This document shows, piece after piece, positions 1-31,369 of a DNA stretch of 31,369 bases (positions within the stretch are counted from its first letter, which is position 1; the number at the start of each line of letters is the position of its first letter). The DNA comes from a virus. Below the pieces are notes generated by a model that ran no database searches, was not told where the DNA came from, and was given only the letters and a program-made list of their open reading frames with translations. The DNA is taken from positions 1 through 31,369 of IMG/VR virus record IMGVR_UViG_3300003873_000108, one strand, 5' to 3'. The position numbers and the translations under genes were made by a program.

Positions 1-99
1 AAAACATTTAATGCTATTTTTAAAAATCCAAAAAGTTTAGACAAGCAGTTCAAAAAAGTTAAAACATCAAAAAGTACATTCGATAAAACTATTGTATCA
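1..99. repeat. Left arm of a 90-bp perfect inverted repeat at the window edge
   Basis: Bases 1-90 are an exact reverse complement of 255-344. After one mismatch the match continues for 8 more bases (92-99 against 246-253). The spacer between the perfect arms is 164 nt. The arm runs to base 1, so its outer end cannot be seen. Read on the plus strand, the arm and the following spacer form one open frame that repeats the protein start encoded on the minus strand at 386-255. This is either an invertible segment or a fold-back made during amplification or assembly. Confidence 0.95.
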
Positions 100-131
100 G
101 CAGATAGTAAAACTCAAGGCGAAATAAATGT

Positions 132-386
132 TCAATATGTAGTTACTGCCGATAGTGTAGAAGCTGCTAAAAAAGAAGCATCTAAAAATGTACAAGGACT
201 TAAAAAAATTATTAACTCAACAGATACTACTGTTTCATGGGTAAATGATACAAAAGTTTTATCGAATGTACTTTTTGATGTTTTAACTTTTTTGAACTGC
301 TTGTCTAAACTTTTTGGATTTTTAAAAATAGCATTAAATGTTTTTGCTTCATTCAATTTTCTTATAATATCTTCTGATGTTGTCAT
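132..386 (-). pseudogene. Small protein gene broken by the inverted repeat (possible virion protein)
   Basis: The start at 386 reads MTTSEDIIRKLNEA and follows an AAAGG ribosome site just past the end of the upstream gene. The first 44 residues look genuine. After the repeat boundary the frame enters inverted sequence, and the remaining 40 residues are probably not native. On the plus strand, 1-250 carries the same residues from about position 16 on and then continues with a lysine- and alanine-rich stretch (VSADSKTQGE, then AAKKEASK) that looks like the true continuation. The intact gene is therefore probably the N-terminus from the minus strand joined to the spacer read on the plus strand. 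The TSEDI start is shared with the next gene upstream. The function is unknown. Confidence 0.6.
246..344. repeat. Right arm of the 90-bp inverted repeat
   Basis: This is the partner of bases 1-99; 255-344 is the perfect part. It encodes, on the minus strand, roughly residues 16-44 of the small protein that starts at 386. At the inner edge the sequence TTGTATCA follows the arm in both orientations, which is a microhomology typical of template switching. Confidence 0.95.
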
Positions 387-389
387 TGA

Positions 390-629
390 TTAACCTTTGA
401 AATTTGCTATTACTTTATTCATAACTTCTAATGAATCTTCTAGCTTTTTATTTATAGTCTTAAATCCCTCTTCATAATCACCATATACTTCACCTGCATT
501 TTGAGCATCTTTTTCATAAATTTCTAAAGTTTTTACAAATCTTTTTAAAAGGGCTTTATTTCTTTTATTTAGTGCTGTTACACCTGCTGCTTTTTCTATA
601 ACATTCATAATATCTTCTGATGTTTTCAT
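390..629 (-). CDS. Small alpha-helical protein, function unknown (possible virion protein)
   Basis: This is a 79-residue, charged, apparently all-helical protein without cysteines or membrane segments. It begins MKTSEDIMN, close to the start of its downstream neighbour (MTTSEDI) and like MKTWEDI at 5409. Short N-terminal leaders of the type MK-x-(aromatic or S)-E-D are common on capsid and core proteins of T4-like phages, so a virion role is an inference. An AAGG site precedes the ATG. A TTTAAATA box at 650-657 ends about 20 nt upstream and could be its late promoter. The downstream gene starts 3 nt after its stop codon. Confidence 0.65.
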   Translation of the reverse strand: MKTSEDIMNVIEKAAGVTALNKRNKALLKRFVKTLEIYEKDAQNAGEVYGDYEEGFKTINKKLEDSLEVMNKVIANFKG

Positions 630-649
630 TTACTGCCTTACTTTTATTC

Positions 650-657
650 TATTTAAA
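650..657 (-). promoter_or_regulatory. T4-late-like box TTTAAATA
   Basis: One mismatch from the T4 late consensus TATAAATA. It lies about 20 nt before the small gene at 390-629, with a ribosome site after the expected start of transcription. It also contains the stop codon of the dCMP deaminase gene, which may partly explain the sequence. Confidence 0.35.
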
Positions 658-1216
658 CTTTTATAGTACTGACATGATTCTCTTCAAGGAAATATAAACC
701 ATCTGTAGATCTGTATGTTTCTTTATAGTATACTCTTTTTATACCAGCTTGTATTAATAATTTAGCACAATCAATGCATGGTGAAAGTGTTATGTATATA
801 TCAGCACCAGCAGTAGAAATACCATTTCTAGCGCAGAATAATAATAAATTTGCCTCGGCATGAAACGTGCTAGGATTTGTTTTATTATAGATATCTATTT
901 TACGTTTACCATTACATACTTTACATTTACGTATATCTGCATAAGTAGTATCAGAAGGTATAACACCAAGGCCATTACAACTAGGACAATCAATATGTTC
1001 TAGTATATCTATATTATTTAATTCAGGTGTTGGTAACGATCCATGTGGAAGGTAATATTCCAAAATATCAGGACACTGCCCTTTTATTGTACCATTATAT
1101 CCTTCTGCAATAATATGTTTATTTTTTATAAGGATTGCACCAACCTTATTTCTACGAGATTTTGACATCAGAGCAGTTGTTAAAGCTTGTTGCATTCTTA
1201 TTTTTTGTTTATGCAT
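653..1216 (-). CDS. cd: Deoxycytidylate (dCMP) deaminase
   Basis: The enzyme converts dCMP to dUMP for dTTP synthesis. The 187-residue protein shows the zinc-dependent deaminase core: HAE at 119-121 (zinc ligand and catalytic Glu) and PCIDC at 146-150 (the two zinc cysteines). The N-terminal KVGAILIKN strand and the GYNGT motif are typical of the family. An insertion at about 48-112 carries two CxxC knuckles, CPSCNGLG (77-84) and CKVCNGK (98-104), which resemble a DnaJ zinc finger. T4 dCMP deaminase also has an extra zinc site, but this DnaJ-like form is unusual. An AAGGAG site precedes the ATG. The gene follows guanylate kinase by 9 nt and fits a nucleotide-synthesis operon. Confidence 0.93.
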   Translation of the reverse strand: MHKQKIRMQQALTTALMSKSRRNKVGAILIKNKHIIAEGYNGTIKGQCPDILEYYLPHGSLPTPELNNIDILEHIDCPSCNGLGVIPSDTTYADIRKCKVCNGKRKIDIYNKTNPSTFHAEANLLLFCARNGISTAGADIYITLSPCIDCAKLLIQAGIKRVYYKETYRSTDGLYFLEENHVSTIKV

Positions 1217-1225
1217 AATTTCTCC

Positions 1226-1951
1226 TTATTGATTTCGTATCAAGTAATGATATAAGTGTTTTTCTTCAAACTTATTGAATTTGTCATTATCTAGGGCTTC
1301 ACGTATTTCAAAATCTTCTATACTTTGGCCTCTACTAATATATCGTTTTCTTCTTTTTTCTTTGTCTGCTTCTATGTAAGTAATTTTAATGAATGATTTG
1401 AGAAGTTCATTGATTTTGAATCCCATTTTTGTTGTATTGTTTTCAAATATATTAATGTAATCATACAAATCATATACTCCGTTCGGCTCAAGAATAATAA
1501 TATAGTTCATAGAAAGAGTATCTATAATTTTATCTATATCATAATCACCTTTTTTAATTTTTCCTAATTGTATATATTTTTTGTACGCTTTTTTAACATT
1601 ACTTATATCTATTAGAATTTCTTTTTCTTTATCAGCGATATTAAAAAGATTAATATCTTCTATAAATGATATAGCCTCTAATAAATTGAATATATACTCT
1701 TTAGTACTACCATAATAAACTGTACCATAAGTATCATCTGTATATTCTTTATACTCTAAAAAGAAGCCTTCTTTTACTTTTTCCTTAAATTCTTTAACAG
1801 ATATAAAATGGTATTCTTTACCATTGGCTTCATTGTCTCGTTTATTTCTAGTAGTATATCCAATTATACGTTCATTACCTGGTATTTTAGACATTTTATC
1901 AGCTACAGTGTCTTTACCACTTGCTGAGCGACCTACAATAATATTTATCAC
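1226..1951 (-). CDS. gmk: Guanylate kinase-like nucleotide kinase
   Basis: This is predicted to phosphorylate (d)GMP for nucleotide supply. The 241-residue protein begins with a P-loop, GRSASGKDT (8-16). The guanylate-kinase pattern follows: YTTRNKRDNEANGKEYHFIS (nucleotide-binding region), then EF, G-FFLEY and YGT. Arginine-rich KRRKRYISRG near the C-terminus fits the lid region. It is about 35 residues longer than ordinary bacterial Gmk because of an insertion after about residue 85. The start codon is GTG, supported by an AAGGAAA site. It is co-transcribed with dCMP deaminase. T4 uses a different dNMP kinase, so this is a functional substitute. Confidence 0.82.
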   Translation of the reverse strand: MINIIVGRSASGKDTVADKMSKIPGNERIIGYTTRNKRDNEANGKEYHFISVKEFKEKVKEGFFLEYKEYTDDTYGTVYYGSTKEYIFNLLEAISFIEDINLFNIADKEKEILIDISNVKKAYKKYIQLGKIKKGDYDIDKIIDTLSMNYIIILEPNGVYDLYDYINIFENNTTKMGFKINELLKSFIKITYIEADKEKRRKRYISRGQSIEDFEIREALDNDKFNKFEEKHLYHYLIRNQ

Positions 1952-1979
1952 TTTATTTCCTTTTTTCTATTTTAATTAA

Positions 1980-2207
1980 TCACTTAAATCTTTTCATATA
2001 ATATAGTACATCTTTTTTTGTATATTTTGTGCCGGGTCCGTATGGTACACTGAATTGTCTAAAAGTAACGTTCCTGCATTTATGACATATTAACTTATAT
2101 GTACCAACTATATATGGGGATTCCCCTGAGAGGTCGTATTCATATTTTACTAGACCATCATTATAGTACTTATGAAGGTTTAATTTACATAGTATTGGTT
2201 TTTTCAT
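1980..2207 (-). CDS. Small zinc-ribbon-like protein, function unknown
   Basis: The 75-residue protein has C-x4-H near its N-terminus (CKLNLH) and CHKC near residue 41, spaced like a small zinc ribbon. It is rich in Tyr and Lys and has no membrane segment. An AAAAAGGAAAT site precedes the ATG, directly downstream of a conserved promoter at 2226-2258, so it is the first gene of a transcript that continues into guanylate kinase. I do not recognise a family. Confidence 0.7.
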   Translation of the reverse strand: MKKPILCKLNLHKYYNDGLVKYEYDLSGESPYIVGTYKLICHKCRNVTFRQFSVPYGPGTKYTKKDVLYYMKRFK

Positions 2208-2225
2208 TATATTTCCTTTTTATTT

Positions 2226-2258
2226 ATTATATCATAACTTCCATTAAACTAAGTTTAA
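2226..2258 (-). promoter_or_regulatory. Conserved extended -10 promoter with dyad, copy 1
   Basis: In minus-strand sense the -10 is TATAAT (2231-2226) preceded by TGA, giving TGnTATAAT. The conserved GGAAGTTA lies upstream, and the dyad TTAAACTTAGTTTAA lies at 2258-2244, centred near -31. It serves the gene at 1980-2207. The same unit recurs ten more times in the window. Confidence 0.85.
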
Positions 2259-2266
2259 ATAATTTT

Positions 2267-2713
2267 ATGAACATACAATTAAAAAACAAAGACATTAAAA
2301 GAGTACGTGAGGAACTTCAAAAAGCTCAAAATAATATCTGCCCAATCTGTGGTGGAACTATAGATGCTCCAGTTCTTGATCATGAGCACAAAAAGAAAAT
2401 ACACGGCTCTGGTTTAGTAAGAGGAGTTATATGTAGAAACTGTAATGTATACTTAGGTAGAATAGAAAATAATTGTAGAAGATTTGGTTTTACATTAGAA
2501 GAACTACCTGATGTACTTGTTAATATATCTAAATATTTGAAAGTAAAGACTAATTATATTCACCCATCAGAAGAAGTTAAACTAAAACTTAAAAAATCAT
2601 CGTATAATAAACTCAAAAAAATCCATCCTCAAGTACCAAAATATACAGGAAGATGGACTAAAACATTAAGTACATTATATACTAAATATAATCTAGAACC
2701 AGAATTTTATTAG
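2267..2713 (+). CDS. 49: Recombination endonuclease VII (Holliday-junction resolvase)
   Basis: This HNH-type nuclease resolves branched DNA before packaging. From the ATG at 2267 the protein has 148 residues (T4 gp49 has 157). It shows CPIC, then LDHEH with the catalytic His, then VRGVICRNCN with the second zinc CxxC, a G-R-I segment, and the C-terminal NYIHPS motif typical of the endonuclease VII family. It is the only convincing protein gene on the plus strand. Its stop overlaps the dUTPase stop by 4 nt (convergent). I see no Shine-Dalgarno site; a TTTAAATA box at 2254-2261 sits so close to the ATG that the transcript would be nearly leaderless. An upstream in-frame extension exists but is antisense to another gene and is not conserved-looking. 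A homing-type relative is a less likely alternative. Confidence 0.85.
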   Translation: MNIQLKNKDIKRVREELQKAQNNICPICGGTIDAPVLDHEHKKKIHGSGLVRGVICRNCNVYLGRIENNCRRFGFTLEELPDVLVNISKYLKVKTNYIHPSEEVKLKLKKSSYNKLKKIHPQVPKYTGRWTKTLSTLYTKYNLEPEFY

Positions 2714-3237
2714 TAACCTGAATTAGATCGTCTAAAGTTCTCTGCATTTTTTAGATAGTAGTATATAAATATCTCTTCAGAATCCATATTCATAGAAAGT
2801 AACATATTCAAGAAAAAATGATAAGCATCAATAATTTCGAATTTTGCTTCTGTTTGATCCTCTTCAGATAAATCAGAGAATTTAATATCTCTTATATCTT
2901 TGTATTTACCCTTCCAACGTTTCCATATAGCACTTCTATCTTTAGGTGACATTGACATACCTGGAAGAGCATCTACAAGCTCCGAAAATTCGTCATCAAA
3001 TGCTATTTTGTTTTCTCTAAGGAAATCATATTTTTTACCTATAGTATCTAAGTCATTAACATTTAATGCTTGGTCAGGTAATCTTTCATAAAGTCTTTCC
3101 TGCAAATTGTGTTGCATTCTTAACATTATTTTAAGTGGGTCACCACCATTTGCTAGTATTTTATTATACTCATTTTTTGCCTCTTGTACAGATTTATTAT
3201 TTGATAAACCTGCACATGTATTAAATTCTTCTGCCAT
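2710..3237 (-). CDS. Dimeric all-alpha dUTPase (dUTPase_2/MazG-like)
   Basis: This is predicted to hydrolyse dUTP to dUMP and keep uracil out of DNA. The 175-residue protein follows the all-alpha NTP pyrophosphatase pattern: LQERLYERLP helix, the EFSELVDALP helix (E-xx-E/D metal ligands), a KRWKGK basic segment, and the EIIDAYHFFLNMLL helix, in which the E-xx-D-xx-HF signature is typical of Campylobacter and phage dimeric dUTPases. An AAAAAGGAG site precedes the ATG. A structured RNA element (3267-3343) lies in its leader. It complements the deaminase and kinase of the following operon. Confidence 0.85.
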   Translation of the reverse strand: MAEEFNTCAGLSNNKSVQEAKNEYNKILANGGDPLKIMLRMQHNLQERLYERLPDQALNVNDLDTIGKKYDFLRENKIAFDDEFSELVDALPGMSMSPKDRSAIWKRWKGKYKDIRDIKFSDLSEEDQTEAKFEIIDAYHFFLNMLLSMNMDSEEIFIYYYLKNAENFRRSNSGY

Positions 3238-3266
3238 TATAACTCCTTTTTAATATATCTCTACAA

Positions 3267-3343
3267 GATGTCTGAAGGGCATCTGAGGGACTTTAATTAA
3301 CTTCTAATAGTAACCATCACAAAATAGCTTTAAACCCCTGAAC
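3267..3343 (-). ncRNA. Structured leader RNA element, copy 1 (upstream of dUTPase)
   Basis: In mRNA sense it begins at the stop codon of the preceding gene. It has a conserved TGATGGTTACTATTAG core, then AAGTCCCTCAG, and then the hairpin GATGCCCTTCAGACATC, whose arms GATG and CATC enclose a C/T-rich loop. From TTTAAAGC on it is nearly identical to the copy at 24163-24248, but its 5' strand (TTCAGGGG) has diverged and the main stem is weaker. The dUTPase ribosome site follows about 25 nt later. The family is not known to me. Confidence 0.75.
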
Positions 3344-3526
3344 TCATTGTTTATATTTGCATTGCTTATAGAATTCATTTGTATTCTCTTTTAGTTTACA
3401 AGGTAATCCTTCTAAATTTTCTACAAATACTGTACATGTACTTTTTAGTGGACATACACAGCAACACATATTAATTTTTAATTCACATTCTTTTCTATAT
3501 TTTTTATATCTTAAATAACAGAACAT
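3344..3526 (-). CDS. Small cysteine-rich protein, function unknown
   Basis: The 60-residue protein contains nine cysteines, including CCCVCP and C-x4-C spacings, so it probably binds zinc or an Fe-S cluster. There is no signal peptide. An AAGGG site lies before the ATG, 8 nt after the stop of the RNase H C-terminal part, so it is in the same transcript. No family was recognised. Confidence 0.6.
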   Translation of the reverse strand: MFCYLRYKKYRKECELKINMCCCVCPLKSTCTVFVENLEGLPCKLKENTNEFYKQCKYKQ

Positions 3527-3534
3527 ATATACCC

Positions 3535-4104
3535 TTATATTCTTACATTACTAGTCATTTTGCTAATATACTCTAGAGCTTTAGTTGCATTATTTTTTAC
3601 AATGTAATCTCTAACTATACTCATCTCATTAATTGTAAGAGGTTGTTTTTTTTGTTTATATTTTTCTACTATAGATTTTTTATATTCTTCAGGTATACAT
3701 TTTAAATCTGCCATCTGTCTATTAATTTTAATTCTTTCTTTAGTGATTGGTGACTGCATTAATTCCTTTAATTCAATAGTACCATAATATTTTTTTGATT
3801 TAGATGGTCCGAATCTCTGTTTTTTGTACACTAAATACGTAGGGTCTAAATTACCCTTTTTAGCTTCTAAGTCTATGAATTCGTTTTTTATGTCATTGAA
3901 TATAGACAATTTCTGTATAGAGTAGACATCATCTATAGTATTAGCAGGTATATTTATACCCTTCTTTTGTAAAAATATTTTAAAATTATCTGTAAATTCT
4001 CTACCATACAAAAGATTTGGTATATTATCAGCGACATCACCATTAGATATAAGAACCCATTTACTATATTTTATGTCTTTCTCTTTATATACTTCTATTT
4101 TCAT
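3535..4104 (-). CDS. rnh: RNase H / 5'-3' exonuclease, C-terminal part (split gene)
   Basis: The 189-residue protein continues the T4 RNase H (FEN-1 family) fold begun in the preceding gene. WVLISNGDVADNIPN (about 17-31) matches the helix-hairpin-helix metal site (G-D-x-x-D-N). The C-terminal segment, with AD-x-KCIPEEYKKSIVEKY, aligns in pattern with the end of T4 RNase H (ID-x-DYIPDNI). It starts with ATG overlapping the stop of the N-terminal part in an ATGA, with AGAGGA as ribosome site, so the two halves are translationally coupled. Together they total 385 residues against 305 in T4. Catalytic aspartates lie on both halves, so they must assemble to work, unless a sequencing frameshift created the split. 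Confidence 0.78.
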   Translation of the reverse strand: MKIEVYKEKDIKYSKWVLISNGDVADNIPNLLYGREFTDNFKIFLQKKGINIPANTIDDVYSIQKLSIFNDIKNEFIDLEAKKGNLDPTYLVYKKQRFGPSKSKKYYGTIELKELMQSPITKERIKINRQMADLKCIPEEYKKSIVEKYKQKKQPLTINEMSIVRDYIVKNNATKALEYISKMTSNVRI

Positions 4105-4691
4105 ATCAGTCCTCTTAGTAATGGATTCATTTTTGTTTTTGGCTTAATACCAGCGAATCCTTCTATTTCTTGCTTATATTTACATTTTTCAGATACGTAT
4201 ATTATATCTTTCATTGGGTCGTATACAGATGTTTTTAAATTAATTAGTTGTTTAAAGTCTTTGTCTGATGATACTATTATAGTATTAAAGTTTTCATTGT
4301 TTTCAATATACATAGCTAAAGATGCAATAACATCGTCTCCTTCGCATCTATCTTGCCCAATGAATCTCATTAATGTACCTTTATCTAATGCTTCTATTAA
4401 TTCATTATGTAGGTTAAAATATGTTGACCAGTCGAATTCATCTTTTTCCCTATTCAATGCTCGTTGTACTTTATATATAGGGTCAATATCTCTTCTCCAA
4501 TTGTCTCTATTCTCTAAAGCACAAATGATATCCTTAGGGTGTACTTTGAATTTATTGATTGTACTGTTTATCATTTTTATTAAAATATTAATATAAGCAA
4601 CTTGCCAGTCAGTTTTAGAGATACTTCTAGCAACAAATAAACCTCTAATGGACATATGTCCTAAATCTATCAAAAGGATAGTCTCAGTCAT
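4101..4691 (-). CDS. rnh: RNase H / 5'-3' exonuclease, N-terminal part (split gene)
   Basis: This half removes RNA primers from lagging-strand fragments in T4-like replication. The 196-residue protein carries the N-terminal FEN-type motifs: LLIDLGH (first Asp), ALENRDNWRRD with KVQR (arch region), CEGDDVIA and SSDKDFKQL (metal-binding Asp/Glu). It then ends shortly after a KTKMNP segment, before the helix-hairpin-helix that sits in the next gene. Its ATG overlaps the stop of the upstream 86-residue gene (ATGA), with AAGG upstream. The N-terminal half on its own lacks the second metal cluster. Confidence 0.82.
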   Translation of the reverse strand: MTETILLIDLGHMSIRGLFVARSISKTDWQVAYINILIKMINSTINKFKVHPKDIICALENRDNWRRDIDPIYKVQRALNREKDEFDWSTYFNLHNELIEALDKGTLMRFIGQDRCEGDDVIASLAMYIENNENFNTIIVSSDKDFKQLINLKTSVYDPMKDIIYVSEKCKYKQEIEGFAGIKPKTKMNPLLRGLI

Positions 4692-4948
4692 ATGCGTGAC
4701 CTTGTATACATTTCACAGTACTGAGAATATGGTTGAATCTCTATATGATTGTGATTCTTTAATATAATCCAACGTGAATTGCATGCATACTTAAATTTTT
4801 TATCTAATGTTATTTTATTCTTTACTGAGTTAGCATCTTCTATTAAACTAGTATACTCCTCAGAAAATTCTGGATGTCTCTCTCTTTGTATACATAATTC
4901 ATTTAATAAATCTTCCATATTTAATGGTATTGCTATAATTTGTTTCAT
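4688..4948 (-). CDS. Small protein upstream of RNase H, function unknown
   Basis: The 86-residue soluble protein has two mixed helical segments and no recognised motif. An AAAAGGAG site precedes the ATG, and a conserved promoter (4970-5002) lies just upstream, so it heads the RNase H operon. Its stop overlaps the RNase H start in an ATGA, which suggests coupled translation. Confidence 0.65.
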   Translation of the reverse strand: MKQIIAIPLNMEDLLNELCIQRERHPEFSEEYTSLIEDANSVKNKITLDKKFKYACNSRWIILKNHNHIEIQPYSQYCEMYTRSRI

Positions 4949-4969
4949 GATTACTCCTTTTGATATTTT

Positions 4970-5002
4970 ATTATATCATAACTTCCATTAAACTAAGATT
5001 AA
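4970..5002 (-). promoter_or_regulatory. Conserved extended -10 promoter with dyad, copy 2
   Basis: TGATATAAT has its -10 at 4975-4970, with GGAAGTTA upstream and the dyad TTAATCTTAGTTTAA at 5002-4988. It drives the 86-residue gene and RNase H. Confidence 0.85.
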
Positions 5003-5025
5003 ATTTAGTCTCCTTTTGGTTTATA

Positions 5026-5409
5026 TCACACTGCCCGGTGATGTCTAATCGCACCTTTATTATTTTTTGCTTTGTGTCTGTACAATTTTTGCTTAAGTTT
5101 AATTTTAGCTTTATTTTTCTTATAATGTAGGCGGGCTTTTCGTTTAGCGAGTTTCACTGCTAATGGGTTTGCCTTTCTCTTCCTGGCTAATTCAGCTTTA
5201 CCTGTCTTAAATAATAGACCTTCATCAATATCTTCATCATTATCAAAATCAAAATACTTCATAATAATATTGTAAACTTCTTCAGACTCATCTTGATCTA
5301 AATCATTTACATAATCTAGGAGCTCCTGTTTGTAATCTATCTCAGAGTATTCCTCACCATCCGGGATGCCATTTGTTGCATCCTCTATAATATCTTCCCA
5401 AGTTTTCAT
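5026..5409 (-). CDS. Probable prohead core or internal virion protein
   Basis: The 127-residue protein is strongly bipartite. An acidic half (about 1-65, with DQDESEE and DFDNDEDIDEG) is followed by a very basic half (about 70-127, Lys/Arg-rich with KLAKRKARLHYKKNK). It begins MKTWEDIIED, a leader of the kind seen on capsid-targeted proteins in T4-like phages. A small acidic-then-basic protein next to a capsid gene resembles T4 prohead core or internal proteins in character, but I cannot show homology. Its ATG overlaps the stop of the upstream gene (ATGA). Assignment is by inference. Confidence 0.55.
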   Translation of the reverse strand: MKTWEDIIEDATNGIPDGEEYSEIDYKQELLDYVNDLDQDESEEVYNIIMKYFDFDNDEDIDEGLLFKTGKAELARKRKANPLAVKLAKRKARLHYKKNKAKIKLKQKLYRHKAKNNKGAIRHHRAV

Positions 5410-5651
5410 ATTCTTAATTCTTTAAATTTTGGATTATCAGTACTGTCCATAGCAGAAAGTACTTTTTTAATTTTTTCAAAGTTATTATTTATCTTATAAC
5501 ATGAATATATACCACTATCTATCATAAGCAATGTTTCACCTTTATGTTTCTTCCTTGCAGCTCGTACTGCACCTTGTTCTGTACTGTCAATAGATAATAA
5601 AGATTTTTCTAAATCTACTTTTTCTGATATATACTGATCAAATCGTTTCAT
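5406..5651 (-). CDS. Small protein with virion-type N-terminus, function unknown
   Basis: The 81-residue protein begins MKRFDQYISEKVD, which matches the MK-x-F-x-x-(F/Y) leader common on capsid-associated proteins of T4-like phages. The rest has RAARKKHKGE and a short beta-like LLMIDSGIYSCYKI segment. It is the first gene after a conserved promoter (5671-5703), with an AAAAAGGAAAT site, and is coupled to the acidic-basic protein that follows. A virion or prohead role is inferred from leader and position only. Confidence 0.6.
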   Translation of the reverse strand: MKRFDQYISEKVDLEKSLLSIDSTEQGAVRAARKKHKGETLLMIDSGIYSCYKINNNFEKIKKVLSAMDSTDNPKFKELRI

Positions 5652-5670
5652 TCTATTTCCTTTTTTATTT

Positions 5671-5703
5671 ATTATATCATAACTTCCATTAAACTAAGTT
5701 TAA
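5671..5703 (-). promoter_or_regulatory. Conserved extended -10 promoter with dyad, copy 3
   Basis: TGATATAAT has its -10 at 5676-5671, with the perfect dyad TTAAACTTAGTTTAA at 5703-5689. It lies between the capsid-like gene and the 81-residue gene, which it drives. Confidence 0.85.
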
Positions 5704-5704
5704 C

Positions 5705-6703
5705 TTAGATAGCAGTTGTATTTGTAAAATCTACTGTTAAGAAAGTAGAAAAAGCTGATGAATTAGGTGTAATATTTCCGAGAATTTGGGTATCTATTGG
5801 ATTTCTAAGAAACATTTGCCTGTTTCTTATCATCACAGCATTTTGAGTAACAGAATAGTTATCATGGAAGCTTAAGAGATTAGAATATGCGCCCACAACC
5901 ATAGGCCTGTCACCTACATATGGCCCGTCGTGCATTATTAGTGCTCCTTCGACTGTAGGAGCAAGTGCCATGTAATTATTTGTATCCAGAAATACTTTAT
6001 GAATTCCATTCAAGTACCCTAAGAAATCTCTATGTTCTTCTTCTTGAGACTTTGATGGCAACAATGATTTAGTAGCGCTTAATGCTATAGCAACCTTTTT
6101 AGAAACTAATAAAACTGCTCGACAACCTCTTTTAGTACTAATAGCCATATCTGAAATAATATTTTCAATTCTAATATTCAATGTCTTTAGTTTTAGATTA
6201 TCAGCTATAGCAGCATTTGCAGAGAATGTTAATGTATTCAATAATGATACTGCTTTAATTCTAGTTACAACTAATGCATCTAGTGTTTCTAACATATCCT
6301 GACTTATCATTTTTGAAACAAACTCAATTGCATTTGTTTTATATATCTTTAATACATCTGCTAAAAATTCAGGTGTTATCCTTGATTGTATTGTATTAAG
6401 TTCATATGAGCCTGATGCTGAGATAACTTTCCTATCGCCTTGAACATTTTTTGTAGTCAAAAATATCATTCCTGTTGGCCCTATCATTGGGACAAAGTTA
6501 CATATATGTTTAGATAATGATTCTTGATAGTACCTGCTTATAACTGATTTAGATAATGCCTTATAACCATCTATTGCACCAGCAGGGAGATATTCAAATG
6601 GAGATTGTATATCTGCAGCATCCATAGTTGTAAGTTCATTAATATATTTTTCTGTCTGAGTATTAACAGATTCTAATAAAATATCGTTTTCTGTTATTTC
6701 CAT
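5705..6703 (-). CDS. Capsid protein of the gp23/gp24 type (HK97 fold)
   Basis: The 332-residue protein shows features of T4-like capsid subunits. ICNFVPMIGPTGMIFLTTK (about 67-85) corresponds to the M-x-GPTG-x-(I/V)-F signature of gp23/gp24. A long helix follows at about 115-140. GCRAVLLVSKKVAIAL and FLGYLNGIHKVFLDTN are the typical strand pairs of the A domain. A final segment carries VGDRPMVVGAYSNLLSFHD and NRQMFLRNP. It is much shorter than T4 gp23 (521) or gp24 (427), so it may be a vertex protein, a paralogue or a compact major capsid protein. A TTTAAATA box (6729-6736) and an AAGG site lie upstream, consistent with late expression. Confidence 0.72.
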   Translation of the reverse strand: MEITENDILLESVNTQTEKYINELTTMDAADIQSPFEYLPAGAIDGYKALSKSVISRYYQESLSKHICNFVPMIGPTGMIFLTTKNVQGDRKVISASGSYELNTIQSRITPEFLADVLKIYKTNAIEFVSKMISQDMLETLDALVVTRIKAVSLLNTLTFSANAAIADNLKLKTLNIRIENIISDMAISTKRGCRAVLLVSKKVAIALSATKSLLPSKSQEEEHRDFLGYLNGIHKVFLDTNNYMALAPTVEGALIMHDGPYVGDRPMVVGAYSNLLSFHDNYSVTQNAVMIRNRQMFLRNPIDTQILGNITPNSSAFSTFLTVDFTNTTAI

Positions 6704-6728
6704 TATTTTTCCTTAGATTCTTTTATAC

Positions 6729-6736
6729 TATTTAAA
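6729..6736 (-). promoter_or_regulatory. T4-late-like box TTTAAATA before the capsid gene
   Basis: It lies in the short gap between the poly-lysine protein gene and the capsid-like gene. The sequence after it, with AAAAG and AAGG, resembles that at 650. No copy of the extended -10 promoter is present here, so a late promoter is plausible. Confidence 0.45.
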
Positions 6737-6740
6737 CAAA

Positions 6741-7274
6741 TTAAATGAATAAGTCATTAATAACTAATTTATAATTACTTTCTATATCTGCCTCTGTTAT
6801 AATATCATCTTTTACATCTTTAAAATATCTATTTTCTATCATCTCTAGTAAAAATGGGATATATTCTTTATCTTGTACTCTATCTTGTACATTTTCAGTG
6901 ATATATTTTAAAATTAACATTAATGATAATGTTTTTTTATTCATAAACTTAGAGAGTATTTTTTTAATGCTTAAAAGAACTTTATCATAAAATGACATAT
7001 CAACAGTTTTATCTATAATTTTTCCATCTTTGTCTATAGCACCATCTTTAAATGCCTCCCATTTATTATATGGCAGAATTAACTGCTTAATTATTTTGTA
7101 TATATAGAATGTGCCAACCATATTTAGAACTGATTCTTCTAATTCAGGGCCTTTCTTTTTCTTCTTTTTCTTCTTTTTAATTCCCAGTGGAGTCGGAAAG
7201 GTTGCTACATCAGCTGAAGTTGATGCTGGAGCAACTGCTGCAGGAACAGTTCCTTGTTCGTTTATATTTTTCAT
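6741..7274 (-). CDS. Protein with poly-lysine tract, function unknown
   Basis: The 177-residue protein has three regions. The N-terminus (1-30) is Ala/Pro/Thr-rich and looks disordered. Nine consecutive lysines lie at about 33-42. A helical C-terminal domain follows, with motifs such as FYIYKIIKQLILPYNKWEAF. There is no signal peptide or clear catalytic motif. It lies between gp41 and the capsid-like gene; a structural or DNA-binding role is possible but unproven. A CTTT-rich repeat on the plus strand encodes the lysines and is a likely site of slippage. Confidence 0.65.
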   Translation of the reverse strand: MKNINEQGTVPAAVAPASTSADVATFPTPLGIKKKKKKKKKGPELEESVLNMVGTFYIYKIIKQLILPYNKWEAFKDGAIDKDGKIIDKTVDMSFYDKVLLSIKKILSKFMNKKTLSLMLILKYITENVQDRVQDKEYIPFLLEMIENRYFKDVKDDIITEADIESNYKLVINDLFI

Positions 7275-7283
7275 TATATTCCT

Positions 7284-8693
7284 TTAAAATGTAAATGGGC
7301 TATTTGAACTATTTAAAGATTTTTCAGATGTTCCTTTTAATGACTCAAGAATTTCATCTCTGTCTAGTCGTTCTGGTTCTGGAGTATTAGCATCAGTGCT
7401 ACCTACTTCAGTTATTCTAAAGTACCCAAAATCTTGTTGAACAAGTATATTAGATGATGGGAGCCCACCATATCTATTTTTTCTAATTTGTAGCAATATA
7501 TTCTGTTTAGTTTTTATTTCACTATTATGGTTAGTATCATCTGAAAAATCAATTTTAACAATAAAGCAAAGAAAATCTGCTATCTGTGCAGGACCTGTAC
7601 TTTCTGCAAGATCAGAGAATCCCATTTCAGTTTTATCTATACCACCCCTATTTGTTTGAACTGCTGACATTACATGACAATCATTTTCTACTGCTATTGC
7701 CCTTAATCCTTCTGCATTTCTTTTTATATTTGTATACATATCTTGAGCTGATTCTGACATGATACCAATATAATCTACTATTATAATATCAGGTTTAAAT
7801 TGTTTCTTTTGTTCTAAATCCTTTAAAAGACTTTTTATCATATTCGGACCAGCAGCACCTGTAGGGTATTCCTTTATTACCATATTACCTATACCTGAGC
7901 TTTTTAATTCTTGTACAGTATTTTTAAAATATGTTTCATCGACATTTTCTAAATCATTATATTTTATATTATATATATTAGAATCAATTCGTTTACCAAT
8001 ATCTAATTCTGACATTTCTAAACTTACATATAATACATTATGCCCATTCAGAACGAAGTCACATGCATGATTTGCCATCATTAATGTCTTGCCCACTCCT
8101 GGAGGTGCTGCAAATATACTTAGAGTACGACGTTTAAATCCACCCTTAGTAATTCTATTCAATGATGGTAATGATGTTAAGAATCCTGATTCTTCCTGCT
8201 TCTTGTAGTATTCTAATCTTTTGTCAACATCATCTAAATCTAAGCCAACTGAGTTATCAAAATGTATTGAAAGAGAATCATTAATAAGCTCTTGAATTTT
8301 AGATCCTGATTTATCGGTAAAATCTTCCTCTTTTGATAATATGTCTATAGCAGAAATCATTGAATTTTTTAAGTCTGATTTTTTAATAAATGCTTCACTT
8401 TCATCAATAACAAACTCTATATTATCTACAATAGGGGTATTAGATATGTTTTTAAAATACTTTGATATAGTAGATATCAATCCCTTATCATCTTTAGCTT
8501 TTTGAGCTTTATCTACAAGGATTTTCATCTCTTTTACACCAGGTGACATAGAATATTTGTCATTGTACCAATCAATTATTTTAAAAATATCTACACTATC
8601 AACAGAAGAGAAATAATCGGCTTTTAGATATGGGAATACTTTAGAGAAATATATATCACTCTGAATTAAATGACTTAGAATTTTATCTTCCAT
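7284..8693 (-). CDS. 41: Replicative DNA helicase (DnaB family, T4 gp41)
   Basis: This is the hexameric 5'-3' helicase that unwinds the fork. The 469-residue length nearly equals T4 gp41 (475). The N-terminal domain (1-150) is helical. The RecA-like core has LSIFAAPPGVGKT (Walker A, about 191-203), then NVLYVSLEMSE (H1a-type Glu), DIIIVDYIGIM (Walker B), VMSAVQTNRGG (H3 sensor) and ILLQIRKNRYGG (H4 arginine finger region). The C-terminus is Ser/Asn-rich. It follows the 320-residue unknown gene by 3 nt and belongs to the gp62 operon. Primase (gp61) was not found in this window. Confidence 0.95.
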   Translation of the reverse strand: MEDKILSHLIQSDIYFSKVFPYLKADYFSSVDSVDIFKIIDWYNDKYSMSPGVKEMKILVDKAQKAKDDKGLISTISKYFKNISNTPIVDNIEFVIDESEAFIKKSDLKNSMISAIDILSKEEDFTDKSGSKIQELINDSLSIHFDNSVGLDLDDVDKRLEYYKKQEESGFLTSLPSLNRITKGGFKRRTLSIFAAPPGVGKTLMMANHACDFVLNGHNVLYVSLEMSELDIGKRIDSNIYNIKYNDLENVDETYFKNTVQELKSSGIGNMVIKEYPTGAAGPNMIKSLLKDLEQKKQFKPDIIIVDYIGIMSESAQDMYTNIKRNAEGLRAIAVENDCHVMSAVQTNRGGIDKTEMGFSDLAESTGPAQIADFLCFIVKIDFSDDTNHNSEIKTKQNILLQIRKNRYGGLPSSNILVQQDFGYFRITEVGSTDANTPEPERLDRDEILESLKGTSEKSLNSSNSPFTF

Positions 8694-8696
8694 ACA

Positions 8697-9659
8697 TTAT
8701 CCTATTTCTTCTATAATGGAACCTATCATTTGTGTGAAGTATTCATATACACTTTCAGTAGTACTAAATGTACTATCACCCTTTATAGAATATACTACAC
8801 AATTTTCGAATACTTCTTTTTTAGTTTCAGATACTTTATTGTACTCTAATTTTATTTTTGATAGATCCTCTGAGAAACTAAATAATTCTAGATATGAATC
8901 TTTAGGATTAGATTTAATCATACATACAATATAATATTTCTTTTTAAAGAGAACTGGTATCATTCCTATCCATTCATTCATTAACAACATAACATTATCA
9001 TCTATTAAGATTTCATTTTTTTCTATCAGTTCTTTGATATGTTTTTTGTAATCATTTAATAATGATTTAGCTAATTCAAGTGTACCATTTTTAATCTCAC
9101 CTGTTATAAGTCTATTATATAGAGTAGAACTTTGTGTACTAGAAAATGATGTCAATGCTTTTAAGTACTGGTAATTAATTCCAAAATCTTTACAATCTTT
9201 AGATAATTCTAGAACATTCATCATTCTTTTTTTATATTTAGTACTACCTGTTTTTATTTTAGGCTTAAAGTATTTTAATAATCTCTGTGAACATGTTTTT
9301 GAGTAGTCATCTAGTACAGTTAATTTAATATCTATAGATTCTATGTACATAATCAATTTAGCTATATTATCTGAATGATACTTTAAATTTAGTACTATTT
9401 CATTTAATTTAGAATTATCATTAATTTTAGAAATAATTACTAAAAGTTGTTTAGAATTATAATCAGTTATATTAATATCATTTATATATAGTACATCAGA
9501 GTATTTTGAATAATAGAATAATTCTGACATCTTACTTTGTTTTATGTTATTTCCATATACAGGGCATGTATAATATTTTCTAGAAGATTCTATTGCAGTA
9601 TTAGCTAATATAATATCACATAATGTTGCTTCTACCCCTCTTGTTCCAATACAAATCAT
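8697..9659 (-). CDS. Unknown protein between gp62 and gp41 (possibly degenerate DHH-like)
   Basis: The 320-residue protein is of unknown function. The N-terminal half alternates strands and helices: RGVEATLCDIILAN, then SDVLYINDINITDYNSKQL, then LTVLDDYSKTCSQRLLKYF. These positions recall the motifs of DHH phosphoesterases (D-x-DG, then (I/L)-x-D-(L/I)-(S/N), then DHH), but the key residues are mostly lost (GVEA and LDDY instead of DADG and DHH). A phosphodiesterase relationship is therefore only a weak suggestion. Its ATG overlaps the gp62 stop (ATGA), so it is made together with the clamp loader and helicase. Confidence 0.6.
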   Translation of the reverse strand: MICIGTRGVEATLCDIILANTAIESSRKYYTCPVYGNNIKQSKMSELFYYSKYSDVLYINDINITDYNSKQLLVIISKINDNSKLNEIVLNLKYHSDNIAKLIMYIESIDIKLTVLDDYSKTCSQRLLKYFKPKIKTGSTKYKKRMMNVLELSKDCKDFGINYQYLKALTSFSSTQSSTLYNRLITGEIKNGTLELAKSLLNDYKKHIKELIEKNEILIDDNVMLLMNEWIGMIPVLFKKKYYIVCMIKSNPKDSYLELFSFSEDLSKIKLEYNKVSETKKEVFENCVVYSIKGDSTFSTTESVYEYFTQMIGSIIEEIG

Positions 9660-10039
9660 ATTAACCCTCGTTTCTTCATATATTTTACCTCATTTTTTAT
9701 TTCATTAGCTTGCTCATCTGACATAATAGATAGATATCTTTTAGCAAGTTCAAGATTTATATTATAGTATTTTGATATATATTCTATATATTCATTTTTT
9801 ACTTTATTTGCCTTCGGATATTTAATTGATATATTTACAGGAGCTAATTCCCTAATTATTTTTACTCTAACTCTCATTGGTAGTGGATCTTCACCATTAA
9901 TAGATATATTCTTATTTAATAACTTAGATATGTGAGCTGTACTTGGTGATCCTGATAACCATTGATTTATTACAAATCCTGACATTTTTTTATAATCATC
10001 TTCAGTATAATGTACATTTTTATTCAACATTCTGAACAT
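9656..10039 (-). CDS. 62: Clamp loader small subunit (T4 gp62)
   Basis: This is the partner of gp44 in loading the gp45 clamp. The 127-residue protein is the size of short gp62 homologues in non-enteric T4-like phages (T4 gp62 has 187). Recognised pattern: FVINQWLSGSP near residue 22, a helix with PLPMRVRVKIIRELAPV, IKYPKANKVKNEYIEYIS, then YYNINLELAKRYLSIMSDEQANEIK. AGGAGG precedes the ATG at good spacing. The promoter upstream is the truncated, dyad-less copy fused to the dam remnant. The gene opens the gp62-unknown-gp41 operon. Confidence 0.8.
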   Translation of the reverse strand: MFRMLNKNVHYTEDDYKKMSGFVINQWLSGSPSTAHISKLLNKNISINGEDPLPMRVRVKIIRELAPVNISIKYPKANKVKNEYIEYISKYYNINLELAKRYLSIMSDEQANEIKNEVKYMKKRGLI

Positions 10040-10227
10040 ATACCCTCCTTTTTATTTATTATATCATTAACAATATATTTATCAAATTTACGAGGAAGAT
10101 TAAAAAGGATTGCTCCAGAGCCGCCAAATGGCTCACAATATATCTTAGATTTAGATTCTAAAATGTATTTGTTTATCTTTTTTGTATATTTTAATTTTGA
10201 TCCAGAGTATCTGAAAAATCGGTTCAT
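10024..10227 (-). pseudogene. dam: Truncated Dam-type DNA adenine methylase (N-terminal remnant)
   Basis: The 67-residue frame begins MNRFFRYSGSKLKY and contains KIYCEPFGGSGAILFNLPRK and KYIVNDI. These match the N-terminus and AdoMet-binding motif I (F-x-G-x-G) of D12-class N6-adenine methylases, normally about 250-280 residues. The target-recognition region and the catalytic DPPY motif are absent. At VNDI the sequence runs straight into the -10 end of the conserved promoter repeat and then into the gp62 ribosome site. This looks like a deletion between the gene and a promoter copy. It has a good AAAAGGAG site and a structured RNA leader, but the product should be inactive as a methylase. Confidence 0.75.
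10058..10066 (-). promoter_or_regulatory. Residual extended -10 of a conserved promoter, upstream operator lost
   Basis: TGATATAAT followed by AATAAAAAGGA is identical to the downstream half of the promoter repeat. The GGAAGTTA box and the dyad are replaced by dam coding sequence. It may still give weak transcription of gp62. Confidence 0.65.
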
Positions 10228-10245
10228 TCAAGCTCCTTTTATATG

Positions 10246-10325
10246 CTGGGTGTGGATGGTGAGACCCAGAGATGTTTCAAATGATTAGTAATAGTAACTA
10301 TCATCAAAGAATTGAAACACCTCAG
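10246..10325 (-). ncRNA. Structured leader RNA element, diverged copy (upstream of dam remnant)
   Basis: In mRNA sense a main stem pairs GGTGTTTCAA with TTGAAACATC (10 bp with one G-U). Inside it lies the conserved core GATAGTTACTATTA. A 3' hairpin CTGGGT/ACCCAG has a 12-nt loop whose CACC is complementary to GGTG of the main stem. The stem sequences differ from the other copies while the fold and core are kept, which is covariation-type evidence. It overlaps the stop codon of the nuclease gene and ends about 10 nt before the dam ribosome site. Confidence 0.75.
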
Positions 10326-11062
10326 ATGATTGCTAATAATTGATCATCAGTCAGTTTACATTCATTTTCAAAGTATTCACAATATTTGCAAAGCGGCGAT
10401 ATATATTGATTGAATTCAGTTTCTTTTTCTATCGCATCTATAGAAGATATTAATGATGTTCCTATATTATGTATATGAGATTTTAGTATAACTTTTTTCT
10501 TATACTCATCATGTTGTACATAATAGAAAAATGCAGTTACCTTATCAAGCTTGTATTTTTTTATTAACCATAATGAATAATATAAAGTTTGCTTCCAATC
10601 AGGTTTATTAGGGATCTTACCTGATTTCCAGTCCACTATAATACCTTCCTTGTTTTCAATCATATATAAATCAATATATCCTTTAAAAATAGATTGTTTG
10701 TCTGTTAATGGGCTATTTTCTAAATATTCATCTAATTTACATTTACCTTCAGCTATTACTAAATCTGAATGGCGAGCTTTGTACTGAAGCATTTTTATAA
10801 ATTTCTTGTCCTTTAATTCTTTTACCTTATTCTCTGTTTCTAGAACTATATTTGAGTTTTCTTCAGTTATAAATTTAGACATGAATGGTTTAAATTCCTC
10901 TTTATTACGGAACAAATTCTCTAAATATTTATGGAAGTAATTACCAATATCAAAAACTAATTTAGACGCATCGATATATTTTTTATCTATATATCTTAAC
11001 TTAAATCTGTACGGGCATTTAAATGTAGATATTTTTGAGAATGAATATGGTATATATTTCAT
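10322..11062 (-). CDS. Cas4/RecB-like PD-(D/E)XK nuclease with probable Fe-S cluster
   Basis: The 246-residue protein is a PD-(D/E)XK exonuclease of the RecB/Cas4 type. YSFSKISTFKCPYRFKLRYI is the N-terminal S-x-L/F-x-x-F-x-x-C-P motif with the first cluster cysteine. GNYFHKYLENL is the G-x-x-x-H-x-x-(L/I) motif. KGYIDLYMIENKEGIIVDWKSG gives the D and D-W-K catalytic residues, followed by QTLYYSLWL. CKYCEYFENEC near the C-terminus supplies the other cysteines. T4-like phages use such nucleases in DNA metabolism, though T4 itself lacks this one. It is coupled to gp52 by an ATGA overlap. Confidence 0.85.
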   Translation of the reverse strand: MKYIPYSFSKISTFKCPYRFKLRYIDKKYIDASKLVFDIGNYFHKYLENLFRNKEEFKPFMSKFITEENSNIVLETENKVKELKDKKFIKMLQYKARHSDLVIAEGKCKLDEYLENSPLTDKQSIFKGYIDLYMIENKEGIIVDWKSGKIPNKPDWKQTLYYSLWLIKKYKLDKVTAFFYYVQHDEYKKKVILKSHIHNIGTSLISSIDAIEKETEFNQYISPLCKYCEYFENECKLTDDQLLAII

Positions 11063-12375
11063 TTTAATCCTTTAACTAGATTAGATATATCATTCATCCA
11101 TATATCATAATCTAATAATTTTTTAAGTTCATTTAATTCAGATTTTTTTGTTACTATCTCTATGTTCAGTTCTTTTAATTTCTCTAATGTAAATGACTGG
11201 ACTTGCATTTTTAAATGATTCTCTGTATTATTTATCCCAAGCTCTTTAGCATTCTTTATTATTGTTTCAATTTTTTGTTTATTTATTATTAATTTTTCTT
11301 GTACTACAGCTTTTATAAATTTTATTCTGTCCTCCAGCTCAGAGATTTTTTCAGTGTATTTTTTTATCTTATATTGTTTTCTTTTATTTATGTATAACAG
11401 TTTTATTTTAATATAAGCATCTAATATTTCATATATATTATTAAATATCTTAATTTTATTGTTTTCATCTATACAAGTATAATTCTCTGATATTTTTTTC
11501 TTTAGTTTCATTATATCTAAGATATTATCATCCGTAGCTTTTGATAAATATTTTAGATCAAATTGAACTTCAAATATAAATTTATCATCCTCTGATTTAT
11601 CAGTATATTTTCGTATTAAACCATTATCTTGTAGTTTATCAAGAACTTTAGTATATGAATCTAATGAATATCCTATAGGTATTTCAGTTATTAATATTCT
11701 ATTTTTTGATACTCTTTTAAAGGTTCCTTCTATAATAAATTGATTAGAGTTGTCATGTTTTATAGTGCCATTGAAGTTATTAAAATATGGAATAACTTCT
11801 GGGGTCTTTTTATTACTCAACTTAGCTTTAATATATTTTATTATATCTTTATAGTTTCTTGGTAATATTTTTTGGGCGAACCCTGTGGCAATCCCCTCAG
11901 ACCCATTACATAATAACAAAGGGAGTGTTGGTACAAAAAACCTAGGCTCAATTATATCACCTTCGAATGACTGTTCTATAAGTATACTGTCATCTTCAGG
12001 GTTTAGTATTAAATTAAAATATTTTTCTTTATTAGTAAATATATATCTTGTAGCTGACGCTTCTGGTGTAAACCTAGTACCGAAATTACCTTCTCTAGTT
12101 AGTAATGGTATATTATTTGAACCAGAAAAATTTTGAGCAATTGATATAATTGAACCACTTATATCACCATGTAAGTACTGAGATTTTGCCATAATCTCAC
12201 CCGATAATATAGACACTTTAGTCTCTTTATTATTCATATACTTTGTAACATAAGCTACTTTTCTGTGTGAGTTTTTAAATCCATCTATATAAGATGCTAT
12301 AGCTCTTATTGTGGAATATGAAGCAAAATCTACTACTTCAGTATCTAAAAATTTCTGTACTGTTATTCTATTCAT
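11059..12375 (-). CDS. 52: DNA topoisomerase II medium subunit (T4 gp52, GyrA/ParC-like)
   Basis: This subunit breaks and rejoins DNA. The 438 residues match T4 gp52 (442). Key region: NIPLLTREGNFGTRFTP, then ASATRY with catalytic Tyr111. LPLLLCNGSEGIATGFAQKI is the typical GyrA-like segment. A long coiled-coil tail lies at about 320-420. A conserved promoter lies 20 nt upstream. It works with gp39 to form the phage topoisomerase needed for origin function and fork progress. Confidence 0.94.
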   Translation of the reverse strand: MNRITVQKFLDTEVVDFASYSTIRAIASYIDGFKNSHRKVAYVTKYMNNKETKVSILSGEIMAKSQYLHGDISGSIISIAQNFSGSNNIPLLTREGNFGTRFTPEASATRYIFTNKEKYFNLILNPEDDSILIEQSFEGDIIEPRFFVPTLPLLLCNGSEGIATGFAQKILPRNYKDIIKYIKAKLSNKKTPEVIPYFNNFNGTIKHDNSNQFIIEGTFKRVSKNRILITEIPIGYSLDSYTKVLDKLQDNGLIRKYTDKSEDDKFIFEVQFDLKYLSKATDDNILDIMKLKKKISENYTCIDENNKIKIFNNIYEILDAYIKIKLLYINKRKQYKIKKYTEKISELEDRIKFIKAVVQEKLIINKQKIETIIKNAKELGINNTENHLKMQVQSFTLEKLKELNIEIVTKKSELNELKKLLDYDIWMNDISNLVKGLK

Positions 12376-12393
12376 ATTATCTTCTTTTTATTT

Positions 12394-12426
12394 ATTATAT
12401 CATAACTTACATTAAACGGAGATTAA
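12394..12426 (-). promoter_or_regulatory. Conserved extended -10 promoter with dyad, copy 4
   Basis: TGATATAAT has its -10 at 12399-12394. The dyad arms are kept with a different centre, TTAATCTCCGTTTAA (12426-12412). It drives gp52. Copy 8 has the same centre. Confidence 0.85.
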
Positions 12427-14243
12427 ATCTTAATTATATCAAAACTATTATTAATAATTTTTTCTTTTCTAACATCACTCTTATTAGAAGAATACCAATC
12501 ATCAATTGCGTCATCATCATTTTTTGAATAATTAAATTGCATTAACATATTATTTATACTATCTTTTTGCATCACTTGTTTCAATTGATCTGGGGTCCAA
12601 GAGCCTAACCCTTTTATATATTTTACATCACCTTTAAGGTTTCTTATATCCTGTATATTATATACCCAATCTATAACTTTTTTACCCTTTTTAGATATAC
12701 CAACTGGAGTATTTAGCCTGTATAATTTTCCAGCTTCTAAATAATCTATAAGATATACTTTAAAAAATGCTATTATCAATCCAGCAATTGCATTACCATC
12801 TAAGTCTGCATCTGAAGCTATACATATTTTATTATAACCTTCATTTTTAACTATTTGATAAAGTTCTGTTAATTCTTTATTTGCTTTAAATTTTGCATGG
12901 GTTGTATTATATGCATTCAATGGTTTGCCCTTTAAAGTATAGTATCCTATTCCTTTTCTTCCTAAACCTGGGAGAATTCCTCCTAGCGCACTATCACCTT
13001 CACAGATCATTAGAACATCACAACTACCAACGGGCTTAGTATATTTATCAGATTTTATTTTATGTTTTTTATCCAAGTTATTAAGGTCTTTTCTTTTTTG
13101 TAATTCCTGCTTAAGTCTATATATCTCAGTAATATTATCTATTATAGCAGGAGTTTTAAGTATCTTATTAACTATTGCCGTATATGGAATATCACCATAG
13201 AACGAATTAATTTCTTTTGCTGCATTAGTGATTTTCTCTTTAGACTGTGAATTGAATTTAGGGTTAGGAAAATTTTGCATGAACTCTACTAACATTAATT
13301 TATTTTTAATATCAGCAGGTTTAATATTTTTGTATTTTCTTGAAAGTTTCTCCCTTAATCCTTGTACTATATTATACATTATAATATCTATATGTGATCC
13401 ACCATCTGGTATTTTTAACCCATTAACGTAAGTATAATGTTTAAAATCATCTGACTCATTCGGGAGTACAGCAAATCTAAAATTATTAGCTTCATACTCT
13501 ACATGAGATTGATTAAACATGTTTATGAATTTTTTAAATGATGATGAGTTTATTTTTATATTATTGAACTTAAAGGTGATATCAGGGAATGACATACTTA
13601 AGTTTAATAGTCTTTGATTAATAATCAATATATGTGAAGTGCCTATTTCTGTTAAATTAAATCTTTCAAGATCAGGATAAAAAATTACCTTAGTTCCTTT
13701 TTTTGTAGATTCTGTTATTGATTCTGTATAACTTGCTGCATTATCTTTAAATGTTACCTTATAATGTTTCTTCCCATCATCTGTTTCAGCTATAAATTTT
13801 TTACTGAATACATTAGTGGCAAATGAACCAACACCATTCATCCCAATTTGAGTTCTACTATCATCATCGAAATTAGAACCAGCTCTGGCATGACCAAAGG
13901 CTAGAAGAGGCATGTAATATTCACCTGATTTCTTGATTGGTATCCCAGTTCCATTATCTTGAACAGTTATTTTATTAGATTCTATTTTTACTGATATATT
14001 ATTAGAGTACTTAAAATTAGTCTTAATAGCTACGTCTATAGAGTTATCAATAATTTCATTAATAATCTTTATAAGTGCTGGTACATATTGAACTTCTTTA
14101 TATTCTATCTTATTATCTTCTAGGATGTATTCCATTGAAGGAGATAATGTACTAGACCCTAAATACATTGCACTTCTAAGAAGAAGATGATCCCTATCTG
14201 AAAGTTTTTTGATTTCTTGAATACTCATTTGCTTCCTTTTCAT
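12423..14243 (-). CDS. 39: DNA topoisomerase II large subunit (T4 gp39 plus gp60, GyrB/ParE-like)
   Basis: This is the ATPase and TOPRIM subunit. The 606-residue protein has the GHKL ATPase motifs: NEIIDNSIDVAI, TVQDNGTGIP and MNGVGSFATN. The transducer domain follows. The TOPRIM domain (about 405-520) has MICEGDSALGGI and ASDADLDGNAI. In T4 this polypeptide is divided between gp39 and gp60; here it is one uninterrupted chain, as in most other T4-like phages. A conserved promoter lies directly upstream, so gp39 and gp52 each have their own copy. Confidence 0.95.
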   Translation of the reverse strand: MKRKQMSIQEIKKLSDRDHLLLRSAMYLGSSTLSPSMEYILEDNKIEYKEVQYVPALIKIINEIIDNSIDVAIKTNFKYSNNISVKIESNKITVQDNGTGIPIKKSGEYYMPLLAFGHARAGSNFDDDSRTQIGMNGVGSFATNVFSKKFIAETDDGKKHYKVTFKDNAASYTESITESTKKGTKVIFYPDLERFNLTEIGTSHILIINQRLLNLSMSFPDITFKFNNIKINSSSFKKFINMFNQSHVEYEANNFRFAVLPNESDDFKHYTYVNGLKIPDGGSHIDIIMYNIVQGLREKLSRKYKNIKPADIKNKLMLVEFMQNFPNPKFNSQSKEKITNAAKEINSFYGDIPYTAIVNKILKTPAIIDNITEIYRLKQELQKRKDLNNLDKKHKIKSDKYTKPVGSCDVLMICEGDSALGGILPGLGRKGIGYYTLKGKPLNAYNTTHAKFKANKELTELYQIVKNEGYNKICIASDADLDGNAIAGLIIAFFKVYLIDYLEAGKLYRLNTPVGISKKGKKVIDWVYNIQDIRNLKGDVKYIKGLGSWTPDQLKQVMQKDSINNMLMQFNYSKNDDDAIDDWYSSNKSDVRKEKIINNSFDIIKI

Positions 14244-14245
14244 TT

Positions 14246-14278
14246 ATTATATCATAACTTCCATTAAACTAAGATTAA
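14246..14278 (-). promoter_or_regulatory. Conserved extended -10 promoter with dyad, copy 5
   Basis: TGATATAAT has its -10 at 14251-14246, with the dyad TTAATCTTAGTTTAA at 14278-14264. It drives topoisomerase gp39. The 66 nt between it and the next gene (14279-14344) hold no clear gene or hairpin. Confidence 0.85.
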
Positions 14279-14344
14279 TCTAATCACCTAATCATCATTT
14301 TGTATATAAACAAAGCCTTATATATTTTTCATGATTTTATCCTT

Positions 14345-14761
14345 TTACTTCAACTTCTGCTTAAGACTGTTTAATTTCATCCATTTTTTAACCCCGAGTT
14401 TTTTCATACTTCCAAAAATAGCTTTATAGTCTGTTTTGCTTTTGTAGTTGCATAAACGTTCAGCAGCATCAATTATACCCTCTTCAATATTTTTTATTGA
14501 AAAATTAACTATATTTAAAGGGGTATTAGCTAAGATTTTAGTTCTTGATGAAGTTCCTTGCATAATTCTAATTTCGTAATTTAATTTAGTTTGATTTTCA
14601 CTAGTGACTCTAATAAAAATATTGATATCAGAAGTAACTTTAATGATATGTAGAATATATCCCATGTTTGCCGGTAACTCTTCAATCTTATCAGTGCTCT
14701 TAAAATATTTTTTTAACTCTTCAAGATTCTTTTGTACTTCTTTACTTTGTTTAGATGTCAT
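14345..14761 (-). CDS. Unknown protein, 138 residues
   Basis: The start MTSKQSKEVQ at 14761 is preferred because AAAAGGAAAAT precedes it; an ATG five codons earlier lacks such a site. The protein has an N-terminal helix, a beta-rich middle (MGYILHIIKV, INIFIRVTSE, LNYEIRIMQG) and a basic C-terminus (KKLGVKKWMKLNSLKQKLK). There is no catalytic motif and no known family. It overlaps the previous small gene by 11 nt. Confidence 0.6.
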   Translation of the reverse strand: MTSKQSKEVQKNLEELKKYFKSTDKIEELPANMGYILHIIKVTSDINIFIRVTSENQTKLNYEIRIMQGTSSRTKILANTPLNIVNFSIKNIEEGIIDAAERLCNYKSKTDYKAIFGSMKKLGVKKWMKLNSLKQKLK

Positions 14762-14939
14762 TATTTTCCTTTTCAAGTACTACACCATCTTTTAAGATGC
14801 ATTGTTTTTTAATCCATGTTCCATTCTTCCACTTCTTTTTGAATTCATTACCATTTTTATCGAGTTTAGGCAATGGGTAATCTGTGCTAGAAACATCAGA
14901 TAAGTGGTTAAACACGTACACCTTATCTTTATTAAGCAA
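14751..14939 (-). CDS. Small protein, 62 residues, TTG start, function unknown
   Basis: This short soluble protein is rich in Lys, Asp and Asn, with an ending like a small beta domain (WKNGTWIKKQCILKDGVV). The only suitable start is TTG at 14939, preceded by a weak TTAGG site. It lies between two overlapping or adjacent genes in one transcript, which supports it, but it is short. Confidence 0.45.
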   Translation of the reverse strand: MLNKDKVYVFNHLSDVSSTDYPLPKLDKNGNEFKKKWKNGTWIKKQCILKDGVVLEKENNDI

Positions 14940-14951
14940 GTACCAACCTAA

Positions 14952-15344
14952 CTACTCAACACCTTCACAGTCTGGGTCCCAACATTGTTGACATATATCA
15001 TCTTGCCCTTGATATCTAGCACCGTGCCAAGGACAATCAGTCCTAATAACATCTTGCATCGTCATATCATCATTATCTATAACTGGGCATGAACATCGTG
15101 GTAATCTGTACCAGTACCTATGCATTGATTTATCTCTTGGAAAGTTCCAATTCAATTGCAGATTGTACTCCAACTCTGTTAATCTACCATTGATATCATC
15201 TCTAGCAATCTCTATTTCTTCATTATCATAATCTATAACTGAATCTATTAAGTCTGATAACTCATCGTATAATCCATAGAGAGTATCTCGTTGTTTATCT
15301 GTTATGTTTTGTTTTTTCGCTAGCATTTCATTTAAAGTTCTCAT
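14952..15344 (-). CDS. Zinc-binding protein, 130 residues, function unknown
   Basis: The N-terminal half is a predicted helical hairpin (about 1-65, acidic). The C-terminal half is cysteine-rich: CSCP, then CPWH and CQQC-x4-C near the end, enough for one or two zinc sites. No known family was recognised. It lies in the cluster of small genes downstream of gp32 and could be an anti-host or regulatory protein, but nothing in the sequence shows this. Confidence 0.65.
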   Translation of the reverse strand: MRTLNEMLAKKQNITDKQRDTLYGLYDELSDLIDSVIDYDNEEIEIARDDINGRLTELEYNLQLNWNFPRDKSMHRYWYRLPRCSCPVIDNDDMTMQDVIRTDCPWHGARYQGQDDICQQCWDPDCEGVE

Positions 15345-15374
15345 TTTTAATCCTTTTTCTTTTTATATTTTAAA

Positions 15375-15785
15375 TCAGTCCCACCAGTTTTCTAATTCTT
15401 TATATAGTAAAAGATATAATTTCCTCTTAACTCTTGTTTTATCAGCATCAGCTTTCCTATAAGCTTCATTGATAATTGTATGATTAGGTTCTATATGTCT
15501 TTTTAGAGTACTGTCTACAAATTCTAAAGGGCCATATTTTTCATCAATTAGATCTAGATATTTGTTAACAAAATTATCATCTCTTAATTCTATAAGATAC
15601 GATTTTGCTAATCTTATATTTTTTATTACAGCATCTGAGTCCATTGATACTGATTTGCACCAGTTCTTTTCCATATACTCCAAAGTCTTTATAAGAATAA
15701 CATATATAAAATTATAGTCATACCATCTATGTTTTTTAATAGTACTTCTAAAAAATTTTCTGGCATCTTTTCCTGAGTTTCTCAT
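15375..15785 (-). CDS. Conserved-looking phage protein, 136 residues, function unknown
   Basis: The start MRNSGKDARK at 15785 is chosen because AAAAAGGAG lies 7 nt before it; a longer frame would run into the RNA element. It is an all-helical, charged protein with YDYNFIYVILIKTLEYMEKNW and a C-terminal RVKRKLYLLLYKELENWWD. It resembles small hypothetical proteins common in tailed phages in pattern only. Its leader holds RNA element copy 3, whose sequence is shared up to the ribosome site with the leader of uvsY. Confidence 0.65.
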   Translation of the reverse strand: MRNSGKDARKFFRSTIKKHRWYDYNFIYVILIKTLEYMEKNWCKSVSMDSDAVIKNIRLAKSYLIELRDDNFVNKYLDLIDEKYGPLEFVDSTLKRHIEPNHTIINEAYRKADADKTRVKRKLYLLLYKELENWWD

Positions 15786-15811
15786 GTATTCTCCTTTTTG
15801 CAGTGCTAGAT

Positions 15812-15897
15812 GATGTCTGAAGAGCATCTGAGGGACTTTAACAGTTCATTAATAGTAACAATCATTGAGCTGCTTTAAGCCCTTCAGAGGCATTCAC
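15812..15897 (-). ncRNA. Structured leader RNA element, copy 3 (downstream of gp32)
   Basis: In mRNA sense: GTGAATGCCTCTGAAGGGC, then the TGATTGTTACTATTA core, then AAGTCCCTCAG and the hairpin GATGCTCTTCAGACATC. CTGAAGGGCTT pairs with AAGTCCCTCAG (about 10 bp with a bulge) and is also complementary to the hairpin loop CTCTTCAG. The element begins just after the gp32 stop and ends upstream of an AAAAAGGAG site. Confidence 0.8.
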
Positions 15898-15909
15898 TAA
15901 TTCTGTAAA

Positions 15910-16818
15910 TTAAAGGCTCTTAAAAAACTCATCGAAGTCATCATCATCAGAGTCAGTTGATACTTCCGGTGCTGGTTTTGGTGCAGTTTCAGTCTTCTTT
16001 TTTGCAGGTTTCTTTTTAGGAGTCGGAGTTGGTTCATGTGCTTCTTCAGTAACAATATCTTCATTAGAAGTACTAGTTAATCTCTGGCCTGTATAATAAT
16101 AAACAAATTCAGCTTTAAGTTTATCATATGACTTATATTCTAAGCTATTTTCATATTCTGTAAGTGAATATGTTTTCTCTAGTAACTCATTCAACTCTTC
16201 TTCTGTTTTTACTACAGATGATGGGGGTAAGAATTTAGACCCTTGAAGAGATGTTTGTTTACCTTGAGGTGAATATTTAAGAACAAAGTTTGCTCCGTTA
16301 ACTGGATGAAATATATCGATAGGTGCTTCACCTGTAGCTTCATCGCCCTTCATAGCTTCTACCATCATTTTGTTTATCATATAAGTATATCTGTATAACA
16401 TAACTTTACCATTGTTTTCAGGATTACCCGGGTCATTTACAACAAGTACATTGGATACGAAGTATTCTTTACGTTTACCAGATTTTAATATAGATGTTTT
16501 TGCTTCATCTTTATTTTGCCAACCGTCTAAATATTCAGAACAGTAGGGGCAGTCTTCACCTTTAGATGTAGGGCATTCAGCTATAAACCTTCTTGTAGTA
16601 CCATTTACTTCAAGAGTACCAAAATGTGAGTATTTTTTTATAGCAGTTCTTAAATCAGAATCAGGCACGAATCTTAATATAATTGAGCCACAATCATTTT
16701 CATCACGAGTTACCGTTATAAAACGTTCATCTTTTTTAAATTTTTTCTTTTTTGGTTCAGCTTGTTCTAAGAAGTTACTTTTGAGAGAGTTTAAGTTATC
16801 CATTGATATTTTAGCCAT
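15910..16818 (-). CDS. 32: Single-stranded DNA-binding protein (T4 gp32)
   Basis: The protein coats ssDNA in replication, recombination and repair. The 302-residue length matches T4 gp32 (301). The N-terminal basic stretch (PKKKKFKKDER) fits the cooperativity region. The core has a zinc site formed by the His of YSHFG, then CPTSKGEDCPYC (H-x16-C-x7-C-x2-C, close to the T4 H-x12-C-x9-C-x2-C). A Pro/Lys linker leads to a very acidic tail (DSDDDDFDEFF), the usual partner-binding tail. RNA elements lie on both sides. T4 gp32 represses its own translation through a leader pseudoknot, so the upstream element could do the same. Confidence 0.94.
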   Translation of the reverse strand: MAKISMDNLNSLKSNFLEQAEPKKKKFKKDERFITVTRDENDCGSIILRFVPDSDLRTAIKKYSHFGTLEVNGTTRRFIAECPTSKGEDCPYCSEYLDGWQNKDEAKTSILKSGKRKEYFVSNVLVVNDPGNPENNGKVMLYRYTYMINKMMVEAMKGDEATGEAPIDIFHPVNGANFVLKYSPQGKQTSLQGSKFLPPSSVVKTEEELNELLEKTYSLTEYENSLEYKSYDKLKAEFVYYYTGQRLTSTSNEDIVTEEAHEPTPTPKKKPAKKKTETAPKPAPEVSTDSDDDDFDEFFKSL

Positions 16819-16854
16819 TTTATTTCCTTATTTTAATTATTCCAGTATTGCATT

Positions 16855-16922
16855 CAGCATGTTGGAAGGGGTTTAGATTTAATTCTAGTAGCAGGTTCTG
16901 ATATACTTTATTTAAACCTCCT
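16855..16922 (-). ncRNA. Structured leader RNA, diverged copy upstream of gp32
   Basis: In mRNA sense GGTTTA pairs with TAAACC (6 bp, extendable past one mismatch). The enclosed loop contains GCTACTAGAATT, a diverged form of the GTTACTATTA core. The sequence runs from the gp45 stop to about 40 nt before the gp32 ATG. It is the most diverged of the six and is placed where T4 has its gp32 autoregulatory pseudoknot. A TTTAAATA box at 16909-16916 lies inside it. Confidence 0.5.
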
Positions 16923-17716
16923 TAATTATATTTGATTTGTCCTGCGATATAATATGTTATAGTAGTATCTTTAAATTTATTCAAATACTTAACAGTCATA
17001 TCATATTTTTTGTCATCTATTTTGTCTTTCTCTTTGAGTAATTCAGTTTCTTTCATTTTATTATCTATATTAGGGATACAATCGCACTGAACTTTTATCA
17101 GCCCATCTAAAATGTGTATATTATACACTAAATCTTGTGTTTTATACAATTTTGTGAGTGATTCTATATCTACAGAGAAAGTATCAGAATAGTCATCACC
17201 TGTACATGGTAGACTTACTGTATATGAAGAAGCTGTCATATCATCTGAATATGCATTAAGAATAACTTCATTATTATCTTTTTTTATACTAATAGAGCTT
17301 AAGTTAAGTATTGAATGTAGTTTAATAATTTTATCTAATTCTTTTACTGGAAGATTAAAATTAAACTTGTAATCATTAGATACTTTATTAAGGAATCCAT
17401 CTATTTGTTTTATATCATCATTTATATATTCAGCATTATCAGTAACATAAACAGTAGTATTATTTTTATTTTTAATATTTATATTTGGATAATGTACATC
17501 TATTTTTGAGTCTATACCCATTGTAGATAATATACTCAAGAATTCATTTGTATTAAGTAAAGTTACTTCTTTTTTGAATTCATTTAACTTTAGATTACTA
17601 CAAACACCTATTATATTCTTTTCAGGAGAAACAAATTTAATATCTCCTGAATTAAGAATAAGAGCCGGAGTTACATTTGTTATATCTTTTATAACATTAT
17701 ACTGTAAACTATTCAT
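16922..17716 (-). CDS. 45: Sliding clamp (T4 gp45)
   Basis: This is the trimeric processivity clamp and, in T4, the mobile activator of late transcription. Starting at 17716 (MNSLQYNVIKDITN) the protein has 264 residues (T4 228). AAGGAAAAA precedes this ATG, which lies 8 nt inside the end of uvsX; an upstream in-frame start would overlap uvsX further. The pattern fits a clamp: ALILNSGDIKFVSPEKNIIGV, a central ELDKIIKLHSILNLSSISI, and a C-terminal TITYYIAGQIK. Primary identity is low, and the call rests on size, pattern and position next to uvsX, gp43 and gp44. Confidence 0.82.
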   Translation of the reverse strand: MNSLQYNVIKDITNVTPALILNSGDIKFVSPEKNIIGVCSNLKLNEFKKEVTLLNTNEFLSILSTMGIDSKIDVHYPNINIKNKNNTTVYVTDNAEYINDDIKQIDGFLNKVSNDYKFNFNLPVKELDKIIKLHSILNLSSISIKKDNNEVILNAYSDDMTASSYTVSLPCTGDDYSDTFSVDIESLTKLYKTQDLVYNIHILDGLIKVQCDCIPNIDNKMKETELLKEKDKIDDKKYDMTVKYLNKFKDTTITYYIAGQIKYN

Positions 17717-18779
17717 CTTTTTCCTTTTCTTCTTTAATATCAAGAACATTTTCTATACAATATGGATTCTGAACTGATGCTGAATAAGAATATTTATTCT
17801 CTAAATATTTTCTTAAGTCAGTATTTTTAAAAATATCTAACCAGAATTCTTTAGTGTATATATGAGCCTCTCTCCATTTTTTATCATCTTCTACACAAGG
17901 TCTAGTATACCAACCATTATTAGGTTTAATAACATAACCACCTTCTAAAGCATCTTCAAGTATACCATAGAATGGATTAATACCAGCATCATAATTATTC
18001 AAAAATTTTAATTTAGAATTTTCTTTAGCTAGTCTGCCTTTTGCTGAAATACCTGTTAATGCATATCCAATAACATCATTACCGTCTTTGACTTTTGCTC
18101 TACTGTTTATTTGTAGAATATTTGAACTAGTGTATATCAGAGAGCTTCCACCACTTAGTACTTGACCTCCAAACATCGACAAACTTGCGTAAGTGTGCGT
18201 TATAACAACACCTGTTATATCATTTTTTCCAGTAATACCTAATAGCAACTTCATAAAATTGTTTTTCTTTTTACTTATAGTCATATCAAGCGTATCTTTA
18301 CCAGCTAGCGAATCTTCAGTTGTTTTGGAAGTAATCATTGTACCTAATGAATCTAGAACAATAAATACTTTCCCGTCAACTTTCTCATCATAATCTTCAA
18401 ACATATTTAATATAATTGACTGTATATTCTCAATAGAATTATCTTGAATAAGAATTAATTTCTCTTCAGAACAATCTAAGCCAAATGTTTTGGCTGCATT
18501 TTTGTCAAAAGCAAATTCAGCATCTATCCATACTACACTATTACTTTTTTTCTGAGCGTCTGCAGCAGATATAAGAGCTATAATACTTTTAAGATGGGCT
18601 GGAGGCGCAGCAAGAGTAGTAAGTTTACCTCTAGGGACACCACCATTACATCTGCCAGACAGCAATAAATTTAATGTAATACTACCAGCATTATAAAATT
18701 CTGTCACTTCTTTATCTTTAGTCAATTGAACTGATTTCTTAAATAGTTTATTATTTTTTATTTTATCAATTAAAGCCAT
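17709..18779 (-). CDS. uvsX: RecA-like recombinase UvsX
   Basis: The enzyme catalyses strand exchange and recombination-primed replication. The 356-residue protein (T4 391) has a RecA core. The P-loop is AAPPAHLKS (about 56-64), which lacks the usual second glycine, as T4 UvsX also does. VVWIDAEFAFD is the catalytic-Glu segment, and KVFIVLDSLGTM is Walker B. VVITHTYASLSMFGGQVLSGG fits the L2 region, and a C-terminal NPFYGILEDALEGGYV follows. A conserved promoter lies 28 nt upstream. The gp45 gene overlaps its end. Confidence 0.94.
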   Translation of the reverse strand: MALIDKIKNNKLFKKSVQLTKDKEVTEFYNAGSITLNLLLSGRCNGGVPRGKLTTLAAPPAHLKSIIALISAADAQKKSNSVVWIDAEFAFDKNAAKTFGLDCSEEKLILIQDNSIENIQSIILNMFEDYDEKVDGKVFIVLDSLGTMITSKTTEDSLAGKDTLDMTISKKKNNFMKLLLGITGKNDITGVVITHTYASLSMFGGQVLSGGSSLIYTSSNILQINSRAKVKDGNDVIGYALTGISAKGRLAKENSKLKFLNNYDAGINPFYGILEDALEGGYVIKPNNGWYTRPCVEDDKKWREAHIYTKEFWLDIFKNTDLRKYLENKYSYSASVQNPYCIENVLDIKEEKEKDE

Positions 18780-18806
18780 TATTCCTCCTTTTTTTATTTA
18801 TGTTCT

Positions 18807-18839
18807 ATTATACCATAACTTCCATTAAACTAAGATTAA
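18807..18839 (-). promoter_or_regulatory. Conserved extended -10 promoter with dyad, copy 6
   Basis: TGGTATAAT has its -10 at 18812-18807, with the dyad TTAATCTTAGTTTAA at 18839-18825. It abuts the stop of the cytochrome gene and drives uvsX, gp45 and probably gp32. Confidence 0.85.
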
Positions 18840-18840
18840 A

Positions 18841-19128
18841 TCATTTTATTTTCTTAATATCTTTAGAAATTGTCTTAAGGTCTTTCTTATTGTATTTGTA
18901 TACTTGTGCTTTCATAATTGCTCCAGCTGGATCAGTACCTGTTTTAAAAGATACTAAAGTATTGTATATACTGGTACTATTCATATCTCTAACAATGTCT
19001 GATCGGCCGAGTGCTTTTTTCTCAAATCGCTGACCATGACAACCTTTACATGTACTTAAGTTTACATTAGCAAATGCTATAGAAGCTATGCATATCATAC
19101 ATATTTTTTTCATTGTATTCGTTTTCAT
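18841..19128 (-). CDS. Secreted c-type cytochrome (cytochrome c553-like), possible metabolic gene
   Basis: This small monohaem cytochrome is predicted to be exported and to carry electrons in the periplasm. A signal peptide is clear: MKK, then a hydrophobic ICMICIASIAFA, with cleavage likely after AFA. CKGCH is the haem-binding CxxCH. GQRFEKKALGRSDIVRDM and a distal AIMKAQV (Met ligand) follow, as in the c553 family of Campylobacterota. The total is 95 residues from 19128, or 90 from a second ATG at 19113, which fits the signal peptide better. Neither start has a good ribosome site. The gene lies between the polymerase and uvsX, 5 nt after the polymerase stop, with TTTAAATA at 19131-19138. 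Haem attachment would depend on the host. Confidence 0.88.
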   Translation of the reverse strand: MKTNTMKKICMICIASIAFANVNLSTCKGCHGQRFEKKALGRSDIVRDMNSTSIYNTLVSFKTGTDPAGAIMKAQVYKYNKKDLKTISKDIKKIK

Positions 19129-19133
19129 ATTAT

Positions 19134-21146
19134 TTAAATCAGAGCTCTTGAATTACCACTTCTAATACTCCATCCTCTATTTTTTACTAGTTTTTCTAAT
19201 GATGCATATATTGTTTTTTGGAACATTAAATTTTTATCTATTCGTTTATCTAATCTGAATTCTTTAATAAATGGTACGCTAGAATTCTCTGCAAGATACC
19301 CAATTACATTAGAATTAAATGATGTGCTGCAAGGTTTAATATATAGGTACTTCATTTTATTTTTATTCTCTATATATTTATACTTAGTTTCTAAATTATT
19401 TTCCTTAATTAATTTATTATGTATCAATGAAGCCCTAACATGAATTGGAACACCCTTATCATTAAGATTATAATTAAGGAAATCATTTAGTGTTTTGTTT
19501 TTACCCTTTATAAGCGACTTATCATTGTTTTTATAATTACTATAATTTACCCTTGCTTCTTTTATCTTTTTCTCTGATTGTTTAGCTAATGTTACAGATT
19601 TTGGAAAAGCTATTTCATTATATGGTAATTTATAATAGAAATCTTTTAATGCAGAATAATACTTAGTGAATGTATCTTCATTAGAAGTAAGTATTATCAT
19701 TAATCCTTTTTTAAGCGCAGTACGGATTTTTGGTGGTACATTAGTTTTCTTTAAATTCAACCCTGCCATTTTTATATAACCATCATGATATATTGTACCT
19801 TCATTATCGATAACGTTCATAGCATAATTTCTCATGCCATTAACTATACCAGATGATGCTATTATTTCTCTTTCTAAATCAATAACCTCTGGTCTTTTAA
19901 AATTATATACATATGCTAAATGCTTAAGATTCTTCATGTTAAAATCTGATATAGGTGGTATAATATGTTTATCTATATAAGCTGCAGTTTTTACATAATC
20001 ATTTTTGTTTAGTACACCTTTCTTGTCTAATTCATCCACAATAGGTTCTAAACATATATAACCAGAGTCTGTATCCCAAAGGGCAGTTATTGGTGTTCTA
20101 TAATTATATTTAGATAATTTCTTTTCTAATTTATCAATCCAGTACAAATCAAGTAATCTACCTACTGCCGTAATTGATCTTGCTACTTCTAGTTTATATA
20201 GAATAAAGTATTTATTACCACCGGCACCATAAAAACTATTTAATGCAAGTTTCTTTGACATTTGTCCTGCATTATAATGAACTACTAATTCATTGAATTC
20301 ATCTATTTTCTTTTTTAATTCAGTATCACTTTTATCTCTATCTTCTACGTGTATACTATTAACTGAATCAAAATTTCTATTCTTTATGTAATCCTTATAT
20401 AATTGAGATTTAGATGAATACTCTTTCATTTTCTTTTTATCAGCTTTTCTTGCATTATAAATATCATCCACTAATTTAGAAATAAAAGTGATGTAGCTTG
20501 TATCAAATATATCTCCAGTTGGTGAAATATTAACTTTATATTTCTGTAGTAACGGTGTTACATTCTTTTCTATCTCAGGAACATTACTAATAAGTTTATT
20601 GATTGTTGACGGAATTCCTTTATTATCTGGATAGTACTTCGATACTACCTCTTGTATCTCTTTAGGTGCCTGTGAATATGGTATATGAGAATCAAAGCTA
20701 AAGTTACACGCTCTAATAATAGACGGGTACAGTGAAGCAAAATCAAATGAAACTACCCAACGGAAAAATCCTGGATTTGCTGAAACTGCCCCACCTAAAT
20801 AATCAGCATATTTGTCATACTCAGAATTAGAGCTCAAATTAAAAGTACTATCTGGAATAGATTCAGCTTCTTCAATATCTCCATAAAATTCAGGAGTGCC
20901 ATATTTATTCTTATAGCATTCTTTATAGATTAGATGATTCCATGGTGATACTGTTCCTAAAGTTTTATCTAAGTTCACTCCATAAAGTTTAGACAATGAT
21001 ATAGCAGTATTCAATATAGATGTTTTATTGTCTATTAAAAAAGTGACGTTTACATCCTGAATGTTATAGTTCATGTATTTTTGATAATCATATGTATAAA
21101 GATCTTCTAAATTCATTGATTTTTTTATAATTCTTTTTATTTTCAA
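19134..21146 (-). CDS. 43: DNA polymerase, C-terminal part (family B, T4 gp43, split gene)
   Basis: This is the polymerase portion of gp43. The 670-residue protein carries the Exo III motif (YMNYNIQD, Y-x3-D) near residue 30, then Pol motif A DFASLYPSII (about 134), motif B KKLALNSFYGAGG (about 300) and motif C LWDTDSGYI (about 358). Thumb sequences follow to the C-terminus. The start is TTG at 21146, supported by AAAGGAG at 5 nt; an ATG 12 codons later is possible. A degenerate promoter copy lies between the two halves. The Exo I and II motifs are on the upstream gene, so proofreading needs both polypeptides. Confidence 0.92.
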   Translation of the reverse strand: MKIKRIIKKSMNLEDLYTYDYQKYMNYNIQDVNVTFLIDNKTSILNTAISLSKLYGVNLDKTLGTVSPWNHLIYKECYKNKYGTPEFYGDIEEAESIPDSTFNLSSNSEYDKYADYLGGAVSANPGFFRWVVSFDFASLYPSIIRACNFSFDSHIPYSQAPKEIQEVVSKYYPDNKGIPSTINKLISNVPEIEKNVTPLLQKYKVNISPTGDIFDTSYITFISKLVDDIYNARKADKKKMKEYSSKSQLYKDYIKNRNFDSVNSIHVEDRDKSDTELKKKIDEFNELVVHYNAGQMSKKLALNSFYGAGGNKYFILYKLEVARSITAVGRLLDLYWIDKLEKKLSKYNYRTPITALWDTDSGYICLEPIVDELDKKGVLNKNDYVKTAAYIDKHIIPPISDFNMKNLKHLAYVYNFKRPEVIDLEREIIASSGIVNGMRNYAMNVIDNEGTIYHDGYIKMAGLNLKKTNVPPKIRTALKKGLMIILTSNEDTFTKYYSALKDFYYKLPYNEIAFPKSVTLAKQSEKKIKEARVNYSNYKNNDKSLIKGKNKTLNDFLNYNLNDKGVPIHVRASLIHNKLIKENNLETKYKYIENKNKMKYLYIKPCSTSFNSNVIGYLAENSSVPFIKEFRLDKRIDKNLMFQKTIYASLEKLVKNRGWSIRSGNSRALI

Positions 21147-21166
21147 TACTGCTCCTTTTGTATTCT

Positions 21167-21197
21167 ATTGTGCTATACTTCCTTAAACTAAGATTAA
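21167..21197 (-). promoter_or_regulatory. Degenerate promoter copy between the two polymerase genes, copy 7
   Basis: The dyad TTAATCTTAGTTTAA (21197-21183) and GGAAG are kept, but the -10 reads CACAAT after TAG, and two bases are missing from the spacer. It overlaps the stop of the N-terminal gene. It probably gives the C-terminal part some separate expression. Confidence 0.6.
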
Positions 21198-22315
21198 AGT
21201 GAATCATCTGAAATCTCATCGTTTTCTGTTAAATCTTTAACTTGAATTATTCTGCCATCTTTTAGTTTAATATTATCGTCTTCTAATAATTTCAATACTT
21301 CTCCATTCTCTAGTTCAATCTCGTATAGATAATCCTCTGAGTAATTTAACTTTCCTGTAATTCCTTCTGCTATTGCTATTGCATTAAGTGCGTAAGAATC
21401 TCTAATTTTATATCTAAACTTCTTATAGAACGACATTTGATCAATGAGATAATATCCGAGAGGTTCTAACACTAATAAATCTTTATTTCCTGGGTTTTTA
21501 CTAGAGTGAATTTTAGCAGGTTTGTTAAATTTATAGTACTTGCAAAGTATTTTACCAACTATATGTTTAACAGTTATTTCTATCTTAGATAATTCTTCCC
21601 TATTTAATTCAGGTAAGTCTATATTCTCATATTCTATATATCTAATATATTCTAATCGAAGTAACCTATTAATAAGGAAAGGAATATCAAACCCGTCAGA
21701 GTTCCACCCAATTAATGCATCTGTTCCTATATCATTAATTAGCTTAAAGAAGTCAATTAACATAGTATGTTCTGATAAACATTTTTTATAAATAACATTA
21801 TCTTCAGATGGTGTGTAGTCTTTCAATCCGAATGCATAAAATTTATTATTCTTTGCTGAGTAAGCTGTTATAGTAGTAACAGATGTTTTTCCATCTAATT
21901 TAGGGAATCCACCATCACCTCTTTTTAATTCTCCATTAGGTAGTACTATAGTACCATTAAATCCTGTCTCAATATCAAAATAAACTAAATGTAATTTATT
22001 AAGTACATCAGTACTGTATTCTTTAAATCTATACTGATCTTCAGGGTCAGCATTTGAAAATATCTTACCACCAGATTGTTTGAATAACTCTAATGACTCA
22101 TTATGTTTCCTAATACTATTATTTCTAATAACATCTAATTTAATCTTTTTTGTTCTATAGTCAACAAAATCAGACGGAGCTCCACCAGTATCAGTAAAAT
22201 ATTCAAACGGGTATTCTGAGATTTCATCTATAATTCTATTATTATTTTTATCATAATATATGTCTATTATTTTATTCCTATATCTGAATACTCTGACGTA
22301 TGATTTATTTACCAT
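21194..22315 (-). CDS. 43: DNA polymerase, N-terminal part (exonuclease domain, T4 gp43, split gene)
   Basis: This is the 3'-5' exonuclease and N-terminal domain of gp43. The 373-residue protein has Exo I VYFDIETGF (D-x-E, 111-119) and Exo II LIGWNSDGFD (201-210). It then leaves polymerase homology at about 326, just before the place where Exo III would come. Residues 328-373 (EIELENGEVLKLLED, then KLKDGRIIQVKDLTENDEI) look like the beta-strand block of a Hint/intein domain (x-LENG-x-x-L-K, D-x-x-K, V-KDL-x-x-x-DEI) but lack the N-terminal Cys/Ser block. This suggests a degenerate split-intein or insertion remnant. The gene follows gp44 by 1 nt. Confidence 0.88.
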   Translation of the reverse strand: MVNKSYVRVFRYRNKIIDIYYDKNNNRIIDEISEYPFEYFTDTGGAPSDFVDYRTKKIKLDVIRNNSIRKHNESLELFKQSGGKIFSNADPEDQYRFKEYSTDVLNKLHLVYFDIETGFNGTIVLPNGELKRGDGGFPKLDGKTSVTTITAYSAKNNKFYAFGLKDYTPSEDNVIYKKCLSEHTMLIDFFKLINDIGTDALIGWNSDGFDIPFLINRLLRLEYIRYIEYENIDLPELNREELSKIEITVKHIVGKILCKYYKFNKPAKIHSSKNPGNKDLLVLEPLGYYLIDQMSFYKKFRYKIRDSYALNAIAIAEGITGKLNYSEDYLYEIELENGEVLKLLEDDNIKLKDGRIIQVKDLTENDEISDDSL

Positions 22316-22316
22316 C

Positions 22317-23246
22317 TTAATCCTTCATTTGACATGATTTCATTAAATCTATTACTAATGATAAGAAGTTAATTTCTTTAGATATTGTTATATTAGTACT
22401 ATATGCATATTCAGATAATACTACAACTCCAGCTGGAATAGACTTGATATCAATAAATGAGTCTATATTATTGTAAAAATACAATATAGCATTATCATAA
22501 TTAGATATATCCTGTATACTTTTTCTAATTCTAGGAAATGATTTTGATTTCATTGATTCTATTAATTCATCGAATTTTAATGATTCAGCTTCATTTTTTA
22601 AAACTATCTCATTATCTTCAATAGAAGCTTGTATTTGTACCAGAATTGAACGCATATCAGGAAATGTATTTTTAACTAACATTCCAATTTCTTTTTTGTC
22701 GTATACTAATTCTTCTGTGTCTAATATTTTCAATAATGATTTAAAATATCGTTTAATCATTTCAGAACGTTCAGCCTCTGTGAATGAGAATGAGAAATTA
22801 GCAGTTCTAGATAGTAAAGGTTTAACTATCTTTTCTGGGTAATTTGTATCTAATATAAAACGAGCTGACTTTTCATATTTTTCCATTACATTTTTTAATG
22901 CATTCTGAGCAGCTGGAGAGAACCCATCAGCTTCAGTTAAGAAAACAATTTTTTTTACATTCCCTGTTAATGAAGCTCTTGATACAAATTTCTCTACTTT
23001 ATATCTAACTATATCGATACTAGTATCTAGACTACCATTAATTGGAAGTACATCTGCATTAAGCATTTTAATTATAATTTTTGCTAATGATGTTTTACCA
23101 GTACCAGCAGGTCCTGAAAATACTATATTAGATATAGATTTTTTATTAATCATTTCTTGTACGGGATTTATAATTCTAGATGGTAATATAATATTATTTA
23201 TATCTTTTGGTCTATATTTTTCTACAAGTAGAGTTTCTTTAATCAT
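22317..23246 (-). CDS. 44: Clamp loader ATPase large subunit (T4 gp44)
   Basis: The AAA+ subunit that loads gp45. The 309 residues are close to T4 gp44 (319). Walker A is FSGPAGTGKTSLAK (about 42-55). The Walker B region is KIVFLTEADGFSPAAQNALK (DEAD-like, here TEAD). KPLLSRTANFSF has the SRC-like sensor arginine region. The C-terminal collar domain follows. A conserved promoter lies 18 nt upstream and serves gp44 and both parts of gp43. Confidence 0.94.
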   Translation of the reverse strand: MIKETLLVEKYRPKDINNIILPSRIINPVQEMINKKSISNIVFSGPAGTGKTSLAKIIIKMLNADVLPINGSLDTSIDIVRYKVEKFVSRASLTGNVKKIVFLTEADGFSPAAQNALKNVMEKYEKSARFILDTNYPEKIVKPLLSRTANFSFSFTEAERSEMIKRYFKSLLKILDTEELVYDKKEIGMLVKNTFPDMRSILVQIQASIEDNEIVLKNEAESLKFDELIESMKSKSFPRIRKSIQDISNYDNAILYFYNNIDSFIDIKSIPAGVVVLSEYAYSTNITISKEINFLSLVIDLMKSCQMKD

Positions 23247-23264
23247 ATATTCTCCTTTTTATTT

Positions 23265-23297
23265 ATTATATCATAACTTCCATTAAACGGAGATTAA
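23265..23297 (-). promoter_or_regulatory. Conserved extended -10 promoter with dyad, copy 8
   Basis: TGATATAAT has its -10 at 23270-23265, with the dyad TTAATCTCCGTTTAA at 23297-23283. It drives gp44 and polymerase. The dyad directly abuts the 3' end of the last tRNA-like gene. Confidence 0.85.
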
Positions 23298-23380
23298 CCC
23301 AGGCGTAGGATTCGAACCTACTTTGCTTTTTTACAGCAACCGTTTATCAGTCAGTCCATTTTACCATCATGCAACCTGGG
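23298..23380 (-). tRNA. tRNA with Ile anticodon GAT but a long variable arm
   Basis: The acceptor stem CCCAGGT/GCCTGGG, a 3-bp D stem with GG in the loop, and the T arm GTAGG-TTCGAAT-CCTAC all fit. The best anticodon loop is CTGATAA (anticodon GAT at 23348-23346, U33 and A37 present), with one A-A mismatch in its stem. The variable region is about 17 nt and forms its own stem (TTGCT/AGCAA), as in Leu, Ser or Tyr tRNAs. The combination with an Ile anticodon is odd. No CCA is encoded; the discriminator base would be T. Confidence 0.7.
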
Positions 23381-23459
23381 ATATATCTTGTAATTTCTTA
23401 GTTTCATCGTTAGACTACTTATACTCAGTACCACGAAAAGGTGAATTACTTACTGACTG

Positions 23460-23542
23460 CGGAAGTGAAGAGACTCGAACTCTTAAAGCTTATAGGCCCG
23501 ACAGTTTAGCAAACTGCCCCAATACCATTATGGGACACTTCC
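23460..23542 (-). tRNA. tRNA-Ser (anticodon GCT)
   Basis: A complete class II tRNA: acceptor GGAAGTG/CACTTCC, anticodon stem GCAGT/ACTGT with loop TTGCTAA (anticodon GCT), long variable arm, T arm AAGAG-TTCGAGT-CTCTT, and discriminator G. No CCA is encoded. It reads AGC/AGU codons. Confidence 0.9.
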
Positions 23543-23544
23543 AA

Positions 23545-23601
23545 TGGCTCCAAGGGCATTTCGTTTAACAGACGAATAATCTACCACTGAGTTACCTTGG
23601 A
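23545..23601 (-). tRNA. tRNA-Asn-like gene (anticodon GTT) lacking the T arm
   Basis: The acceptor stem is a perfect 7 bp (TCCAAGG/CCTTGGA), with discriminator G and encoded CCA. The D arm has AGTGGTAGA in its loop. The anticodon arm TTCGT-CTGTTAA-ACGAA gives GTT (Asn). Only ATGC separates the anticodon stem from the 3' acceptor strand, so the T arm and most of the variable loop are missing. The total is 57 nt. It is either a T-armless tRNA or a decayed gene. It lies 2 nt upstream of tRNA-Ser. Confidence 0.65.
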
Positions 23602-23604
23602 ATG

Positions 23605-23679
23605 TTTTTGTTAAAGATGTATATTGTAAAATTCAAGGAGTCATATGATAATATTATGATAATACATCTTTAACAAAAA
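23605..23679. repeat. 18-bp perfect inverted repeat (hairpin) inside the tRNA cluster
   Basis: TTTTTGTTAAAGATGTAT at 23605-23622 is the exact reverse complement of 23662-23679, with a 39-nt loop. It lies between the T-armless tRNA and the terminator-like hairpin. Possible roles are processing, termination or the footprint of a small insertion. The loop on the plus strand contains AAGGAG followed at 4 nt by an ATG and only three more codons. Confidence 0.85.
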
Positions 23680-23711
23680 TCGAGGAGGTGATTAAACTCC
23701 TCTAGGTTTTT
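23675..23711. terminator. Rho-independent terminator-like hairpin, usable on either strand
   Basis: GAGGAG (23682-23687) pairs with CTCCTC (23697-23702) around a 9-nt loop. On the minus strand the stem is followed by GATTTTTG; on the plus strand by TAGGTTTTTA. Minus-strand use would separate the upstream Met tRNA from the downstream Asn, Ser and Ile-like tRNAs. Processing rather than termination is equally possible. Confidence 0.6.
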
Positions 23712-23784
23712 ATTTGCAGGATTACCTTAAACCATATACTACAGTCTCGCCCTGTAGTCGACGTCAAGTAATCAACTTGATTCA
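23708..23784 (-). ncRNA. Structured RNA segment, not a recognisable tRNA
   Basis: In minus-strand sense an outer pairing GATTAC/GTAATC encloses a strong hairpin CTACAG-GGCGAGA-CTGTAG (6 bp, 7-nt loop). A second small hairpin CAAGT/ACTTG overlaps the outer arm. The 7-nt loop lacks U33, so it is not a normal anticodon arm, and there is no T-loop motif. It may be a decayed tRNA or another small RNA. Confidence 0.35.
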
Positions 23785-23846
23785 GGTGTGCTGGGCTAGA
23801 ATCGAACTAGCTAAGTAAATCAAATCCCTACCAAGGGACCCAACAC
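23785..23846 (-). tRNA. Truncated tRNA-like gene without a normal anticodon arm
   Basis: The acceptor stem GTGTTGG/CCAGCAC and the T arm GCTAG-TTCGATT-CTAGC are good, and a CCCT-TGG-T-AGGG hairpin can act as a D arm. Only 14 nt remain between this and the T arm, too few for an anticodon arm. If that hairpin is instead the anticodon arm, the loop CTTGGTA would give TGG (Pro) and the D arm would be missing. The gene is about 60 nt and probably decayed. Confidence 0.5.
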
Positions 23847-23872
23847 ATAAAAATATTTAGAATCTTCTAACA

Positions 23873-23947
23873 TGGTTGCGGTGGTCGGGATTTGCACCCG
23901 AATCTATGGCTGATGAAACCATCGGCATACTATTGGCCCACTCCGCA
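23873..23947 (-). tRNA. tRNA with Met anticodon CAT
   Basis: The acceptor TGCGGAG/CACCGCA has one mismatch, followed by discriminator A and encoded CCA. The D stem is GGC/GCC. The anticodon arm ATGGT-TTCATCA-GCCAT gives CAT (Met, or Ile if C34 is modified to lysidine). The T arm is TCGGG-TGCAAAT-CCCGA. Position 37 is C rather than A, and one extra base sits before the 3' acceptor strand, so it is not fully canonical. It is the first gene after the cluster promoter. Confidence 0.75.
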
Positions 23948-24057
23948 TAAGTAAATAGGTTTATTCTATTTTCTGGACTCTTGTACATCTTACCTCAGCG
24001 CTCTTTGAACTCGAACAGTTTTAAATCTTCCTTTAAACTTATAAGTGTTTATATAGA

Positions 24058-24090
24058 ATTATATCATAACTTCCATTAAAACAAGTTTAA
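24058..24090 (-). promoter_or_regulatory. Conserved extended -10 promoter with dyad, copy 9 (tRNA cluster)
   Basis: TGATATAAT has its -10 at 24063-24058, with the dyad TTAAACTTGTTTTAA at 24090-24076. It drives the tRNA cluster. The transcript leader from about 24050 to 23948 has no recognised gene apart from a 43-codon frame that overlaps the Met tRNA. The 72 nt between this promoter and the RNA element at 24163 show nothing clear. Confidence 0.82.
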
Positions 24091-24162
24091 ACGAAAGAAG
24101 ATTGATTAATTTCTTTTTTATTTTATTTAAAAGATAAGCAAATAGTTAAATACATCCTGTAT

Positions 24163-24248
24163 GATGTCTGAAGGGCATCTGAGGGACTTTAATTAACTTA
24201 TAATAGTAACTATCACAGAATAGCTTTAAGCCCTTCAGAGGCATTCAC
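24163..24248 (-). ncRNA. Structured RNA element, copy 2 (between an unknown gene and the tRNA promoter)
   Basis: In mRNA sense: GTGAATGCCTCTGAAGGGC, the core TGATAGTTACTATTA, AAGTCCCTCAG, and the hairpin GATGCCCTTCAGACATC. CTGAAGGGCTT pairs with AAGTCCCTCAG. The hairpin loop contains CCCTTCAG, an exact complement of CTGAAGGG, so a pseudoknot or a mutually exclusive pairing is possible. Unlike the other copies no reading frame follows; a promoter and the tRNAs do. It starts at the stop codon of the upstream gene. Confidence 0.8.
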
Positions 24249-24742
24249 TAAATTCTTATAAGTTTTTCTAACTGATGTATTCTATAAAATACATTTTTTT
24301 GTACATCAGAATTCTTCATAATATCTTTTAATTTTTTACTGTCTCTATCTTTTAATATATTGAACCCAGATATTGGATTCATTTTCTTAAGATATATTTT
24401 ATTTATAATATCATCTGTACTAGTATTCTTATATGTTTTTTTATCATTATTTATAATATTTTTTATATTTTTTATTTCTCTAAAGAATATATAGAATTTC
24501 TTTGATTCTAAAATCTCTTTAGTATTATTATAATCAATATTATTAAAAACTACATATACTAAATATGTATTAATTATTACATCAGTTTTAGATAATAAAT
24601 AATGTGTTATATATTTCTCTGATAAAATAGCTGATATTTTAGGTACATATACGTCTTCAGTAGTAAAATTATAATCACTATTAATATCAAAGTGATTATG
24701 TAATTTATAGTATGTACATATAAATTTAGTTTTTCTAGTCAT
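24248..24742 (-). CDS. Unknown protein, 164 residues
   Basis: This Asn-, Ile- and Lys-rich soluble protein has no recognisable motif. A region at about 45-75 (HYLLSKTDVIINTYLVYVVF) is hydrophobic but looks more like buried strands than a membrane segment. Its ATG overlaps the last base of the gp33 stop, so it ends the recombination and late-transcription operon. RNA element copy 2 begins in its stop codon. Confidence 0.6.
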   Translation of the reverse strand: MTRKTKFICTYYKLHNHFDINSDYNFTTEDVYVPKISAILSEKYITHYLLSKTDVIINTYLVYVVFNNIDYNNTKEILESKKFYIFFREIKNIKNIINNDKKTYKNTSTDDIINKIYLKKMNPISGFNILKDRDSKKLKDIMKNSDVQKNVFYRIHQLEKLIRI

Positions 24743-25050
24743 TATATTAGATTAGTTATGTTTGACTTATCTATGTAATGTAAATCTTGAGCTTCTTTTT
24801 TTATTTTTCCAAGGAACATCTTATCGTATAATAGTATATCACTAATATCTTCTACATCAATTTCAGACCTATTACAATATTCTAATATAGCTTCAATTAT
24901 AGATATGTTCAATTCTTTAGATAACAAATATATTGAATTCAATATACTGTGTTTTTTAATAGACTCAGAGTTATTATTCTCTATTTTCTTTAATCGTTTA
25001 TTACTATATCCCTTTTTTAATAAATCTTTGTGAGTATTGAATAAATTCAC
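24742..25050 (-). CDS. 33: Late transcription co-activator (T4 gp33)
   Basis: In T4, gp33 bridges RNA polymerase and the gp45 clamp to activate late promoters. The 102-residue protein (T4 112) has the helical C-terminal pattern of the family: ISIIEAILEYCNRSEIDVEDISDIL, then a KIKKEAQDLHYI segment, matching the (M/I)EA-(I/V)-(L/I)-x-YCE-x-x-(D/E)-I-E motif seen in other T4-like co-activators. The last residues could serve as clamp contact. It is adjacent to gp46 (1 nt before its stop region) and near gp55, which strengthens the call. Confidence 0.72.
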   Translation of the reverse strand: MNLFNTHKDLLKKGYSNKRLKKIENNNSESIKKHSILNSIYLLSKELNISIIEAILEYCNRSEIDVEDISDILLYDKMFLGKIKKEAQDLHYIDKSNITNLI

Positions 25051-26760
25051 TTATTCTCCCTTTAGTATTTTTGTAAAATTATTAATTTTCTTTATTTGAT
25101 ATATTCTATCGAATATCTCTTTGTCTAGTTGTCTATGAGAAATTGCAAGTATTTCTTTATTCTTAAAATTATCTTTTAGAAACTGTAGTATTAAATCTAC
25201 ATTATCAGAACTAAGTGTTCCATCTAGTAATTCATCAATAGCCATAATATTAATAGAAAAAGCATTTCGTGTTTCTACTAATTTAACGAAAGAGAATATT
25301 ATTGCTAAAGATAATCTTAATTTTTCTGAACCAGAGAAACTCATATAATTTCTTTCTACTCCTCGTTCTAAAATTTTTACTTCAAATAATTCATTAAAAA
25401 GTATATTATAAGGTAAATCAAATTTAGCTATATATTTATTAAGGTATGAATTGAATAGCGGAATATATTTAGTAAATATTTGCTTCTTTATACCATTATC
25501 TGATACTAACTCTAAAATTATTTCTAATGATTTTTTATCTTTATTTATATTTGATAATTCTTGTAATATATCTTCTTTTTCTGATTTTAGTGTATCTAAT
25601 TTAAATGTATCCTCTGGCCATATTTTATAATTATTTATTTTAACTATTTCGTTCTGATTATGTTTAATTAATGAAAAGTATTTATCTATATTTGATTGTA
25701 CTGCATATTTAGAATTTATTCTATCCTCTAATGATTTACATTCTGATTCTTTATCAGATATAATGGACATAATTTTTATTATCTCTTCTTTTTTAGTATT
25801 TATATCATCCTTTATATTATTAATAGTAATATCATCAATTTTACATGTAATTATTGAACTAAGTTTATTACAACCAATACAGTTCTGAAATACCTTTTTA
25901 ACATTGTTTTTCTTTTTATATCTAGAAGATTCTGTTTTTCCTTGTTTAATAAAAATATTCTTTTTTTCAATCATTTCTTGTATTTCTTTTTTGAATTCCC
26001 TGTATTTAGTTTCTATTTTACTTATATCATTTAATTCTTTTTCAAGTTCTTCTATATTAATTCGATATTTTGATACACAATCATTCAATTCTTGTATTTG
26101 ATTTTTTGATGTATTCATTAGATCTTCATTGATTTGTTTTATTTCGTTTAAACGCTGCTCTTCAGCATCTATCGAGTTCATTACATTTTTATATTGGTAT
26201 TCTTTATCTATTTTGTTAGTACTAATTATATTCATTTTTGTTTTTGCTTCTATTGCCAAATAATAAAGTATTTTAATATCAAGTATCTCTTCTAAGAATG
26301 TTTTTCTTTGATTTTTAGACATTGTAAAAAATGATTTTGATATAAGTGTACTATCTAATGATATTAATGTGTTATATGTATTCAAAGATATTCCAAGGAT
26401 GTCTCTCTCAAGGAGCTCTTGTTCTGTTTGAATCCTGTTATTAGATTCTATTTTTTTATTATTTTTATATATATCAAATACTTTAGGGAAATCACCACGT
26501 ACTATTTTATATTCAATATCATTTATTTCAAATACTAGCTTAACAAGTAAATTAGACTTATTAATAGAATTCACAAGTTCTTTTATTGTTATACCCTTTA
26601 TTTTTCCAAAAAGAGCATATGTAATAGCCATAATAGTAGAAGATTTTCCTTCTCTATTTAAACCCTTTATTAATGTCATTCCATTATTGAATTCAAATAA
26701 TACGGGAGAATTTCCATAACTCCTGAAATTTTTAATTTCAATTGATTTTAAATTAAGCAA
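25051..26760 (-). CDS. 46: Recombination endonuclease subunit gp46 (Rad50/SbcC-like)
   Basis: The SMC-like ATPase partner of gp47 resects DNA ends for recombination-dependent replication. The 569-residue length equals that of T4 gp46 (560) within a few residues. Walker A is IKGLNREGKSST (31-42). Long coiled coils flank a zinc hook CIGC (294-297). The signature motif is MSFSGSEKLRLSLA, and Walker B is IMAIDELLDGTL, followed by LAISHR. It shares a transcript with gp47, 9 nt upstream. Confidence 0.95.
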   Translation of the reverse strand: MLNLKSIEIKNFRSYGNSPVLFEFNNGMTLIKGLNREGKSSTIMAITYALFGKIKGITIKELVNSINKSNLLVKLVFEINDIEYKIVRGDFPKVFDIYKNNKKIESNNRIQTEQELLERDILGISLNTYNTLISLDSTLISKSFFTMSKNQRKTFLEEILDIKILYYLAIEAKTKMNIISTNKIDKEYQYKNVMNSIDAEEQRLNEIKQINEDLMNTSKNQIQELNDCVSKYRINIEELEKELNDISKIETKYREFKKEIQEMIEKKNIFIKQGKTESSRYKKKNNVKKVFQNCIGCNKLSSIITCKIDDITINNIKDDINTKKEEIIKIMSIISDKESECKSLEDRINSKYAVQSNIDKYFSLIKHNQNEIVKINNYKIWPEDTFKLDTLKSEKEDILQELSNINKDKKSLEIILELVSDNGIKKQIFTKYIPLFNSYLNKYIAKFDLPYNILFNELFEVKILERGVERNYMSFSGSEKLRLSLAIIFSFVKLVETRNAFSINIMAIDELLDGTLSSDNVDLILQFLKDNFKNKEILAISHRQLDKEIFDRIYQIKKINNFTKILKGE

Positions 26761-26769
26761 GTCATTCCT

Positions 26770-27822
26770 TCAATCTATCTTATCTAGAGCATTCTTATAT
26801 AGTTCATTAAATATTGTTTTTGTTCTAGAATCTAAATCTTTATTGTTAATAATATTAATAATATCTACTTTATCATCATGCACTGACTCTTCGAGGCATA
26901 TATATTTCAATATTTCTTCTGTTTCATCTATAATAATATAATCTATGTTCTCTATATCTAAAAATACTCTCGTATTGTTTAATATTAATGAATCATCATA
27001 TTTTAATATAATTTTTATTATATCATTTTTAAAATTATAGTATTTATATAATGATTCTATTGTACTAAAATTTTGTTTCTTTGTAAATGCTCCGTCAATT
27101 CGTACAGGTAACTTATTTCTAGAGTCTATATATATTTTAATATATTTTGGTGCTATAGTATTTTCTATAAATTCTAATTCTAAATTAGGTTTTAAAATAT
27201 GAACACCCTTTTTCTCATTAAAATCACCAAAGTCATGTTGTTCAGATGTACCAAGGTATAGATCAGATTTTATATGGTAATGACCTGAAATTACTTTAGT
27301 ATTTTTAAAAATATTTTTATTATTACCACCCTCAGATTTTATGCCTTTTGTTAGTGGCGCTCCTTTAATTTCAAAATGTCCAAGAATTAATTTATATTTT
27401 TTTGGGTCACCCTTGAACATTATATCAGGTATCCAAGGAACCATTAATGTTCTTTTGTTATTTATTAAACATTCTGTATCTTTGTCTATTATATTAAAAT
27501 TAAACATTGTCCTCATATACTCTAATGAATTAATTTTTATAGTACTTTTATAATATGAATCATGATTACCTACCAATATATGTGTGCTTATTTCTTTTTC
27601 TTTTATGTACTTGAAGAATTCATTTACTATATTAAAGATATTCCAGTCTATATATGTTCTATTGTGCCAAATATCACCAAGCATTATTATATTTTTTATA
27701 CTGTATTCTTCTATTACTTTTTTGTAAAAATCTATTGTATTGTTAACTATATTAACCCTGTAATTCTTTCTACCAAAATGTATATCAGTAAGTAATAAGC
27801 AATCACCATCTATTTTAAACAT
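26770..27822 (-). CDS. 47: Recombination endonuclease subunit gp47 (Mre11/SbcD-like)
   Basis: The nuclease subunit of the gp46-gp47 complex. The 350-residue protein (T4 339) shows all calcineurin-type phosphoesterase motifs in order: LLLTDIHFGRK (D-x-H), IIMLGDIWHNR (GD), HILVGNHDSYY (GNHD) and VISGHYHIK (GH-x-H). The C-terminal part is less conserved. Its ATG lies 8 nt inside the end of the gp55 gene, so translation may be coupled. Confidence 0.95.
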   Translation of the reverse strand: MFKIDGDCLLLTDIHFGRKNYRVNIVNNTIDFYKKVIEEYSIKNIIMLGDIWHNRTYIDWNIFNIVNEFFKYIKEKEISTHILVGNHDSYYKSTIKINSLEYMRTMFNFNIIDKDTECLINNKRTLMVPWIPDIMFKGDPKKYKLILGHFEIKGAPLTKGIKSEGGNNKNIFKNTKVISGHYHIKSDLYLGTSEQHDFGDFNEKKGVHILKPNLELEFIENTIAPKYIKIYIDSRNKLPVRIDGAFTKKQNFSTIESLYKYYNFKNDIIKIILKYDDSLILNNTRVFLDIENIDYIIIDETEEILKYICLEESVHDDKVDIINIINNKDLDSRTKTIFNELYKNALDKID

Positions 27823-28522
27823 ATACTATTTGATCCCTGCCTGAATTCATTTCTGATATTATATCTTCTGCTTTTCTATCATTTTTCACTTGAGATACAT
27901 CTCTGGACTGTTTACTTTTATTCAAGAACTTTATTCCTGCTAAATTACCTGAATAAGCAAGGCTTGTAAAATAAAGGAAAGCACCTTTAAATTCTTGTTC
28001 AGGTTTTAATATCTTTTCACCTTTAATAGTATTATAGTTTAAAGCCATTCTAGTTGGATTAAATTTCCACCAATAACGGATAAAAAATGTATTAGCAGAA
28101 GATGTTAATTCATCTTTATATGCTTGAGTATAATTTCTCCAATTGAATTTCTTAAGTATACTAGATTCAATATGTAAAAAATATTCAGCTAACTTATTAG
28201 AAGATATATATTTTAAATCTAGTTTTTTGAATGTTAATTCTTTATTATAATTGATTACTAATGCGCAGTTTCTTTCTTGTACTTCATCATCAGTTAAAAT
28301 ATTAACTGGAACTGATATTCTAACATATTTTTTATTAAATTTATTTATAATTTTATAATCTAGTACATTATTCTCATATTTTATTTTTAATAAGTCTTTA
28401 TTAAATTCAGATGATATGTCATTGACATGTATATCTGTATATAATGTTCTCTGTTCTAACATTACTAATTCTGTAAGTTCATTATCATTAATATAATATT
28501 TAGAAGTATCTTTTTTTACCAT
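27815..28522 (-). CDS. 55: Late sigma factor (T4 gp55)
   Basis: This redirects host RNA polymerase to T4-type late promoters. The 235-residue protein (T4 185) starts with KYYINDNELTELVM, like the N-terminal YNYVNNKELL of T4 gp55. The sigma-2-like region is LAEYFLHIESSILKKFNW, then RNYTQAYKDELTSSANTFFI, then KFNPTRM and GAFLYFTSLAYSGNLAGIKF, which matches the family pattern I-A-x-x-L-x-x-(R/K)-F-N, YT-x-x-x-K-(D/Q)-E, F-(D/N)-P and A-(F/Y)-x-Y-(F/I)-T. It is longer than T4 in its N-terminal part. A conserved promoter lies 19 nt upstream. Confidence 0.86.
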   Translation of the reverse strand: MVKKDTSKYYINDNELTELVMLEQRTLYTDIHVNDISSEFNKDLLKIKYENNVLDYKIINKFNKKYVRISVPVNILTDDEVQERNCALVINYNKELTFKKLDLKYISSNKLAEYFLHIESSILKKFNWRNYTQAYKDELTSSANTFFIRYWWKFNPTRMALNYNTIKGEKILKPEQEFKGAFLYFTSLAYSGNLAGIKFLNKSKQSRDVSQVKNDRKAEDIISEMNSGRDQIVYV

Positions 28523-28541
28523 TATATCCCCTTTTTTATTT

Positions 28542-28574
28542 ATTATACCATAACTTCCATTAAAATATGTTTAA
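28542..28574 (-). promoter_or_regulatory. Conserved extended -10 promoter with dyad, copy 10
   Basis: TGGTATAAT has its -10 at 28547-28542, with the dyad TTAAACATATTTTAA at 28574-28560. It overlaps the stop of the upstream gene and drives gp55, gp47, gp46 and gp33. Confidence 0.83.
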
Positions 28575-28891
28575 GTATGTTTTTTATGGGCCCTTTTCCA
28601 TTCTTTTACTTTATAGTTTTTTATTTTATCCCATAAAAATGTAGATTCAATATCAAAAATAAAATCAACAAAATTTTTATCTATAAAATCATCAATAAAC
28701 GATTTCTTAAAATATAAACATAAATTTATATAAAGTATTATTACCTTTGAATACTTTTTCTTATTCTCTAAAGAACTTATAAATTTTTCAAATTGTTGTA
28801 CTCTTTTTTCAAATACAAATGTATTAGTATATTCAGTTTCGATATTTTTTATCATTGTATATATATTTACTGGTAATTTAGTTTTTATCAT
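28571..28891 (-). CDS. Unknown protein, 106 residues
   Basis: This helical, Lys- and Phe-rich protein has no recognised motif. Features seen are KRVQQFEKFISSLENKKK and a basic C-terminus KVKEWKRAHKKH. Its ATG overlaps the stop of the upstream gene in an ATGA, and its own stop lies in the dyad of the gp55 promoter. It probably belongs to the transcript of the HTH-like gene before it. Confidence 0.6.
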   Translation of the reverse strand: MIKTKLPVNIYTMIKNIETEYTNTFVFEKRVQQFEKFISSLENKKKYSKVIILYINLCLYFKKSFIDDFIDKNFVDFIFDIESTFLWDKIKNYKVKEWKRAHKKHT

Positions 28892-29268
28892 ATTCTATCT
28901 AACACTTTCCGTACTTCCGCAGTTTTTAATTTTAATTTTCTACCTATTTTTGATGGGGTTAAACCCTCTGACTTAAATTTTATAATTGACGCAACTATAT
29001 CATCACTTATAATTTCTTTTTTGGGTTCTTTTTTTGTGGTTTTTACTTCTTTTTTAATAGGTTCATGCATTTCAATCATAGCGAGTCTACTGACATCCCC
29101 TTTTAATAACTTAAAACTAAGGCCAGATTTTATACCCTTAAGATATATATTATTGTTTTTATCATTATATACTTTATAATTTTCATTACTTCTTAAAGAA
29201 TAAATCCCATCATGACATAATAACTCATTTTCTATTTCTTTGAATTCATAAGGTTTTACTATTTCCAT
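28888..29268 (-). CDS. Small protein with C-terminal helix-turn-helix-like motif
   Basis: The 126-residue protein has a beta-rich N-terminal half (about 1-75), a lysine-rich linker (KKEVKTTKKEPKKE), and a C-terminal IIKFKSEGLTPSKIGRKLKL followed by KTAEVRKVLDRI, a good helix-turn-helix pattern (S-x-x-E-G-x-T-x-x-x-I-G-x-x-L). It may bind DNA as a phage regulator; its target is unknown. A TTTAAATA box (29290-29297) overlaps the uvsW stop and AAAGG precedes the ATG, so it may be a late or separately controlled gene. Confidence 0.62.
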   Translation of the reverse strand: MEIVKPYEFKEIENELLCHDGIYSLRSNENYKVYNDKNNNIYLKGIKSGLSFKLLKGDVSRLAMIEMHEPIKKEVKTTKKEPKKEIISDDIVASIIKFKSEGLTPSKIGRKLKLKTAEVRKVLDRI

Positions 29269-29292
29269 TGTATATCCTTTCCTTTATTGTAT

Positions 29293-30804
29293 TTAAATGA
29301 AAATTGACTTCTCTGTAATTATATGCTCTTCTTCTCTATATATATTTAATCTCTCTATAAAATGTTTATAAGCATAGTTACGTTTAATTTTATTATTTCT
29401 ATTTCTTATTGAAAAATCATCTACTAAGTCCCAGAGGTAGGCTACATTTTTTCCAGAACTTTGACGTAAGAACCTACCGATACTTTGAATTAATGTAGTT
29501 GAAGATTTACCTGCATTCTGTGCTAGTATACCAACACTAATATTTTTTATATTTATACCAGTACCAAATGTTTTATAACTAGCAACAGTAATTACACCGT
29601 TATCAGATGATTCTAATGATTTTCTAATATCTTCTCTTTCTAATCCATTAATACTACCATCTATATAGTATACTTTATCTGTATGTTTTTTTAATTCTTC
29701 AAATAATGCTTTACCAAATTTTATATTTTTAAAAAATAATAATGAATTACCATACTTATTTACATTAAGTGCCATTTTTGTTACAAAGTTTAATTTAACA
29801 GTATCATTATAAATATATTTCTCTTGATCTGTGTATTTCATTTTATTAAAGTCTCTACATAATTTTATATCTTTTCGTTTAATATAAATAGCAGAGATTT
29901 TAATATCTGTCGCAAACCCCATGTCTATTAACTCTCTTGATGATATTATTTTTATTATATTGCCAGTAATAGCTTTCATTTGTTGTCGTTCTAATGAATT
30001 ACTTGGGACGCTACCAGTAGTACCTATTTTATATTCACACTCTGTTAAACTTTGAACAATATCAGCTAGTTTTTTACCCTCTTTACCTAAATGAGCTTCA
30101 TCAATAATAGTCATTGATATATTTGCATTAACAAGTGAATTAATATCATCTTTATTATTTAATGATTGCCATGTACTTATTATAATATCTGAATTAAAAT
30201 CTTTTACCATCCCACCATATATTCTATTGATATTAATGTCTATACCTTCATTTTTCATATACTTATCTATACCATAATCTTTAAAGTCAGAGTACATTTG
30301 TTCTACTAAATTTATAGTAGGTACTATTAGAAGAGCTGATCTATTATATTTCAAATTATATAATATCATTATATAAATCATTAAAGATTTACCAGAAGAA
30401 GTTGCTGAAAGTAATGTACATTTTTTATTAGAAATACCTTCTAGTATAGCTTTATACTGATAATCTCTTAATTTAAATGGAAGTTCTGCTTTTTCAATAA
30501 TTGAGTGAACTCTTTCTTTAATTAGATCTATATCGAATGTGTTATCTAAACCTTCTGTACTATAATCAATAAATTCATCATCTAAGTATTTAGTAAGTTC
30601 ATGAACTAACCCTAATGGGAATTGACTTTTATTGAAATTATAAAAATGATACTTTCCATCAAATATACCAGCCTTGTATTGTGGCATGAATCTATAACCA
30701 TCTATATAGTAACTAAAATTATTGTATATTTTTTTCTTTAATTCTAATTCAGATAAATCAAATACTATTTTTATAAAACTCTCATTAAGTTTAACTAATT
30801 TCAT
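29293..30804 (-). CDS. uvsW: RNA-DNA and DNA helicase UvsW
   Basis: This SF2 helicase unwinds R-loops and branched DNA and controls the switch from origin- to recombination-dependent replication. The 503-residue protein (T4 587) has an N-terminal domain with FMPQYKAGIFDGKYHFYN, then LRDYQYKAI (Q-like), SATSSGKSLMIY (motif I), TIIDEAHLGK (motif II DEAH), KIGTTGSVP (motif III), YIDGSI, and QSIGRFLRQ (motif VI). Its ATG overlaps the uvsY stop (ATGA) with CTGGAG as ribosome site. In T4 the two genes are also adjacent. Confidence 0.95.
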   Translation of the reverse strand: MKLVKLNESFIKIVFDLSELELKKKIYNNFSYYIDGYRFMPQYKAGIFDGKYHFYNFNKSQFPLGLVHELTKYLDDEFIDYSTEGLDNTFDIDLIKERVHSIIEKAELPFKLRDYQYKAILEGISNKKCTLLSATSSGKSLMIYIMILYNLKYNRSALLIVPTINLVEQMYSDFKDYGIDKYMKNEGIDININRIYGGMVKDFNSDIIISTWQSLNNKDDINSLVNANISMTIIDEAHLGKEGKKLADIVQSLTECEYKIGTTGSVPSNSLERQQMKAITGNIIKIISSRELIDMGFATDIKISAIYIKRKDIKLCRDFNKMKYTDQEKYIYNDTVKLNFVTKMALNVNKYGNSLLFFKNIKFGKALFEELKKHTDKVYYIDGSINGLEREDIRKSLESSDNGVITVASYKTFGTGINIKNISVGILAQNAGKSSTTLIQSIGRFLRQSSGKNVAYLWDLVDDFSIRNRNNKIKRNYAYKHFIERLNIYREEEHIITEKSIFI

Positions 30805-31214
30805 ATAGCTTCTCCAGTTAATTTATAATATTCTATAATGCTTTTTATATTCCACGAATTACCTTGAATATCTTTAATTGTTCTTTCTAATAAATCAATA
30901 ATAACTTTATGATTATCTATAGATTTTTTTATATTTATATATTCAAGGTCAGAAGAAATAAATACTTTTATTTCTGCATCTTTTAATTGAATATCGAAAT
31001 CTTGTTTATAGAACATAAATAACTCTTTATATTTAATTGATAGTTTATCTTCAAGGTCATAGTATTTTCTAGTAAATCTAGCAAGCAATTTTGAATATTT
31101 TTGTAACATAACTCCGGCTGTTAATAAATATGTATCTAAATGTTTTCTATCAACAGTTATATCTTCTTTTGCTGAAGTTTGGATCTTTTCTAGGACTTCA
31201 TTAAAGTCATCCAT
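30801..31214 (-). CDS. uvsY: Recombination mediator UvsY
   Basis: UvsY loads UvsX onto gp32-covered ssDNA. The 137 residues equal the T4 length. The all-helical, charged sequence matches UvsY in pattern, especially KVFISSDLEYINIKKSIDNH followed by KVIIDLLERTIKDIQ and then SWNIKSIIEYYKL, which parallels T4 VLSADKDVLKVDTSLQYW and its following segments. The position directly before uvsW is conserved with T4. The leader contains RNA element copy 4 and starts from promoter copy 11, giving a long structured 5' UTR. Confidence 0.85.
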   Translation of the reverse strand: MDDFNEVLEKIQTSAKEDITVDRKHLDTYLLTAGVMLQKYSKLLARFTRKYYDLEDKLSIKYKELFMFYKQDFDIQLKDAEIKVFISSDLEYINIKKSIDNHKVIIDLLERTIKDIQGNSWNIKSIIEYYKLTGEAI

Positions 31215-31239
31215 TATATCTCCTTTTGTAGTGCTAGAT

Positions 31240-31325
31240 GATGTCTGAAGAGCATCTGAGAGATACTATATAATCTATAATAGTAACAATCATTGAACTG
31301 CTTTAAGCCCTTCAGAGGCATTCAC
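31240..31325 (-). ncRNA. Structured leader RNA element, copy 4 (5' UTR of uvsY)
   Basis: In mRNA sense it starts about 20 nt after the -10: GTGAATGCCTCTGAAGGGC, the TGATTGTTACTATTA core, CTCTCAG, then the hairpin GATGCTCTTCAGACATC. The 3' part and the following CTAGCACTACAAAAGGAG are almost the same as in copy 3, up to the ribosome site. The main stem is weaker here on its 3' strand, but the complement between CTGAAG and the hairpin loop is kept. Confidence 0.8.
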
Positions 31326-31344
31326 CTATATCTCTTTATGTTCT

Positions 31345-31369
31345 ATTATACCATAACTTCCATTAAATA
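31345..31369 (-). promoter_or_regulatory. Conserved extended -10 promoter, copy 11 (cut by the window end)
   Basis: TGGTATAAT has its -10 at 31350-31345, with GGAAGTTA and the inner half of the dyad (TTTAA) before the window ends. It drives uvsY and uvsW. RNA element copy 4 lies immediately downstream, so the element is transcribed as a true 5' leader here. Confidence 0.8.

Follow-up and report, generated by a model that had tools for sequence, protein, structure and literature searches.

A c553-type cytochrome gene in the replication block of a T4-like phage: a candidate auxiliary metabolic gene with affinity to Campylobacterota

Why should a T4-like phage carry, between its DNA polymerase and its recombinase, a small gene resembling a secreted bacterial cytochrome c553? 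The question is raised by virus record IMGVR_UViG_3300003873_000108 of IMG/VR, which was analysed over the whole of its 31,369 nucleotides (hereafter, the window). A first-pass annotation, made from the letters of the DNA, had described such a gene, and its ORF, strand, coordinates and motifs, including CKGCH and a distal Met, proved to be as claimed:

18841..19128, minus strand: c553-type cytochrome gene, 95 codons; translation MKTNTMKKICMICIASIAFANVNLSTCKGCHGQRFEKKALGRSDIVRDMNSTSIYNTLVSFKTGTDPAGAIMKAQVYKYNKKDLKTISKDIKKIK
19126-19128, minus strand: first start codon of the cytochrome (M1)
19111-19113, minus strand: alternative start (M6), the point at which homologues from bacteria start with MKKI
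18841-18843, minus strand: stop codon (TGA) of the cytochrome
19069..19128, minus strand: predicted signal peptide, residues 1-20, MKTNTMKKICMICIASIAFA, with likely cleavage between AFA and N (from the sequence and the alignment of homologues)
19036..19050, minus strand: CKGCH haem-c attachment motif, residues 27-31, in invariant alignment columns
18913..18915, minus strand: Met72, predicted distal haem ligand, invariant in 69 sequences and located in the Met-loop helix of the model

The N-terminus of the protein showed the typical n, h and c regions when inspected by eye and aligned with the signal peptides of its homologues, and its single CXXCH motif, CKGCH, lies near the N-terminus of the mature form. 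When the phage protein was used as a single-sequence phmmer query against the PDB, the cytochrome c553 of Desulfovibrio was matched at E 4e-4; a profile of 69 relatives matched c553 at E 3e-20. Only five residues were invariant in the alignment, and the phage protein has all five: C27, C30 and H31 of the haem-attachment motif, G32 directly behind it, and M72, the distal ligand. Of the 18 positions that are conserved in 90% or more of its 68 bacterial relatives, 17 are unchanged in it. An AlphaFold model generated from the 69 sequences, which superseded an earlier one built on 10 sequences (pLDDT 66), reached a pLDDT of about 84-95 in the mature domain. The model superposed on Desulfovibrio c553 (1dvh) with a Z of 12.6 and an rmsd of 1.6 Å over 75 residues, and c553 came at the top when Foldseek was run with it. 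In Pfam, the protein scored 13.2 bits for PF13442, against a cut-off of 27, and gave no match to PF00034; in a single-sequence search of NCBIfam it also stayed under the cut-off. However, 21 of the 69 aligned relatives likewise fail each of PF00034 and PF13442 at E 0.01, so these two models miss part of the c553 group. Judged from its sequence and predicted fold, ORF 18841-19128 is a complete monohaem cytochrome c of the c553 type, in agreement with the first-pass annotation, and its secretion is predicted from the signal peptide.

The relatives of this protein were sought in bacterial genomes. With the phage protein alone as the query, matches were found in 288 of 397 Campylobacterota genomes (best E 6e-22); among 299 Pseudomonadota genomes 7 were matched, six of these at E about 1e-4 or worse. 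Pseudomonadota had entered the comparison because of a Pseudoalteromonas genome; excepting it, none of them gave a match better than 1e-4. The affinity to Campylobacterota noticed at first reading was thus upheld. In a scan of ∼85,000 genomes, the best 80 loci all belonged to Campylobacterota bar one Pseudoalteromonas contig. The search patterns of that scan were biased by the alignment behind them, hence the checks with the phage protein alone; the alignment from which the patterns were chosen was used only for the patterns of this genome scan and of one IMG/VR scan. Among 72,556 plasmid records, two (from Sulfuricurvum and Sulfurovum) were matched by the phage protein alone, and the nearest bacterial loci inspected had chromosomal neighbours such as rplU/obg, copper ATPase and acetolactate synthase genes. 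The searches found no bacterial protein that shares more than about 51% identity with the phage cytochrome. A contig labelled Pseudoalteromonas sp. NBT06-2 (L035, positions 3965-4258) bears an Arcobacteraceae-like c553 gene, the sole match to the phage protein in that genome, which reflects either lateral transfer or contamination.

The nearest kin are the periplasmic c553 proteins of Campylobacterota of the FEKKALG type, represented by L013 (Arcobacter), L016 and L022 (Campylobacterota MAGs) and L068 (a c553-like protein of Helicobacter). Like them, the phage protein has a signal peptide (predicted), a single CXXCH, a FEKKALG segment, the distal Met in MK.QV, a mature domain of 70-75 residues and the same predicted fold; unlike them, it is encoded by a phage, reaches at most about 50% identity and has a far more basic C-terminal helix. 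In the tree it fell into a clade with L016, L017, L022 and L051 (SH-aLRT 97), with which it shares GRSDIV and a pre-Met loop two residues shorter than in most c553 proteins. Support for this clade dropped to an SH-aLRT of 86 once other long branches were removed, and a grouping of the phage protein with Arcobacteraceae was not rejected (AU p 0.45); the protein is assigned to Campylobacterota c553 at the level of the phylum. The branch leading to it is long (0.79-1.63 substitutions per site). The Desulfovibrio vulgaris c553 (1dvh, 1c53) shares with it the fold and the haem ligands at 27% identity; the physiological partner of the D. vulgaris protein is hydrogenase or formate dehydrogenase, and PDB entry 1e08 is a model of the complex with hydrogenase. 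By sequence, the affinity of the phage cytochrome is with the c553 of Campylobacterota and not with other c cytochromes.

The recognisable genes near the cytochrome are all on the same strand and form a T4-like replication and repair block with the order uvsW, gp55, gp47/gp46, gp44, two-part gp43, cytochrome, uvsX, gp45, gp32, topoisomerase II, gp41 and a gp23-like capsid protein. The position between DNA polymerase and uvsX, already indicated by the first-pass annotation, is defined by the following genes:

19134..21146, minus strand: C-terminal half of DNA polymerase gp43, ending 5 bp before the cytochrome ATG
21194..22315, minus strand: N-terminal (exonuclease) half of DNA polymerase gp43
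17709..18779, minus strand: uvsX recombinase

The cytochrome gene lies away from the contig ends, with gp43 on one side and uvsX, gp45 and gp32 on the other. Ahead of the replication genes, the window contains about nine near-identical copies of a promoter-like element of 35 bp (consensus TTTAATCTTAGTTTAATGGAAGTTATGRTATAATA), which includes an extended -10 and is usually followed by a Shine-Dalgarno sequence and a gene:

starts at 2252, 4996, 5697, 12420, 14272, 18833, 23291, 24084 and 28568, minus strand: copies of the promoter-like element
18806..18840, minus strand: promoter-like element TTTAATCTTAGTTTAATGGAAGTTATGGTATAATA, straight after the cytochrome stop and upstream of uvsX
23264..23298, minus strand: nearest intact copy upstream of the cytochrome, before gp44

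When IMG/VR was scanned for this element, a sister phage was found (IMGVR_UViG_3300003873_000071, here L133; 22.6 kb); the element is common to both phages and was specific enough for a DNA scan to recover the second. The sister phage has the same gene order, and the C-terminal half of its polymerase is 71% identical. Its polymerase stop codon forms part of the start of the promoter element (AATTTAAACTCGGTTTAATGTAAGTTATGATATAAT), with no cytochrome between; the gene was absent from this site and from the entire 22.6-kb record, which is a fragment whose contig ends shortly beyond the junction. In the window, the cytochrome ATG comes 5 bp after the polymerase stop, and the element ahead of uvsX adjoins the cytochrome TGA without a gap. 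In a more distant phage (L002), 18 bp separate the polymerase gene from uvsX. Since the sister phage has no cytochrome there, the gene appears to be a cargo insert between the polymerase stop and the uvsX promoter, and it is a variable, non-core gene among these related phages, being absent from the sister record. Its absence in both the sister phage and L002 suggests a gain in the window phage rather than a loss in the sister. The insert is framed by a short direct repeat:

19134..19141, minus strand: left copy of the 8-bp direct repeat TGATTTAA, at the end of the polymerase gene
18836..18843, minus strand: right copy of the 8-bp direct repeat TGATTTAA, in the cytochrome stop and the start of the promoter element

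This pair may have been left by recombination at a short stretch of homology, but is suggestive only, because TTTAA is partly set by the polymerase stop and the promoter. The GC content of the cytochrome ORF is 0.30, and, in a comparison with 10 host loci related to it, its codon usage came out slightly nearer to that of the phage (LLR 0.8 to 15.4 nats).

How the gene might be expressed is suggested by what surrounds it. Ahead of it there is neither a copy of the promoter element nor a Shine-Dalgarno sequence. The lack of the latter, which most window genes have, had been remarked on at first reading and could make translation of the cytochrome weak. No terminator-like site was found between the polymerase gene and the cytochrome. 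The element ahead of the polymerase C-terminal half is intact in the sister phage (L133 2088) and decayed in the window (about 21148-21190), which leaves the copy before gp44 as the nearest intact upstream promoter. This arrangement points to transcription of the cytochrome by read-through with gp44-gp43 from the pre-gp44 element, probably with moderate translation. The first-pass annotation had instead drawn attention to a 'late-like box'. The box TTTAAATA is indeed present, but at the expected frequency (9 on the minus strand versus 8.2 ± 2.5 expected; for TATAAATA, 14 versus 11.7 ± 3.9), and it was discarded as evidence for a late promoter; control as a late gene is not supported, and the arrangement points to read-through with the replication genes.

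What the protein does for the phage is a further matter. The reading that we consider probable, with some reserve, is that the cytochrome is an auxiliary metabolic gene: a Campylobacterota c553 inserted into a T4-like phage, expressed by read-through and carrying electrons in the periplasm. A c553 gene would have been captured from a Campylobacterota chromosome and placed between the polymerase stop and the uvsX promoter, where it would be transcribed together with the replication genes. Its product would be exported by Sec and receive haem c from the maturation machinery of the host. Once in the periplasm, it would shuttle electrons from the quinol:cytochrome c reductase to the cbb3 oxidase or to some other acceptor that depends on cytochrome c, and the supply of ATP in the infected cell would be kept up by this phage electron carrier. 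The donor event, the timing of expression, export, haem attachment, the partners and the benefit are steps that we infer. In the respiratory chain of Campylobacterota, electrons pass from the Rieske/cytochrome bc complex to the cbb3 oxidase by way of a periplasmic cytochrome c (reviewed in PMC6682613). A top-up of the electron pool, as suggested at first reading, is the most likely role because the phage protein has just what such a carrier needs, and nothing more.

The charge of the protein bears on an alternative, to which we give a minor share of the probability: that the haem fold was kept with a basic docking face, and that the protein acts as a modified carrier or a decoy, diverting electrons to a different acceptor or blocking normal transfer. 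This might serve, for instance, to change redox state, to remove peroxide by way of cytochrome c peroxidase, or to hamper a rival phage. The mature domain has a pI of 9.9 and a net charge of +10 (rank 110 of 112 in the compared set), and the charge of its C-terminal helix (18 residues) is +6, the highest of the set, the median of which is 0. Together with the long branch, this charge could reflect a changed partner or the loss of the original role, and the plastocyanin of cyanophages, which is reported to differ from that of the host, may likewise serve a different acceptor (PMC10452541). However, the haem ligands and almost all positions conserved in the family are retained, and charge can shift by divergence alone. 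The specific proposal that a phage c553 with a strongly basic docking face steers the electrons of the infected Campylobacterota cell to an acceptor of the phage's choosing, beyond a top-up, seems to us rather unlikely.

It is improbable that the gene is a mere passenger, captured from a host by chance, serving no selected role and on its way to being lost. Such a gene would fit with its absence from this site in the sister phage, with its lack of a promoter and a Shine-Dalgarno sequence of its own, and with the fact that just one carrier is known; its 95-codon frame is nevertheless intact, and so high a retention of conserved positions, despite at least 0.8 substitutions per site on the branch, is unlikely without selection. 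The first-pass annotation had itself raised the doubts that the best matches might not be c553 and that a gene missing from related phages might be present here through a chimeric assembly: the best matches are c553, and the sister phage does lack the gene at the site. A bacterial c553 gene wrongly joined to phage sequence is, even so, very improbable, for although the gene is known from one contig only and the sister contig stops just after the junction, each junction coincides precisely with a gene boundary, the right one enters a perfect copy of a repeated phage promoter, T4-like genes lie on both flanks, the bacterial proteins found do not exceed about 51% identity, and in GC and codon usage the gene is slightly closer to the phage than to any of the ten host loci.

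The auxiliary metabolic gene reading can be set against known systems. Electron-transport genes of phages are well documented for photosynthesis; soluble respiratory carriers in phages are, to our knowledge, not well documented. At vents and in redox gradients, major chemolithotrophs belong to the Campylobacterota, and we know of little work on their phages. The cyanophage plastocyanin (petE) is likewise a small soluble electron carrier borne by a phage and thought to aid electron flow in the host (PMC10452541), although it is a copper protein with an unrelated fold and an unrelated host. The respiratory-chain genes ascribed to viruses include cydAB of vent viruses (PMC12043954) and cbb3 oxidase subunit I, in a marine report of 2012 based on reads of the viral fraction (PMC3474794); these are membrane oxidases, whereas the phage c553 is a soluble c-type carrier. 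In a survey of viruses of oxygen-minimum zones, which dealt with denitrification and nitrogen-cycling genes, the authors remarked that they had seen no cytochromes or other carriers (PMC8115048). The phage c553 probably adds a new variety to the auxiliary metabolic genes. If the carrier works, periplasmic electron flow as a limit on a lytic phage becomes directly testable.

No viral homologue of the cytochrome was detected in IMG/VR when it was scanned with the phage protein and with each of two alignments (these scans used short peptide patterns, which divergent copies may escape), in INPHARED by tblastn with the phage protein and one bacterial c553 protein, in PHROGs, among the BFVD structures, or among 92 loci of T4-like contigs searched by HMM. 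A search through the full records of five contigs from related phages, run without a positive control, also gave no cytochrome, and no report of a phage c553 was found in the open-access literature searched. As to the host, whose likely group the first-pass annotation had read from this gene, the link to Campylobacterota comes from the cytochrome gene itself. No related polymerase was found in the 397 Campylobacterota genomes, and the promoter element, with one mismatch allowed, occurred in one of the 397, at a site without phage homology. The best matches of UvsX are to Campylobacter phages (33%), and the composition of the phage is AT-rich; both are only compatible with a Campylobacterota host.

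Other features of the two phage genomes were observed. In the two-ORF DNA polymerase (19134-22315 in the window, L133 33-5255 in the sister phage), the tail of the N-terminal half is conserved and intein-like to the eye (YEIELENGE...DNIKLKDGRII.VK.LTE.DEIS). Between the polymerase halves, the sister phage has a 653-aa GIY-YIG protein with many repeats (VKDKDGN...DDPRYLSGEL), which the window does not have. The sister phage also bears a 1042-aa ORF of unknown kind (L133 13387-16515) with repeats of the NPVNP/NPTTP type near the C-terminus. A tRNA cluster is present in the window at 23297-23946, with tRNA-Ile(GAT) and tRNA-Ser(GCT) recognised by ARAGORN; Rfam adds two more tRNA matches, at 23548-23601 and 23877-23946.
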